From NCBI GenBank assembly GCA_003215535.1, contig QCKG01000001.1, forward strand, positions 1 to 64,000: a DNA stretch of 64,000 bases, given 5' to 3'. The notes beneath the pieces were generated by a model. That model saw nothing but the letters and a program-made list of their open reading frames with translations. It was not told the DNA's origin and did not search any database. A program made the translations under genes and the position numbers. Position 1 is the first letter of the stretch. Each line of letters starts with the position of its first letter. The DNA comes from Prochlorococcus sp. AG-409-L18 (GTDB taxonomy: Bacteria; Cyanobacteriota; Cyanobacteriia; PCC-6307; Cyanobiaceae). Below, one piece after another: positions 1-64,000 of the stretch.

Positions 1-851
1 CCTGTTATGAGAAGGTTTAGAATCAGGAAACCAATCATGAGAATAAAGAATCCTTCAATCGCCCTACCTGTCTGAGTAATTGATGTATCACTTACGGCAT
101 AAGTATCTGAATAGCCAACGGCTATTGCAAGAGTACTGTTTTTTGCAAGGTTTAGATATTGACTTGTAAGGCCAGGAATTATTGCTGGCAGTGCTTGTGG
201 AAGAATTATTTTTCGTAGACCAAGTCTTTCTTTTATCCCAAGGCTTCTAAATGCTTCCCACTGACCCTTCTCTACAGAACTTATGCCCCCACGAACTACC
301 TCTGCTATTGAGGCTCCGGTAAAAACTGTTAAGCCTATTAACAAAGCTGAGAATTCAACACTAAGGTTAATGCCTAGGATATTTATTCCTTGATTAGATA
401 TTTTTATTAGTTCGCCTAGAGGTGCCAATGGAGTTCCAGAAAGACTCAGAAATGCAACAAAGTACCAGAACAATAATTGAATAAGAAGAGGTATTTGCCT
501 TATAAGTGCAACATAACCGCTTGCTATTAGTCTTAGAAGAATATTATTACTTATACGCGCTGTCCCTACTAATATTCCAAGTACGCTAGCGAGGAATAAT
601 CCAGCAATAATTACCTTTAAGCTATTTATCCACCCAATAAATAAGGCCCATGCATAACTATCTGTAGATTTATATGGTAATGAATGCTCTGCGAGTGCGA
701 AACCAGAGGGTTGAAGTAACCATGAGAAACTTAGACCTAAATCTGTACGTATTAGATTTACTATGAGATTATTTATAATTAAGAATATCAATCCTAATAA
801 GAATATTGAGAATACTATTTGGAATCTTAATCCATTTGGCTTGTAGTTCAT
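1..851 (-). CDS. aapQ: General L-amino-acid ABC transporter permease, partial
   Basis: Membrane permease of a polar amino-acid ABC importer in the inner membrane. The gene begins with ATG at 851 and runs off the left edge, so its C-terminus is missing. The reading frame is open for about 283 codons. An N-terminal hydrophobic segment is followed by a HisM-type domain. I can read RQIPLLIQLLFWYF and the later SIAEVVRGGISSVEKGQWEA with the EAA-like loop, which closely match what I remember of AapQ/BztB. One base separates it from the binding-protein gene upstream, so the two are co-transcribed. An aapM permease and aapP ATPase would be expected just outside the window. Confidence 0.88.
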   Translation of the reverse strand, partial: MNYKPNGLRFQIVFSIFLLGLIFLIINNLIVNLIRTDLGLSFSWLLQPSGFALAEHSLPYKSTDSYAWALFIGWINSLKVIIAGLFLASVLGILVGTARISNNILLRLIASGYVALIRQIPLLIQLLFWYFVAFLSLSGTPLAPLGELIKISNQGINILGINLSVEFSALLIGLTVFTGASIAEVVRGGISSVEKGQWEAFRSLGIKERLGLRKIILPQALPAIIPGLTSQYLNLAKNSTLAIAVGYSDTYAVSDTSITQTGRAIEGFFILMIGFLILNLLIT

Positions 852-852
852 T

Positions 853-1902
853 TTACTTCAACGGTGGAGCGAACAATAAACCTCCATTTTGATAAAGATT
901 GTTATAACCTCTTTTTATTGTTACAGCAGAATTTGCTCCAAGATTTCGTTCATATATTTCTCCATAGTTTCCTGTTGCATTGATTATCTTTACGATAAAA
1001 TCATCTTCAAGTCCAAGTTTGTTGCCTAGCCCACCATCCACTCCAAGGAACCTTCTCATTGAAGTAAGACTAGGATCTGCCTTTGCTATTTCTAATCTTG
1101 AATTAATGTTCTGTTGATTAATACCTAGCTCCTCAGCAGTAAATAAAGCAAATATGACCCATCGAATTGCATCGGATAACTTCTGATCCCCACCTATAGA
1201 TGCAGGCGCTAATGGCTCTTTGCTTATTATCTCATTGAGAATTTTATGACTTTGCGGGTTGTTAAAGCCTGAGCGTGCAGCTGCCAGTTGAGAACTATCT
1301 GATGTCATTGCTAGGCAACGCCCTTTTAGGTAACCTGAAACAACTTGATTTAAGTCTTGATACTTTATTGGGCTATATGTAAGCCCTCTTTCCTGAAATG
1401 TATCATTTAGATTTTGTTCTGTTGTTGTTCCAGAACCCACGCAAATATTTTTCCCATCTAAATCCTCAATTTGGTTTATTCGACTTGATTTTTTAACCAT
1501 AAATGCTTGCCCGTCATGAAAAACAACTGGACCAAATGTGACTCCATTTCCCCCCAATGCATCTCTACTTAGATTGAATGTCGTATTTCTTGAAAGCAGA
1601 TCAATTTCTCCAGTTTTTAAGGCAGTGAATCGTTCAGGTGCAGTTAATGGTCTGTATTGCACTTTTTCTGGGTCTCCAATGAATGCAGCTCCGATTGCCT
1701 TGCATATATCCACATCGATTCCTTGATAACGCCCATCACTTCCTAAGAAGCTAAAGCCTGGAATCTTTCCACTCACTCCGCAAACTAGACTTCCACGGCT
1801 TCGGATTAGATCCAGTCGGGAACTTGGTTTTTTATCGATCGTTGCACAGCCTACTGACAACATCGTCAGACCGATCATACTGGCTAGTAATTTTCTGAGC
1901 AT
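853..1902 (-). CDS. aapJ: General L-amino-acid ABC transporter, substrate-binding lipoprotein
   Basis: Periplasmic solute-binding protein for L-amino acids (family 3, AapJ/BztA type), 349 aa. The N-terminus has a lipoprotein signal with a lipobox ending at Cys19 (LSVGC), so it is probably membrane-anchored. The family signature is clear: RGSLVCGVSGKIPGFSF, then GIDVDICKAIGAAF, then FTALKTGEIDLLSRNTT and FHDGQAFMV. It is the first gene of an operon with the permease that starts one base after its stop. In Prochlorococcus such transporters scavenge dissolved amino acids; the exact substrate range cannot be read from the sequence. Confidence 0.9.
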   Translation of the reverse strand: MLRKLLASMIGLTMLSVGCATIDKKPSSRLDLIRSRGSLVCGVSGKIPGFSFLGSDGRYQGIDVDICKAIGAAFIGDPEKVQYRPLTAPERFTALKTGEIDLLSRNTTFNLSRDALGGNGVTFGPVVFHDGQAFMVKKSSRINQIEDLDGKNICVGSGTTTEQNLNDTFQERGLTYSPIKYQDLNQVVSGYLKGRCLAMTSDSSQLAAARSGFNNPQSHKILNEIISKEPLAPASIGGDQKLSDAIRWVIFALFTAEELGINQQNINSRLEIAKADPSLTSMRRFLGVDGGLGNKLGLEDDFIVKIINATGNYGEIYERNLGANSAVTIKRGYNNLYQNGGLLFAPPLK

Positions 1903-2143
1903 GCTCCAAGACTCTTTTATGCTTTAAGTCTCCCAGATAGGGGCCATTTTTAGCTCGCGTAGTTGGATTAAAATATTTTCCAAATGAATTTAACTCACAT
2001 CTTTAACTAAATTCTCTTATTCTATTTAAATGATTTGATAAATTATTGCATGCATAAGTTGTTCATTATTTAAGAACATTAAACTTTAAGTCTATCCTTT
2101 TTCAGTAGTATCACGTTCTTACTTTTAGGTCTATTTATATTTA

Positions 2144-3709
2144 TTAATGAGTAGCTATATTGTCTCCTAGTCGCTTGAAAAGATCTAAGCTTTCTTTATT
2201 AAGACCTATTACTTCTACTTCAGAGCCTCGCGACTTTAGCTTCCTTATAATTTGGTCAAGTGCATTTACACCGCTTTGATCCCATATATGCGCCTTTGTC
2301 ATGTCTATAGTGACTTTTGCGGGATGGTTGCTTAAGTCAAAGCCCTGCATGAAATAAACCTTACTTACGAAAAATAATTGGCCATCGACAATATATTTTA
2401 ATTGTTCGGGTCCAATATCGATGGAACTAACTTTTATTACTTTCGCAACCTTTCTGCTAAATAATATTCCTGCTAGAGCGACACCTGCAAGTACACCTAA
2501 CGCCAGATTATGAGGAGTTGTTAACATTGTCACTGAAAACGTCATTAGCATTACTGCAGTATCACTTTTAGGTATTTTTGTAATATTTTTAAGCTCATTT
2601 GTATTCGCAGTGCTTACAGCAATTGTTATCATTATTGCTACTAGGGCTGCCATTGGAATTCTTTCTAACCATGGTCTGCAAAGCAATATCATCGCCAAAA
2701 GACTTACTCCTGAGGACAATGTAGATAATCTTGTTTTCCCACCATTTTCTGTATTCATTACTGATTGACCAACCAGAGCGCACCCAGCCATGCCACCAAA
2801 TAATGAGCTAATAATATTTGCTATTCCTTGTCCTCTGGCCTCTATATTTTTGTTGGAATTGCTATCTGTTAGATCATCTAGAATGTCTTGAGTAAGGAAG
2901 GTTTCCATTAGACCTACCAATGATATCGCTAGTGCTGTAGGAAGAACAATTCCAAATGTTTGTAAGCTAAATGGTACTTTCCCATCTGAAATCGCTCCAA
3001 AGGGTGAATTTAATAATGGGATACCTTTTGGTAACTCACCTAGTTCCTTTACGGTTGGTATTTCAATATTTAGTCCAACACAAATCATAGTTAGAGCAAT
3101 TATTGCTACTAATTGTGAGGGGATTAATTTTGTTATTTTAGGTAATCCATAGATGATTAACAGACCTAAGGCTACTAGCAACCAAACAATTGGGATTTGA
3201 GAACCTGTAGGTAATTGTTGTTCTAATACACTATTCTCTCCATAGTGCAAATTAATTCCTAGCTGAGGTAATTGGGCTTGAAATATTAATAATGCGAGAG
3301 CATTTACAAACCCGCTAAGTACACCTTGTGGTACAAATCGCATTTGATAAGCAAGACGCAAATATCCCCAAAGGATTTGAAATAAGCCTGTTAGCAGTCC
3401 TGCTGCCATTAGGTATGAGAGACCAAGTCCTTGTCCTTGAGCATTGCCAGTCGCAACAAGACCCGTCATCAGAAGCGCCGTAGAGCCGGTGGCAGAGGTG
3501 ATCATCCCCATCCGTCCACCGACTATTGCAATTGTTATTGACAAGCAGAAAGCCCCAAAAAGGCCAACCTGAGGGTCTACTCCTGCTATACCCGAAAAGG
3601 CAATTGCCTCTGGGATCATGGCGAAAGCCACGACTAATCCTGATAGGACATCTTTCCGAGGATTGATGAGCCATTGATTGATGACCGAAGTATTTGAGCT
3701 ATTTGCCAT
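2144..3709 (-). CDS. SulP family inorganic anion transporter
   Basis: A 521-aa secondary transporter of the SulP/SLC26 family in the inner membrane. The N-terminal part has about ten to twelve hydrophobic segments and begins with the typical [20 protein letters not shown] motif. The last 100 or so residues form a soluble STAS domain (for example [20 protein letters not shown]). Substrate may be sulfate, bicarbonate (as in cyanobacterial BicA) or another anion; family membership alone does not decide. It is preceded by the FAD oxidase gene on the same strand with a 30-bp gap. Confidence 0.85.
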
Positions 3710-3739
3710 TTGGAACGTTTCTTCTTAGAAGGATAAATG

Positions 3740-4987
3740 TCACAGATTGGGAAGTATCCCCTGAGGATCGCAACTTGACTTTAATTCTTTTAGTTTCGGA
3801 AGCCATTCTTGAAAAGCTGATTTTATTTCCTTTTCGTGGAAAGGTAAATGTTGATGCATTTGGGCCAAATGTACACCTAGGCAATTAGGTTCAAGTCCTT
3901 CCCATGAGGTTTCTAACCAATGGAGACTCTCAAACCTGCCATTCTCATGACCTGCATTCCAGCTGGCCGTTATCCAAGGTTTCCACATTGATTTTCGATG
4001 GATAAAGGATGTGGAATCTCTGGAGCGTAAATTTGTTAGACCACCTAATTGCTGAGCAGCAATACAACACTTGGGATGAGGCCGGACTCTTAAAAATCCT
4101 TCTATTTGTTGAACAATATCATTGATTTTGCCCCCCCAAGGTTTTGCTAATAATCCAACTACCTCCGAATGGCATCGAGGGAGGAATTCTTCTGTTTTGG
4201 TTTGTAGGTAAAAAGAAGGTAGATTTTGAAGGCCTAACAAGTGGGATCTTTTCTTTGGAATAGAATCAGGAAGTGTTTTTTCTAATTTTTCAAGGTCAAT
4301 AAGAGAACCATTATTTTTATGTTCAACAACTACTTTTACAAATATTTTATCCCCCCATATCCATTGCAGGCATGAAGATGGTAGCCATTCCTCAGACTGT
4401 TTTATGGCTTCTATTAGTTGATCAGGATTAAGTATTGATTGCCATACTACAAATGGTTTTATATCTTGAATTCTCAACTTAAGACTTGTGACTATCCCTA
4501 GGAAGGGAGCTGCACCACACAATCCTCTCCATTTAATTAGTTCATTGATTGATGATGAAGAATTGGGATGTGATATTTCGAATGGTTCGCCTGAGCCCCA
4601 AAATCCTTTTAGTTCAATTATTTGGTCTATAGCTAGGCCTTGACTTCTGCTAAGGGGACTGATGCCACCAGTAAGGATGTAGCCAATACCAGTTTGTCCG
4701 GAAAGTCCAGTGGGAAAACTTTTTCCATATTTTGCAAGTTTCTCTAACAGACTCGACATCTTTACTCCTCCTTCTACATATACCTCTTCTTGTATTGGAT
4801 CTACTTCAATATTTGAGTATTTATCTCTTAAATCAAGTGTCCAGTGCCCATCAGCAGCACAACGACTTGAAGTGCCCCCGCTACAAATCAGTAAGGGCTT
4901 TGCTTCAGTTGTCCTGTTTTGTGTAAATGCTTTTAGATCGGCATCAACATCCTTAAGGACGCCTGCTATAGAGGCGTCCTCTGCCAA
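3740..4987 (-). CDS. FAD-linked oxidase, GlcE-like
   Basis: A 415-aa (as called) FAD-binding PCMH-type oxidoreductase resembling glycolate oxidase subunit GlcE. The FAD domain is visible from residue 30 to about 170: CSGGTSSRCAADG, VEGGVKMSSLLEKLAKYG and ILTGGISPLSRSQGLAID. The C-terminal half is the less conserved substrate domain. A role in glycolate or another 2-hydroxy-acid oxidation is plausible but not shown. The start is doubtful: the first usual codon is TTG at 4987 without a ribosome binding site. The frame stays open upstream to a TGA near 5047, with a purine-rich AAGGGGAAGG just before ATT codons at 5020 and 5017. The true N-terminus may therefore be about ten residues longer. Confidence 0.75.
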   Translation of the reverse strand: MAEDASIAGVLKDVDADLKAFTQNRTTEAKPLLICSGGTSSRCAADGHWTLDLRDKYSNIEVDPIQEEVYVEGGVKMSSLLEKLAKYGKSFPTGLSGQTGIGYILTGGISPLSRSQGLAIDQIIELKGFWGSGEPFEISHPNSSSSINELIKWRGLCGAAPFLGIVTSLKLRIQDIKPFVVWQSILNPDQLIEAIKQSEEWLPSSCLQWIWGDKIFVKVVVEHKNNGSLIDLEKLEKTLPDSIPKKRSHLLGLQNLPSFYLQTKTEEFLPRCHSEVVGLLAKPWGGKINDIVQQIEGFLRVRPHPKCCIAAQQLGGLTNLRSRDSTSFIHRKSMWKPWITASWNAGHENGRFESLHWLETSWEGLEPNCLGVHLAQMHQHLPFHEKEIKSAFQEWLPKLKELKSSCDPQGILPNL

Positions 4988-5114
4988 AGTGTTGGGAACT
5001 TGCAGCGGTTTTGGAATAATTCCTTCCCCTTTTCCGTTAGATCAGCGTAACTAAACTCCAAATTTAAATCTTGATCATCATTAGGGATATTCTTTTTAAA
5101 GGTGCGTCCAGACT

Positions 5115-6197
5115 TTGAATTCCTCCCTTTTAGAAAGTCATAGTGATCGGATTGGGATCCTGATTTGTGGCCACGGCAGTCGAAATCCTAAGGCCATTGA
5201 AGAATTTGCCAATCTTGCACTTTTACTCAAATCAACTATCCCAAAGGTACCTGTTGAATTTGGTTACCTTGAATTTGCTCGACCTGTCCTTGAGGAAGCA
5301 CTTGAAAAACTCCGTGCACAATCTGTTGAAAGAGTTATAGCAATTCCAGCAATGTTATTTGCAGCAGGACACGCCAAAAATGATATTCCTTCCTTACTCA
5401 ATGATTACTCTTTTAGGACAGGTATGAAAATTGATTATGGAAGAGAATTGGGTGTAAATAGTCTTATGATTGGTGCTGCAGGAGAACGGATAAAGCAAGC
5501 CATTCAATCAGCTTCTTCATTCCCTTTGACAGAAACACTTTTAGTGGTTGTTGGCAGAGGTTCTTCAGATCCTGATGCAAATTCAAATGTATCTAAAATT
5601 GCCAGAATGCTTGTTGAGGGAATTGGTTTGGGCTGGGGGGAGACTGTCTATTCGGGAGTTACTTTCCCCTTAGTTGAACCTGGTCTTAGACATCTTGTAC
5701 GTCTTGGATTTAAGAGAATTATTGTTTTTCCTTATTTCCTTTTCTCTGGTGTATTAGTTAGCAGGGTTCGTAGACATACAAAGAATGTTGCTGTGGACTT
5801 CCCTGGAATTGAGTTTATTTCTGCTGATTATCTTGGATGCCATCCCATGGTTATTCAGGCCTTTAGGGAAAGGATAGAAGAAGTTCTAGAAGGGAATGCT
5901 TTTATGAACTGTTTGAATTGTAAATACAGATCAGAAGTTCTTGGTTTTGAAAAGGAGGTGGGCTTAGCCCAGCAAAGCCACCATCATCATGTTGAAGGCA
6001 TTACTGATGGCTGTGATCTATGCACAGATGAATGCATAGGTAGCTGTGAGATGGAGGAGAAAGCCAACTTGTCAGAACCGCCTAATGGGCATTCCCATTC
6101 CCATTCCCATTCCCCATACCCACAAGCTGAACATCCTCTTGGTCCTGTCACCCTTCCAAATTCAAATAACAATCAAATCGGAAGAAAAACTGACTAA
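5115..6197 (+). CDS. cbiX: Sirohydrochlorin cobaltochelatase CbiX, long form
   Basis: A 360-aa class II chelatase that inserts cobalt into sirohydrochlorin in B12 synthesis; ferrochelation for siroheme is an alternative. It has two CbiX domains. The first carries GHGSRNP with metal-ligand His20, the second an altered GRGSSDP near residue 155. The C-terminal tail (from about 258) is rich in Cys and His: CLNC, a run of four His, GCDLCTDEC, then alternating His-Ser. This is the architecture of CbiX-long proteins with an Fe-S site and a His-rich metal tail. The only possible start is TTG at 5115. A B12-dependent NrdJ lies 6 kb downstream, consistent with a need for cobalamin. Confidence 0.85.
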   Translation: MNSSLLESHSDRIGILICGHGSRNPKAIEEFANLALLLKSTIPKVPVEFGYLEFARPVLEEALEKLRAQSVERVIAIPAMLFAAGHAKNDIPSLLNDYSFRTGMKIDYGRELGVNSLMIGAAGERIKQAIQSASSFPLTETLLVVVGRGSSDPDANSNVSKIARMLVEGIGLGWGETVYSGVTFPLVEPGLRHLVRLGFKRIIVFPYFLFSGVLVSRVRRHTKNVAVDFPGIEFISADYLGCHPMVIQAFRERIEEVLEGNAFMNCLNCKYRSEVLGFEKEVGLAQQSHHHHVEGITDGCDLCTDECIGSCEMEEKANLSEPPNGHSHSHSHSPYPQAEHPLGPVTLPNSNNNQIGRKTD

Positions 6198-6573
6198 ATT
6201 CATGCCTCACCTGTCTCTATCTCTCGTAAGACACAAGAGACTCGTGACATATAAGTATGACTTATTGGAATGCTTAGTTAGTTTTTCCCAGTAGCTTTCC
6301 ACAGGATTAAAGGAGGTTTTCCACCGTTATTTGCCCAGTAATTGATCTATGACAGGCAGCCTGTGGTTTTCTTATTTGGTTTCCTTTGATGCTTGACAGC
6401 TTGGCCCATTGGCTCTCATGAGAATGCTTTTAGAGCTGTTTAGAAGAGTTTCCTAAGTCAGTACATGAGTCTTGGATCGTCTCGAATTCCAATTTCATAC
6501 TTCATTCAGCTTTGACTGAATCGCAAAAGATGTGGATTCTTGTCTCAGAAAAACAAAACGAGAAAGTCAAGGA
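6198..6573. other. Intergenic region without recognised gene
   Basis: About 375 bases between the CbiX gene and the DUF2811 gene. I see no tRNA or long ORF. A good Shine-Dalgarno-like AAAGGAGG lies near 6309, but no start codon with an extended frame follows it. A GTG at 6532 could extend the downstream gene by 14 codons. Confidence 0.5.
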
Positions 6574-6840
6574 ATGGATTTATCTAAAGTGGAAAACTGC
6601 ACAGCAATTGACACAGACCTACTGAGAAATGAGCTTAAGCAGGCTTCTGTAAGCCTAGAAACTGAAATACCAGAAGTGCTCTATCAGGCGATGAAGGATT
6701 TTATTGGGGTCAATGAAAATTGGAATCAGTACAAAGTAATGAGTTCAGCCTTAGCAAGTTTTCTTTTTCAGAATGGGAGCGGTGATAGGGCTGTTACGGA
6801 GAGATATTTGGATGACCTTTTTTCTCGTTCTGATTCCTAA
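6574..6840 (+). CDS. DUF2811 family small protein
   Basis: About 88 aa from the ATG at 6574; a GTG at 6532 would give 102 aa. The segment TEIPEVLYQAMKDFIGVNEN, then YKVMSSALASFLFQNG and AVTERYLDDLFS match what I know of the cyanobacterial family DUF2811. Its function is unknown. The protein is soluble and probably helical. The 3' end overlaps the convergent GMC oxidoreductase gene by 47 bp, so both proteins use the same DNA for their C-termini. Confidence 0.75.
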   Translation: MDLSKVENCTAIDTDLLRNELKQASVSLETEIPEVLYQAMKDFIGVNENWNQYKVMSSALASFLFQNGSGDRAVTERYLDDLFSRSDS

Positions 6841-8476
6841 CTGCATTAAGACAAGCCCTCCTTGTTATTGCCATCATCGTCAGAGTTGGGCTTTGCCATG
6901 CAGAAGTAGGCCAGCAGGAACCATCAACCACCAGAACATTTGGGCATCTCCAAAGCCTATTCCATTTATCAACAACGCTGTTTACTTCTTCTAAGCCCAT
7001 GCGTGCACCTCCTACTTCATGGATGTAATAGCCCGGAGGAGGCGCTTCTTCTTGAAGTGCTAAAGCTTGGTCAATAATTGGTTCTATAAACGGCATTTTT
7101 ATTAATTCTTTTAGGGGTAACATCTCCCCACCCGTTATTGATATTATCTCTTGAATAGTTTTATTCATATTGGATACCATTTTCCCCTCATTATCACCCC
7201 AGCTCATGTCAATATGAGGTATGGGAATACTTAATTTGTCAAAATTACTTGATAATTCTACTTTGTTTACCTTTCTAGCAAGAACCTCACCATGACCTAT
7301 CAAAAACCCAGTCTTTGTACCCGGTTTTCTTTTTAAGCATGATGGAGGTTCAAAACGGTCTATTCCCCCCCATATTCCATAACCTCTTAGGAAATCAGTT
7401 GAGCTTTCTTTGTTAGATATAGAACCAAATGGAATAAAGAAACTACCAGCACCAGAAAGAACTTCGGGATTCTTATCCAAATCAAGTTGATTTTGTTTTT
7501 CCTTATTAGGAAATGAAAAGAATCGACAAGTTGAAACGTGATCCATTAGGTAATGTCCCAACATCCCAGAAGGGTCAACAAAGCCTGAACTTTGATTGGA
7601 TTCGTTTGAGGTAAGTAAGAAGCGAAGGCTTTGGATTGTAGAAGCACATAAAATAATTAACTCAGCATTAATTTCTTTTCTATATCCTGTTAACCGATCA
7701 ACAACAATCACACCTTTTGCACATTCTCCTGAAGCTTTCATGAGCAACCTCTCGGCAATATGATTTGTTAATATTTCGACTTTTCCTGTTTTTAAAGCTT
7801 CTTTAAGTGTACTTCCAGGACTACTAGATCTTGGCCATTCTCCATCTTTATGTTTTTGGTAGGGACCAAATCCTCTTGAATGTATTACTTGATATCCCAA
7901 TTTATTCTTTACTAAACGTGCAAAATTCTCTTCACTTTTAGTAAATGGTAAATAGCCCAAGTAATTACCATCAGGTAGTTGTTCTAATTCATCTACATGT
8001 CCATAGACTCCAAGCTTCTTTTCTAAGGCTGTGTAATGGGGTTCTAAATCTGAATAACTTATTGGCCATTCTGGTCCATATCCATCTTGAGATGAGGCCT
8101 TGAGATCAAGTTCAGAAAGCCTAAGGGTAATACCTCCCCAAGTAAGACTTCTTCCTCCAACCTGTCGACCTTGAGTCCAGATAAATGGTCTTTCATCCGG
8201 GGTTGTATAGGGGATATCCTTTTCATTGGCATAAAGTAAAGGGTTTGCTTTCCAGTAACCAGGATGTTGGGCCTGTTTTTTATGGGTTTCACTTATTAAG
8301 CTAGTTACTCTTCTAAAGGTATTTAACGGTTCTTTTCCAAGAGCTTGTTCTGAAGTTAATTGAGGTCCAGCTTCCACTACAAGTACCCTGATGCCAGCTT
8401 CTGCGAAGGTAAGAGCTGCCACTCCACCTGTAGCTCCAGAGCCAATTACTATGACTTCAAATGGTTTCTCTGGCAC
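6794..8476 (-). CDS. GMC family FAD oxidoreductase
   Basis: A 560-aa flavoprotein of the glucose-methanol-choline family. The N-terminal Rossmann motif GSGATGG (about residues 12-18) is followed by VLVVEAGP. The GGRSLTWGG segment and the C-terminal HEVGGARMG and VDGSCWPTSAWQSPT are family signatures, including the catalytic His region. Members oxidise alcohols or sugars using FAD; the substrate here is unknown. The start is GTG at 8476 (MPEKPFEVIVIG). There is no signal peptide, so it is probably cytoplasmic. Its 3' end overlaps the DUF2811 gene. Confidence 0.9.
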   Translation of the reverse strand: MPEKPFEVIVIGSGATGGVAALTFAEAGIRVLVVEAGPQLTSEQALGKEPLNTFRRVTSLISETHKKQAQHPGYWKANPLLYANEKDIPYTTPDERPFIWTQGRQVGGRSLTWGGITLRLSELDLKASSQDGYGPEWPISYSDLEPHYTALEKKLGVYGHVDELEQLPDGNYLGYLPFTKSEENFARLVKNKLGYQVIHSRGFGPYQKHKDGEWPRSSSPGSTLKEALKTGKVEILTNHIAERLLMKASGECAKGVIVVDRLTGYRKEINAELIILCASTIQSLRFLLTSNESNQSSGFVDPSGMLGHYLMDHVSTCRFFSFPNKEKQNQLDLDKNPEVLSGAGSFFIPFGSISNKESSTDFLRGYGIWGGIDRFEPPSCLKRKPGTKTGFLIGHGEVLARKVNKVELSSNFDKLSIPIPHIDMSWGDNEGKMVSNMNKTIQEIISITGGEMLPLKELIKMPFIEPIIDQALALQEEAPPPGYYIHEVGGARMGLEEVNSVVDKWNRLWRCPNVLVVDGSCWPTSAWQSPTLTMMAITRRACLNAVRNQNEKKGHPNISP

Positions 8477-8645
8477 TGTAATTGTGAATCAGTGAGTTTC
8501 TGATAGATCCTTAATTAATATAGGTACTAACTGTGATTTTTCATTTATATTAGAATTTAATATCAACATATGAAATATCCTTAATAAGAATTAGATTGTT
8601 TGTTTTACTTTTTATTAAAGTATTGATTCTATTTTGGTTGGATTT

Positions 8646-8954
8646 TTAACTCCTTCCAAGCCATGAAGGAGCTCCTCCAAACCACTCTCCAAGATCATCT
8701 TCATCAGGACGAAAGGTTGAATTTGGATCTGATGGTCCCAGGTCTAGATCGTTTATCAAATTATCAATACTGTCTAAATCTACCGACTGCTGTTGTTGCT
8801 GCATCCTACGAGCTCTTTTTAGCCAGGATGAGACTGTTTGGTCACGATCTGCAAATTTATGAACGTAAACTCTTTCTGAAAGGCTCACTTCATGTCCTTT
8901 GGCAACCCTATCAAGTATTGCAAGAAGGCGAAGACGAGTGGAGGTAGATAGCAT
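8646..8954 (-). CDS. Small conserved-type protein, paralogue of the 42.1-kb gene
   Basis: A 102-aa soluble protein without a recognised domain. The N-terminal 45 residues align without gaps to the protein at 42143-42349, with 17 identities (MLS, RL, IL-R, VS--E--Y-H--A, V--WL). The rest has a glutamine run (MQQQQQ) and an acidic C-terminus ending in GEWFGGAPSWLGRS. The acidic tail is absent in the paralogue. No function can be named. It stands alone on the minus strand, 169 bp upstream of the GMC gene. Confidence 0.7.
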   Translation of the reverse strand: MLSTSTRLRLLAILDRVAKGHEVSLSERVYVHKFADRDQTVSSWLKRARRMQQQQQSVDLDSIDNLINDLDLGPSDPNSTFRPDEDDLGEWFGGAPSWLGRS

Positions 8955-9181
8955 TCAGAATTTAAATCTAGGCTTGTTGTAGCGAGGCTTTACATCAGAA
9001 GGAAGATTGCTGCTACAAACTTTTGCAAGGCTTTAAAAGCATTTTGGCCTGTATGGGTTTTAGGATTTTTTAAAATGCTAAGGAGGTTTATCGTTTTTTT
9101 AATTACTTAGATCGTATTGACAAAGAAGTGTTTTTACAAAAGCACAAATGCGTTTAAATTTGACAAAGACATGATTCACCA

Positions 9182-9664
9182 ATGAAATCAAAATTCCTAG
9201 GTTTGCTTTCCTCTTTCTTCTTGCTTCTACTTTTAGTTCCTTTTTCTCCAGTTTTTGGGGCGATGGACTACGCCAAGCAATCTTTAATCGAGTCGGACTT
9301 TTCTAATAGGGACCTCAGAGGAGTCACGTTTAATTTGACAAATCTACTAAGAGCAAATTTGTCAGGTAGTGACTTGCAGGGAGCAAGCCTTTTTGGAGCA
9401 AAGCTTCAGCAAGCAAATTTGAGTGATGCGAACCTAACTGAGGCAACACTTGATTCGGCAATATTAGAAGAAACTGATTTAACGAATGCTGTCCTTGTTG
9501 ATGCATTTGCTTTTAACACTAGATTCAAAAATGTAATCATAAATGGAGCTGATTTCACTAATGTTCCAATGAGATCTGATGTTATTGCTACCCTGTGCTC
9601 AGTTGCAGAGGGTAAAAACCCTATTACTGGAAGAATTACTCGAGAAACACTTAACTGCACTTAA
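9182..9664 (+). CDS. Secreted pentapeptide-repeat protein
   Basis: A 160-aa protein with a hydrophobic signal peptide (LGLLSSFFLLLLLVPFSPV, cleavage after VFGA likely). Tandem pentapeptide repeats of the A(N/D)LXX type follow, from about residue 45 to 130: ANLSG, SDLQG, ASLFG, AKLQQ, ANLSD, ANLTE. Such repeats fold into a right-handed beta-helix. In cyanobacteria many are exported to the lumen or periplasm, and their roles are mostly unknown. A conserved Cys pair near the C-terminus (TLCSVA and LNCT) may form a disulfide. Confidence 0.85.
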   Translation: MKSKFLGLLSSFFLLLLLVPFSPVFGAMDYAKQSLIESDFSNRDLRGVTFNLTNLLRANLSGSDLQGASLFGAKLQQANLSDANLTEATLDSAILEETDLTNAVLVDAFAFNTRFKNVIINGADFTNVPMRSDVIATLCSVAEGKNPITGRITRETLNCT

Positions 9665-9717
9665 TATAAGTTGATTAATTTTAAATGTTCCAATTATTCA
9701 AAACAAAATAATTATCC

Positions 9718-10017
9718 ATGCAAAACTTTATTTCAATTGAGTCCATTGGCTATATGGCCGCTGTATTGACTACAATTGCATTTGTTCCGCAATTAATTAA
9801 AACATGGGTTTCTAAATCCGCAGACGATGTCTCATTGGTTATGTTTATTTTATTCATAACTGGTGTGATTTTGTGGTGTATTTATGGTTGGGAGATCCAT
9901 GCATTCCCAGTGATAATAGCAAATATAGTTACGTGTATTCTTGCGACACTTATCCTTTCACTAAAAATATACTTTGAGAACTTTGAGAATGAAACCAAGA
10001 AAAAAGATGTCCAATAA
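9718..10017 (+). CDS. SemiSWEET-type sugar transporter
   Basis: A 99-aa protein with three transmembrane helices, the length and topology of bacterial SemiSWEETs (MtN3/saliva/PQ-loop). Key features are the first-helix motif FVPQLIKTWVSKSADDVS (the PQ motif and the following KSADDVS) and an Asn in the third helix (IIANIVTC). SemiSWEETs dimerise to move sugars by facilitated diffusion; the substrate here is unknown. It lies 53 bp after the pentapeptide gene on the same strand, so co-transcription is possible. Confidence 0.85.
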   Translation: MQNFISIESIGYMAAVLTTIAFVPQLIKTWVSKSADDVSLVMFILFITGVILWCIYGWEIHAFPVIIANIVTCILATLILSLKIYFENFENETKKKDVQ

Positions 10018-10082
10018 AATATCTTTGCTTTTATAAGTAAATTTATAATTTCTGACTTTATTGTTTGGTAAATCCGAATAAT

Positions 10083-10529
10083 TTATCCACCTGAGATTTC
10101 CTGATTGTTTAAGGAGTCGAGAATGTATTTAGAAAACTCGTTAATCTCTTTCTCACTATATAATCCTATTCTAGATCCACAATTTTGGGATATATTTTCT
10201 GAGATACTCTCAGAAAGATCTTCTTTGCTTATCTCGTTAAATAAGTTTTCTTTTGAGAATGCTAAGCTTAACCATAATGAAGGGTTGAACTTGGGGTCAC
10301 TGTTTTCACTTATAGTAAGTTTTGTCGCACTTTCTATTGATAAACCCATTCCTAAGGCATTGCAAAATTTAGAGGAATAGCCTTTTGATACTTTCTCTTT
10401 TAGTGCTATAAGATCAGCATTTTCTACAGAATATGATTTCTCAGGGAGTACTATGGCGATCAAAGAATAGATTAATATCGCCCCAATTAATATCTGAGAA
10501 AACCATGATCTGAGATTGTGAAAAGTCAT
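10083..10529 (-). CDS. Hypothetical secreted protein
   Basis: A 148-aa protein I do not recognise. Residues 8-27 are a hydrophobic signal or anchor (FSQILIGAILIYSLIAIVLP). The mature part has two cysteines (KFCNALGM and QNCGSRIG) that could pair, and is Ser/Glu/Asn rich. An extracytoplasmic location is likely. There is no operon partner: the SemiSWEET gene converges on it and the tRNA-Ser gene lies upstream. Confidence 0.6.
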   Translation of the reverse strand: MTFHNLRSWFSQILIGAILIYSLIAIVLPEKSYSVENADLIALKEKVSKGYSSKFCNALGMGLSIESATKLTISENSDPKFNPSLWLSLAFSKENLFNEISKEDLSESISENISQNCGSRIGLYSEKEINEFSKYILDSLNNQEISGG

Positions 10530-10590
10530 TTTAGTTTGAATTATTTTTAGTTTGAATAAATTCTATAGGAAGATTCCCTAATTTATTAAG

Positions 10591-10677
10591 CGGAGGGGGT
10601 GGGATTCGAACCCACGATGCCCTTGCGGACATGCCAGTTTTCAAGACTGGAGCCTTCAACCACTCGACCACCCCTCC
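10591..10677 (-). tRNA. tRNA-Ser (anticodon UGA)
   Basis: Read on the minus strand, the 87-nt sequence has a 7-bp acceptor stem GGAGGGG/CCCCTCC with discriminator G. It has a D-arm with the G-tract, and an anticodon stem CCAGT/ACTGG with loop CTTGAAA giving anticodon TGA. A long variable arm typical of class II tRNAs follows (TGTCCGCAAGGGCA), and then a T-arm with GGTTCGAATCC. CCA is not encoded. It reads UCN codons. Confidence 0.97.
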
Positions 10678-10813
10678 AATTGGGTTGCCATCTGCAGGCA
10701 ACTCACCAATTCTACCAATTCTTTAAACCTATAATGTTTTTTCCGTAGGTCAATCGTTTTCAGATTGCTTTCATCAGGCGATGAGTTTTGGGGCAATCTT
10801 ATTTGTTGATTTC

Positions 10814-11014
10814 TTACATGGGTTTTCCAGATATGAATTGATGAACAGCTGGAATGTATCTGTATAGCAGATATGTGACAACCAGAAGTAGATTTCCACC
10901 TACTACAAGCCCCCCTGTGATTAAGTTTTGTCGACTAGAGGTATAGTCCCATTTAACCTCTTGTTCTTTCTCATTCTCTTTGTTGATTGTGTTTTCGGGA
11001 GTTGTTTCGTTCAT
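10814..11014 (-). CDS. Small single-pass membrane protein, unknown
   Basis: A 66-aa protein with a charged, Glu/Lys-rich N-terminal 30 residues and one transmembrane helix (about residues 33-52, ITGGLVVGGNLLLVVTYLLY). A short tail ends in SGKPM. The size and topology resemble small thylakoid or cytochrome-complex subunits, but I cannot match it to PsbH or another named subunit. Function unknown. Confidence 0.6.
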   Translation of the reverse strand: MNETTPENTINKENEKEQEVKWDYTSSRQNLITGGLVVGGNLLLVVTYLLYRYIPAVHQFISGKPM

Positions 11015-11487
11015 TTCAGTTAATTTGGTTCTTTTTTAGAATTGGCAATGTTTACAAGATTTAGGTTTGGCTCATCAGTCTTTGGTTGAAAATTAACTTT
11101 GTATACCCTTTCTATTCTATAGATGTAAACCCTTTTTGATTCTTCAGCAAATAATTAATTTCCTGATTGCGTCTTGTCGTTGACCCATCCCATTGAGGAT
11201 GTCCTTCCTCGTAAGAACTAGTAAAGGGTTTTATTACTACTAAATTCGACTATCGCGGCGCCCACCCCCATTAGATCTGGTTTTTTAGCAAAGTCATGGT
11301 TCTTTAGATCTGCTTCTTCATTTTCTGCAGAGTCTCTCCTAAAGGCTTTTTGGCAATTTTTTTTCGAGACTCATTACCAAAACAAAACCCTCGATCTTGG
11401 CAGATGTTAGTTCAGTTCTATAAAGACTCCTAAGAGTTCTCTGAGTCTTGTGCCATAATTCAGCTTTCAAAAGCCTTTTGTTCTGCT
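11015..11487. other. Intergenic region, no gene seen
   Basis: About 470 bases between two divergent small membrane-protein genes. I checked ATG starts on both strands and found only frames shorter than 20 codons. A 7-bp hairpin (AAGACTC/GAGTCTT, 11423-11449) sits just before a CATAAT -10-like element near 11454, upstream of the gene at 11488. Confidence 0.5.
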
Positions 11488-11694
11488 ATGCCTTCCTCTA
11501 GCCAAACCAAGAGCGAGCAATCTCGTTTTTTGGGAGATCTTCCCATGACAGGGGAAATTACTGAAAAGGAAAAAATTCGTTATATATCCCATGCAATGTT
11601 CTTTGTTGGATGCGCCCTTTTGTCGTTTGGTGTTTGGGCACTATCAGGGTTTACCTCTTCATCAGGTGCTGCAGGGCCTTTCCCCTTTTCATAA
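11488..11694 (+). CDS. Small single-pass membrane protein, unknown
   Basis: A 68-aa protein with a polar N-terminus (residues 1-30), one transmembrane helix (about 34-54, AMFFVGCALLSFGVWALSGF) and a Gly/Ser/Pro-rich tail. I do not recognise the family, and it lacks the ExxNxR signature of high-light-inducible proteins. It is a stand-alone gene followed at once by a strong terminator, which supports real expression. Confidence 0.65.
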   Translation: MPSSSQTKSEQSRFLGDLPMTGEITEKEKIRYISHAMFFVGCALLSFGVWALSGFTSSSGAAGPFPFS

Positions 11695-11728
11695 AAACTC
11701 ATATTCAAACGGCTTTTAGATTTAGAGC

Positions 11729-11761
11729 AAAGACGGCCAAATTAAGATTTTGGCCGTCTTT
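11729..11761 (+). terminator. Rho-independent terminator after the 11488 gene
   Basis: A perfect 13-bp stem (AAAGACGGCCAAA at 11729-11741 with its complement at 11749-11761) with a 7-nt loop, followed by a T-rich tail. It lies 35 bp after the stop codon of the small membrane-protein gene. Confidence 0.85.
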
Positions 11762-11834
11762 AACTTTATGAAAATAATAAAAAATTACTATTAGAAAAAA
11801 GAATCAATTTATATTTGCTTGAGTGATAAAAATG

Positions 11835-12086
11835 TTAGTTATTAAGTCTGTTTTCTCTGTCATTTATTAGGGTCCCAAGCCATTTTGCTGCTACTGCTCT
11901 TGAGATAGAACGATTTCGTAGAAAGTCGCAGATGACAGCATAGAGAGGACCTGATCTTGCTTCGGAATTGAACCAGCTTTCAAAAGCAAGGATTTCCTGC
12001 TCAGTCTTGCAGGCACGAAGTTTGTCAACGATGGCATCATGTACCCCGGTGCTCATGGCTTCGACCGGTTTGCTAGCAATGGTCAT
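11835..12086 (-). CDS. Conserved-type hypothetical protein
   Basis: An 83-aa soluble, mostly helical protein of unknown function. Readable parts are TGVHDAIVDKLRACKTEQEI, ALYVICD-like SGPLYAVICDFLRNRSI and AAKWLGTLINDRENR. There is no signal peptide or membrane helix. It lies downstream of nrdJ on the same strand but 207 bp away, so it probably has its own promoter. Confidence 0.6.
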   Translation of the reverse strand: MTIASKPVEAMSTGVHDAIVDKLRACKTEQEILAFESWFNSEARSGPLYAVICDFLRNRSISRAVAAKWLGTLINDRENRLNN

Positions 12087-12293
12087 TTTTTCTTATGGCT
12101 GTGCAGGTCGTTTTTGCCTACTTCTTTATCAATAGCTCTTACTAGTGCTTTTGTGCCACCGAATTATTCATTTCTGTTCAAGAAAGATCGAGAAATTCCT
12201 TTGAAGGACTTTAAAACAGCTCCCTTGAGGAGGCTAAACGCCAATATTTATTAAATAAAAGACGCTTAGCCGCAAAGCTATCATTGGTATTAG

Positions 12294-14633
12294 TCAGTTA
12301 TTTGGCTTGGATAGAGGAAGAAGGCACTTGTCAGAGTCACAACCCGCTGGTCCTGCCTCAGTTAGTTCTCCTTCGTCATAACGACTTAGAGCCTCAAAGA
12401 AATCAGTACTTATTCTTCTGTTAATCACTTCTGCTTGAAGTTGTTCGTATGACTCTGCGTCTATTGGTTCAAAAGGCAATCTAGGAAATGTTGCGTTTGC
12501 ATCAAATCTTGCAAGTAGAGCCGCAGATATATACCCATCCCCTCTTTGGATGGCCTTATGTAATGCATTGGCTAAGGGCTCGATTTCGTTTTCTCTGAAC
12601 TCAATTGTCGCGGAGGTGTTGTGATCTGTGTAATGTCGCTGAACTTGCATATAAAAATCAAATTGAGCTAATGCTGTGAAATCGTTAATGTCAACTTGAT
12701 CAGCTCCAGGTAAATTTGCCCAGCTAACTTCTGTTGGAATTTCTACTAGCCATTCTGTACAACGAGGATCAAACGGATCATTTAATAAACGACCATTCTC
12801 ATCTTTATCAGATTGGGATGGGACAACTGTGTAGCCATAATCCATACAAGCCATTGCGACTGGATCATTTTTTCTGAATGTGATTCGTCGAATAAAACGT
12901 TGAGCTTTAGGTGGATGCCATCCTGGGGCTGCTCCAGTTAATAGACTTTTGGTGCCTGCAGGCTGGACAGTAGTGCAGCGGTTAGGACGACGGAGTCCAT
13001 TCCTATCGCAATAGTCCCAAACGGTTTTATTTACGACTTTTTTCCATCGGTTGAGATAAGAGGATTCTTTATTTTTAAAATCAATCCCTTCGTCTGTTTC
13101 TGGTCTGCCAGATTCCCACCATTTGAGCCAAGGTGTACCAAAAGCATGGACAAAAAAGTCGAATAGGCCTGTAAAACTAACCCCGACGATTGGATCCCAC
13201 TCTCTACTCTGTCGATAGCGTTTAACTTCAAACCTATGGTTTAAAAGGCAAGCAACAGATAGGGCGGCTGCTTTGAAAGCATCCTCTTGCCCTTGTTCGT
13301 CAGTTGGATCAATTTGGTTTAAATGAATCTCAGCAAGATTGCAATGAAAGTCACTACCTAGGATCTCACCACATGGGTTAAGTCCATAACGGCTTAATCG
13401 ATGTTCTAATTCATTGGCTTCCATTGGACCGTGATTGGATTTAAGCCAAAGGCCAGCTGCTTCTTTGCCTTGAAGGCAGTAAATATCAATAAATTCCTTA
13501 CGTAATTCTGGTGTATCCAGTAAATCTGCGTTAGCCCTGGCTATTGCTTCTGGAGCGAACTGTATAGCCCCTTCTCCTGATTGGAATTGCTTTTTAACGG
13601 CTTCAAGTATTACCTCTTGGCTTGGTCGTGTGTGGTAAACCCTAGTGTGGTTTGCCATGCGCAATGCATCTCTTTCTGGATCAATACTCCAATTCCCTTC
13701 TGAGTCTTGTTGCCATAAATTCTCTTTGCAACCTGCTGCCTCTTGATCTTCTGAAGAGAACTGACGCATGCCAGCACTTCTGCGTATATTGCCTGCCACA
13801 ATTGTTACGGCTGCTTCGTCTATTAGCAGACAGCATTCAACGGATGTGAGTTTCCTTCCTATGGCTTTGTTTAAAAGTCGAGCGACTCTGCTGTATAAAT
13901 CTTTTAATTTAACAGGGTTGGCCATCCCCCCAAACCCTTTCAAAGATTCACCAACTGGCCTTATATCTCCTAAGTCGATTTCTATATTTACCTCTTGACC
14001 AAGAAACTGATCTTTGCTACTTAATTCTAGAAGTAACTGATAACTATCAACCCATCCCCGCCGACAATCCCCGACTTTAATAAAAACCTCATTATCTTCT
14101 ATTATATATGTTGTTTTCTCTTGTCTTTCTGTAGAAGGTGTAGTGCCTATTTGCGTAACTTTTTTGATGTTTATTGGGTTCTTAATTAATGGCAGTTTAT
14201 TTATTAGATGTGGCTCAATGATTGCACCAGTTCCACATCCCATCATTGCCAGGTCCATCATTAGACCAAAAGCTTCCCAGTCAATCAAGTTTGTAGAAGT
14301 GCAGTTATACGCTCCTGAGAAATTCTCTTCTTTGTTTATCCATGGTGTTCCACCTATCCAAAGCCAACGTCCTGATGGGAGTGCTTTCTTTTCAGCTTGC
14401 ATTCGAGCCATGAGGTCTACTTCCTCTTGGGTTAGCTGACCGAGTTGGCGTAACCCTTCAAGATTTCTTGTAGTGACTTCGCTCCAGCTTTCTCTGCCAG
14501 ATGCGTTTTTGCGGCTGTATGTCCTGTAAAAGACAGGGTTTGCGGCAGGCGCAGTGGCGGGAAAGTCCGCACGGTGATCTCCCGCTCCAAAGGCTGCCAT
14601 TGCAATTTCTGTGCGATTAGGTGTAAGGGTCAA
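12294..14633 (-). CDS. nrdJ: Adenosylcobalamin-dependent ribonucleotide reductase (class II)
   Basis: A 779-aa monomeric class II reductase that makes deoxyribonucleotides (probably from triphosphates), using B12 for radical generation. Visible motifs include AYNCTSTN with the N-terminal redox Cys (about residue 110), NPCGEI with the radical Cys and Glu in the finger loop, and CNLAEIHLN. The C-terminal Cys pair CDSDKC regenerates the active site. The length fits the Lactobacillus-type monomeric enzyme. It is oxygen-independent but needs cobalamin. I see no cobalamin riboswitch in the 105 bp upstream. Confidence 0.95.
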   Translation of the reverse strand: MTLTPNRTEIAMAAFGAGDHRADFPATAPAANPVFYRTYSRKNASGRESWSEVTTRNLEGLRQLGQLTQEEVDLMARMQAEKKALPSGRWLWIGGTPWINKEENFSGAYNCTSTNLIDWEAFGLMMDLAMMGCGTGAIIEPHLINKLPLIKNPINIKKVTQIGTTPSTERQEKTTYIIEDNEVFIKVGDCRRGWVDSYQLLLELSSKDQFLGQEVNIEIDLGDIRPVGESLKGFGGMANPVKLKDLYSRVARLLNKAIGRKLTSVECCLLIDEAAVTIVAGNIRRSAGMRQFSSEDQEAAGCKENLWQQDSEGNWSIDPERDALRMANHTRVYHTRPSQEVILEAVKKQFQSGEGAIQFAPEAIARANADLLDTPELRKEFIDIYCLQGKEAAGLWLKSNHGPMEANELEHRLSRYGLNPCGEILGSDFHCNLAEIHLNQIDPTDEQGQEDAFKAAALSVACLLNHRFEVKRYRQSREWDPIVGVSFTGLFDFFVHAFGTPWLKWWESGRPETDEGIDFKNKESSYLNRWKKVVNKTVWDYCDRNGLRRPNRCTTVQPAGTKSLLTGAAPGWHPPKAQRFIRRITFRKNDPVAMACMDYGYTVVPSQSDKDENGRLLNDPFDPRCTEWLVEIPTEVSWANLPGADQVDINDFTALAQFDFYMQVQRHYTDHNTSATIEFRENEIEPLANALHKAIQRGDGYISAALLARFDANATFPRLPFEPIDAESYEQLQAEVINRRISTDFFEALSRYDEGELTEAGPAGCDSDKCLLPLSKPNN

Positions 14634-14748
14634 GATCAGCTGTCCTTATTGAGTATGAGCACGCTAACGCCACAAGTAGAGTAGGCAAGTTTTTTTAACA
14701 CCATCTACAGCGGATAGAGGAGAATGATCTCAGTCGGGTTTGACCCTT

Positions 14749-15444
14749 ATGGATAGGGTTTGTGAGCCAGAGCTAATGGAGAACCCTCTCCAGGTCAAGG
14801 CTTATGCCGAGGCAGATTTTTTTGATAGCGATGAAGCTTTTGTAAATCGGATTCAAGAAATTTTGTGCGGCTTACATAAATCCCCAGATTCTGAAACTGT
14901 AATTTTTGATCTTGGTTGTGGTCCAGGGAACATAACTGAAAAGATTGCCTCTCGATGGAGGTCTGCGCAGGTTGTGGGAATTGACGGTTCTCAAGCAATG
15001 CTTGCCTATGCAAAAAGAAGGCAGGGAGTTCTTTCCTCTGAACCAGGAAATCTAAAAGTTTCTTATCTTCTTATTAATATTTCCGAAATCGCCAAAGGTT
15101 CGTATGGCTTTGAATCTTCAGCTGATGTGGTTATAAGTAATAGTCTTCTTCACCATTTACTCGATCCAAATCAATTTTGGAAAGCATTAAAATATCTTGC
15201 ATCTCCAGGTGCAGTTTTCTTATTAAGAGATTTACGTCGGCCAGATTCTACTCAGGCTGCCATTGATCTTCAAAAGAGATACCTAGCAAAAGCTGCTCCA
15301 ATTCTTATAAGAGATTATTTGGCTTCTCTACATGCTGCTTTTACTGTTGATGAAGTTCGAGAGCAGATCCAGTTGGCAGGACTTGAGAACTTACGGGTAT
15401 TTGAAGTAGATGACAGGTATCTTGAGGTTAATGGAACTATTTGA
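14749..15444 (+). CDS. Class I SAM-dependent methyltransferase
   Basis: About 231 aa. The SAM-binding motif FDLGCGPGN (about residue 56) is followed by the acidic residue of motif II (VVGIDGSQAM). SNSLLHHLLDP and FLLRDLRRPDS belong to the later motifs. The substrate is unknown. I chose ATG at 14749 over TTG at 14740, which would add three residues. It is divergent from nrdJ and 24 bp ahead of the RF3 frame, so it may be co-transcribed with prfC. Confidence 0.85.
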   Translation: MDRVCEPELMENPLQVKAYAEADFFDSDEAFVNRIQEILCGLHKSPDSETVIFDLGCGPGNITEKIASRWRSAQVVGIDGSQAMLAYAKRRQGVLSSEPGNLKVSYLLINISEIAKGSYGFESSADVVISNSLLHHLLDPNQFWKALKYLASPGAVFLLRDLRRPDSTQAAIDLQKRYLAKAAPILIRDYLASLHAAFTVDEVREQIQLAGLENLRVFEVDDRYLEVNGTI

Positions 15445-15483
15445 TAGTTCAGCGCTTGTTGATCTTTTTTGGGAATTCACGAA

Positions 15484-17157
15484 ATGAGTTCAGTTCCTTC
15501 TTCCACTTCAAATAAGCCTTATTCTGGCCCGCCTGATGAGGAGTTGGAGGCTGTTTTAGCAAAGGCGGTAAGTACTCGTCGTAACTTTGCAATCATTTCT
15601 CATCCCGACGCAGGTAAAACAACTCTGACTGAGAAATTGCTTCTTTATGGAGGAGCAATTCAACAGGCTGGAGCTGTTAAGGCACGAGGAGAACAGCGGA
15701 AGGTGACTTCAGATTGGATGGAGTTGGAAAAGCAAAGAGGTATTTCTATTACTTCAACGGTTTTGCAGTTCGATTATTTAGATAACACTATTAATCTTCT
15801 TGACACACCAGGGCACCAGGATTTTTCAGAAGATACTTATCGAACACTCGCCGCAGCAGATAATGCTGTGATGTTAGAAGACGCTGCAAAAGGACTTGAA
15901 CCTCAAACTAGAAAATTGTTTGAAGTTTGCCGCATGAGGAAGATACCTATATTCACTTTTATCAATAAAATGGATAGATCGGGTCAAGAGCCACTCGCTT
16001 TGCTTGACCAGCTAGAAGCCGAGTTGGGGTTATTAACTTGGGCGGTCAATTGGCCCATAGGAAGTGGTGAATTGTTTAGAGGTGTTATTGAACGAAGAAC
16101 GAAAAAGGTTATTATCTTTAGTAGGGCAGAGAGAGGGCGACAGTCTATAGAAAGGACTTTAGATATTGATGATCCAGAGTTAGAGAAACTTGTAGAAAAG
16201 GAACTACTAGATAAGACTCTAGAAGAACTAGAGCTTCTTGATGCGGCAGGTTCTGAATTGGATCCGGATTTGGTTCATTCTGGAGAATTGACACCAGTAT
16301 TCTTTGGATCTGCAATGACAAACTTTGGTGTAAGACCTTTCTTAGATACATTTTTAGAGATGGCTCAGGGACCTGTAGCTCGTTTGAGTAATACTGGCCC
16401 AATTGATCCTCTAACACCAACTTTTAGTGGGTTTGTTTTCAAACTTCAGGCAAATATGGACCCTCGTCATAGGGATAGGGTGGCATTTGTTAGGGTTTGT
16501 AGTGGCCGGTTTGAAAAGGACATGACTGTTCGTCATGCACGTACAGGCAAAAATATTCGTTTATCACGACCTCAGAAGATATTTGGGAAAGATCGTGCTG
16601 TTGTTGATGATGCTTATCCTGGAGATGTTATAGGACTAAATAATCCTGGAATGTTTGCTATTGGCGATACTTTATATACTGGTAAACATGTTGAATATGA
16701 AGGTATTCCATGTTTTAGTCCTGAGATATTTAGCTGGTTGAGAAATCCCAATCCTTCTGCTTTTAAGAATTTTAGAAAGGGCGTAAATGAGTTAAGAGAG
16801 GAGGGAGCTGTCCAAATTCTTTATGATATTGACCAAAGTAAGCGAGATCCAATTTTAGCCGCTGTAGGTCAGCTCCAATTAGAGGTTGTTCAGCATAGAT
16901 TGGAAAATGAATATGGTGTCATTACTCGGTTAGAACCAATGGGATATCAGGTGGCTAGATGGGTTAATGGAGGGTGGTCATCTTTAGAAGATTTAGGTCG
17001 CGTCTTTAACTGCAAAACTGTTCAAGATGCTTGGAATAGACCTGTTTTGCTTTTTAAGAATGACTGGAATTTAAATCAGCTGAAGGAAGAACACCCCGAT
17101 CTAGATCTCAGTGCTGTTGCTCCTGTTGTTAGTGGGGTTGACCCAATAAGTCTTTAA
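15484..17157 (+). CDS. prfC: Peptide chain release factor 3
   Basis: A GTPase of about 557 aa that recycles RF1/RF2 from the ribosome. G1 is [13 protein letters not shown]2 lies around the RGISITSTV segment, G3 is DTPGHQDF and G4 is NKMD. The C-terminal half (domains II-III) has [20 protein letters not shown]. The length matches RF3 rather than EF-G or TypA. The first possible start is TTG at 15469, but ATG at 15484 (MSSVPSST) is preferred. Confidence 0.95.
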
Positions 17158-17242
17158 ATACCAATATTTAAAATTCTGCTTTTTTTACTATTATTCTTTT
17201 TTTAGATGTAAAGATACTCTCATAACAGTTCAGCCAAAGTTC

Positions 17243-17938
17243 ATGGCCTCGGGCATCGACCCTTCATCGAATTCAGACTCTAAAGAACCTTACTCTTTTT
17301 TTGGTCTAGAACCAGGAGCTTCATTTGATGAGGTTCAAAAAGCTAGAGATAAGAAATTATCTGAAGCCGGTGATGATCCTCTTGCAAAGGGCAGGATTGA
17401 AGCTTCTTACGACACCCTTCTTATGGTCAGTCTTAAGGAGAGACAGCTTGGAAAAGTCAGCAGTGCAGCTGTAAATGCTTCTCGGAGAGAAAATAAAAAG
17501 GTTGAATCAGCTGCTGATAATGGCATAGGAGTTTCTTTACTTACAAGGTTAAGAGGAGTAAATGGTTCAAAAACCGATAGCTCGTCAAACAGTTTTTTCC
17601 CTCAATTGTCTTTACCAGAAGGACAAGGACTTATTACTCGACTTGTATTTGGGATCCTTGCAATTGTTCTTCTCCTGGTTTCTCCTGCAGGAAGTGCTGA
17701 GTTAATTCTTGCTCTTTCAACTATTGGGCTTTTTATTAGTCAGATTAGACGTGGCCGACGCCCACTGGCTTCATTGGGATGGAGCGTTGTTTTACTCTCA
17801 TCGGGCTTGATAATTGGTGGTTTGTTAACTGCCTCATCAAATAGTCAGTTTGAGTTAATTTCTACAATTTCATCAGAACAGATAGAAGCCTTGCCAGCTT
17901 TGTTAATGATCTGGTTGGGGACTCTCCTTTTGGATTAG
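17243..17938 (+). CDS. CPP1-like (chaperone-like protein of POR) family protein
   Basis: A 231-aa membrane protein. The N-terminus is a degenerate J-like domain without HPD (YSFFGLEPGASFDEVQKARD, then IEASYDTLLM). A linker (residues 70-125) and about four hydrophobic helices at the C-terminus follow. This is the layout of cyanobacterial and plastid CPP1/CDF1 proteins, which in plants stabilise protochlorophyllide oxidoreductase. A thylakoid role is inferred. Confidence 0.8.
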   Translation: MASGIDPSSNSDSKEPYSFFGLEPGASFDEVQKARDKKLSEAGDDPLAKGRIEASYDTLLMVSLKERQLGKVSSAAVNASRRENKKVESAADNGIGVSLLTRLRGVNGSKTDSSSNSFFPQLSLPEGQGLITRLVFGILAIVLLLVSPAGSAELILALSTIGLFISQIRRGRRPLASLGWSVVLLSSGLIIGGLLTASSNSQFELISTISSEQIEALPALLMIWLGTLLLD

Positions 17939-17957
17939 TTCTAATATTTAGATGAAT

Positions 17958-18869
17958 CTAAGTATCCTCTTCATTAATTAGCTTTTGTAAATCTATTCTA
18001 TTGATGCAGTAAATATCACCACAAAAATGACATGTTAGCTCTGCTTGACCATCTTCTTCAAGCATTAATATTAATTCATCTTTCTCTATTAACCTCAAGG
18101 CATTGATGCTTCTCTGTTTTGAGCAATTACATGTAAATCGAACACTCTGATTTGCATCATATGAATTTATTGGTTTTGTATCGAGATCTGGAAAAATATC
18201 TTTTAGTAGTGTTTCTAGGTTGTCTCCACAGGCTTCTAGCTTATCACTAAAGTGTTTTACTTTCTTGCACCTTTCTTCTATTAGCCTTACTAAGCTTGGC
18301 TCACAATTGTCTTTAGGAAGGATCTGTACTAATAAACCACCAGTACAAATAAGGTTATCTTTGTTTAATTTCTCACCTACAAATACAGCGGAAGGAGTTT
18401 GCTCAGAATGAAGGAGATAGGAGGCAATATCTTCTCCTATGCCACCTTTGATAATTTCTACAGTACTGCTGAAGGGAGTCCCTTTGCCTTCATCACGAAC
18501 CACATGTAAATAACCCTTGCCAACAGCTCTCTCGAAGTTAAATGTATATTGACCATTATCTCTTTTTATAAGGTCTAGTTCCAAACTTGGTTCTCCAACA
18601 TACCCACGAACAGTTCCATCTCTTCCTGCATCGACATTTAATCCTTTAAGTGGGCCATCTGAACCTACCCTTAAATTTACTCTCCCATGAGAAACTTTCA
18701 TTGAGCTTGCCAATAAAAGTCCTGCACTCATTCCACGTCCCAAAATTGCTGTAGTCAAGAATGAAAGCCCATGCCTTTTTTGTGCATTTTTAGTTGCTTG
18801 CGTGGTTTTTACAGCAACTAATCGGACTCCACCATCTGCACCTGTTGCCCTTACAAGGCTATCGGTCAT
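17958..18869 (-). CDS. hslO: Redox-regulated chaperone Hsp33
   Basis: A 303-aa cytoplasmic holdase activated by oxidation. The N-terminal substrate-binding domain begins with [20 protein letters not shown]. The C-terminal zinc module has CNC (about residue 248) and CHFC (about 281), the four cysteines that bind zinc when reduced. The length is typical. The ATG overlaps the stop of the upstream ABC ATPase gene by 4 bp, so translation is probably coupled. Confidence 0.95.
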
Positions 18870-19522
18870 CTTTTCTTATCGATGTTTGGTAATGCATTAA
18901 CAGGTAATAGAACCCCTTCATTAAGTTGATAAGAGGATATCATCCAATTTTTAAAGAGTTCTGCTTCATGTGTCACAACAATTAAAACTTGTTCTTTTGC
19001 GAGATTTGCAAGTAAAGCAAGTATTTCACCTCTTACTGACCAATCTAATCCTGCTGTTGGTTCATCCAGTAAAAGAATGGATGGATTTCTTAGTAATTGC
19101 ACAGCAAGAGCCAATCTTCGCTGTTGTCCTCCGCTGAGCTGCTCTGGAGCTTTCTTTAAGTCAATATCCGATAATCCAACTTTTTTTAGTACAAGTTCCA
19201 GATCAGCTCCATTCAATCTGCGATGGCCAAGACGTAATTCTTGCCCAACTGTTAAACCTAGGAAATATCGCTCAGGAAATTGAAAGACGATTCCACACAA
19301 TAATCGTCTTTGCTGTTCATTAATTTGATTATTTTTCCAATTAATTTCTCCTTTTTGGGGTTTTGACAAACCACTAATTACTTCTACAAGACTAGTTTTT
19401 CCACTCCCACTCGGTCCAGCCACAATAACTGGTTTCCCATAGTGAGCTTTTAGGTTTATTCCCTTTAGAACAGGCTTTTCAGCTGTTGCCGGGTGGAGGG
19501 AAAGCCCCTTTAGCTCTAGCAT
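18866..19522 (-). CDS. ABC transporter ATPase, ECF/CbiO-like
   Basis: A 218-aa ATP-binding subunit. Walker A is [10 protein letters not shown], the Q-loop lies in [16 protein letters not shown], the signature is LSGGQQRR and Walker B is [10 protein letters not shown]. The FQFPE form of the Q-loop is characteristic of energy-coupling-factor ATPases and of the plastid ABCI11-type homologues. No transmembrane partner lies nearby, as is usual for this orphan ATPase in cyanobacteria. Substrate unknown. Confidence 0.82.
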
Positions 19523-19638
19523 TTCAGAAGAAATAGGAGTGCTATCTTGATTTTATTATCCAGGTTTTCAAAGAAAAGCTTATGAATTGGCTTTAAAAGC
19601 TAGTTTTATTAGCCATCATAAAAACATTTAAGGCTTTT

Positions 19639-20088
19639 ATGGAAGTCCATTTTCGAGAGATTGATCCTTTCAATTGTTGGATATGGCTTCGTTTTAGCGA
19701 AGCTCCTAATCAGGGTGAGAGGAATTATGTTGATGGCATTTTCGACAGTTGGTATGTAATTGGTCGCTTGGGTGGGTTTAATGCTGGGAACCTGCAAGCG
19801 CATGATCAGGGTGGTGATTTGAGTTGGATGAGCTATGAGAACACTGAGGCAAATAATTGCTTGCCTGCGTTAATGCATAACGTCGGACAGTTGGAATATA
19901 AGCAACTATGGGGCCGATGTTGGGTCGATTTTGGGACCAGTGACTCAATTGGTCTTGACATATTGATAAATTGTTTAAGACAGATGGACTCTGATGTTGT
20001 TCAACTTGAAGAAGTTTTAGTTGGTGGAGTCAATGAAGAATGGGGTGTTGAGGATCATCCAGACTCAGTATTTGACTCCTTAACTTAA
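19639..20088 (+). CDS. DUF3531 family protein
   Basis: A 149-aa soluble protein typical of cyanobacteria and plastids. Recognisable segments are VHFREIDPFNCWIWLRF, DGIFDSWYVIGRLGGFNA and HNVGQLEYKQLWGRCWVDFG. Function unknown. Its stop is 8 bp before the GTG of rsmE, so the two genes likely form an operon. Confidence 0.8.
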   Translation: MEVHFREIDPFNCWIWLRFSEAPNQGERNYVDGIFDSWYVIGRLGGFNAGNLQAHDQGGDLSWMSYENTEANNCLPALMHNVGQLEYKQLWGRCWVDFGTSDSIGLDILINCLRQMDSDVVQLEEVLVGGVNEEWGVEDHPDSVFDSLT

Positions 20089-20096
20089 CTAGTGTC

Positions 20097-20843
20097 GTGG
20101 CAGAACTTAGAAGGATATTAGTCGAAGCTAAACGAATTGAAGATATAAGATCTTCAGACTATTTGTTGGCTTTGAATAAAAAAGAATTACATTATCTATT
20201 ACATGTTTTGCGATTAAGGATAGGTGATAGAATAGAAATTATTGATGGTTTAGGTCATCTATGGAATGGAGTTGTAAAAGATAGTAGGAATATTAAGCTT
20301 TCTTCTCTATATCAGTCTCCGCAGATAACCATACCAAAACCATATCCTTTAGTTAGCCTGGCATTGGTAGTTCCAAAATATGGATTTGATGAGTTTCTAA
20401 GGATGAGTTGTGAAATTGGTGTGGATAAGTATCAACCACTTAGATCGGCTAGGAGTAGTAAGTTTATTCAAGATAGATTTCACCGTTGGAATGCAATTTT
20501 AACTGAGGCTGTTGAGCAATCGGAGAGATTATGGAAGCCTGAGTTGTTTCCAATGAATGACATTCAGAAATGGATGAACAACCTACCTTCAAGTTCTGCC
20601 TTTGCTATTGGAAAAACAAGAACTACTTGCTTGAATGAGCTGAATTTATGGGTTAAGAAATTAGATAAAGATATTAATGAAGTATGGATCCTAATTGGTC
20701 CTGAAGGAGGTTGGACTTATGAAGAGGAATCTTTGGCTGAGCAAAGCGGCTTTACCTCAACCACTTTAGGTGATTCTATTTTAAGAACTAACACTGCAGG
20801 TGTGGTGGCCGCTCAGATAATCTCATCATGGAGACGATTATAG
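20097..20843 (+). CDS. rsmE: 16S rRNA m3U1498 methyltransferase
   Basis: A 248-aa SPOUT methyltransferase for U1498 of 16S rRNA. The N-terminal PUA-like domain (HYLLHVLRLRIGDRIEIIDG) is followed by the C-terminal knot with IGPEGGWTYEE and LGDSILRTNTA, the SAM-binding signature of RsmE. The start is GTG at 20097, eight bases after the previous stop. Confidence 0.92.
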   Translation: MAELRRILVEAKRIEDIRSSDYLLALNKKELHYLLHVLRLRIGDRIEIIDGLGHLWNGVVKDSRNIKLSSLYQSPQITIPKPYPLVSLALVVPKYGFDEFLRMSCEIGVDKYQPLRSARSSKFIQDRFHRWNAILTEAVEQSERLWKPELFPMNDIQKWMNNLPSSSAFAIGKTRTTCLNELNLWVKKLDKDINEVWILIGPEGGWTYEEESLAEQSGFTSTTLGDSILRTNTAGVVAAQIISSWRRL

Positions 20844-21017
20844 TTTCTTCTTGATGTAAGCATAATCAACTAGCTGCTAAATAATTAAATTGTAAATAGC
20901 TTTGGCTTAAATTGAATATGTACTTGTTTCAATAACAATAACGTTAATAATAATTTTGTCTTTTTAAAGTTCTTTGTTTGTTAACCTGTTATCTTGGTTG
21001 GAAATTTGGTTAAACAT

Positions 21018-21761
21018 ATGGATTTCTTCTTGTTTTCAAGTGATCCAGGATGGGGATGGGCCATTACTTTTAATTTTCTATTGGTTTGTATTCTTTATAG
21101 AGTCCCTTTACTTACATATTCAGGTTGGGCTCATTCTGCTGCCTTAGGGACTATTTTGCTTGCTTGTATAGGTTGGAAAGGTTGGTTTGCAGTAGCAATT
21201 TACTTTCTAATGGGTTCTTTAGTTACTCGGCTTGGAATAAAGAAGAAGAAACAAGAAGGTCTATCAGAATCTCGTGGTGGTAAACGTGGGCCTGAGAATG
21301 TATGGGGTTCAGCTGGTACAGGAGCTTCCTTGGCATTACTTTTAGGTTGTGGAATAGGGTCTGATTATCTTATCCTTGTTGGATTTGCCTCCAGTTTTTG
21401 TGCAAAACTTGCAGATACATTTGGTAGCGAAATTGGTAAAAGATGGGGTAAAGAAACTTTTCTAATTACTTCTTTTGAGAAAGTACCAGCTGGTACCGAA
21501 GGAGCAATTAGTATAGAAGGAAGTATTGCAAGCCTAGTAGGAAGTATTCTTATGGCAATAGTTATGCTTAGGCTTGATATTATTGTTACATTGGAAACAG
21601 CAGTATTAATATCTGTTGTAGGATTAATGGCTACTTTATGTGAAAGTATCTTTGGAGCTACAATTCAGAATAAATATAAATGGATGACCAATGAACTTAT
21701 AAATTTTCTTCAGACTACCTTAGCAGCTTTATTAGGAATAGCATTAATCAGCTATATTTAA
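21018..21761 (+). CDS. DUF92 membrane protein, VTE6-like phytyl-phosphate kinase
   Basis: About 247 aa with six or seven transmembrane helices. The DUF92/TIGR00297 core is clear: RGGKRGPENVWGSAGTGA, AKLADTFGSEIGKRWG and VPAGTEGAISIEGS. In plants VTE6 phosphorylates phytyl phosphate for tocopherol and phylloquinone recycling; the same role in cyanobacteria is inference. I prefer ATG at 21018 (MDFFLFSSDPG) over TTG at 20994. Confidence 0.85.
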   Translation: MDFFLFSSDPGWGWAITFNFLLVCILYRVPLLTYSGWAHSAALGTILLACIGWKGWFAVAIYFLMGSLVTRLGIKKKKQEGLSESRGGKRGPENVWGSAGTGASLALLLGCGIGSDYLILVGFASSFCAKLADTFGSEIGKRWGKETFLITSFEKVPAGTEGAISIEGSIASLVGSILMAIVMLRLDIIVTLETAVLISVVGLMATLCESIFGATIQNKYKWMTNELINFLQTTLAALLGIALISYI

Positions 21762-21805
21762 TTAGTCTATATTATGTGCTATATTAGTTTTATTTTAAGA
21801 TACAT

Positions 21806-22495
21806 CTAGTTAAATAATGGTGTTTTGTTTTCAATTTTTTCAAGTTGAGCCCAATCAAGAAGAGGACTCCAGCTATTTATTCTTTTATACATCCAATTAT
21901 GACCATCAGAATTAAGATGAATACCGTCTGGTTCTAACCAGAGGTTTAATTGTGGTTCAGCAAGTAGATCTTTATGTAGAGATAAGTAAGGAATATTTAT
22001 TTCTAAACAAACTTCCTCAATTTGAGATTCATAGATAGCTCCGTAACTATTTGCATACCAAAGACAATCTGCAAATGGCATTGCCACTTCATTTACAGGG
22101 GTTAAACCCATGACCATCACTTTTGTGCATGCACTCATGTCCTTAAGTAATTGGTATAGGCCGAATCGAAAGGCTTCGGAAGTTAGTTGAGGCCTACCAT
22201 CTGGACGACCAACTCTGGCGGTGTCATTGAGGCCTATTGAGAGTAATATTGCCTTAGGTAAATTTCTCCTTAGTTCACCACGGACCAACCATTCTTGCTT
22301 CCAACGTCGAGCCACTTTCTCTAGGCCATCCCCTCTAATCCCAAGTGGATAGATTACTGGGGCGCTAGGAAGACTTAACCAGTGTTGTCTAAGTCTTTCT
22401 GCCCAACCACCTCCATATGGGTCTCCCCATCCATATACTCCACTGTCACCTATTATTAAGAGTTGCTTGTTAGAATTGGTAGTCATATCAAACAA
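21806..22495 (-). CDS. SGNH/GDSL hydrolase
   Basis: A 229-aa hydrolase of the GDSL esterase/lipase superfamily. Block I is IIGDSGVYGWGDPYGGGW with the nucleophile Ser in GDSG. Block III is SIGLNDTARVG with the oxyanion Asn. Block V is DGIHLNSDGH with the catalytic Asp-His pair. There is no signal peptide. The substrate is unknown. It lies 16 bp after the phn operon on the same strand and may be read through from it. Confidence 0.88.
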   Translation of the reverse strand: MFDMTTNSNKQLLIIGDSGVYGWGDPYGGGWAERLRQHWLSLPSAPVIYPLGIRGDGLEKVARRWKQEWLVRGELRRNLPKAILLSIGLNDTARVGRPDGRPQLTSEAFRFGLYQLLKDMSACTKVMVMGLTPVNEVAMPFADCLWYANSYGAIYESQIEEVCLEINIPYLSLHKDLLAEPQLNLWLEPDGIHLNSDGHNWMYKRINSWSPLLDWAQLEKIENKTPLFN

Positions 22496-22511
22496 GTTAA
22501 TAGAAGATTGA

Positions 22512-24077
22512 TCATCCCGTAAAGGATATTTTAAATGTATTGTTTCTTTTTAATTTTAGTAGTGAACTTCTTGCTCGGTCACTTAAATCCTCTCCAATCA
22601 ATGTAATTATTGAAAATGCCGTTAAAACTAGAAATAAAGCTGCCCAATCAAAAGAGCTTAGAGACTCTATTAATTGCCAACCAAGGCCGCTACCCCCTAC
22701 AAGGCCCACTACAGATGTTTCTCTTATTAACACATCTGTTCTGTATGCTGCAAAGGCAAGGTATTTGGGGCTTATTTTACTTAAGGAGCCATATAACCAG
22801 GTGACCTGCGCAATGGCACCAGTGGATATTATTGCTTCAACTTCTTTCGAACCTTGGCAATCAATTTGTTCTTTAAGAAGTCGACCCATAATTGCTGAAT
22901 TATGTATACCAAGTGCAAATGCGGCTACAAAAATATTTGGGTTTGTGCATATCACTAATAGCAATGCTATCAAAGGAGGAGGAATTAATCGTAAAAATGT
23001 CCATAAAATACTAATTAAATTAGAGAACACTTGTGAAGGGAACAGCATTAACATTAGGGGAGGGGTCCCAATGGCTATACCAGCAGCAAGAAATGTTAGA
23101 GCTAAGGTATTTCCTATTAATCTAAGCCATGGTAATTCAATGTAGGCGGATTTTAGTTGAGATATATTAGGTATATTAATTGAATTAAATTTAAAATCAT
23201 TAAAATCGCCTATCCCATGTGCATTAATAAATAACAAGCTAAGTAAGATTAGAATGGCTATTATGGATAGCGTATAAGTTAACTTTTGCTTTACAAAGCC
23301 TGGCTTTAAAAGCATTTTCTGCCATAACCTAATTGCTTTTTCAAGGATAAACATTAGTAATCCTAATATCCATAGTGATGTCCACATTTCATTAAATGCA
23401 AGTGATTGAAGAGTTAGTTGAAGCTCTGTTCCGATTCCTCCCAATCCAAATACACCAAGAAGAGTTGCTCCTCTTATCGCGCATTCCAAACGATATCCGC
23501 CATAGCTCAAGATAATTGGTATTATTGGAGGAAATAGGGAAGTAGCGATAACATTTATTGGTTTTGCACCTGCTTGCTTAAGAGCACTCACAGGAGCTGA
23601 ATTTAAGCTATCTAATTGATCACTAATTACTCTGGCTACAAGACAGGAATAAGGAATTGCTATGGCAACTATTGCAACCCAGGAATTTAATCCAACTATT
23701 TGAAGTAGCATTAAACCCCATACTAGTTCATGAATAGATCTAGGTATTGCTAGTATTCTTCGGATCAATAAGGCTACTAGACTCGACTTATCTAATATTT
23801 TCCAAAAGATATTAGAGCTTATAAAGCCAAGTATAATACCAGTAAATAGACTTATTGACCAACTGATAATTGCAGTGGCTAATGTTAATTGAAGACCATT
23901 CAAACTGCTCTTGATTATTATTTTGTCTAAAGATGGGTCGAAAAACCCTAAAATAAATTTACCTATAACTTCTACCCCTCCAAAATGTAGGCCTGCAATA
24001 ATACTTATTGCTACAGGTAGAATAGTAATTGCTGGCAATATGGTGATTATAGGTTGAGTTACGTTTAGTAATTTCAT
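22512..24077 (-). CDS. phnE: Phosphonate-type ABC transporter permease, fused two-domain PhnE
   Basis: A 521-aa inner-membrane permease made of two consecutive PhnE domains of about 250 aa. The first has the ABC-permease loop around APVSALKQAGAKP and RGATLLGVFGLGGIGTE. The second ends with YRTDVLIRETSVVGLVGG, the typical PhnE signature. Single-domain PhnE is about half this length, so this is a natural tandem fusion. The ATG overlaps the phnC stop by 4 bp. Confidence 0.88.
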   Translation of the reverse strand: MKLLNVTQPIITILPAITILPVAISIIAGLHFGGVEVIGKFILGFFDPSLDKIIIKSSLNGLQLTLATAIISWSISLFTGIILGFISSNIFWKILDKSSLVALLIRRILAIPRSIHELVWGLMLLQIVGLNSWVAIVAIAIPYSCLVARVISDQLDSLNSAPVSALKQAGAKPINVIATSLFPPIIPIILSYGGYRLECAIRGATLLGVFGLGGIGTELQLTLQSLAFNEMWTSLWILGLLMFILEKAIRLWQKMLLKPGFVKQKLTYTLSIIAILILLSLLFINAHGIGDFNDFKFNSINIPNISQLKSAYIELPWLRLIGNTLALTFLAAGIAIGTPPLMLMLFPSQVFSNLISILWTFLRLIPPPLIALLLVICTNPNIFVAAFALGIHNSAIMGRLLKEQIDCQGSKEVEAIISTGAIAQVTWLYGSLSKISPKYLAFAAYRTDVLIRETSVVGLVGGSGLGWQLIESLSSFDWAALFLVLTAFSIITLIGEDLSDRARSSLLKLKRNNTFKISFTG

Positions 24078-24817
24078 CTCTTATCGTAAAGCCATTCTAT
24101 TTCTTTTTGACTAACTAGATACGAAGGCTTGTCAATGATAACTTTGCCTTTGCTTAGGGCTATTACTCTTGTGAATTTATAAATTAATTCTGGTTGATGA
24201 AGACTAACTAACACTGTATTGGGAATTTTAATTCCATTATTTGTCGAGTTACCTAGTAACAAGTCTATCATTTTAGCTATTAACTCTGGGTCTAAACTAG
24301 AAATTGGTTCGTCAGCAAGAAGTATTTCACCTTCCTGCCTAATTGCCTTAGCAATTGCTACTCTTTGCTTTTGTCCACCAGAGATCTCGAATATATTCCT
24401 GTTTAAGATTTCTTTTTCTAAGCCAGCAGCTTCAGCGCATTTAATGCATTCATTAATTTCTATTGAACCGAGCAGATTTCTTAGGGCCCATAGTAAGTTT
24501 TTACTTCCAAGAGCACCAGAGTTTATATTCTGACAAACATTTAACTCTTCTATTAATCTGAGATCCTGCCACAAGGTCGCCAGCTCTGACCTCATCCTAG
24601 GACTAATTTGCAGGACATTCCTTCCTTTCCACAATACAGAACCAAAGCTTGGATTGACTGTACCGTTTGCTGCTGATATAAGAGTACTTTTGCCAGCACC
24701 ACTTTTTCCTAATAGAGCAATCTTTTCACCCTCAGATATTTTTATATTTATATTCTTTAAGCGGATATTTTCAGAATGCACTACATCAAGATTAATCATC
24801 TCAAGTAGTATATTCAC
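24074..24817 (-). CDS. phnC: Phosphonate-type ABC transporter ATPase
   Basis: A 247-aa cytoplasmic ATPase. Walker A is LLGKSGAGKST (about residues 35-45), the signature is ISGGQKQRVAIA and Walker B is ILLADEPISSLD. Spacing and sequence fit PhnC. It overlaps phnD and phnE by 4 bp on each side, giving a tightly coupled phnD-phnC-phnE operon. Confidence 0.9.
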   Translation of the reverse strand: MNILLEMINLDVVHSENIRLKNINIKISEGEKIALLGKSGAGKSTLISAANGTVNPSFGSVLWKGRNVLQISPRMRSELATLWQDLRLIEELNVCQNINSGALGSKNLLWALRNLLGSIEINECIKCAEAAGLEKEILNRNIFEISGGQKQRVAIAKAIRQEGEILLADEPISSLDPELIAKMIDLLLGNSTNNGIKIPNTVLVSLHQPELIYKFTRVIALSKGKVIIDKPSYLVSQKEIEWLYDKR

Positions 24818-25713
24818 TTAATCTTACCTAATAGCCTCGCAATATCCTCGATATTATTATATTCACTCTCTCTAGCTATTACAAACTTTTTGGCGCCAAA
24901 TAGATTAAGTATCTTTTTCTGCTCCTTTGAGCCTTTATTAAGACTTAGTAGTGATCTTTGGATGTTCTTTGTGAATCCCTTGCCAAACCTTTGGTCTAAA
25001 TTTCCTTGTGCTAGCCAATGATAATCACTATATGTTGGTGTTTCCCAAATTACATTCACCCTAGGAACCTTCTGATCATTCTTATTGAAAAAGGATAGCC
25101 AAACTTGTTTATTCAAAGCCCCCGCTTGATAAGAACCACTTTGTACCAAAGCAATAGTTGCATCATGGCTACCACTGAAGCCCGCTCGCCCTCCTTTGAA
25201 ATCTTTAATTTTAACTCCAGCTTTTCTAAGGAAATATTGTGGCATTAATCTTCCTGAAGTTGAACTCTCTGATCCAAATGTAAACCGTTTACCTTTGAGG
25301 TATTTTAGGTCATCGGATGATTTAATAATAGGTATACCGCTATTTCTATTTGCAATGAAGACACTCGTAAATCGTTTATCTATATCCCTTTGAGCTATTA
25401 ATTTAGATCCTGGAGTTTGGATTCTTGCTTGTACTCCAGTTAATCCGCCAAACCAAACCAAATCTAAATCTCCTGTTCGAAATGCAGTAACAGCAGCTGG
25501 GTAATTTGTAACAGCAATATATCGTACAGGGACTTTAAGGCTTTTGCTCAACTCTTTGGAGAGGAGATTGTATAGCCTATTTAATTTCTCTGGATTTTGA
25601 TCTGGAATTGCTCCAATTGATAATACCTCATTAGCTAATGAAGGCCTTATTCCCGTAATTAGGCCATATAGCAAAGTACTGGTTATAACTAGCATGATAC
25701 TTTTTAGGTTCAT
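24814..25713 (-). CDS. phnD: Phosphonate/phosphite-type substrate-binding protein
   Basis: A 299-aa periplasmic binding protein with a signal peptide (residues 1-27, ending around PSLA). The family core is readable: LSIGAIPDQNPEKLNRLY, VTNYPAAVTAFRTGDLDLVW and the GSESSTSGRLMPQYFL phosphate-group loop. Homologues in Prochlorococcus bind phosphite or alkylphosphonates. No C-P lyase or phosphite dehydrogenase gene lies in the window, so the ligand cannot be assigned. Confidence 0.88.
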   Translation of the reverse strand: MNLKSIMLVITSTLLYGLITGIRPSLANEVLSIGAIPDQNPEKLNRLYNLLSKELSKSLKVPVRYIAVTNYPAAVTAFRTGDLDLVWFGGLTGVQARIQTPGSKLIAQRDIDKRFTSVFIANRNSGIPIIKSSDDLKYLKGKRFTFGSESSTSGRLMPQYFLRKAGVKIKDFKGGRAGFSGSHDATIALVQSGSYQAGALNKQVWLSFFNKNDQKVPRVNVIWETPTYSDYHWLAQGNLDQRFGKGFTKNIQRSLLSLNKGSKEQKKILNLFGAKKFVIARESEYNNIEDIARLLGKIK

Positions 25714-25746
25714 TTTATAAATTAACGGAGATATTGGACGTCGATT

Positions 25747-26925
25747 CTAATAACTAGAGACCAGTTTTGCAAGTCGCAATAGGCCATCATTAATCACCTC
25801 ATCTGAAGCAGCACATGAGATTCTTATGCAACGATCTTCACCAAACACTTTTCCAGGAACTATGGCCAATCCAAATTCTTCAAGTGCTACTTTACAGAAG
25901 CTTATTGAGTCAGAACAAACCTCGGGTAATTTTGGAAATGCGTAAAATGCGCCTTCAGGCGGAATTAATGTTAATCCATCTATCTTTCTGATGCCGGTTG
26001 TGAGAAGGTCACGGCGAGTATTGTACTTACAAGACATTTCTTTGATTATTTCCTTCGGACCATTGACTGCAGCAATCGCCCCTTTTTGAGCAAATGAACA
26101 TACATTACTTGTACTTTGGCTTTGTAATGCTGTACAGGCTTTGATTATTTCTTTATTCCCAGACAAATAGCCAATTCTCCATCCTGTCATTGCCCAGGCC
26201 TTTGCAAAACCATTAACTGTGAATATGCGATCTTTTAGATCTGGTGCGATAGCGGCAAAACTATAATGTGTTTTATCCTCGGCTAAAATGTATTCATATA
26301 TCTCATCACTCAGTAGAAACACGTTGGGATATTTTCTTAGAATCCCTGCAATTGATAGTAATTCACCTTCGGAAACCAATCTTCCGGTAGGATTAGATGG
26401 TGAATTTATTATTATTAACTTAGTCTTGTTATTTATTGATTCCTCCAAGAGCTCTAAATCCAATTTGAACCCTTCACTTGGGTCTGATTTTATTATAATA
26501 GGTACTCCACCTGCCAAGCCTACTATCTCTGGATAACTAAGCCAATATGGTCCAGGTATTATAACCTCATCGTCTTGATTGATAATTACTTGTAATAAGT
26601 TATATATTGCCTGCTTCCCTCCATTAGTTATAAGAACTTCATCTGGCTTGGTTCTTATTTTGTTGATATTCGTGAGTTTCTCAGCTATAGCTTGCCTTAA
26701 TTCTGGATCACCAGCAGCTGGTCCATACCTGGTATGGCCTTCATGTAAAGCTCTTATTGCTTCTTCAACAATGAACTGAGGTGTATTGAAATCGGGCTCA
26801 CCTGCACTAAGACTACAAATATCTCGACCTTCTGCTTTAAGCGCCTTTGCCCTAGCACTTATTTCTAAGGTTAGAGAAGGCTTAAGAGCCATGGCTCTTT
26901 TGGAAACAATTGACTGATTTGCCAT
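25747..26925 (-). CDS. aspC: Aspartate aminotransferase, PLP-dependent
   Basis: A 392-aa class I aminotransferase that interconverts aspartate/2-oxoglutarate and oxaloacetate/glutamate. Visible are SLSAGEPDFNTPQF at the N-terminus, NSPSNPTGR, and the PLP-binding Lys in NGFAKAWAMTGWRIGYL. The arginine that binds the substrate carboxylate lies in DRCIRISCA near the C-terminus. It is divergent from the VOC gene and has a near-perfect ribosome binding site. Substrate breadth (aspartate, or also prephenate) is not resolved. Confidence 0.9.
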   Translation of the reverse strand: MANQSIVSKRAMALKPSLTLEISARAKALKAEGRDICSLSAGEPDFNTPQFIVEEAIRALHEGHTRYGPAAGDPELRQAIAEKLTNINKIRTKPDEVLITNGGKQAIYNLLQVIINQDDEVIIPGPYWLSYPEIVGLAGGVPIIIKSDPSEGFKLDLELLEESINNKTKLIIINSPSNPTGRLVSEGELLSIAGILRKYPNVFLLSDEIYEYILAEDKTHYSFAAIAPDLKDRIFTVNGFAKAWAMTGWRIGYLSGNKEIIKACTALQSQSTSNVCSFAQKGAIAAVNGPKEIIKEMSCKYNTRRDLLTTGIRKIDGLTLIPPEGAFYAFPKLPEVCSDSISFCKVALEEFGLAIVPGKVFGEDRCIRISCAASDEVINDGLLRLAKLVSSY

Positions 26926-26929
26926 TTTT

Positions 26930-26943
26930 AATCACCTCCTCTA
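26930..26943 (-). promoter_or_regulatory. Strong ribosome binding site of aspC
   Basis: On the minus strand AGAGGAGGTGATT lies 7-8 bases before the ATG. It is complementary to the 3' end of 16S rRNA over about nine bases. Most genes in this window lack so good a match. Confidence 0.8.
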
Positions 26944-27016
26944 AAGAATCACTTTCTGGATCACATCTTGGCGGATGTTTTGAAGTAGACAACTTTTTTT
27001 AATCTTGACACTTCTT

Positions 27017-27412
27017 ATGCCTTCAATTGAACTCTCCTTCATCTTTGCGTCAAATAAGCCTAAAAAACTTGCGGAGTTCTATTCATTTGCTCTTCAGGCA
27101 GAAATTCAAAGGGGGATTTCAAAAGATCATTGGTTCATTTCTAATCCACATGGAATAAAAATTCAATTTTACCTGCCTTCTAGGAACCGACAAACTTTAA
27201 CAGCGTTAAATTCCATGGGCCTTTGCCTTCAAGGAGCGGCTTCGGCTGATCCACTTGTTGCAATTGAGCAATGGTCTGAACTCCTTGCATCTAAAGGAGC
27301 TCTTTCAACTGAGAGAGCAAGGCTAGAGTCCTTTGGAGCTGAATCTTGGATGAAGGACCCAGAGGGAAATGCTTTTTTGCTTCTTATACCTAATTTGCAG
27401 AATAATTTTTAA
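27017..27412 (+). CDS. Glyoxalase/VOC superfamily protein
   Basis: About 131 aa, a single vicinal-oxygen-chelate domain. Typical features are SFIFASNKPKKLAEFYSFAL at the start and SFGAESWMKDPEGNAFLLLIP at the end, where the last metal-ligand Glu or Asp usually sits. The reaction is unknown. I chose ATG at 27017 over TTG at 27005. Confidence 0.75.
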   Translation: MPSIELSFIFASNKPKKLAEFYSFALQAEIQRGISKDHWFISNPHGIKIQFYLPSRNRQTLTALNSMGLCLQGAASADPLVAIEQWSELLASKGALSTERARLESFGAESWMKDPEGNAFLLLIPNLQNNF

Positions 27413-27424
27413 TTATAGTTAACT

Positions 27425-28036
27425 ATGAACTTCACCAAAGACTCAGTTCCTGAATTGTCCAAATGTTGCGTTTGTGGGACCGAAAAGAGTACACCTAAAG
27501 TCGTTGTTAGCAGAGGTAATCCTAGGGCTAGGCTTATGGTTATTGGTGAAGCACCAGGAGCAAGTGAGGATAACCTTGGTGTGGCTTTTGTTGGGAGATC
27601 AGGAAAGGTTTTAGATAAGATCTTGGAACGTGTTGGCATTAACAGTAAGAGTGAGGTTTTTATTTGCAATGTTGTTAAATGCAGGCCACCTAAAAATAGA
27701 AGACCTACAAGATCAGAATTAAGAACCGCTTTGCCATGGTTAATTAAGCAAATTGACCTTGTAGAGCCTTGGATTATCGCCTTGGCAGGGGCTACTGCTG
27801 TGGAAGCTGTCTTAGGTCTAAAAGCCCCTATAAGTAGGATTAGGGGCAACTGGATTACTTGGGAGGGGAGACTTATTATGCCAATCTTTCATCCTTCATA
27901 CCTTTTGAGGAATCCTTCTTTGGCTAGTGGGAAACCAATATCACTAACAATTAAAGACTTTACAAAGGTACGCAATAAGCTAAATGAGTTAGAAAAGACT
28001 CCACCTCTGTCAGTTTTGCAAGTTAAAAGACCATGA
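27425..28036 (+). CDS. Uracil-DNA glycosylase, family 4
   Basis: A 203-aa Fe-S-type uracil-DNA glycosylase for base excision repair. The catalytic motif GEAPGASED (about residues 42-50) and the C-terminal HPSYLLRNP are diagnostic. The cluster ligands include CxxC at 14-17 and Cys in VVKCRPP. The usual fourth Cys, sixteen residues after that one, is Ala here (TALPWL). The enzyme overlaps ispG by 4 bp and lies 12 bp after the VOC gene, suggesting a three-gene operon. Confidence 0.88.
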
Positions 28037-29250
28037 ATGCTTCCTTGGTCCAGAACACTCCCGAGAATTCACAACGTTACGACACACAGATCCATCGCCG
28101 TCCTACTCGAACGGTGATGGTCGGCGATATTGCCATTGGTAGTGAGCACCCAGTAAGGGTCCAATCCATGATCAATGAAGACACCCTGGATGTGGAGGGT
28201 TCCAGTGCAGGTATTCGGCGACTGCATGAGGTTGGTTGTGAAATTGTCAGACTTACTGTTCCATCTTTAGGACATGCAAAGGCAGTCGGTGAGATTATTA
28301 GGTATTTAGAGAAGACTTATCAGCGAGTTCCATTAGTGGCAGATGTACACCATAATGGCATGAAAATTGCATTAGAAGTTGCAAAGCATGTTGACAAAGT
28401 ACGTGTAAATCCAGGTCTTTTTGTTTTCGATAAACCTGACCCTAATCGTGAAGAATTTACTTCACAGGAAATAAACGAAATACAAGAAAAGACCGCTAGT
28501 AATTTTCAACCTCTTGTTAAATTACTTAAGGAGCAAAATAAGGCATTAAGGATAGGAGTTAATCATGGATCTTTAGCAGAAAGAATGCTTTTTCAACATG
28601 GGGATACTCCTAAAGGTATGGTTGAATCAGCTATGGAGTTTGTAAGGATATGCCATTCACTAGACTTTCATAATATTGTTGTTTCCATGAAGGCATCAAG
28701 AGCGCCTGTGATGTTAGCTGCGTACAGATTAATGGCAGATACAATGGATAAGGAAGGCTTTAATTACCCTCTCCACCTAGGCGTTACTGAGGCGGGTGAT
28801 GGAGATTATGGACGTATTAAAAGCACAGCAGGTATAGCAACTCTATTGTCAGAGGGCTTGGGAGATACTATTAGAGTTTCACTTACAGAAGCTCCTGAGA
28901 AGGAAATACCTGTTTGTTATTCGATTCTTCAAGCTATTGGATTGCGAAAAACTATGGTTGAATATATTAGCTGTCCTAGTTGTGGAAGAACTTTATTTAA
29001 TTTAGAAGAGGTTGTTAAGAAAGTTCGGGAGGCAACTGTTCATCTAACTGGTTTAGACATTGCGATAATGGGATGCATTGTCAACGGTCCAGGTGAGATG
29101 GCAGATGCAGATTATGGTTATGTAGGTAAAGGTCCAGGTGTAATTGCTCTTTATAGAGGTAGGGAAGAAATTCGTAAAGTTCCAGAAGATGAGGGGGTTG
29201 AGGCTCTTGTTGATTTGATTAAGGAAGATGGTAAATGGATCGACCCCTAA
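28033..29250 (+). CDS. ispG: 4-hydroxy-3-methylbut-2-enyl diphosphate synthase
   Basis: A 405-aa Fe-S enzyme of the MEP isoprenoid pathway (GcpE). Conserved parts are [32 protein letters not shown] and the cluster ligands in CPSCGRT and CIVNGPGE near the C-terminus. The ATG overlaps the UDG stop (ATGA), so translation is coupled. It supplies precursors for phytol, carotenoids and quinones. Confidence 0.96.
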
Positions 29251-29257
29251 GGTGACT

Positions 29258-30634
29258 ATGTTGAATAATATTTACTTTCAGACATTAAAACTATTGCAAA
29301 GAGGGAAGTCTACTTTGGTTATTAATAATTCTAGATTCCAAGGATATTTTGTTATTAACTTTTTGGCACCTTTCTTATTGTTAATCCCACCTAATGTTGG
29401 AATTTCTGGAGGAACCAAACCTTTAATAAATAATAGTCCGAAAGAGGTGGTTGATCAAGTTTGGCAAATTATTTTTAGGGACTACTTAGATTCTTCAGGT
29501 ACTTATGATGCAGAAAAATGGAAGGCCTTAAGGAAAAAACTTCTGGCTAATACCTATTTAGATGAGAATCAATCATATGAAGCTATTAGGCAAATGTTAG
29601 CAACACTTGAGGACCCTTATACACGCTTTCTAGATCCTAAACAATTCAAAGAGATGAGAATTGATACCTCTGGAGAACTTACTGGTGTTGGAATTCAATT
29701 GTCGTTAGATGAAAAGACTAAAGAACTGCTAGTTATTTCACCTATAGAGGGAACACCAGCTTTTAGAGCTGGGATTAAGCCTAAGGATGTGATAGTTTCT
29801 ATAAATGGTAGGCCAACAAATGATATTGGCATTGAAGAAGCTGTTAGATTGATACGTGGCAAAAGGGGTTCAAAGGTATTATTAGGCTTAAAAAGGAATG
29901 GTCAGGTTTTTACTAAATCTCTGATAAGAGACCGTATAGAAATTAGAGCTGTAATTAGCCGATTAAATAAATCAACATCAGGCTTTGATATTGGATATAT
30001 TCGTTTAAAACAATTTAGTGCACGATCATCAAAAGAGATGAGAGAAGCACTTAAGAGTCTCGAACTTCAAAAAGTATCAGGATATATTCTTGATTTAAGA
30101 AGCAACCCAGGTGGGCTTCTTGAAGCAAGTATTGATATTGCTAGACATTGGCTAGATGAAGGCACAATAGTAAGTACACAGACAAAAAGTGGAATTAGAG
30201 ATGTTAGGCGTGCTAATGGCAGCTCATTAACCAAAAATCCCGTCGTAGTTTTGGTTAACGAAGGCTCGGCTAGTGCAAGCGAAATACTTTCTGGAGCAAT
30301 TCAGGATAATAAAAGGGGAATACTTGTAGGTCAGCAAACATTTGGGAAAGGCCTTGTTCAGTCTGTTCGAAGCCTTTCAGATGGTTCAGGATTAACCGTA
30401 ACTATTGCAAAATACCTAACACCTAGTGGTAGAGATATTCACAAAGATGGTATTAAACCTGATATTTTTGCCAACATAACTGAATCAGAATTAAATAGCT
30501 TATCCCCACTAGATATTGGCACTAGTAAAGATAATCAGTATATAGTAGCTGAAATGACATTGGTGAAGGCGATTAAATCTACATATAAAAATGAATACTC
30601 CCCTAATGTTAGAGCTAATAATTTAGCTCTTTAA
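29258..30634 (+). CDS. C-terminal processing peptidase (S41)
   Basis: About 458 aa. An N-terminal signal or anchor lies near residues 30-55 (GYFVINFLAPFLLLIPPNVG). A PDZ domain follows with GVGIQLSLDEKT and SPIEGTPAFRAGIKPKD. The S41 catalytic core has LDLRSNPGG, NEGSASASEILSGA with the nucleophile Ser, and FGKGLVQ with the general-base Lys. A CtpA/CtpB-like role in trimming lumenal proteins such as D1 is possible; D1 processing itself is inference. ATG at 29258 with AAGGTG upstream is preferred over ATG at 29228. Confidence 0.9.
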   Translation: MLNNIYFQTLKLLQRGKSTLVINNSRFQGYFVINFLAPFLLLIPPNVGISGGTKPLINNSPKEVVDQVWQIIFRDYLDSSGTYDAEKWKALRKKLLANTYLDENQSYEAIRQMLATLEDPYTRFLDPKQFKEMRIDTSGELTGVGIQLSLDEKTKELLVISPIEGTPAFRAGIKPKDVIVSINGRPTNDIGIEEAVRLIRGKRGSKVLLGLKRNGQVFTKSLIRDRIEIRAVISRLNKSTSGFDIGYIRLKQFSARSSKEMREALKSLELQKVSGYILDLRSNPGGLLEASIDIARHWLDEGTIVSTQTKSGIRDVRRANGSSLTKNPVVVLVNEGSASASEILSGAIQDNKRGILVGQQTFGKGLVQSVRSLSDGSGLTVTIAKYLTPSGRDIHKDGIKPDIFANITESELNSLSPLDIGTSKDNQYIVAEMTLVKAIKSTYKNEYSPNVRANNLAL

Positions 30635-30659
30635 TTGCAAAATAATTGAATTTAAATTA

Positions 30660-31229
30660 TTATTCCTTGTCTATTCTCATATATCCATACCAATCAGGCT
30701 TGATGATTTGATTTCTTTCTTTTGGATCTTTCTTTAGTCTTATTATCCAATCTTCAAACTTATTTTGCAAGATAGAATTTTCTATTTGTCTTTTTTCATG
30801 AATACCTCTAATGTCATCTTTGTGAATTTTTTCGGATTGAGAATCCCATCGTTTTTTAGCCTTTTCTTTAGCCTCCCTTGAATTCTTGGCTGCCAATATT
30901 TGGATCTCATGAATCTCTAATAATTTGTCAGGATGATATCCACCTAGGTTTACAAGCCACAGCTTTGTATCTTCATCATATATTTTCCCTTTATAGTTTA
31001 TCTGCGCACTTTCATTATCTTTTCTATATACAATAATTTCATATCCATCTATAAACTTGAGCTCTAAGTAACTATCAATATGAAGACCCTTTCTTAACCC
31101 AAACCATTCTTTCCTTAGCTGTGGGAATGTATCTTCAATGTTTTTCCCGATAACCCATCTTATATCGTGGAGCTCAATATTGCTTTTAGTTGTACGTCCA
31201 CCTAAGACAACAACAAATAAACGATCCAT
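30660..31229 (-). CDS. DUF1543 domain protein
   Basis: A 189-aa soluble protein. The N-terminal segment VVVLGGRTTKSNIELHDIRW and ESIEDT-like KNIEDTFPQLRKEWFG, then GLHIDSY, match DUF1543. A second half-repeat (LWLVNLGGYHPDKLLEIHEI) suggests two copies of the fold. Function unknown. Confidence 0.78.
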   Translation of the reverse strand: MDRLFVVVLGGRTTKSNIELHDIRWVIGKNIEDTFPQLRKEWFGLRKGLHIDSYLELKFIDGYEIIVYRKDNESAQINYKGKIYDEDTKLWLVNLGGYHPDKLLEIHEIQILAAKNSREAKEKAKKRWDSQSEKIHKDDIRGIHEKRQIENSILQNKFEDWIIRLKKDPKERNQIIKPDWYGYMRIDKE

Positions 31230-31285
31230 ATCTTTTTTATTTAATAATGATTAGAATGAGATCTATTGTTTCATGAGGATTACTA

Positions 31286-32257
31286 TTAGCTGCTCATTTC
31301 TAGCATTAGTTCTATAGGTCTTAATGCCTTTAGTCGAATATCCTCCTCCATTTCAATCTTAGGCTCCATGTTAAGCAGGCAAGTATGTAAATTTTCTAGA
31401 TTATTAAGTCTCATGTAAGGACATTCGTTGCAACTACAACCATCAATCCCTGGAACATCATAAAAGATTTTAGAAGGTATCTTTAGGCGCATTTGATGAA
31501 GGATACCTGGCTCAGTAACTACAATAAAAGATGATGATTCGCTTTCATCTGCGTATTTTAATAGTTTTGTTGTTGATCCAATATAATCGGCTAATCCAAG
31601 GAGATTTGGTAGGCATTCTGGATGGGCTATTGTTTTAGCCTCAGGATGTTCTAATTGTAATTTAAGTAGTGCCTCTTCGCTGAAGTTTTCATGTACTACA
31701 CAACTTCCTTCCCATATGGTTAGTTCCCTCCCACATTGTGCTTGGACCCATTTCCCAAGATTTTTATCAGGTGAAAATAAAATCTCCTTATCTTTAGGTA
31801 TCTTTTTTATAAGTTCAACAGCATTGCTACTTGTACAGATTAGATCACTTTGGGCTTTGACATCAGCTGTGCAGTTTATATAAGTAACTACAAAGTGATC
31901 TGGATATTTGGCTCTAAACTTTTCAAATTTATCTGAAGGACAATCATCTGCCAAGGAACAGCCAGCATTTACATCTGGAATTAAAACTGTTTTATTTGGA
32001 TTTAGTATTTTTGCAGTTTCTGCCATGAAGTGAACTCCACAAAATACTATTACATCTGCTTCAGTTGCCGCGGCCTTTCTACATAGTTCAAGTGAGTCTC
32101 CAATGAAATCAGCTACGTCCTGAATATCTGGGTGCTGGTAGTAATGCGCAAGAATTACAGCATTACGCTTCTTTCTTAGCTTATTGATTTCATGTACAAG
32201 ATCTATTCCCCCCTTTGAAGGCGGAGAAATTGTCATTGAGCCGGAAAGGTGCATCAT
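31286..32257 (-). CDS. nadA: Quinolinate synthase A
   Basis: A 323-aa Fe-S enzyme that condenses iminoaspartate and dihydroxyacetone phosphate in NAD synthesis. Signatures are [20 protein letters not shown] and three cluster cysteines, in [10 protein letters not shown], in INCTADVKA and near CNECPYM. The length fits the NadA family. It is divergent from the metallophosphoesterase gene with less than 50 bp between the two coding frames. Confidence 0.95.
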
Positions 32258-32300
32258 TTGCCAAATCTCCGGCAGTATGGGATCAGCCTAGGCATAACTC

Positions 32301-33158
32301 CTGTCAGTAATCAGTCTCGCAATTGCTGGAGACCTACATGGTTCTTGGTCCAGAGGGGACCATAACCTTTTGGACTGTCTTAAGCCTGATGGCGTTCTTT
32401 TTGTAGGTGATTTAAGTGAAGGAGACATAAGGTTTGCAAAGGCAATTAAAGGTTTACCTCTACCTACTGCTGTAATCCTTGGGAATCATGACAGGGGAAG
32501 GGATGTAACTGGTTACCTCCTTCAATCACAATTGAACATACTTGGTGAAATTCATTGTGGATGGAGGTTTAGGGGATGGTCTAAACCTCCTGTATCCGTA
32601 GTTGGAGCTAGACCATGTAGTGCTGGTGGGGGATTCTATTTATCAAGAGCTGTTCAAGCTGTTTTTGGGCCTATAACAATTGACCAATCAGTTGACAGAA
32701 TTGTCAATGCTGTTAATCAGGCTCCAGAAGGACAACCTCTTGTGATCTTGGCCCACTCAGGCCCTCAAGGATTAGGGTCAGAGCATGATAGTCCTTGTGG
32801 ACGCGATTGGAAGTCGCCAGCGCTTGATTGGGGAGATCAGGACCTTTCAATTGCCTTAGATCAAATCAGGAAATCTCGCATACCAGAATTGGTTGTTTTT
32901 GGCCATACACATCATCACTTAAAAAAGGGCAAAGGAATTAGGCGAACATTTGTTCAAGATAGATTTGGGACTGTTTATCTCAATGCAGCTTGTGTCCCTA
33001 GGAAGGTTTATGACTCTTCAGGCATTCCTTTATGCCATCTCTCTTGGGTTGAATTCTTACAAACAAATTTACAATTTGTTTCCCATCGATGGTTTCGTCC
33101 TGATGGGACGATTGCTTATGAGGAAATACTTCTTGATAAAAGGGATAATAAAGATTGA
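32301..33158 (+). CDS. Metallophosphoesterase (TIGR04168-like) with unusual start
   Basis: A calcineurin-like phosphoesterase of about 280-285 aa. The metal-binding motifs are GDLHGSW, FVGDLSEGD, LGNHDRG, HSGP and GHTHHH. The first ATG/GTG/TTG in frame is TTG at 32370, but GDLHG lies upstream of it, at 32328-32342. The frame is open back to a TAA at 32295. Only CTG (32301), ATC (32310) and ATT (32322) are available as starts. The start coordinate given is therefore the outermost one and is uncertain. The stop overlaps the next gene (TGATG). Confidence 0.82.
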   Translation: MSVISLAIAGDLHGSWSRGDHNLLDCLKPDGVLFVGDLSEGDIRFAKAIKGLPLPTAVILGNHDRGRDVTGYLLQSQLNILGEIHCGWRFRGWSKPPVSVVGARPCSAGGGFYLSRAVQAVFGPITIDQSVDRIVNAVNQAPEGQPLVILAHSGPQGLGSEHDSPCGRDWKSPALDWGDQDLSIALDQIRKSRIPELVVFGHTHHHLKKGKGIRRTFVQDRFGTVYLNAACVPRKVYDSSGIPLCHLSWVEFLQTNLQFVSHRWFRPDGTIAYEEILLDKRDNKD

Positions 33159-34228
33159 TGTTGTATTATTTGTGCCTTAGTAGTCATGGATATGGACATG
33201 CATCTCGTCAGGCATCCATATTAAGTGAGGTTTATAAATTAAGGCCAGACTGGCGCTTTATTGTAAGTTCTTTTGTAGATATTGATTTCCTTAATTTGGC
33301 TTTCTGGGGATTACCAATTGAGCATCGCCGAATTAAGTGGGATGTAGGCATGATTCAGTCAGATGCACTTCAAGTTAATAATTCTTCCACATTAAATTCA
33401 ATTCATAATCTTGAAAAAGGTATGTCTAAACAAATTAGTTTAGAAGCCAAATGGATTAATAGTCAGAATTCTGAGGTTATAATCATTTCAGATATACCAC
33501 CATCAGCTGCCAGACTTGCAGAAGAACTTGGGGCTAAGTTGATTTGGATAGGTAATTTTGGATGGGATGATATATATTCTCCAATAGGAGGTGAGTTTGA
33601 GAATTATGCCAAGTCACTTTCAAAGCAATACTCTAAAGGAGACCTGCTTTTAAGATGCCCCTTCTCTATGCAAATGGATTGGCAAATCCCAGAGAAAGAA
33701 GTAGGTCTTACATATTCTAAGCCTAGGAAGCTTCCTCCTCAATTTCATCAAAGATTGGATCAATCTCTTGAGCCATTAGTTATGATCGGCTTTGGTGGGT
33801 TAGGGTTTAGATTTGAATATGATTTGCTTGATAAATGGCCTAATTACAATTTTATAATGGCAAAACCTAGTAATTCTACATATATTAGCTCATGTCCTAA
33901 TCTTATTTATTTACCAGAAGCTGTTAGGGTCATAGATGTCTTACCATTTTGTTTTCGACTCATTGGGAAACCTGGATATAGTACATTTTGTGAGGCTATT
34001 AGCCAGGAAGTAGGGCTTCATATAGTAAAAAGAGATGATTTTGCAGAATCAGAGTTTTTGATTAGGGGGCTTAAGCAATATGCCCACTATAAAATCCTTG
34101 AGAAGGACGATCTTCTTTCTGGTAATTGGCAATTAGATGAGAATTTAATAGAGCCTTTAGATGATGTCATTGATAAAGATGGAGCACTGGCTGCAGCTAA
34201 AGAAATTATTATTCATGCCATGAAGTGA
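33158..34228 (+). CDS. Glycosyltransferase-like protein (HGYGHASR type)
   Basis: A 356-aa soluble protein with the N-terminal motif SSHGYGHASRQ. This motif is shared with MurG-like GT-B transferases and with the N-terminal domain of arabinokinase-type proteins. VMIGFGGLGFRF around residue 210 and the GKPGYSTFCEAISQEV segment near 275 resemble the nucleotide-sugar side. The substrate is unknown. ATG at 33158 overlaps the stop of the phosphoesterase by one base, so the two are probably made together. Confidence 0.72.
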   Translation: MLYYLCLSSHGYGHASRQASILSEVYKLRPDWRFIVSSFVDIDFLNLAFWGLPIEHRRIKWDVGMIQSDALQVNNSSTLNSIHNLEKGMSKQISLEAKWINSQNSEVIIISDIPPSAARLAEELGAKLIWIGNFGWDDIYSPIGGEFENYAKSLSKQYSKGDLLLRCPFSMQMDWQIPEKEVGLTYSKPRKLPPQFHQRLDQSLEPLVMIGFGGLGFRFEYDLLDKWPNYNFIMAKPSNSTYISSCPNLIYLPEAVRVIDVLPFCFRLIGKPGYSTFCEAISQEVGLHIVKRDDFAESEFLIRGLKQYAHYKILEKDDLLSGNWQLDENLIEPLDDVIDKDGALAAAKEIIIHAMK

Positions 34229-34253
34229 ACAAGACTAGGGTTTATAATCCCTT

Positions 34254-35054
34254 TTAATCTTCAGGATGATTATTGTTTGCAAAAGCCATACTAGCAATTA
34301 TATATGCAACTATTATTCCACCAAAAAAGCTAAATGTATTCCTTATTAGAGGCAGGATATCATTTGTTCTTGTCACTATTGGTGCGATGCCAAACACCCC
34401 AAACAACATTACCCATAATGGTGAAATTAGTAATAACCAACCCCAAGCAATAAATTTCCCTTCCCTTCTAGGATATGCAGCAAATCCAGCGATTAAACCT
34501 CCTAAAATAGAAGTCGTTAATGTCCATATAGATTGTTCATATGGAAGTCCTGGAACCACTTGGCAACCTCCACGGTTAAGGCAAGTTTTAACGGCTGAAA
34601 TGGCATCTATAATTGATCGGTCTTCTCCATTATCTCTTACATAATATTGATTACCAAATCGTGTTTGAAGCTCTACCCAGAATATTCTTGGCATCAAGGC
34701 GAAATAAGCATCGCCTACATTGAAATTTAATAAGTTTCCTCCCCTTGGATCTGCAACAACAAGCAAACTCCTTTCATCAAGATCCCAATATTTTTTTATA
34801 GCAAGGCCTGGAGAGCTCTCGAATTGAGTTACGACCCGGATTTTCCATCCTGTCTCCTCCTCATAATTTAATAGGTTTTTTTCGAGGTTTGTTTTCTGGC
34901 TTTGGTTAAAGGTTCGTGCCAGGTCAATAACTGGTGTTTGATGCTCTGGTAACAATTCTGGATTATTGAGGGCAAAGGAAGGAAAACAAATTATTAGAGA
35001 GGCTAGAAAGGACATCAGTCCAGCAACTATCCTTTTAAATTGATTTGATGTCAT
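34254..35054 (-). CDS. psb32: TPM-domain protein, Psb32-like
   Basis: A 266-aa protein with a signal peptide (residues 1-28), a TPM domain (VIDLARTFNQSQKTNLEK to about residue 150), and three C-terminal transmembrane helices. This matches cyanobacterial Psb32/TLP18.3, which is linked to photosystem II protection and repair. A Cys pair (KTCLNRGGC) follows the TPM domain. The assignment to Psb32 is from domain layout. Confidence 0.82.
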   Translation of the reverse strand: MTSNQFKRIVAGLMSFLASLIICFPSFALNNPELLPEHQTPVIDLARTFNQSQKTNLEKNLLNYEEETGWKIRVVTQFESSPGLAIKKYWDLDERSLLVVADPRGGNLLNFNVGDAYFALMPRIFWVELQTRFGNQYYVRDNGEDRSIIDAISAVKTCLNRGGCQVVPGLPYEQSIWTLTTSILGGLIAGFAAYPRREGKFIAWGWLLLISPLWVMLFGVFGIAPIVTRTNDILPLIRNTFSFFGGIIVAYIIASMAFANNNHPED

Positions 35055-35085
35055 TGGACATTTTCAATGGATTTCATTCTCTCTA

Positions 35086-36303
35086 ATGAATAGGCCATCT
35101 GCGAGTTGTCCTGGCTGGTTAGTTGATCGGCTTCTTCAGGCTAAAGGAGCTGTTGGTTTTAATGAATATATGGATTGGGTGCTAAATGATGAGGAACATG
35201 GTGCATATTCAAAAGGAAATTTGGGAATAGGCCGAAAAGGTGACTTTGTTACTTCACCTTCTTTAGGCCCTGAATTTGCAGAACTTCTAGTTTCTCAGTT
35301 AGTTGATTGGTTTGAGCAACTGGATAGAAGAAACACAGAAAAACATATATTGTCATTAATAGAATTAGGTCCTGGGGATGGAGAACTAGCTTTTGACCTG
35401 CTTTTGGCTTTGGAGGAAACAGCTCCGGCATTATTGGAGAATTTTGAACTCATTATGGTTGAGCCAAATTCAGCAATGGTGCAGAGACAAAAGCTTAAGT
35501 TCGAGCACTATTCAAAAGTGCCTGTTAAGTGGATGAATTTTGACGAGCTTTGCGCAACACCAATTTATGGAATAATTATTGCTCATGAAGTCCTTGATGC
35601 CCTGCCCGTTGAAAGAATAATTCTTAGAAATAAAATACTCTTTAGACAAGGTGTAAAGATTATAGAGCGAGATGGTAATTATTTTACGGAGCTTGTAGAG
35701 CTCCCTTTACCTGATTCACTAAAAGATTCCATAATTAGTGCCACTGATAAACTTCAAATATCTATCCCACCAACTGATGCTGTTGATGGATGGAATAGCG
35801 AATGGCATTCTTGTGTGAAACCATTTCTTTTAAATGCATATAAATCATTAAGATCAGGAGCCATGCTTATTATTGATTATGCACTTGAAGCTAAAAGTTA
35901 TTATACATCTTCTCGTTCATCTGGAACCATATTGGCCTATCATAATCAGAGATGTTATACAGATATTTTATATGAACCAGGAGTAAGTGATCTCACTTCA
36001 CACATATGTTTAGACACACTTAAGCTATTTGCTGCTGAATGTGGTTGGAACTTCTTGGGTGATTTGCGTCAAGGTCAGGCCCTTCTTGCATTGGGATTAG
36101 CGCAGAAGCTTAATTCCTTAAATTTACTACCAAATAACCAGATTGATTTAGCATTAAGTAAAAGAGAGAATTTATTAAGACTAGTTGATCCATATTGTTT
36201 AGGTGATTTCAGATGGGTTGCTTTTGAGAAAATAGAGAAATCACAAGTAAACGCTTCCGGAAATACTATTAGTAGTATCTTCCTGGAAGAGCCTAGAAAT
36301 TAA
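35086..36303 (+). CDS. MidA/NDUFAF7-like methyltransferase
   Basis: A 405-aa SAM-dependent methyltransferase of the DUF185 family. Key segments are [49 protein letters not shown] (motif I) and [15 protein letters not shown]. Mitochondrial relatives methylate an Arg in a complex I subunit, so NDH-1 could be the target here; this is inference. Its 3' end overlaps aroB by 11 bp in the convergent orientation. Confidence 0.87.
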
Positions 36304-37411
36304 TTCTCGATAAGAACTTCTCTATATCTGTTTTTGAAATGTCATCGCGGATCTCAACATTGCCGATTGTCTTTGGCATTATGAATCGTAAGTTACCATC
36401 TTTGACCTTTTTATCTCCCATAAGTACAGGTAGGACCTTATCTAAATCAAGATCAGGCCATCTTGTTGGTAATTTTACTTTCTTTATTAAATTATACTGT
36501 CTTATGGCATCTTCTTTTTTCCAATTCTTCTTTATTAGAGCAAGTTCTCCAATAGCTAGCATTCCTATGGCTACAGCTTCACCATGAAGATAATTGCCGT
36601 AACCACAAAGATTTTCGATTACATGACCAAAGGTGTGCCCATAATTTAGAATCGCCCTAATCCCTGATTCAAGCTCATCTTTAGCTACTATATTTGCCTT
36701 TGCTGTCACTGACCTCTCAATAATCTCTTTTAGTTGATTGTCGTTTAAGTTATTTAAGCTATCTAAACTTGATATATTCTCTAGAATCTCGAATAGTCTT
36801 TTGTCTCCTATTACTCCATATTTTATAACCTCTGCCATCCCTGCACGAAATTCCCTATCTGGAAGTGATTTTAAAGTATATGGATCGATAAGTACTATTT
36901 TGGGTTGATGAAAAGCACCAATAAGGTTCTTTCCTCGGCTGTGATTTACTCCTGTTTTTCCACCTACAGATGCATCTACCATGGCTAGCAAGGTTGTTGG
37001 AACTTGAACAAAAGAGATTCCCCTTAGCCAAGTTGCTGCTGCAAAACCTGTCATATCACCTACAACACCACCACCAAGGGCAATCATTATTGAACCTCTT
37101 TCAATCTTTGCATCAACGGCTGCATCATGTATTTGAGAAATACCTTCAAGTGTCTTTTGCTCTTCACCAGCTTCTAAAACAAGGATAGTTGAATCAAATC
37201 CACTCTCAATAAGACTAGAAATTAATGTTTGCGCATATTTTTCAGCGACTTCAGGGTTACTAACTATTAGGCATTTTGTTCCTTTTTTAATCCCTGTGGC
37301 AATTAGTTCTTCCCCAGCAGATTTTAGGCCTTGATTTCTTATAACTACCTCATAGGGATTGCGCTGAATAGGTACCTTTATTCGACTGGTTAAATTTGGT
37401 AATGCTGTCAT
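36293..37411 (-). CDS. aroB: 3-dehydroquinate synthase
   Basis: A 372-aa NAD- and zinc-dependent enzyme, second step of the shikimate pathway. Motifs include [40 protein letters not shown] and the metal ligands in [11 protein letters not shown] and [10 protein letters not shown]. Full length. It converges on the methyltransferase gene and diverges from purK. Confidence 0.96.
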
Positions 37412-37689
37412 GAGAAATTAATTGCATTGATTTGCATATGAAGTGAATTCTTATTCATATTTGATGAGCATGTTGATTCTAAATCAATCATTATAATAAG
37501 CCCTCAAGGTTCAAACTCAATTACAAAGTTGTAAAATCATTTAATAGGCTTTAGTGATTTTGAGATAAGTTGCTATTTTTATGGCTATTTCATGGAATTT
37601 TTCATAGATCTATTTTTTTAGTTGCTTCACGAATGCACTGCTCTTCCACTACAATTACCTAACAAGATGGTCGATTCTTTTATAGAAAC

Positions 37690-38883
37690 ATGAATACTGA
37701 TTTATCACCTAGCATTGTCACCCAGCCTAATGTTGTAGGAGTAGTAGGTGGGGGTCAGCTTGCTTTGATGTTGCTTGAGGCAGCGCAAAAAAGAAATATA
37801 GAAACGATTGTGCAGACTTCATCTAAGCAAGACCCAGCTGCAAGGAGATCAGGTTCTATTGTCATTGCAAGTCCTGAGGATATAGATGGGACCAAAAAAC
37901 TTGTTAATTCATGTTCATGTGTCACTTTTGAAAATGAATGGGTAAATATTGAGGGTTTATCAAACCTAGAGGAAATAAAAGGTAAATTTATGCCAACATT
38001 GCAATCTCTAAAACCTTTGCTAGACAAATTATCTCAAAGAAAACTCTTATCCGAACTAAAAATACCTGGACCAAAATGGTTAATACTTAATTCTAATCAA
38101 TTGTCTGGTAAGAAATTACCCTCAGGTTGGAGATTCCCCGTAATGGCTAAATCAATAAGTGGTGGGTATGATGGGAAAGGAACAAGAGTTATAAACAACC
38201 TTGGTGATCTTAAGGAATTAATGAGATTAGTCAAACTAGATGATTGGATAATTGAATCTTGGGTTAAATATGACCAAGAATTGGCAATAGTGGCAACAAG
38301 AGACAAGAAGGGAAAAGTAAGGACTTTCCCTCTTGTAGAGACTCATCAAGTCAACCAAGTTTGCGATTGGGTTTTGGCTCCTGCAGAAGTTCCTCACAAT
38401 GTCCAAGTAATGGCATATAACATTGCATCTTCATTGCTAACTCAATTGAATTATGTAGGTATTATTGCAATTGAGTTTTTTTATGGACCAGAAGGGTTAC
38501 TTGTAAATGAGATAGCTCCTCGTACTCATAATTCAGCACATTACTCAATTGAGGCATGTAATAGCAGTCAATTTGACCAGCAAATTTGTTTAGCTTCTGA
38601 TCTCATAGCGCCTCCCCCTGAACTAATAGTGCCAGGAGCCGTAATGGTTAACTTACTTGGCTTACCCAGCGGGATGGCACCTTCCTTGGAGCAGCGTTTA
38701 GATGCTTTAGGTGAATGTGAAGGTATTCATCTTCATTGGTATGACAAGGAATCTGAGACACCAGGACGAAAGCTCGGTCACGTAACGGTTATCTTGAAGG
38801 GAACTTCACCTATAGTACGTAGAGTAGAAGCTTTAAATGCGTTGAATAAAATTAGATCAATTTGGCCAATGATCAAGAGTTAG
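37690..38883 (+). CDS. purK: 5-(carboxyamino)imidazole ribonucleotide synthase
   Basis: A 397-aa ATP-grasp enzyme of purine synthesis. The N-terminus has VGVVGGGQLALMLLEAA, the ATP-grasp loop is VMAKSISGGYDGKGT, and the metal-binding end is LVNEIAPRTHNSAHYSIEAC. Full length. The upstream 278 bp holds promoters for purK and aroB; the downstream region is structured (see 38884-39160). Confidence 0.95.
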   Translation: MNTDLSPSIVTQPNVVGVVGGGQLALMLLEAAQKRNIETIVQTSSKQDPAARRSGSIVIASPEDIDGTKKLVNSCSCVTFENEWVNIEGLSNLEEIKGKFMPTLQSLKPLLDKLSQRKLLSELKIPGPKWLILNSNQLSGKKLPSGWRFPVMAKSISGGYDGKGTRVINNLGDLKELMRLVKLDDWIIESWVKYDQELAIVATRDKKGKVRTFPLVETHQVNQVCDWVLAPAEVPHNVQVMAYNIASSLLTQLNYVGIIAIEFFYGPEGLLVNEIAPRTHNSAHYSIEACNSSQFDQQICLASDLIAPPPELIVPGAVMVNLLGLPSGMAPSLEQRLDALGECEGIHLHWYDKESETPGRKLGHVTVILKGTSPIVRRVEALNALNKIRSIWPMIKS

Positions 38884-38884
38884 G

Positions 38885-39067
38885 TTAGGGGGCTAGATTG
38901 TTTAGGACTGCTCTGTTGGTGAAGGCCTTTTCTAGTGCTCTGATCTGACTCTCTTTCGATTTGGGGTGACTGTCGTGATGGTGACGTAAACCGGCCTTGT
39001 AGCTGGAAACGAAGCCCCACTTTGTATCCCCTTCTGGTTCTTCCAGGTCGAAGCTACTGGGTCTCAC
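38885..39067 (-). CDS. Possible small protein behind purK
   Basis: A 60-codon frame with GTG start (MRPSSFDLEEPEGD, then FVSSYKAGLRHHHDSHPKSK). Its stop is one base from the purK stop, tail to tail. The DNA is noticeably richer in G and C than its surroundings. It could be a conserved basic mini-protein, or the base composition could come from a structured RNA on the opposite strand. I cannot decide between them. Confidence 0.45.
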   Translation of the reverse strand: MRPSSFDLEEPEGDTKWGFVSSYKAGLRHHHDSHPKSKESQIRALEKAFTNRAVLNNLAP

Positions 39068-39125
39068 GGCAAGGTGGTTCGCTAGGCGTAACTGACTGCA
39101 TCAAATATTCTGCTGGTGCAGTCGG

Positions 39126-39160
39126 GTCTAGTTTTTATAGGTTAAAACCAGACTTTTCTT
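39126..39160 (+). terminator. Rho-independent terminator downstream of purK
   Basis: Stem GTCTAGTTTT (39126-39135) with AAAACCAGAC (39144-39153), one A-C mismatch and an 8-nt loop, followed by TTTTCTT. It ends a plus-strand transcript. Confidence 0.75.
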
Positions 39161-39195
39161 AAGTTAAAGGCTATATTTATTTTGTTTTTCTAAAA

Positions 39196-39381
39196 CTATA
39201 GTTCATTTTCTATTACTTTCCTGCTTTCATGAATTGAATCAAGCTCCTTATATATCTCTTTTAGATTGATGTGAATGTGATCAATATTTTCAATTTTAAC
39301 AAGTGAGCTCATGGCAGTCAGAATACTTTCCTTGGCTGCTATTAAAGCTCGACATTGAGTACTCCCTGGTTCGTAAGGCAT
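39196..39381 (-). CDS. Small hypothetical protein
   Basis: A 61-aa helical soluble protein of unknown function: PYEPGSTQCRALIAAKESIL, then HINLKEIYKELDSIHESR. Codon use is like its neighbours. A good -10 element (see 39398-39410) lies a little upstream of the ATG at 39381, which supports a real gene. Confidence 0.55.
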   Translation of the reverse strand: MPYEPGSTQCRALIAAKESILTAMSSLVKIENIDHIHINLKEIYKELDSIHESRKVIENEL

Positions 39382-39397
39382 GGTTTAAATAAAATAA

Positions 39398-39410
39398 TCT
39401 ATATTATAGC
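39398..39410 (-). promoter_or_regulatory. Extended -10 promoter element
   Basis: On the minus strand the sequence TGCTATAAT occurs about 20-30 bases upstream of the 61-aa gene. It is a strong extended -10 box for a sigma-70-type polymerase. No clear -35 box is seen. Confidence 0.5.
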
Positions 39411-39583
39411 AAGATTATTATGCTCTGTTTTAATACCGCACCGATCTTGTTTATTTAATTGCTAAATGTCTTTGGCTTTGCTAGGCATTATTGTGAGTCA
39501 CTACATGTTGGGTTGTAAGTCTAATGCATATTGTTAGACTATATAATAAACCGGAACATACATATTCGAATAACTATAGATTT

Positions 39584-40333
39584 TTAATTTTTGGTTTTGT
39601 AAATAGCTTTATTTAGGTACATTTGTGCATAATTATTGCTTCCTTCAATTCCAAATGAAGTCAAATCTCCGGGTTGTATTTTTGGCATCCAAGCATTCTT
39701 GTGGATTGCAATTATCTCGCCTTCTGGTAGTACATAAGCATTGTTCATATTTTTATGATTAGGTGTAAGTGCAATAAAATTACCTATCAAATGGGTATTC
39801 TTTAGACCCTGCTTGGCCAAGGCTCTACCAAGTACACCTGGGCCTGTAGGACAAATTGGACTCACACCATAATATTCATTTTTACAGTTTTGTATGACTA
39901 ACTCTATCGCAGTGCTAAATATTTCACTGTGAGGTTTCGTGTAGAAGAAAGAGCACTGAATAGCATAAGGGACTTGGTAGGGTTTGATACCGCCACCTTG
40001 ATCCACAAAACCTATAAAATCAATATTTGGATTAATGCCAGCCAAAGTCTTTGTTAATTTAATTGTTATGTCTGCATACCATCCCCCTTTCTCATAGGCT
40101 ATGCAATAACGACCAAGGTCAGCTTTATAGGCATAAGGCTTTAGCTTATCAAATGCTGCTAATGCCTCCGAACCAATTTTGTTACTTATAAATTCTCTAA
40201 CTGATTCCTTGTTATATAAGGTGTAATTATGCTCAGGTAATGACTCCTGGAATATCCTTGTGGTTTCTTGTAGTAATGGCGGTAATTCCTGTGAAGAATC
40301 ACTGATGAATATTTGGAATGCATTTTTACTCAT
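39584..40333 (-). CDS. Glycosyltransferase with DXD-type sugar-binding region
   Basis: A 249-aa protein resembling GT32/TcdA-type transferases. The core is PYAYKADLGRYCIAYEKGGW followed by YADITIKL; in the family this position carries the metal-binding DxD. Here the second acidic residue is Thr (D-I-T), so metal binding may be altered. It could decorate cell-surface glycans; this is inference. It stands alone in the accessory block. Confidence 0.72.
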   Translation of the reverse strand: MSKNAFQIFISDSSQELPPLLQETTRIFQESLPEHNYTLYNKESVREFISNKIGSEALAAFDKLKPYAYKADLGRYCIAYEKGGWYADITIKLTKTLAGINPNIDFIGFVDQGGGIKPYQVPYAIQCSFFYTKPHSEIFSTAIELVIQNCKNEYYGVSPICPTGPGVLGRALAKQGLKNTHLIGNFIALTPNHKNMNNAYVLPEGEIIAIHKNAWMPKIQPGDLTSFGIEGSNNYAQMYLNKAIYKTKN

Positions 40334-40390
40334 TTAGATATCGTTAATATCCTAGTTCAGATTAGTATAAATAACTGATTAGAAGAGGCT

Positions 40391-40600
40391 TTATTCATCC
40401 CAAGGGTCAATATTACTAGACATATCAAGGTCTGGTAAGTCCATCTGCTTCATTTTTTTCATTTGCATCCAATCTGACCACATTGAATTAAGTAGCCAAG
40501 CCTGTGATTGGGTGTTAGCACCTTCATCCAATAATTGGACCTGGAAGGGCTTCAGCGCTTTCCACTCCTTGTATTGCTCCTTCCAATTTTCGTCGTCCAT
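40391..40600 (-). CDS. Small hypothetical protein
   Basis: A 69-aa soluble protein, Trp- and Met-rich (WLLNSMWSDWMQMKKMKQMD) and acidic at the end (NIDPWDE). I do not recognise it. It lies 57 bp upstream of the glycosyltransferase gene on the same strand. Confidence 0.5.
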   Translation of the reverse strand: MDDENWKEQYKEWKALKPFQVQLLDEGANTQSQAWLLNSMWSDWMQMKKMKQMDLPDLDMSSNIDPWDE

Positions 40601-40861
40601 TTTAGAGTTTCTGATTATTTATCATAATCCAGCTTATTTTCAATATGGCAAGACCTTAGCTTCTAAATTAGATAGATTCTTGAACTTGATTTTTATATAT
40701 CCTATGAAGCCAAGACAGACTTGCTATAATTGAAGCAATCTTTAACCAATTAATTATCTCCTATATAGATAGTTAATTCAACATAATCTATAACTAAGAT
40801 TATTTATATACATAGAATAAGCTTTATGGGTTTAAACCATAGAGCCATATCTGTTTTAACT

Positions 40862-41203
40862 TCATTCCATATTGTCTATAAGCTTTCTATATAATTTTTC
40901 TAATCTATTTCTATTTACTCCAAAGTCAGAGAGCCCTACTCTTGAAGTAGATTTGACTTGGATAATTCCCTTGGTTTCTATCAGTAGGATTTCGAGATCA
41001 TCAGGGAAACGAAATATTAGGCTTCTAACTAATCCATGCCAATAGTTACCACTTTCTTCAAGTACTGTTGTTCTTGGTAATTTAGACGCAATATCAATAA
41101 GTCTGATATACGAGTTTCGTGGGTTTTTGAATTCCCAATCAAGTCGAATGCAATTTGTATCTATCAAGCATTCTGAAAGTGAATTAATATTTTTGGTTGA
41201 CAT
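40862..41203 (-). CDS. DUF1499 family protein
   Basis: A 113-aa protein. The DUF1499 core is visible: YWHGLVRSLIFRFPDDLEIL, then IQVKSTSRVGLSDFGVNRNR. Function unknown. I chose ATG at 41203 because GGAGGAAAG lies directly before it; the ATG at 41215 would sit within that ribosome binding site. Confidence 0.8.
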   Translation of the reverse strand: MSTKNINSLSECLIDTNCIRLDWEFKNPRNSYIRLIDIASKLPRTTVLEESGNYWHGLVRSLIFRFPDDLEILLIETKGIIQVKSTSRVGLSDFGVNRNRLEKLYRKLIDNME

Positions 41204-41245
41204 TCTTTCCTCCATTTGATTTCTAGAATTATGATTTGATTAGAT

Positions 41246-41641
41246 CTATGATGGTCTACTGTATGAATTTTGCATTAGCAGTTCAAGTGGAATTAAGTTA
41301 AGGCATTGAATATTAGTGGCTTCTAATACAACTTGGGGTGCCATTCCGTCATCGAATGCTTGTCTCCATCTTGGAGCACATAGGCACCATTTGTCTCCAG
41401 CTTTCAAGCCTTCAAAACCGAACTCTGGCATTGGAGTAGAAAGATCGTTCCCTTGAGCTTTGCTGTATGTAAGGAATGAGTCTGTTAGCACACAACAAAC
41501 TGTATGTTGACCATGATCCGAGATATCGGTTTTACAGAAGCCATCTCTATACCAACCAGTTAGTGGCTGACAACTACATTGTTCTAAATTCTTACCTAAG
41601 ACATTCAAAGCCTTTTGGAGACTAGCTTCTTTAGGATCCAT
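41246..41641 (-). CDS. DUF2237 family protein
   Basis: A 131-aa soluble protein. NVLGKNLEQCSCQPLTGWYR, HTVCCVLTDSFLTYSKAQGN and GDKWCLCAPRWRQAF are DUF2237 signatures with conserved cysteines. Function unknown. It precedes the DUF1499 gene by 42 bp on the same strand, so the two may be an operon. Confidence 0.85.
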   Translation of the reverse strand: MDPKEASLQKALNVLGKNLEQCSCQPLTGWYRDGFCKTDISDHGQHTVCCVLTDSFLTYSKAQGNDLSTPMPEFGFEGLKAGDKWCLCAPRWRQAFDDGMAPQVVLEATNIQCLNLIPLELLMQNSYSRPS

Positions 41642-41838
41642 GGTTGTTTTCAGAAATACTCCTATGAGGAAATCAGAGTAGTTTTGATTTTTCGATTTTT
41701 ATAAAAGAAGAGATTACATCCATCCCAGTGGTTTACCTCATTACAAAATTTAGATTACATTGGCAGCTTGTATAGAGGCATTGGGCTAAATTGAATTTGT
41801 GCGTTACAACTTTAAAGTAGACCTTCGGTTGACGATTT

Positions 41839-42081
41839 ATGCCACAAGAAAAATATCCAGCAAGTTGTCCATGGGATCTAGGACCAAACCAAAAACAATC
41901 CCATTTAAAGGAATGGACCCTTGTAAATGGGAATGAATTTGTAAAATTCTCAAAAAATCAGCAGGATCAAAACTGGTTCAATGTAAATAAAAATGATGAG
42001 GTGTTTGAACAGTTCCTTTCCTATCAAGCCAGGCTTACATACCAAAAGCTTTTAGATAAAGGATTCAGGTTGCAAAAATAA
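41839..42081 (+). CDS. Small hypothetical protein
   Basis: An 80-aa soluble, Gln/Asn/Lys-rich protein: CPWDLGPNQKQSHLKEWTLV, then FEQFLSYQARLTYQKLLDKG. I do not recognise it. It stands alone on the plus strand. Confidence 0.5.
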   Translation: MPQEKYPASCPWDLGPNQKQSHLKEWTLVNGNEFVKFSKNQQDQNWFNVNKNDEVFEQFLSYQARLTYQKLLDKGFRLQK

Positions 42082-42142
42082 CTTATACCTTTAAATAGCT
42101 ACTTCCTTCCTTTTAGTCAAAAGAAGAGGATCTTCAATTTAA

Positions 42143-42349
42143 TTAAGCCGCTATTTGTTCAGAGAATAAAGTTAGTTCATTTCTTGAAAATTCTATGTTT
42201 TTCATGAGCTTTGACAGCCACCTATCAACTTCTGGGTATGTAGATGCTTGTTGATGTAGATATATGAGTTCTTCAACGCTTACTGATTCCTTCATTTCGA
42301 GCCTATGAAGTATCTCCATTACTAGTAGTCGGTTCTCAACAGATAGCAT
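42143..42349 (-). CDS. Small protein, paralogue of the 8.6-kb gene
   Basis: A 68-aa protein whose first 45 residues share 17 identities, without gaps, with the protein at 8646-8954 (MLS---RL, IL-R, VS--E--Y-H--A, V--WL). It lacks that protein's acidic tail. It is probably a small helical domain, function unknown. A TATAAA -10-like box lies about 110 bp upstream. Confidence 0.65.
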   Translation of the reverse strand: MLSVENRLLVMEILHRLEMKESVSVEELIYLHQQASTYPEVDRWLSKLMKNIEFSRNELTLFSEQIAA

Positions 42350-42555
42350 CTTGTAAAATAATTTCTTTGTCGTTACCTTTATAACTTAATTTTTGATTTA
42401 ATTGGTGCGTAGATTAAATAACTAGAAAAAATTTTACCTAAGGAGGATAATCTTTATACCATGTGACTCTTTTTAAATTGACACTCTGCTCAACAACTAA
42501 TGCATTGCTGATAGTTGCGTGATCTTAAAATTTTGGCAGACAAAATGCAAATAAA

Positions 42556-43017
42556 TCAATTGTTAGAACCTTTTCTATCATTGAATTCTATTGACAATAC
42601 TAGCTCAATAAGCTCAGACTTCTTTAGCTTAGAGAGGTTCTTTACACCTCTTAAAAGATCTTTTATCTCATCATTTCTCATTTTTCTTAAGTTATCTCTT
42701 CTTTCTTGTAATAAAAGCTTTTTGTTTGCATCTGGGTTGGAGATGATGGCATCTATCAATTGATCTTTCTCATAGTATGAAATTAGATCTATTCCTTTAA
42801 GAATTTCTCTAAGATCCTGATCAGTCTTTAGTGATAACTTTTCCTGTAAATGTTTGGTGAATAATTTGTTAGAGTCATTATTATTGCTTTTCTTAGGTAC
42901 TGGTGTTAGTAGGTTAAGTGCTCTTGCCAAGGCTTCTGCAAGGAATATTCCAACCAATATAAAATGACGTAGAATACTATCATTACTGTCTTCTTGTTCT
43001 GGTTTTCGGCTGAGCAT
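42556..43017 (-). CDS. Hypothetical protein with two SAP/Rho-N-like repeats
   Basis: A 153-aa protein with a hydrophobic segment at about residues 18-38 (FILVGIFLAEALARALNLL), then a charged region. Two similar 25-residue units are visible: LREILKGIDLISYYEKDQLI and IKDLLRGVKNLSKLKKSELI. Such helix-turn units resemble SAP or Rho-N motifs, which often bind nucleic acid. Function unknown. Confidence 0.55.
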   Translation of the reverse strand: MLSRKPEQEDSNDSILRHFILVGIFLAEALARALNLLTPVPKKSNNNDSNKLFTKHLQEKLSLKTDQDLREILKGIDLISYYEKDQLIDAIISNPDANKKLLLQERRDNLRKMRNDEIKDLLRGVKNLSKLKKSELIELVLSIEFNDRKGSNN

Positions 43018-43159
43018 GTTTAGTTAAAACTTAGCTAGAAATAATACATTCTTATCTTATTATAAGCCATTCTATGATTGTAGGCATGAGGATAAGAGCA
43101 TGCAACTTGGCTAATAACCAAAAGTTAATATCTTATGAATGACTGAGCTTATTTTTCTG

Positions 43160-43477
43160 TTAGCTGAAGAAATAGGCAATCTCCGCAGCTTTTAGTCCCT
43201 CCCATCCAGCGTCTATCAACCGTTGATTCAGCGTTTCTTGGTCATAGTGTTTTGCGCCAGTTGAGATGATCTTTTTTCTCATTGCAACACGAACACGGCA
43301 GATTCTGTCTGCTTCTTTTTGCATTACCTCTTTATAGAAAGCCACCATGTCTTTTGGAAGTGGCGTACCGCTTAGATCAATGCCATCAAGGATGGCACGC
43401 TCTATTGATTCCGGGACAGCGTCGATTGCTTCTGGACCTTCAATGGCGTCGATGCTATTAGTCAAGGCTTGAAACAA
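43160..43477 (-). CDS. Hypothetical protein
   Basis: A 105-aa soluble protein with readable parts AVPESIERAILDGIDLSGTP and CRVRVAMRKKIISTG, ending in WEGLKAAEIAYFFS. I do not recognise the family. The start is TTG at 43477 without a clear ribosome binding site. It lies 11 bp after the frameshifted mini-gene on the same strand. Confidence 0.6.
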   Translation of the reverse strand: MFQALTNSIDAIEGPEAIDAVPESIERAILDGIDLSGTPLPKDMVAFYKEVMQKEADRICRVRVAMRKKIISTGAKHYDQETLNQRLIDAGWEGLKAAEIAYFFS

Positions 43478-43493
43478 GTGGTTTACAGCTATT

Positions 43494-43617
43494 TTATGGT
43501 GTTGACCAGGCTTCTAAAAGAGTTTTCATCTTTTTTCTCAAAGTTAATGCACCTGCTGTACCCAAAATTGCGGTTGCATTGAAGAGAGTTCCCTGTGATA
43601 GTGAAAGAAAAAGGCAT
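43494..43617 (-). pseudogene. Frameshifted small membrane protein gene
   Basis: From ATG at 43617 the frame starts MPFSFTITG. At a GGG (43591-43593) the sensible continuation moves to another frame: TLFNATAILGTAGALTLRKK and MKTLLEAWSTP, ending at TAA 43494. Removing one G joins them into a 40-aa hydrophobic-then-basic protein. Unshifted, the frame gives 42 odd residues ending at 43489. The second part has no ATG/GTG/TTG of its own upstream. A decayed gene, programmed frameshift or sequence error are all possible. Confidence 0.5.
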
Positions 43618-43907
43618 ATAAGGATTTTAAAATAGACTCTTCTTCAAATATCTGCTTGTTGAACTAATTTATAGTAATTATTTTCGATTTCTTCGCGCAT
43701 AAATTGATTTATCGTATTTTTTTACAACTTAGGTTGCTTAGTTTTCTTAATAACTTCAAGGCTAGTCCTTTTTTGATATTCCTATGTCTTTTCACTATGG
43801 TCCTCTTTGTCTATTAACCACAGTGCTATTTGTTGTTATTATAAAGTTTCATTAATTACAGATTGACGTTAAATTAGTATGATATTTATGCAATCGAACC
43901 TTTAGGA

Positions 43908-44222
43908 ATGCTCCTCTCCACTAAAGAAGAAAGAAATCTAAAGTTTGGAAATTTACTGTTGGCAGCTATTTTCTCTGTTGTTCCAACAGCTATGACTATT
44001 ACCTTTCTGCTAATTCATGGAACAATTCTATGCCGAACTATTGATTATTCAACTCCAGCCATCAATAAATCTGATTTCCTACAATCATGCCAGGTGTCAA
44101 ATGTAGATGTCAATAAAAATTATATTGTGTTTATTTGGCTGATTATTTTATTACCCACATGGCGTTGGTTTTATTTAGGGCATCTTGCTCGTGTAACTAA
44201 GGACAAGAGATCTAATAAATAA
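43908..44222 (+). CDS. Hypothetical two-helix membrane protein
   Basis: A 104-aa protein with two hydrophobic helices (about residues 18-38, LLLAAIFSVVPTAMTITFLL, and 73-88, YIVFIWLIILLPTW). The loop between has two cysteines (ILCRT and QSCQV) that may form a disulfide. Function unknown. Confidence 0.55.
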   Translation: MLLSTKEERNLKFGNLLLAAIFSVVPTAMTITFLLIHGTILCRTIDYSTPAINKSDFLQSCQVSNVDVNKNYIVFIWLIILLPTWRWFYLGHLARVTKDKRSNK

Positions 44223-44328
44223 CATATAGATTTTTTTGGCTTTTGTTAATTATCATGTACAGGAATATTTAAGATCTGAGTTAAAGTGAATAATCTATTT
44301 CATACAAGGCTTCTAGAGATATATATGT

Positions 44329-44700
44329 TTATTTTTTTGGATTAATTGTTTGTCTCTCTAAAATGTACTCTTTTTTGATTCCTTTCTTGTCAGGTACAGT
44401 TATTCTACATCCTTTGTCAGACTTTAAGTTACAGCCAGGTTTAGAACGTTTTGTTTTCCAAGTACATGTAACTTCTGATTCCTTGGTATCAATTATCTTC
44501 CAACCATCTTTTTCGTAGGTTTTGATATCTTCGTTTTCACATGAAATCTCAATAGTTTTTTGCTCTGTAATTCGTCTTTCGATTCCGTTAGGGATCTCAA
44601 AGGGTATTCTAAATTGTCTTGCCCTTTCAATGACTTTGCAACCACTCACAGATGAAGCAGCAACTATTATTAGATAAAGACCAATTTGCCGCTTAGTCAT
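44329..44700 (-). CDS. Hypothetical lipoprotein
   Basis: A 123-aa protein with a lipoprotein signal (lipobox SVSGC, modified Cys at residue 21). The mature part is basic with five Cys residues, suggesting disulfides outside the cytoplasm. Function unknown. Confidence 0.6.
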   Translation of the reverse strand: MTKRQIGLYLIIVAASSVSGCKVIERARQFRIPFEIPNGIERRITEQKTIEISCENEDIKTYEKDGWKIIDTKESEVTCTWKTKRSKPGCNLKSDKGCRITVPDKKGIKKEYILERQTINPKK

Positions 44701-44899
44701 TTCTTAACTTGGATGTTTGCAATTACATCCTAACTCTAGAAGCTTAGACGAAGTGCTTGAGAAGCCTGATAAAACTCTATTATTAGGTTGAGTTGATTAT
44801 TGAGTAGGCTCTAATAAACATCTAACTTTCCTTTGCTATTTTAATTGATTAAATCCTTGTATTTTGTAAGCTATTTAACTAAACAATTTAAATTGAAAC

Positions 44900-45049
44900 T
44901 CAGCTTTCTTCCCTTAAATGAACTTCTACACATTTGGTTACGCAGTCAACACCTGCTTCGTCAAGTGAACAAGCTGTTATACACTCAAAATATGAGTCAA
45001 TTGGGTCAACCTTCTCATTGCTGACAAGTTCTTCTTCTATTTGATGCAT
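44900..45049 (-). CDS. Twin CX3C mini-protein
   Basis: A 49-aa protein starting MHQIEEELVSNEKVDP. FECITACSLDEAGVDCVTKC gives two CX3C pairs separated by ten residues, and it ends in HLREES. The twin CX3C pattern could form a helical hairpin held by disulfides or bind metal. It is acidic and has no signal peptide. I do not know the family. Confidence 0.55.
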   Translation of the reverse strand: MHQIEEELVSNEKVDPIDSYFECITACSLDEAGVDCVTKCVEVHLREES

Positions 45050-45241
45050 GGTAGCTATTTCTATATATATTTAACTTCTAGCATGAAAAGCATCCCTGGT
45101 TTTCTTTAGTTACTGGGAATAAAGTACCTAAGTCTTTAGACCTAGAATGGGTATTTTTACCATGAAATAACGAAACCTACTCTAGCTTTCTTCAGGAATA
45201 TATTTATTGCGAATTAAATGTCTTGGTATTCGAACCGTTTA

Positions 45242-45282
45242 AAGGCAACGCAACACTTTCGATGAAAGTGTTGCGTTGCCTT
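45242..45282. repeat. Perfect 19-bp inverted repeat
   Basis: AAGGCAACGCAACACTTTC (45242-45260) and its exact complement (45264-45282) around a 3-base loop GAT. It could act as a bidirectional terminator, though the T-tails are poor on both strands. Confidence 0.85.
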
Positions 45283-45307
45283 CTTTAGAGCATGATTCTC
45301 TCTAAAG
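45283..45307. repeat. Perfect 8-bp inverted repeat abutting the 19-bp hairpin
   Basis: CTTTAGAG (45283-45290) and CTCTAAAG (45300-45307) around a 9-base loop. It begins at the base after the previous hairpin ends. Confidence 0.7.
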
Positions 45308-45550
45308 GCTTGCCCCTACTTACCTGTCGACATCTCCTTGGCTATTGATTAGCTTTTTTTACTTACCACCTTGTCTCTATTGTTAATACCTATGTTTTGG
45401 CATAATCCTTGAAAAGTCCTGCAGGACATCCAAAGTCAAAGAAATAGACTTGACCAGATATTCAAAAAATTTAAGGAGTCCTGGCGCAAAGTCCACATAG
45501 TGCGTTAGACAGGCTCAGATTTAAAAGCGGTGACTCTACAGCTAAGATTT

Positions 45551-45688
45551 ATGGATCAAGAAAGTAAGCTGAGACTAGTAGAAGCTCTTGTTGCTTCAAA
45601 AGCAAAGGGGAACAGCCCTCTTGCTGAATCAGTCCGTATTGCGTTGGAGGAGGCTCAAACAAGGCAAGTTCCTCCAAAAGCGGCCTAA
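45551..45688 (+). CDS. Mini-protein of 45 aa
   Basis: ATG at 45551, TAA at 45686-45688. The product begins MDQESKLRLVEALVASKAKG and ends in RQVPPKAA; it is soluble and helical. A longer frame exists on the opposite strand but looks like a shadow. Function unknown. Confidence 0.55.
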   Translation: MDQESKLRLVEALVASKAKGNSPLAESVRIALEEAQTRQVPPKAA

Positions 45689-45918
45689 ATTGAATTACAT
45701 TCAATTGTAAGCCTCCCTTTTTTTGATTCATTCTCCTGTCTTTGTGCTCAACAATCTTGACTAACTTGAATTTGAAAGAAACAAGCAAAACTCGACAATT
45801 ATAAAGAAATCATAAAGGGAATAAGGTCTTAGCTTAGCTTTTTCTTTATTCACGCCTCGCGTTATCCTCGCGATTTGCTGACTTACCTGTTACTATTGTT
45901 GCTACATAGGTTGATTTA

Positions 45919-46098
45919 ATGAGCAAAAAGATCACTCTAATAGAAGGACTTAATGGAGAAGATAAACCAAGACCTAATAATCAATTTATTATAACTGGCT
46001 CATTCGTTCTTATGATTAATATTACCCTAATGATATTTTCTGGCCTCTATTGGACCAATTCAATAATGCATCAATCCTTATCAGGAAGGCCACTTTGA
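45919..46098 (+). CDS. Small single-pass membrane protein, 59 aa
   Basis: ATG at 45919, TGA at 46096-46098. Residues 23-43 form one transmembrane helix (ITGSFVLMINITLMIFSGLY) after a polar N-terminus (SKKITLIEGLNGEDKPRPNN). Function unknown. Confidence 0.55.
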   Translation: MSKKITLIEGLNGEDKPRPNNQFIITGSFVLMINITLMIFSGLYWTNSIMHQSLSGRPL

Positions 46099-46371
46099 AG
46101 CTAGTTGTCTCTTTTTAATCAAAAAATTACGGAATAAGCTTTAATATTAATTAACTGGTCTGAAGATAATTTAATTAGACTTGTATTTCAACGATCTGCA
46201 AAAGTCTTGCTATCAAGCATATTTAAATTAATTCTCCAAGTGTCAGCAAAAGCAACTTCGCATAAACCACTACGAAGTTAATGAACTCAAAATTCCTGGG
46301 ATATGGAAAATCTTGTATTTAAATTTTTCAGCTTTGTTGACCTAGGGACCTTGTGTCTTAATATTTTCTTT

Positions 46372-46608
46372 ATGAAGTTCCTGGACCCTTCTGACCGCGT
46401 ACTTGTTTCAGTGACCCTGAACGTCAGGGCAGAGACTGCTGAGCTTTTAGAAGAGATGGCGCGAGAGATGGAATTAAGTATCGACGATGTGCTTAGTGCA
46501 ATAGCAGAAGACGCAACAATTGGTTTGAAAAAATGCGATGACTTTTTTGAGGACATATATATTCCAGATAGTTGCTCTACAAAGGATCTATTAGAAGCTT
46601 TAAGTTAA
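46372..46608 (+). CDS. Ribbon-helix-helix-like small protein
   Basis: About 78 aa from ATG at 46372; an ATG at 46303 would add 23 hydrophobic residues. A short strand (RVLVSVTLNV) followed by two helices (TAELLEEMAREMELSIDDVL) fits an RHH/CopG-like fold, often DNA-binding. The tail is acidic with two Cys. The fold is inference. Confidence 0.55.
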   Translation: MKFLDPSDRVLVSVTLNVRAETAELLEEMAREMELSIDDVLSAIAEDATIGLKKCDDFFEDIYIPDSCSTKDLLEALS

Positions 46609-46770
46609 AACGCCTCCAATCACCCTTGAATATTTGGATTACCTATTTTATTAAAAGTCATAGTCTTGCGCCATCGACTTGACTTGTATCGTTTAAATCT
46701 ATAGTTTACTAACTATTATTATTGATTATTTATTAGTAGGGCTGATTATTTGAGGTTTTGGTTTGAAGTA

Positions 46771-46971
46771 TTATTTCTTCGACTTTCTGGATGAACTTGG
46801 TTCGAGAACTTTTAGGAGTGATTCCATTTGTGTCATTACATTCCTTACCTCGCCTGGATCAGGAAGCGTTTGCTCTTCGGTCACACCTGCATGCATTGTT
46901 CTTAGCTCCTTCCTCAGTTGCTTGAGATGGGTAGTCACTTGTTCCTTCTTTTCACTTTTTGAAAGAGCCAT
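46771..46971 (-). CDS. Small hypothetical protein
   Basis: A 66-aa charged, helical protein: SEKKEQVTTHLKQLRKELRT at the start, VRNVMTQMESLLKVLEPSSS at the end, and a basic tail. I do not recognise the family. Confidence 0.5.
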   Translation of the reverse strand: MALSKSEKKEQVTTHLKQLRKELRTMHAGVTEEQTLPDPGEVRNVMTQMESLLKVLEPSSSRKSKK

Positions 46972-47496
46972 TGAACGGATTGTTTAGGTTTTTATCATTC
47001 TAGTTAATTATTGGCTGAGAGAAACGTGAAAGAGAACAAAATTTTGTTTTTTACATCTATAATTTGAACAATGAAGTGTTTCCCCAAGAATCTTTTGAAC
47101 TAAACGTTAGGTTTTGGTCCTTATAGGTATATGCCTAAACTTTCTATTTCAGTTTTCTAAATATACCTATTATTGTGATTCTCTATTTATTTAGATAATC
47201 TTTTTCTAATTTGAATGAGCAATTATTATTAAATCTTTAATAGATTTTTTGTATTCTCTTCTCTAAACTCTTCTTTGATTTACTCTTTTAAATCTAATCT
47301 TAACATATTGGCCTCTGTTATTAACTAATTCTCCTATTAGTTCTTCTTTGAATGTAAAGATTGAGAAATATGTTCTTAATATTCTGACCTTAGAAATAAA
47401 ACAATTGTATTTATCCCTCCAGTATTTATTTTGTATGATGCTTTTCCCGAAACATTATACCTACTAATCGAAGTATTAAATTACAAAAGGGAAATT
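46972..47496. other. AT-rich intergenic region
   Basis: About 525 very AT-rich bases without a credible gene. A 10-bp inverted repeat (ATAGGTATAT with ATATACCTAT, about 28 bases apart) lies between roughly 47125 and 47175. Confidence 0.5.
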
Positions 47497-47673
47497 TCAA
47501 TTTTTGTTCATAGAGGTCTTATTAAGTTTTTGTTCATTAGTGCTTTTCAGGTTAAATGTAGGCTTTTCATTCTTAAGGTCTTTACCCTCAATTATAGAGG
47601 CTAATTTCATTAAAATTCTTCCAAACACAGGAACCCAAAAATCTTCATATGCTTTTTGTAAAATACCTCTCAT
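47497..47673 (-). CDS. 58-aa protein coupled to asparaginase
   Basis: ATG at 47673 overlaps the asparaginase stop codon (ATGA), the usual sign of coupled translation. The product begins MRGILQKAYEDFWVPVFGRI, continues LMKLASIIEGKDLK and ends in a Lys/Asn-rich tail. It has no clear membrane helix. Function unknown. A plus-strand frame across the same bases (47504-47707) is rejected as a shadow. Confidence 0.65.
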   Translation of the reverse strand: MRGILQKAYEDFWVPVFGRILMKLASIIEGKDLKNEKPTFNLKSTNEQKLNKTSMNKN

Positions 47674-48665
47674 TGTTCTTTCGCTCCATAGGATTCTTGA
47701 AACCTAAGCTTACCGTATACTTCTAGTTGGACTCCGGGAGATAATAGAAGAATCTTTTCTTCCAATTCCTGAAGTCCTACTGGAGTAATCCAGTCTAATT
47801 GAGATAGAATATTTAAAGCGACAGCATGTTTTGCACGTTTAGATCCATCTTCTGCTTTTATAGCTATCCCAATTCCCTCTCCCACTTTTGTAAGGCATTG
47901 GATGCCTTCCGCGCCACCTTTGCTTATTATTTGACGATGTGCTCTTATCATTAATTCTGTATCAAATCTTCCTGCACCACCCACCAATTCAGGATGTGCA
48001 AGCATAGCCCTTCTGATTTGTTCATGTTCTGGTTGATCCGAGCCACCTAGGTGGGCATATAGAAGGGCCATTTGGGACAACCTTAGTAATAAGGTGGGTG
48101 CCCCACAGTCATCTCTGGCTGCCACTAGCTCATCTTGAGGAATGTTTAGGAGCTCTGCAACTTTCCTATTGATTTCAACCTGTAATGGGTGGCTCCCCTG
48201 AAGATAATTTTCAAGAGGCCAGTTCATCTTTTTGCATGTAACAAGGAACGAAGCATGCTTCCCAGAGCAATTATGTTCTAGTGGGCTTTTACCATCTTTT
48301 GGGACTGGGCACTGAAGAAGATCTACTTCTACTTCTCCATTCCATAGGATTTTAAATGCTTCTCTAGCATGTAATGCTGTTCCCGAATGAGAACCACAAC
48401 TAATTGCGATGCCCTTTTCTCCTGAATTTATTTGATCAGCCGTACCGCTACTTATAAATGGAAAGGCCTGAAAAGGTTTGAAGGCCGATCTTATAAATGT
48501 TTCGAATTCTGCGCACCCAGCGGACATTAATACTCTCCCTTTATTATCACAAACAACAGCGTGTACTTTATGCAATGATTCGGTGCTCCGACCTCTTTTT
48601 AGATGCACTTCAAGTGGAGGGGTTGAGCTTCTTTGTTGGTTCCCTAAGTTATTTGGAATATTCAT
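47670..48665 (-). CDS. Asparaginase, bacterial type II-like family
   Basis: A 331-aa enzyme of the asparaginase_II family (Pfam PF06089 as I remember). Conserved parts are VHAVVCDNKGRVLMSAG, RSAFKPFQAFPFISSG, HNCSGKHASFL and ARDDCGAPT. It would hydrolyse L-asparagine to aspartate and ammonia, freeing nitrogen. This family differs from AnsA/AnsB. It is followed by the coupled 58-aa gene. Confidence 0.87.
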   Translation of the reverse strand: MNIPNNLGNQQRSSTPPLEVHLKRGRSTESLHKVHAVVCDNKGRVLMSAGCAEFETFIRSAFKPFQAFPFISSGTADQINSGEKGIAISCGSHSGTALHAREAFKILWNGEVEVDLLQCPVPKDGKSPLEHNCSGKHASFLVTCKKMNWPLENYLQGSHPLQVEINRKVAELLNIPQDELVAARDDCGAPTLLLRLSQMALLYAHLGGSDQPEHEQIRRAMLAHPELVGGAGRFDTELMIRAHRQIISKGGAEGIQCLTKVGEGIGIAIKAEDGSKRAKHAVALNILSQLDWITPVGLQELEEKILLLSPGVQLEVYGKLRFQESYGAKEQ

Positions 48666-48679
48666 TTAAATAAGTGTTG

Positions 48680-49180
48680 CTAGAGTGAATTGTAGGTAAT
48701 CAATCCTAGAAGAAAGATCACTGTTATAACTTTTAGGGCGGTCTTTATTATTTCAATAATTGGCTTTACAGAATTTTGGGCAATCATTAAATCTTTACTT
48801 CTCCAATCAATGGGTTTCTCCCATGATTGACCATCGTACCAGCCAGATTCCTCATATTCAATAATCTCTGAAATTAACCGTCTGAATATATAGTCCCAGC
48901 CTAGATATTGTCTCATTAATAGCAGAAGTGGTAGCAAAGAACTAATTGTAAAAGAGATAGTCAAAAGTTTTGCGGGTTGATTATGCAGAGGCCAGCTGCC
49001 ATTTGCTATGATTAAACACAAAGGGAATATTAGTGACCAATTTATTAGTAAATTCTTGTACAGAATGATAGTTTTGCCAGTTGGCCAGGAAAAGAACCAA
49101 GACCTTTTTAATTCTATATATTGTTCTAATGGTTGCTGTTCTAAAGGTACTGGGCAAATTTTCATATCCTTTGAGATCAA
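48680..49180 (-). CDS. CGLD27-like (DUF1230) membrane protein
   Basis: A 166-aa protein with three hydrophobic helices. CPVPLEQQPLEQYIELKRSW and EYEESGWYDGQSWEKP are hallmarks of the CGLD27/DUF1230 family of cyanobacteria and plastids. A role in photosynthetic or iron-linked physiology is suspected for plant members; nothing here defines it. Confidence 0.82.
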   Translation of the reverse strand: MISKDMKICPVPLEQQPLEQYIELKRSWFFSWPTGKTIILYKNLLINWSLIFPLCLIIANGSWPLHNQPAKLLTISFTISSLLPLLLLMRQYLGWDYIFRRLISEIIEYEESGWYDGQSWEKPIDWRSKDLMIAQNSVKPIIEIIKTALKVITVIFLLGLITYNSL

Positions 49181-49186
49181 ATTTGT

Positions 49187-49543
49187 TTATTTTCCAAATG
49201 AGGTGAAAAATCTTTGTTCACCATTACTCCAAAATGACTCTAAATCATAAAAGGCCCTTAAATTAGGTTGTAGCACATGGATAATTAACTCACCATAGTC
49301 TAGTAGAGCCCACTTCCCTTCATTAATTCCTTCTTTCCTTAGAGGGATGCGACCCGCTTCTTCTTTCAGTCGATTTTCTACAGAATTAATTATTGCTTTT
49401 ACTTGAACATCTGATAGCCCTTCTGTAATAACTATCCAATCTGCAAGGGTTGAAACTTCTTCTACACGAATCAGTCTTATATCTTTTGCTTTCCGGTCAT
49501 CACATGCTTCTGCTGCTAGTTCGGCAAGACATTCACTATCCAT
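49187..49543 (-). CDS. rsfS: Ribosomal silencing factor RsfS
   Basis: A 118-aa Iojap/RsfS protein that binds L14 of the 50S subunit and blocks subunit joining under starvation. The core AEACDDRKAKDIRLIRVEEV, ADWIVITEGLSDVQVKAI and WALLDYGELIIHVLQP is complete. I chose ATG at 49543, eight bases inside the upstream DUF3318 gene, rather than GTG at 49615. Confidence 0.9.
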   Translation of the reverse strand: MDSECLAELAAEACDDRKAKDIRLIRVEEVSTLADWIVITEGLSDVQVKAIINSVENRLKEEAGRIPLRKEGINEGKWALLDYGELIIHVLQPNLRAFYDLESFWSNGEQRFFTSFGK

Positions 49544-50171
49544 ATACGTTTTCACTGCTAACTGATTGCCTAGAGCCTTCTTGCTCTGCCATTTCGGCTC
49601 TAGCCTTGCCGGCACTTTTGCGGAGAGCTTCTAAGCGGTCCTCGTAAAAACTCCTTTTCTTTTTCTTTCTTGTTTTTTCTATAAGCTCTTTAAGGGCACC
49701 TCCAAGACTTTTGTAAGCATTAGGTACGCTATATCCAAATCTGCAGGCAAGGTCAATAGCCCTCTCATCAGCTTCTATTGCATCCTGCAATCGTTTCTCA
49801 GAGTTATTTTTTAGATATAAGCGATAACCAGCAAAGCCAGAAAGGCCTAATGCCATAAGCAATAGGAGTCCATCTTGAACCCATAATTCCCCTATTGCTC
49901 CACCAAGTCCTATTGCCAATGCCGCCATCTCCCATCCATCCCTAGGAATTGCGTCATTTTGTATACGTCCGACCTCATGCCAAAACAACATATTTTTATG
50001 GTCTTGGGCTAGAAATTCCCATTGTTCTAGATCCACTTGTATTTCGACCTCGTCGCGCCCAATTTCCTCAAGGGTAATTAAGGGTGGATCTATTGCAGCA
50101 GCTGCCTCCACAAACACCCAACTTTGATTTTCTGGTGGCAACAGCCCCTTAAGGCGCTGTAGTTCGCTCAT
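49536..50171 (-). CDS. DUF3318 membrane protein
   Basis: A 211-aa protein recognisable by ELQRLKGLLPPENQSWVFVE and DHKNMLFWHEVGRIQND. Two hydrophobic helices lie around residues 83-120. A long charged helix (IEKTRKKKKRSFYEDRLEAL) follows. Function unknown. It overlaps rsfS, so the two are probably co-expressed. Confidence 0.82.
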   Translation of the reverse strand: MSELQRLKGLLPPENQSWVFVEAAAAIDPPLITLEEIGRDEVEIQVDLEQWEFLAQDHKNMLFWHEVGRIQNDAIPRDGWEMAALAIGLGGAIGELWVQDGLLLLMALGLSGFAGYRLYLKNNSEKRLQDAIEADERAIDLACRFGYSVPNAYKSLGGALKELIEKTRKKKKRSFYEDRLEALRKSAGKARAEMAEQEGSRQSVSSENVYG

Positions 50172-50291
50172 GGTTTCTAAATCTCCTTATAACAAAGTTA
50201 GCGACAAGATGGCCACACGAAGTGTGATTTGTCTAATTCGATTCTTACCAACGTGGGAAGCTAGTTCAGATTCGCATCAATAAGTAAGCCC

Positions 50292-53200
50292 ATGCCAAGA
50301 CGTACCGACATACGTCGCATTCTTCTTCTTGGCTCTGGTCCCATTGTTATTGGGCAAGCCTGTGAATTTGATTACTCTGGTACACAAGCTTGTAAAGCTT
50401 TGCGGGCCGAGGGGTTTGAGGTCATTTTGGTTAATTCCAATCCAGCCTCGATCATGACTGACCCTGATATGGCAGACCGTACTTATATAGAACCTTTAAC
50501 ACCTGAAGTAGTTGCACGAATTATTGAGTTTGAACGACCTCAGGCCCTTCTTCCAACAATGGGCGGCCAAACTGCTCTTAATATTGCTGTAGCACTTGCC
50601 CAAGACGGCACGCTTAAGAAGTTTAAGGTTGAATTAATTGGTGCTGATTTGGAGGCGATAAGGAAGGCAGAGGATCGACAGCTTTTTAAGGAAGCTATGC
50701 AAAAGATAGGTGTGAATGTTTGTCCTTCTGGGATTGCATCAAATATGGATGAGGTTAATAAAGTAGGTAAGCAGATATCAAGTTTTCCAAGAATCATTCG
50801 ACCAGCATTTACTCTTGGTGGAGGTGGTGGAGGTATTGCATATAACCATGATGAATATTTGTCTATATGCAAATCTGGTTTGGAAGCAAGCCCAGTATCT
50901 CAAATTCTAATAGAAAAATCATTATTAGGTTGGAAGGAATATGAATTAGAAGTAATGAGAGATCTTGTTGATAATGTTGTGATTGTTTGTAGTATCGAGA
51001 ATTTTGATCCAATGGGAGTACATACTGGAGACTCTATTACAGTGGCTCCTGCTCAAACACTTACTGATAGAGAATATCAAAGACTTCGAGATCAATCTAT
51101 AGATATAATTAGGGAGATAGGTGTAGAAACTGGTGGAAGTAATATTCAATTTGCTATTAACCCAGAAGATGGACAGGTTATTGTTATTGAAATGAATCCA
51201 CGTGTAAGTAGATCCTCTGCTTTAGCCAGCAAAGCAACAGGCTTCCCAATAGCAAAGATTGCAGCTCTTTTGGCGGTTGGATATACATTAGATGAAATAA
51301 TTAATGATATAACTGGGAAAACACCAGCCTGTTTTGAGCCAACAATTGACTATGTAGTAACAAAAATACCAAGATTTGCTTTTGAGAAGTTTAGAGGTTG
51401 TTCTGCAGAACTTTCGACATCAATGAAATCAGTTGGAGAAGCCATGGCTATAGGTAGATGTTTTGAAGAGTCTTTTCAAAAAGCAATTCGTTCATTGGAG
51501 ATTGGTTATTCAGGTTGGGGATGTGATAGACCTGAGCCAAAATTAGATTCTATAGATATTGATCGTTTATTAAGAACACCTTCACCAGATAGATTTATGA
51601 TAATCAGAGCAGCAATTCTGTCTGGTAAAGATGATGATGAGATATCATCCTTAAGTAAGATAGACTTGTGGTTTATTGCAAAACTACGTAATATAATTAA
51701 TACTCAGAGGCTTTATTTGGACGGTAAGGCTATAACACAATTAACTCCAGAAGGATTATTAGAATTAAAGCAATGTGGATTTTCAGATAAGCAGATTGCC
51801 TGGGCTGTTCAGTCTAATGAGTTATCAATAAGATCCTTAAGGAAGAAATTTAATATAGTTCCAGTTTACAAAACTGTAGATACATGTGCAGCAGAGTTTG
51901 CTTCGACAACACCATATTATTATTCAACATATGAACGTAAAATAAATAGAGTTCAGTTAGATACAAAGATATCACAATTGTCCAATCAAAATGAAGTTGA
52001 TCTTGATTCCAGGAAGAAAGTCATGATACTTGGTGGAGGTCCAAACCGTATAGGTCAGGGAATAGAATTTGACTATTGTTGTTGCCACGCATCATTTGCT
52101 TCGCAGGAACTTGGATTTGCAACTATTATGATAAATAGTAATCCAGAAACTGTATCTACAGATTATGATACAAGTGATAGACTTTATTTTGAACCTTTAA
52201 CATTAGAGGATGTACTTAATGTAATTGAAGTAGAAAAACCGCAAGGAATTATTGTTCAGTTTGGAGGACAAACCCCACTCAAATTATCAATGCCTCTTCT
52301 AAATTGGCTTGATTCTCCAGAAGGAAAGTTAACAGCTAGTAGAATTTGGGGTACTTCTCCAGATTCAATTGATAAAGCAGAGGATAGAGAACAATTTGAG
52401 TTAATATTAAGATCCCTAAATATTCGTCAGCCTAGTAATGGTATAGCCCGTACTAAGGAAGAGGCACTCCTTATTGCTAATAGGATTCAATATCCAGTTG
52501 TAGTTCGTCCTTCTTATGTATTAGGTGGACGGGCTATGGAAGTAGTTTTTGATCAAAATGAACTTGTTCGTTATATGTCCGAAGCTGTTCAAGTTGAACC
52601 GGAACATCCAGTTTTGGTAGATCAATACCTAGAAAATGCTATTGAGGTTGATGTAGATGCTCTTTGTGATTCATCTGGGGTTGTTGTAATTGGTGGTCTT
52701 ATGGAACATATTGAACCGGCAGGTATTCATTCAGGAGATTCAGCTTGTTGTTTACCATCGATATCACTTGGAGAGAAGTCACTTTCTACCATTAGAGAAT
52801 GGACAGAAGAATTGGCCTTGTCATTAAAGGTTGAAGGCCTTATGAATCTACAATTTGCAGTCAAAAGAGATAGCTTAGGAGAAGAAGTTGTTTATATTAT
52901 TGAGGCGAATCCTCGTGCTTCTAGGACAGTACCTTTTGTTTCAAAAGCTACTGGTGTGCCACTGGCGAGATTCGCAACTCGTTTAATGGCCGGCGAGACT
53001 TTACAAGAACTGGGTCTAACCTCAGAGCCAATACCACCTCTTCAATCTATAAAAGAGGCTGTTTTACCATTTAGACGATTCCCTGGAGCTGACAACGTTC
53101 TAGGCCCAGAGATGAGATCGACTGGAGAAGTTATGGGTTCTGCAACAAGTTTTGGAATGGCATATGCAAAATCAGAATTAGCGGCAGGAGAAGCCTTACC

Positions 53201-53606
53201 TATTAAAGGGATGGTGTTTCTTTCTACACATGATCGCGACAAAGCAGCTCTTGTTCCTATAGCCAAGAGTCTGATTGAATTGGGTTTTGGACTTATTGCG
53301 ACTTCAGGAACAGCCTTAGCAATTAAGTCGGCTGGTTTAAATGTTCGGCCTGTACTAAAAGTACACGAGGGTCGTCCGAATATTGAAGATTTAATTCGTT
53401 CAGGAGAGGTTCAATTGGTTATAAATACTCCTATTGGCCGTCAAGCTGCTCATGATGATAAGTATCTAAGAAGGGCAGCAATAGATTATTGTGTTCCTAT
53501 TTTAACTACCTTGGCTGGTGCCAGAGCAGCTTTGGAGGCAATAATAGAGTTGCAAAATCAAAATCAAAGTCTTTCTATAGCAGCACTACAAGATATTCAT
53601 TCATGA
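50292..53606 (+). CDS. carB: Carbamoyl-phosphate synthase large subunit
   Basis: A 1104-aa synthetase making carbamoyl phosphate for arginine and pyrimidines. It has two ATP-grasp halves. The first begins [20 protein letters not shown], the second near residue 575 with [19 protein letters not shown]. An oligomerisation region lies between, and the C-terminal MGS-like allosteric domain is at about 970-1090. Full length. Confidence 0.97.
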
Positions 53607-54293
53607 TTAATTAATAGGTGTGAATTGATTAATTGTCTCTCATAGTTATTACAAGATAAATCAAGTTGGTTATAAGAAGAAATATTTTTACCCCAATTAT
53701 AATGCTAGAAATGACATTGCCATTGGGAGGCTCTAATTAGGAATAGCTCGTTAAATTTTACTATTTAGAAACATCATAGAATAGATATCATTTTTAAGTA
53801 GATAATTAAACAATAAAATCAGAATAATTGCTGGATAGTCATATAAGATATTGCTAGAGTTTTTGATTAGTTAAAAACTGTTCTAATATAAGTTTGATTT
53901 TAAGGTCAGGGAGGTTGTTCTAGATTCTAATATAAATGCAATAATTACCTGATGAAAATAACAACAATATTAGTATATGACTCCTAAATAATGGAGGCAG
54001 TATCTTTAAGTCTGTTCTGTCAGTTTAGTGGAAATGACTTTTGCTTGTATAAAAGGAATATATATGAGTAAATATTTTTACCATTTTTTTCAATAAATTA
54101 ACAGAAGAAGCCACTATTTCTTAAAGTTCTTTGAGCCTTTATTTGAATAAGTGTCTTGTTTCCTATGGATAGAGTTATAAAGAGAGAAAACTCTGATGCA
54201 ACAATATCTCATGAAGAGAATTTTAGATTTTCATTTCTTTATCAACTTGACTGATTTGTTGCTTGACTAGTGATGGTGTGACAGCATCATGCA
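53607..54293. other. AT-rich intergenic region
   Basis: About 690 bases between carB and the AGCS gene without a recognised gene or RNA. The longest frame with an ATG I noticed has 29 codons (ATG at 54165) and shows no supporting feature. Confidence 0.5.
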
Positions 54294-55712
54294 GTGCTAC
54301 TGATACTGTTTCGCGCTGTGCTCCTAATTAGTGACCCATTCCTAGACAATGCTTTTGCTTTGATACCTTCAAGCTTTGAGAGGACGGTTGATGGATTAAA
54401 TAAACCAATAAGTAGTTTTGCATGGGGGTGGCCCACAGTCATTTTGATAGCAGGTACAGGAATCCTTTTAATGGTTGGTTTGCGCTTTATGCCAATCCTT
54501 CGACTTCCATATGGATTCCGAATGATGTTTCAACCCTCATTGGAATCTTCAAAGGATGGGGATATAACGCCCTTTCAAGCTCTAATGACCTCTTTGTCAG
54601 CAACAATTGGCACAGGAAATATTGCTGGAGTTGCAACAGCAATTGCTATTGGTGGACCAGGAGCAATATTTTGGATGTGGCTTATTGCTGTATTTGGAAT
54701 TGCTACTAAATACGCAGAAACAGTTCTTTCTGTTAAATATCGAGAAGTTGATTCCTTAGGCAACCATGTTGGTGGCCCGATGTATTACATAAAAAATGGT
54801 TTAGGACAGAAATGGACATGGTTAGGTAGTTTATTTGCCCTCTTTGGAATGCTTGCAGGTTTTGGTATCGGAAATGGTGTTCAATGTTTCGAAGTCTCTA
54901 GTGCTCTTTCAACATTAGGTATTCCTAAATTATTCACTGGTCTTTTGTTAGGCCTTTTGGTATTTAGTGTCATTGTTGGCGGTGTTAAACGAATTGCCAA
55001 GACTGCTTCTGCAATTGTTCCGACCATGGCACTTGTTTATGTAATATCATGCCTTCTGATTGTTTTTAATAATATTTCTGAAGTTCCAACGGCTTTCTCT
55101 ATTATTTTCTCGAATGCTTTTACAGGTAAGGCTGCTGCTGGAGGTACATTGGCTCAGGTCGTTTTAATGGGATTTAAGAGAGGTATCTTTTCTAATGAAG
55201 CGGGACTTGGTAGTGCACCTATTGCCCATGCATCTGCAACAGTAAAAGATCCAGTTACACAGGGGACAATCGCTATGCTGGGAACATTTATTGACACAAT
55301 TATAATTTGCACTATGACTTCCTTAGTTATTATATTAACAGGAGCATATCAATCAGGAGAATCAGGTGCTAATCTTTCTATAATGGCATTTAATTCTGGT
55401 TTTGATGGTTCAGGTTGGATAGTCACATTGGGACTAATATTTTTTGCATTTACAACAGTTTTAGGATGGAGTTTTTATGGGGAACGTTGCACAGAGTACC
55501 TATTTGGAGTAAAGGCTATTTTGCCTTTCCGTTTGGCATGGGTAGCTGTTGTTGTAGTTGGGTCAATTGCAGGAGATAGGGGGGTTGTTTGGGCAGTGGC
55601 CGATACCCTAAATGGCTTAATGGCAATTCCTAATCTCATAGCTTTGGTACTACTCTCAGGAACAGTTTTCAAGCTTTCTAATAACTACAATTTTTCAGAA
55701 GAGAAGTATTGA
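54294..55712 (+). CDS. Sodium:alanine/glycine symporter (AGCS family)
   Basis: A 472-aa inner-membrane symporter with about eleven helices. Signatures are MTSLSATIGTGNIAGVATAI, GPGAIFWMWLIAVFGIATKY and GFKRGIFSNEAGLGSAPIAH. It imports alanine or glycine with Na+. The start is GTG at 54294. The N-terminal 22 residues are hydrophobic and may be a signal. Confidence 0.9.
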   Translation: MLLILFRAVLLISDPFLDNAFALIPSSFERTVDGLNKPISSFAWGWPTVILIAGTGILLMVGLRFMPILRLPYGFRMMFQPSLESSKDGDITPFQALMTSLSATIGTGNIAGVATAIAIGGPGAIFWMWLIAVFGIATKYAETVLSVKYREVDSLGNHVGGPMYYIKNGLGQKWTWLGSLFALFGMLAGFGIGNGVQCFEVSSALSTLGIPKLFTGLLLGLLVFSVIVGGVKRIAKTASAIVPTMALVYVISCLLIVFNNISEVPTAFSIIFSNAFTGKAAAGGTLAQVVLMGFKRGIFSNEAGLGSAPIAHASATVKDPVTQGTIAMLGTFIDTIIICTMTSLVIILTGAYQSGESGANLSIMAFNSGFDGSGWIVTLGLIFFAFTTVLGWSFYGERCTEYLFGVKAILPFRLAWVAVVVVGSIAGDRGVVWAVADTLNGLMAIPNLIALVLLSGTVFKLSNNYNFSEEKY

Positions 55713-55732
55713 TGTCTTATTCATAGCGTTAA

Positions 55733-55963
55733 TTAAGGCAATGCTTTTATATCCTTTAACTTCTCATTTAATTGCCTAGCCATAGTTTGACGACCTACTG
55801 CCAAGACTTTCAGAGTGTCTTCGTGCATGCGTAGTTGGGCATCAGCCACTTGCATTCCCCTTACCAACTCCTTGAGCTCATCTGGGAGCGTGTTTAGAGC
55901 ATAACGCTTGCCTTCAAAAGTAAGTATTGGATCAGTAGCCTTTTGGGAGGATTCAGTCATCAC
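55733..55963 (-). CDS. DUF6447-like small protein
   Basis: A 76-aa soluble helical protein. ILTFEGKRYALNTLPDELKE and RGMQVADAQLRMHEDTLKVL fit what I recall of DUF6447. Function unknown. It precedes the ABC exporter gene's 3' side by 66 bp and converges on the AGCS gene. Confidence 0.75.
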   Translation of the reverse strand: MMTESSQKATDPILTFEGKRYALNTLPDELKELVRGMQVADAQLRMHEDTLKVLAVGRQTMARQLNEKLKDIKALP

Positions 55964-56028
55964 TGTTTTCTTAACAACTATAATTTTCTCGTTTTTAGCA
56001 GAATTATTACCAATGTTGACTTAATAAG

Positions 56029-57774
56029 TTAGGGATCCTCATGTTGATGAATGAACTGTCTTGAGCAAAGGTCGCTGTAAGGCCCTTTCATGGAAATTAA
56101 ATCATTATGTGTTCCAATTTCAGATATTTCCCCTTGATCAAGAACTATTATTTGATCTGCTTCTTGAACAGTTGAAAGCCTATGGGCGATTACTATTACT
56201 GTTCGGTGCTTCATTGCTTGACGAAGCCCTAATTTCACAGCATCTTCAGATTGTGCATCTAATGCACTTGTGGCTTCATCTAATAAAAGGACAGCAGGAT
56301 TTCCTATTAATGCTCTAGCGATAGAAATTCTTTGTAATTGCCCGCCAGATAGATTTGTTCCCCTCTCTTCTAATTTTGTATCATATCCTTTTTCTAATTT
56401 ATTTATGAATTCATGTGCATTGGCAATTAATGCAGCATTGACTATCTCGTCCATAGTTACTTTTCGACCAAATGCAATAGCTTCTTTGATGCTTCCAGAA
56501 AAGACAATATTATTCTGAGGTACTAAGGCTAACTCCTTTCTAATATCACATGCTTTTAAGTTAGAAAGTTTGTTGCTATCTATCAATATTTCTCCCTCTT
56601 GAGGTGATATGAAGCGAAGTAATAATGAGAAAATTGTAGATTTACCTGCTCCTGAGGGACCTACTAGTGCTATTAATTTACCTGCTTCAATATTAAGGTT
56701 TAGGTTCTTAATAACTTTATTGCCTTCATTATAGGAAAAACTTACATTTCTAAAGTTTAGAGAGCCTTTGATATTTGATAAATTCTTGGCATTTGGTGAG
56801 TCTTGTTGTTCACGAGGATTGTTTTGAATTTCCCTAAGTCGTCTCAATGAAGCTTGACCTTGCTTGAATTCATTGAAATTAATCGTCAAATGAGATATTG
56901 GGTCAATTAGCATTAGCAAGGCTGCTACATAGCTACTAAAACCCTGACCATCAAGATTACCAGTTTGTATTCTAGCTGCGCCTACAGTGAGTACAGAAAG
57001 TATTCCAATTGCTTCAATTAAGCCAACGACTGGGTGTTGGAGAGCTAATAAATTAAGGGTTTTATATCTTGCTTGGCGATGAAGCAGAACTTCTTTATCG
57101 AAACGTTTTTGGAGCCATTCTTCTGCGGCGAAGGCTCTTACTAGAGGTAATCCTTGAATAGCTTCAGCTAGTAATCCAGCCAATTCACTTACTTGTTTTT
57201 GACTTCGCTCTGCTGCAAGCATTACTTTGCTTCCAAAAAAACTTACAAGCAGTGCAACAATAGGAGCTAAAATTATTGTTGCTAATGATAACTGCCAATC
57301 GAGGAATATCATATAACCAAAAACTGCAATGAGTTGTAGAAGACAGGGAGTTGTATCTTGAATCGTTTTATAGATAACTTCTCCAACTCTGTCTGCATCT
57401 TCTGTTAAGCGATATGTAAGATCTCCAGATGACATTTTCTCTAGAGCTTCTAGTTCTATGTTTTGTAATTGTGAGAACAACTCTTTCCTAAGATCTTCGC
57501 TAACTCTTAGGGAGGGTTCGGCTAGAAGAGTGTCTTGAAGGAATTGGCAGAATTTTTGTATGAAAAATACAATTAAGGCTATTGATATGACCTGAATTAC
57601 TTTATTAAGCTCACCTGCCCCGATTGATGGAATTAGTCTCCCTGCCAGCCATGCAAGAATTGGCCAACAGGCCACATAGATGACCGTACATCCTCCACCT
57701 AGCATTAATTGGCGAAGATAAGGCCTTAATAGAGGAAGAAGTCTTCTAAAGCTAGCTTCTGTTTGAGACAGCAT
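56029..57774 (-). CDS. ABC exporter, fused membrane and ATPase domains
   Basis: A 581-aa half-transporter of the MsbA/type IV exporter group. Six helices span about residues 15-310. In the ATPase, Walker A is VGPSGAGKST, the signature is LSGGQLQR and Walker B is AVLLLDEATSALD, followed by the H-loop in VIAHRLSTV. It probably works as a homodimer. Substrate (lipid or drug) unknown. Confidence 0.9.
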   Translation of the reverse strand: MLSQTEASFRRLLPLLRPYLRQLMLGGGCTVIYVACWPILAWLAGRLIPSIGAGELNKVIQVISIALIVFFIQKFCQFLQDTLLAEPSLRVSEDLRKELFSQLQNIELEALEKMSSGDLTYRLTEDADRVGEVIYKTIQDTTPCLLQLIAVFGYMIFLDWQLSLATIILAPIVALLVSFFGSKVMLAAERSQKQVSELAGLLAEAIQGLPLVRAFAAEEWLQKRFDKEVLLHRQARYKTLNLLALQHPVVGLIEAIGILSVLTVGAARIQTGNLDGQGFSSYVAALLMLIDPISHLTINFNEFKQGQASLRRLREIQNNPREQQDSPNAKNLSNIKGSLNFRNVSFSYNEGNKVIKNLNLNIEAGKLIALVGPSGAGKSTIFSLLLRFISPQEGEILIDSNKLSNLKACDIRKELALVPQNNIVFSGSIKEAIAFGRKVTMDEIVNAALIANAHEFINKLEKGYDTKLEERGTNLSGGQLQRISIARALIGNPAVLLLDEATSALDAQSEDAVKLGLRQAMKHRTVIVIAHRLSTVQEADQIIVLDQGEISEIGTHNDLISMKGPYSDLCSRQFIHQHEDP

Positions 57775-57816
57775 TCAGTCAAACTGTAAATGTGTTGTAC
57801 CCCATCTCTGCGTTCA

Positions 57817-58014
57817 ATGAAGCTAGATCAATTCCTGAAATGGCAAGGAAGGGTGGCTACGGGGGGTGAAGCTAAACACCTTATAACGTCTGGGGCTGTA
57901 AGAGTTAACGGTTCTATCGAAACCAGGCGAGGTCGTAAATTAAACCCAGGTGATAATGTCTGTTTTGAAGATGAGGAGTACATATTCACCGAACCGGCTC
58001 TGCAAGGACCCTAG
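57817..58014 (+). CDS. S4-domain RNA-binding protein
   Basis: A 65-aa protein that is essentially a lone S4 domain of the YbcJ type: LDQFLKWQGRVATGGEAKHL, then VRVNGSIETRRGRKLNPGD. It probably binds structured RNA. ATG at 57817 (MKLDQFLKW) is preferred over ATG at 57790. It is 33 bp ahead of the tpiA start and likely co-transcribed. Confidence 0.85.
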   Translation: MKLDQFLKWQGRVATGGEAKHLITSGAVRVNGSIETRRGRKLNPGDNVCFEDEEYIFTEPALQGP

Positions 58015-58047
58015 GTTCTCACCCATTTGTTTTCAGAGGAACTGAGC

Positions 58048-58779
58048 GTGCGTAAACCAGTCATCGCTGGCAATTGGAAGATGCACATGACATGTGCGGA
58101 GGCTAGAAAGTATGTAAATACTTTTCTCCCTCTCCTTGAAGGAGTAGCTGAAGATAGGCATGTTGTCCTGGCGCCTCCCTTTACTGCAATATCAACTCTT
58201 TCTGAGGCATTAACTAGTAGTTCAATTGAATTGTCTAGTCAAAATGTGCACTGGGAGGATCAAGGTGCATTCACTGCAGAAGTCTCTCCATTGATGCTCT
58301 TAGAACATGGTGTTAAGTACGCAATAGTTGGGCACAGTGAACCTAGAAAATACTTTAGTGAAAGTGATGAACAAATAAACCTGCGAGCAAGATCCGCGCA
58401 AAATCATGGACTAATTCCTATTGTTTGTGTAGGAGAAAGTGATGAACAGAGAGAGAGGGGTGAAGCTGAACGGGTTATTAGGAGGCAGGTTGAACAAGGA
58501 TTAGAAGGGATTGATACATCACGTCTTGTAGTTGCTTATGAACCTATTTGGGCAATTGGTACTGGTAAAACATGCGAGGCAAAAGAGGCAAATAGAATAT
58601 GCGGTTTAATTAGGAAGTGGGTTCAATCTTCTGATTTGATTGTGCAATATGGAGGATCTGTAAAACCTGAAAACATTGATGAATTGATGGCTATGAGCGA
58701 TATTGATGGAGTACTTGTTGGAGGGGCTTCTCTAAACCCAGAGAGCTTTGCAAGAATTGCCAACTATCAGGTCTTATAA
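58048..58779 (+). CDS. tpiA: Triose-phosphate isomerase
   Basis: A 243-aa TIM barrel interconverting glyceraldehyde 3-phosphate and dihydroxyacetone phosphate in glycolysis and the Calvin cycle. AGNWKM has the catalytic Lys, [10 protein letters not shown] the catalytic His, and [12 protein letters not shown] the catalytic Glu. I chose GTG at 58048, eight bases after AGAGGA, rather than TTG at 58027. Confidence 0.95.
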
Positions 58780-59614
58780 AAATAGCCCCTGGCCTAAAAG
58801 GTGGAAGGAAGAAATAAGCATTATGGGAGTAATAAATCTTACTCCAGATTCTTTTAGTGATGGAGGTAGATTTTTAGGTGTAGGAAGTGCTATTAGCTGT
58901 GCTAAGGAGCATTTGGCTGAAGGAGCTGATGTGCTTGATCTGGGGGCACAGAGCACTAGGCCTGGTGCTCTGATGGTGGGTGAAAAGGAAGAACTTAAGA
59001 GATTAATTCCGGCTTTAAAAGCAATAAGAGATAGATTCCCAGAAGCATTAATATCAGTAGATACTTTTCTTTCTAAAGTTGCTTATAAGGCTCTAGAAGC
59101 TGGTGCGGATTGGATAAATGATATAAGCGGTGGTAGGCATGACCCAGATGTGCTAAAGGTCGTATCAGAGTTTGGATGCCCTTATGTAATAACCCATAGT
59201 CGAGGTGACAGTAAATCAATGAATGAACTTAATTCCTATAAGAGTTTAGTAAATGATGTTTTTTCTGAGTTGAATACTTTAACTGAAAATGCAATTCAAG
59301 TGGGTATTAACCCTTCTAAAATAATTTGGGATCCGGGATTGGGATTCGCAAAAGATACTAACCAAAATCTTACTTTACTTTCGAATCTTGAGAGATTCAC
59401 GTCAGGCTCCTACCCTATCCTAGTTGGCCCATCTCGTAAAAGATTTATTGGGGATATTCTTCGTAAAGAAGACCCATTAGAAAGAGTTTGGGGAACAGCT
59501 GCAGTAGTTTGTAGATGCGTGCAAGCTAAAGTTTCAATGGTAAGAGTTCATGATGTTGGACCTATGGTTCAGACAAAGATTATGGGAAATAAACTTTGGG
59601 TTAGTAGAAATTAA
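58748..59614 (+). CDS. folP: Dihydropteroate synthase
   Basis: A 288-aa TIM-barrel enzyme of folate synthesis that joins p-aminobenzoate to the pterin. [16 protein letters not shown] and [12 protein letters not shown] are the two signatures, with [10 protein letters not shown] and GPSRKRFIG later. The start at TTG 58748 lies 32 bp inside tpiA; TTG at 58757 is an alternative. It converges on chlH with a 4-bp overlap. Confidence 0.94.
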
Positions 59615-62600
59615 CTAGTCTTGCCGACATTTGGATCTACTCCTTCTATTCTGTCCTCTGCTTCTTGATAAAGCTCTTTAAGCCTTTCTATATTCTCTTC
59701 GGATGTTTCCCAATAGCCTCTCCCATTAACTTCTAATAATGTGCCCACAATCCTTCTGAAACTATGTGGATTTAGCTCTAGAAGACGTTTTCTCATCTCT
59801 GGATCATTTATAAAGGTCTCATTAGATTCTTCATAAACAAAGTTATCTACTTGCCCACTAGTTGCACTCCATCCTAAAGTGTAATTAAGTCTATTGGAGA
59901 CCTCTCTGACTCCTTCATAGCCAGAGTTAAGCATACCTTCATACCACTTTGGATTAAGTAGTTTTGTACGAGAATCTAGTCTTATAGTTTCACTAAGTGA
60001 ACGAACTTGAGCATTTGCTGTTGTTGTATCTGCTATATAGCTATTAGGGGCTTTCCCATCATCTCTAAGGTTTTTTATTAGATTTGTGGGATCGGAATCG
60101 AAGTAATGGCTTACATCTGTGAGGGATATTTCTGCTGAGTCAAGATTTTGGAAGGTAACATCAGCTGTTTTCATAACTGATTCAAATACAGTTCTCTTTT
60201 GATTCATTTCACCAGGGTTGTCCGCATTGAAGGCATATGTTTTCCTTGAAAGGTACATTTCTTGTAGCTCACCCTCCTCTTCCCAGGTAGAGTTCTCGAC
60301 GGCTAGATTTACATTAGAGCTATAACTGCCGCTAGCATTAGAGAAGACTCTACAAGCTGCTTCTCTAATGCTTGTCCCTTCAGCTTCTGCTTGTTCAAGA
60401 GCATGTTTGCGAACAAAATTATTATCTAATGGTTCATTTGCTTCGGCTGCTAATTTTACACCTTGATCAATTAGTGCCATTTGATTTATAAATAAATCTC
60501 TAAAAACGCCAGAACAATTCACAACAACATCAACCCTTGGCCTTCCAAGCTCTTCTAATGGAATTAATTCCAATTTGTTCACCCTTCCTACTGAGTCTGG
60601 CTTAGGTCTTACTCCTATAAACCACAATATCTGAGCTAGTGATTCTCCATATGTTTTTATATTATCCGTACCCCATAGCACACAGGCGATAGTTTCTGGC
60701 CAAGTTCCCTGCTCTTTTCGTTGTCTTTCTAATAGCTTGTCAACAACGCCTTTCGCAGCAGTTATAGCAGCAGCTGTAGGAATTGATTGGGGATCTAGAG
60801 CATGAATATTTTTTCCACTTGGAAGAACGCCAGGATTTCTAATAGGGTCACCTCCTGGTCCTGGAATTACATAGTCACCATCAAGAGCTCTTAACAAGCT
60901 ATCCATTTCTTTATCTGCACAAATTTGATCTAGGCAAAAACGTAGATATTTAAAAAGATTTTCTAGGGAATCGAGGTTTTTAATATTAAATCCATTTCTT
61001 CTGCATGCTTGTAACCAAGGAGAAGGGAATTTAAATCCAATTCGCTTAAGAAGATCTATAAATAAACTTAGAATTCCTTTCTTCATAGTTACTCTACCGT
61101 CCCTACCTGTAAGGGATTTAACCATTGAAGTAACAGCATCCCTAGCTGTTTCCAGGATTTGTCTGTTTAGCTCTACATCTATTAAGACTCCTTCATCATT
61201 CCCCCTAAATATATCCTCAATTGTTCTATCTTTTGATTCAGCTAGAAGTCCAGGCAGAGAACGTAGTCCTTCTTCTTCCCTTTCTAAAGCTGCAATACTA
61301 ACGAGGGTCGCTATTGCTTCCTCAGCGGTAGGAGGCTTTCCAATTGTATGCAATCCGCATGGAAGCAACCTACTTTCAATTTCCATTAGCTGGCTATATA
61401 CAGCTCCAACTAGAGCATCACGATCTTCAAGATTGATATCTGAAGCTTCTTCGTCAGGAAGATTAATATCTTGATCTAGATTACATCTTCTGGCGGTCTC
61501 AATGATTGCATTAACAATCTGAGCACCTCTACTTCCTTCTCTTAATTGTTGATAGGAACCGACCAATTCGCTTAGTTCTTTTAGCCCTTTATAAAGACCA
61601 GCATTTTCAGCAGGAGGAGTTAGATAACTGATTGTTGATGCATATCCCCTCCTTTTTGCAATAGTTGCTTCAGATGGATTGTTAGCAGCATAATAGTAAA
61701 GATTAGGTAGGCCACCTATTAATGAATCGGGATAACATGTCTCACTCATTCCCATTTGCTTGCCTGGCATAAATTCAAGGGATCCGTGAGTCCCAAAGTG
61801 AAGAACTGCATCAGCTCTCCATACTTTTTCTAGGTAAGTGTAATAAGCGGCAAAACCATGATGTGGGCTTGCACTTCGTGAATAAAGTAAACGCATTGGA
61901 TCACCTTCGTATCCAAATGTTGGTTGAACTCCAACAAATACGTTGCCAAAATGACATCCATATATCAGTAAGTTCTGACCATCACTATTTAAGTTTCCAG
62001 GAGGTTTGCCCCAGTTTTCTTCAAGACGATGTGAATAAGGAGTCAACCCTTCGTATTCTTTAACACTCATTCGATGAGCAATTGTTAGTTCGGGGGATCC
62101 TTCTAATGCTTCTGGATCATTTATTAATGTCTCCATAAGCGCTTTTGAATTTTTTGGCATATTTTCAATTTGATATCCCCTTTGCTTCAATTCTTCGAGT
62201 ACTCGATGAATTGAACCAAATACATCTAAATATGCTGCTGTCCCTACATTTCCTTTGTCTGGAGGAAAACTAAAAACGGTTATTGCTAGTTTTTTTTCTG
62301 CTCTTGGCTTTATCCGTAGGGATGACCAACGGATTGCTCTCTCGGCAATTGCATCGACCCTGTCTTGAAGTGTATGAGCTTTTCCAGTTGCGTCATCTCT
62401 TCCAGATAAGACTATTGGTTCAATTGCACCATCAAGCTCAGGGATTGCAATTTGGAGAGCTACTTGAACTGGGTGAAGGCCAAGGTCACTTCCTTCCCAT
62501 TCCTGTGTTGTTTGAAAGACAAGAGGCAAGGCGACCATATAAGGCCTATTTAGACGTTTTAGAGAATCAATCGCCTTAGGGTGATCTTGCCGTGCAGGTC

Positions 62601-63639
62601 CCCCAACAAGTGCAAATCCGGTGAGTGAAACAACTCCATCAACATGAGGATTTGATGGATTTAAGGGGTCGTAAAAGAAAGCTTCAACAGGTTTTGAGAA
62701 GTCGAGTCCGCCACAGAAGATGGGGATTACGCGAGCCCCTCTAAATTCCAGCTCTTGAATTACAGCAACATAATGAGCGTCGTCACCTGTAACGATGTGG
62801 CTTCTTTGAAGCACAAGACCAATTAAGGGACCATTAATTGCTTTTTCTTTCAGATCTAATCTGCTATTGGTCCAATTTAAATATTCTTTTACATCTTCAA
62901 ACATGTTGGGCGCAAGGGGATGCCATATCCCTAGATCGGGAAAGACTTCAGGCTCAGAAATCTCAATTGATTCTCTTGATTCTCCTTCTACTGGAGGAAA
63001 GACATATTTATCTGCCAGCATCAATAAGAAGTTCCTTAGGTTATCTGGAGTCCCACCTAACCAATACTGAAATCCCAGCATAAAACTTCTTGCATCTTGG
63101 GCCTTTTCAACTGGTAGATATTTCAAGATTGATGGGAGCGTGTTAAGCAGCTTCAGCATTGAATCTTGGAAGCTTGCACCACCGGCTTCCTTCCGTTTTT
63201 TCATGAAGCTACCTATAAGACTCTTGCTTTCACCAAGTTGGGCCATTGAAAAGGTGCCTAACTTGTTTAATCGCATAACTTCTGGCATCGATGGAAAAAT
63301 TATTGATGCTTTCAATCTCTCTTTATGAGGAGCGACTGCGTCTACAACTTTTTGAGCAAGATCTTCTATAAAGATCAAAGAAGCTATGAATACATCTGCT
63401 GAGGCAACATCCTCTTTAAAGTCGTTGTAATTTTCCTCATTTCTAAGTTCCTCAATCAGGTAACCACTTAATTCAATGCCAATTGGCCCTTTAAGTGCAT
63501 TGAGGGAGTTTGCTGCTTGAGTTAAGGCGTTCTGGTACTGGGGCTCAAGTACTACATATACGGCCTTCATTACTGATTTATGAGTGTGGCTCTCCTCAGG
63601 TGAAACTCTGCGGCTTGCGGAGCGAACCTGCGTAAACAT
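59611..63639 (-). CDS. chlH: Magnesium chelatase subunit H
   Basis: A 1342-aa porphyrin-binding subunit that, with ChlI and ChlD, inserts Mg into protoporphyrin IX at the first step of chlorophyll synthesis. The CobN/Mg-chelatase core includes [35 protein letters not shown] and [13 protein letters not shown]. The length matches oxygenic ChlH. It is divergent from dapB with 114 bp between them. Confidence 0.97.
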
Positions 63640-63753
63640 AATCTCTTTGAGTATTTAGACCAAGATTAGGAGTGTATGGGCCCAGATTGTGAGTCAACTT
63701 CTATGCGTGTTACACGAAATACCAAATAGGCTTATAGAAGTATTTGAATTTTG

Positions 63754-64000
63754 ATGAGCGTTTCTAGTTCAAAACCTGTTCCAGTTGCAGTGGCTGGAGC
63801 CCTTGGCCGAATGGGCGCAGAAGTTGTTAAAGCTGTTGTTGCCTCACCAGATTGTGAATTGGTTGCCGCTATTGAAACCAATCCTGGCAAGGAAGGTATA
63901 GATGTTGGGACAGAGTTGGGAATTGGATCGCAAGACATATTTATCACTTCGGATTTCGAGGGATGCCTTTGTTCAGTCAGCCAGTCAGTACGAGATGAAG
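63754..64000 (+). CDS. dapB: 4-hydroxy-tetrahydrodipicolinate reductase, partial
   Basis: The first 82 codons of a lysine/diaminopimelate pathway enzyme, cut by the right edge. The NAD(P)-binding motif AVAGALGRMGAEVVKAV (about residues 12-28) and the LVAAIETN strand that follows are typical of DapB. ATG at 63754. Confidence 0.92.
   Translation, partial: MSVSSSKPVPVAVAGALGRMGAEVVKAVVASPDCELVAAIETNPGKEGIDVGTELGIGSQDIFITSDFEGCLCSVSQSVRDE

Follow-up and report, generated by a model that had tools for sequence, protein, structure and literature searches.

6S RNAs restrain RNA polymerase carrying the main sigma factor by mimicking an open promoter, and a product RNA is templated from them.

The closest described systems are the Yfr7 RNAs of Prochlorococcus and Synechococcus. 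For the Yfr7 locus, Northern signals have been reported, and 5' ends were mapped in Prochlorococcus strains MED4 and SS120 (PMC1242208). The RNA has a length of 174-175 nt in SS120, MIT 9313 and WH 8102, and of 220 nt in MED4. According to the same report, high-light strains of Prochlorococcus give two 6S signals, of about 200 and 300 nt, while low-light strains give a single one of about 175-185 nt (PMC1242208). Functional data are available for Synechocystis, where deletion of the 6S RNA was reported to slow both the recovery from nitrogen starvation and the recruitment of SigA by RNA polymerase (PMC5721685).

A 6S RNA gene directly behind purK

The window, that is the whole stretch of 64,000 nucleotides from Prochlorococcus sp. 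AG-409-L18 that was analysed, carries a G+C-rich region directly downstream of purK. A preliminary description had left a choice here between a 6S-like RNA and a mini-protein on the opposite strand, and had named Rfam models, covariation and third-position substitution bias as the means to decide. The following features were annotated.

37690-38883, plus strand: purK, 5-(carboxyamino)imidazole ribonucleotide synthase, 397 aa (NCBIfam NF004679 at 1.7e-129 and TIGR01161 at 3.6e-103, both above cut-off; Pfam ATP-grasp and PurK_C)
38885-39067, minus strand: open frame of 60 codons with a GTG start, judged to be a non-coding shadow of the 6S RNA
38894-38899, plus strand: TAGATT, probable -10 element of the 6S promoter, of the form TANNNT that is conserved in the family loci
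38902-39084, plus strand: 6S RNA (ssaA / yfr7), given as the extent of the RF00013 match and with covariation
38905-39080, plus strand: closing stem of the 6S RNA, delimiting a predicted mature RNA of about 176 nt
39081-39136, plus strand: likely two-tier intrinsic terminator with T-run, directly after the closing stem (fold of -25.3 kcal/mol, z -4.47)
39126-39153, plus strand: second hairpin, which would form in place of the outer terminator stem and contains an A-C mismatch on the plus strand

The region matches the Rfam model of 6S/SsrS RNA (RF00013) over its full length (model positions 1-187 of 187) with 96 bits, about twice the gathering score of 46.4, and with an E-value of 5.8e-18. Only one other match in the whole window, a tRNA, exceeds its gathering score, and this is the only RF00013 match in the genome (assembly of 1,775,338 bases in 43 contigs, 90.1% complete). 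Together with the purK synteny and the covariation described below, this bears out the 6S-like reading of the preliminary description. The RNA at 38902-39084 is the orthologue of Yfr7 as described in PMC1242208. It is an ordinary gene of a known kind in the place that it usually takes in marine cyanobacteria, and as such is already known. An ambiguous call is thereby decided: the locus encodes a known regulatory RNA and should be annotated as 6S RNA rather than as a hypothetical protein. We have hardly any doubt that the locus as a whole is best explained by a single 6S RNA gene on the plus strand, which most likely has its own promoter and is abutted by a hairpin terminator, while the minus-strand frame is no gene.

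Rfam scores for rliA, the xanthine riboswitch, GIR1 and RAGATH-8 between 38700 and 39400 were all far below their own gathering scores. A phage origin was rejected, as a search of the phage collection gave nothing at E-values up to 1.

The G+C content of 0.525 at 38900-39099 confirms that the region is richer in G+C than the window (0.38); the flanking values are 0.275 at 39100-39299 and 0.40 at 38700-38899, and part of purK itself (38600-38799) reaches 0.48. The nearest named relatives of the purK in the window are records from Prochlorococcus and Synechococcus.

We searched 99 genomes, including the own one, for 6S RNA and accepted matches with an E-value up to 0.001. Such a match occurs in 87 genomes, in 86 of them above cut-off. 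It is found in 50 of the 61 genomes from the own family and in 37 of the 38 from other families of the class. All 50 loci from the own family were examined, and in each of them purK is located directly upstream on the same strand. The link between cyanobacterial 6Sa RNA and purK made in the preliminary description thus proved correct, also in view of PMC1242208. In 49 of the 50 family loci, the last base of the purK stop codon falls in a range from 24 bases ahead of the Rfam match to 2 bases within it. For other families, 14 of the 37 loci were fetched, and purK was encountered within 1.5 kb in nine of these, upstream on the same strand in eight and downstream in one.

Twelve of the 99 genomes lack a 6S match. 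Ten of these are only 53-88% complete, and the remaining two are G024 (95%) and G085 (99%), the latter a member of another family than that of the window. Incompleteness does not account for these last two cases. When the 11 own-family genomes without a match were searched for purK, a close purK was found in two, matches with 23-27% identity in five, and none in four. As the latter nine have at best such distant matches, it is probable that these assemblies (53-88% complete) lack the locus. One of the ten less complete genomes is G021, where the start of a 6S gene is present behind purK but is truncated at the contig end. This copy was missed by the Rfam search, so that incomplete or divergent copies can go unnoticed in it.

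In G024, purK is present (locus L145, contig C1, 1323355-1324497), but no 6S RNA is recognisable behind it, and none was detected genome-wide at E-values up to 10. A scan for the bubble pattern gave 20 places, all with two mismatches, compared to eight for the reversed control. This may be a natural loss of the 6S RNA; other possibilities are a gap, strong divergence of the gene or its move to another place.

Several open frames are located further downstream on the minus strand. Two of them lack a family match. The 61-aa frame at 39196-39381 has a relative only in L032 among the 49 other family loci (73% identical), and the 69-aa frame at 40391-40600 has one only in L051 (61% identity), the latter comparison covering loci that extend about 1.5-2 kb downstream. 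Between them, 39584-40333 codes for a protein of 249 aa with a modest Pfam match above cut-off (9.1e-7) to the glycosyltransferase sugar-binding region with DXD motif.

Probable promoter and terminator

A -10-like element is conserved upstream of the 6S RNA. With an allowed spacing of 4-9 nt, the loose motif TANNNT and an anchor set in every sequence by means of a simple pattern, it stands ahead of the closing stem in all 50 family loci; of the control positions within purK, 78 of 1750 have it. The spacing is 5-7 bases in 49 of the 50 loci. A sigma-70 scanner listed no site at the proposed 6S promoter. The transcription start is predicted at 38905.

In 29 of the 50 family loci, the -10-like element begins with the purK stop codon (TAA or TAG), which supplies its first three bases; the purK stop of L043 was misplaced, as the alignment ended early, and this locus was scored as having no overlap. 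The window is not among the 29, with 10 bases between the purK stop codon and the -10-like element (38881-38899).

Downstream of the RNA, an outer stem (39081-39087 with 39126-39132) encloses an inner stem (39092-39103 with 39114-39125) and is followed by TTTT at 39133-39136. Only 1 of 200 shuffles folds as well as this structure, and we consider it likely that the hairpin at 39081-39132 and the TTTT represent the 6S terminator. Two consecutive hairpins had been proposed to end a plus-strand transcript. They are better read as one two-tier terminator. A strand argument based on a G-U pair holds for only one of the two hairpins. In the first (39092-39125), the plus-strand G-U pair becomes A-C on the minus strand (-18.4 and -12.0 kcal/mol, respectively), whereas for the second, which overlaps the outer stem, the minus strand has a slight advantage in stability (-9.0 on plus, -10.7 on minus), so that the argument is reversed. 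A mechanical scanner that accepts loops of up to 8 bases called no terminator between 38700 and 39400; the loop of the inner stem has 10 bases.

Among relatives, 26 of 50 loci pass a loose terminator criterion, 19 of them starting near the 6S end, but this criterion is weak as shuffled flanks reach 60 of 200 and 47 of 200. Hairpins of at least -18 kcal/mol, a limit picked after the loose-criterion result, occur with the same placement in 14 of 50 family loci; shuffled flanks give 22 of 1000, and other positions downstream 8 of 500. Most loci (36) thus have no such terminator by these tests. The family terminators include several outer stems that differ in sequence but are complementary. Complementary outer stems also occur in L032, L041, L049 and L057, which failed the T-run criterion.

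A far-reaching proposal for marine picocyanobacteria would be that the end of purK and the 6S promoter are fused, with the purK stop codon (TAA or TAG) reused as the start of the 6S -10 element, so that purine synthesis through purK and the RNA that sequesters the polymerase are kept in one unit. The abutting two-tier terminator would then define where the RNA ends on its 3' side, and G024, which retains purK, would represent a natural 6S loss. As a package, we regard this as speculative and improbable.

Conserved fold and the two strands

To characterize the fold, the 50 family 6S sequences were aligned with MAFFT and the structure was computed by RNAalifold. In this structure, 96.8% of the cells are paired, compared to 91.1% in shuffles and to 35-49% when the partners are slid, the latter control favouring the structure as it was taken from the same alignment. 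The base pairs covary: changes on both sides were counted in 131 cells versus 37.6 in shuffles, and they are spread over 19 of 44 pairs. They affect 8 of 13 pairs in the closing stem, 6 of 7 in the helix above the bubble, and 3 of 5 in the terminal stem, and the helix covariation values were reached by none of 500 shuffles. The large, mostly unpaired bubble by which a 6S RNA is recognised is found between the closing stem and the upper stem-loop; small local hairpins drawn by RNAalifold inside it are without both-side changes. The 6S sequence from the window, when taken alone, folds no better than its own shuffles (z -0.82).

It is the plus strand that carries the conserved fold. The consensus energy is -44.1 kcal/mol for this strand versus -19.1 for the minus strand (reverse-complemented alignment), and the plus strand is the more stable one in 48 of 50 single sequences. 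That both readings are real, as an antisense pair, had been considered in the preliminary description. As a rival explanation, both strands would be transcribed, with an antisense RNA regulating the 6S RNA. Antisense RNAs are reported to be common in Prochlorococcus MED4 (PMC2518516), and a promoter-like site on the minus strand (39321-39293) is directed towards the region. However, this site is at chance level (two sites on both strands, with a mean of 1.2 expected), the minus-strand consensus fold is much weaker, although a plain antisense RNA needs none, and expression of the opposite-strand genes annotated at this locus in MIT 9313 and WH 8102 was reported as undetected (PMC1242208). We found no support for such an antisense pair and consider it very unlikely.

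Still less probable is that the RNA merely belongs to the purK messenger as its 3' untranslated tail. The RNA starts about 20 bases or less from the purK stop codon, as would be expected for a tail, but it shows the 6S fold over the full length and is preceded by a -10-like element that is conserved, and an initiation site was mapped for Yfr7 in two strains (PMC1242208).

The minus-strand frame, which as noted earlier ends one base from the end of purK at 38883, is not a gene. Searching with its translation by tblastn gives matches in 47 of the 49 other family loci at E-values up to 0.01, but conserved DNA alone would yield those. Its substitution rates at the three codon positions are equal, with 0.246, 0.236 and 0.247 (733/2983, 699/2960 and 729/2946 in 49 relatives), while purK from the same loci, the positive control, shows 0.394, 0.261 and 0.666. 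Of the 49 relatives, 31 keep a start codon, 18 keep the length phase and 13 are free of early stops; only two combine all three. There is no Pfam or NCBIfam match at E-values up to 0.001. PMT0670 and SYNW1307 have been annotated opposite Yfr7, and Axmann and others reported that their expression was undetected (PMC1242208). Although the frame is open over 60 codons from a GTG start, a conserved mini-protein of 60 residues is rejected on the missing codon-position bias, the very test suggested for it, and its probability is close to nil. This is a clear case of a frame antisense to a structured RNA that appears "conserved" in a protein search and yet is non-coding.

We thus return to the single 6S RNA gene. 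Transcription would run along the plus strand, with a start most likely at a promoter of its own just past the purK stop codon, and the transcript would end at the hairpin terminator that abuts the RNA (to about 39136). Trimming at the 3' end would then leave a rod that measures about 176 nt. From what is established for the family, this rod with its central bubble would imitate an open promoter and sequester RNA polymerase that carries the main sigma factor, and the rod would be released once the polymerase copies a short product RNA from it. The present data demonstrate the identity of the RNA, its strand, its conserved fold, the gene order and the conserved -10-like element; transcription, processing and polymerase binding are inferred for this genome.

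Comparison with described 6S RNA genes

The 6S (SsrS) RNA of E. coli belongs to the same family, RF00013, which the RNA in the window matches over the full length of the model. Its neighbour gene is ygfA and not purK.

The 6S RNAs of more distant cyanobacteria are members of the same RNA family and are also stated to be located behind purK (PMC1242208). For Synechocystis, slr1287, slr1288 and sll1166 are given as neighbours (PMC5721685), and the gene order there may thus differ.

The agreement is closest with Yfr7. In Prochlorococcus MED4, SS120 and MIT 9313 and in Synechococcus WH 8102, this RNA is likewise encoded directly behind purK (PMC1242208). The size of about 176 nt predicted here compares to 174-175 nt in three of these strains, and a misleading frame on the opposite strand, as found in the window, is also reported for the Yfr7 locus of two strains (PMC1242208).
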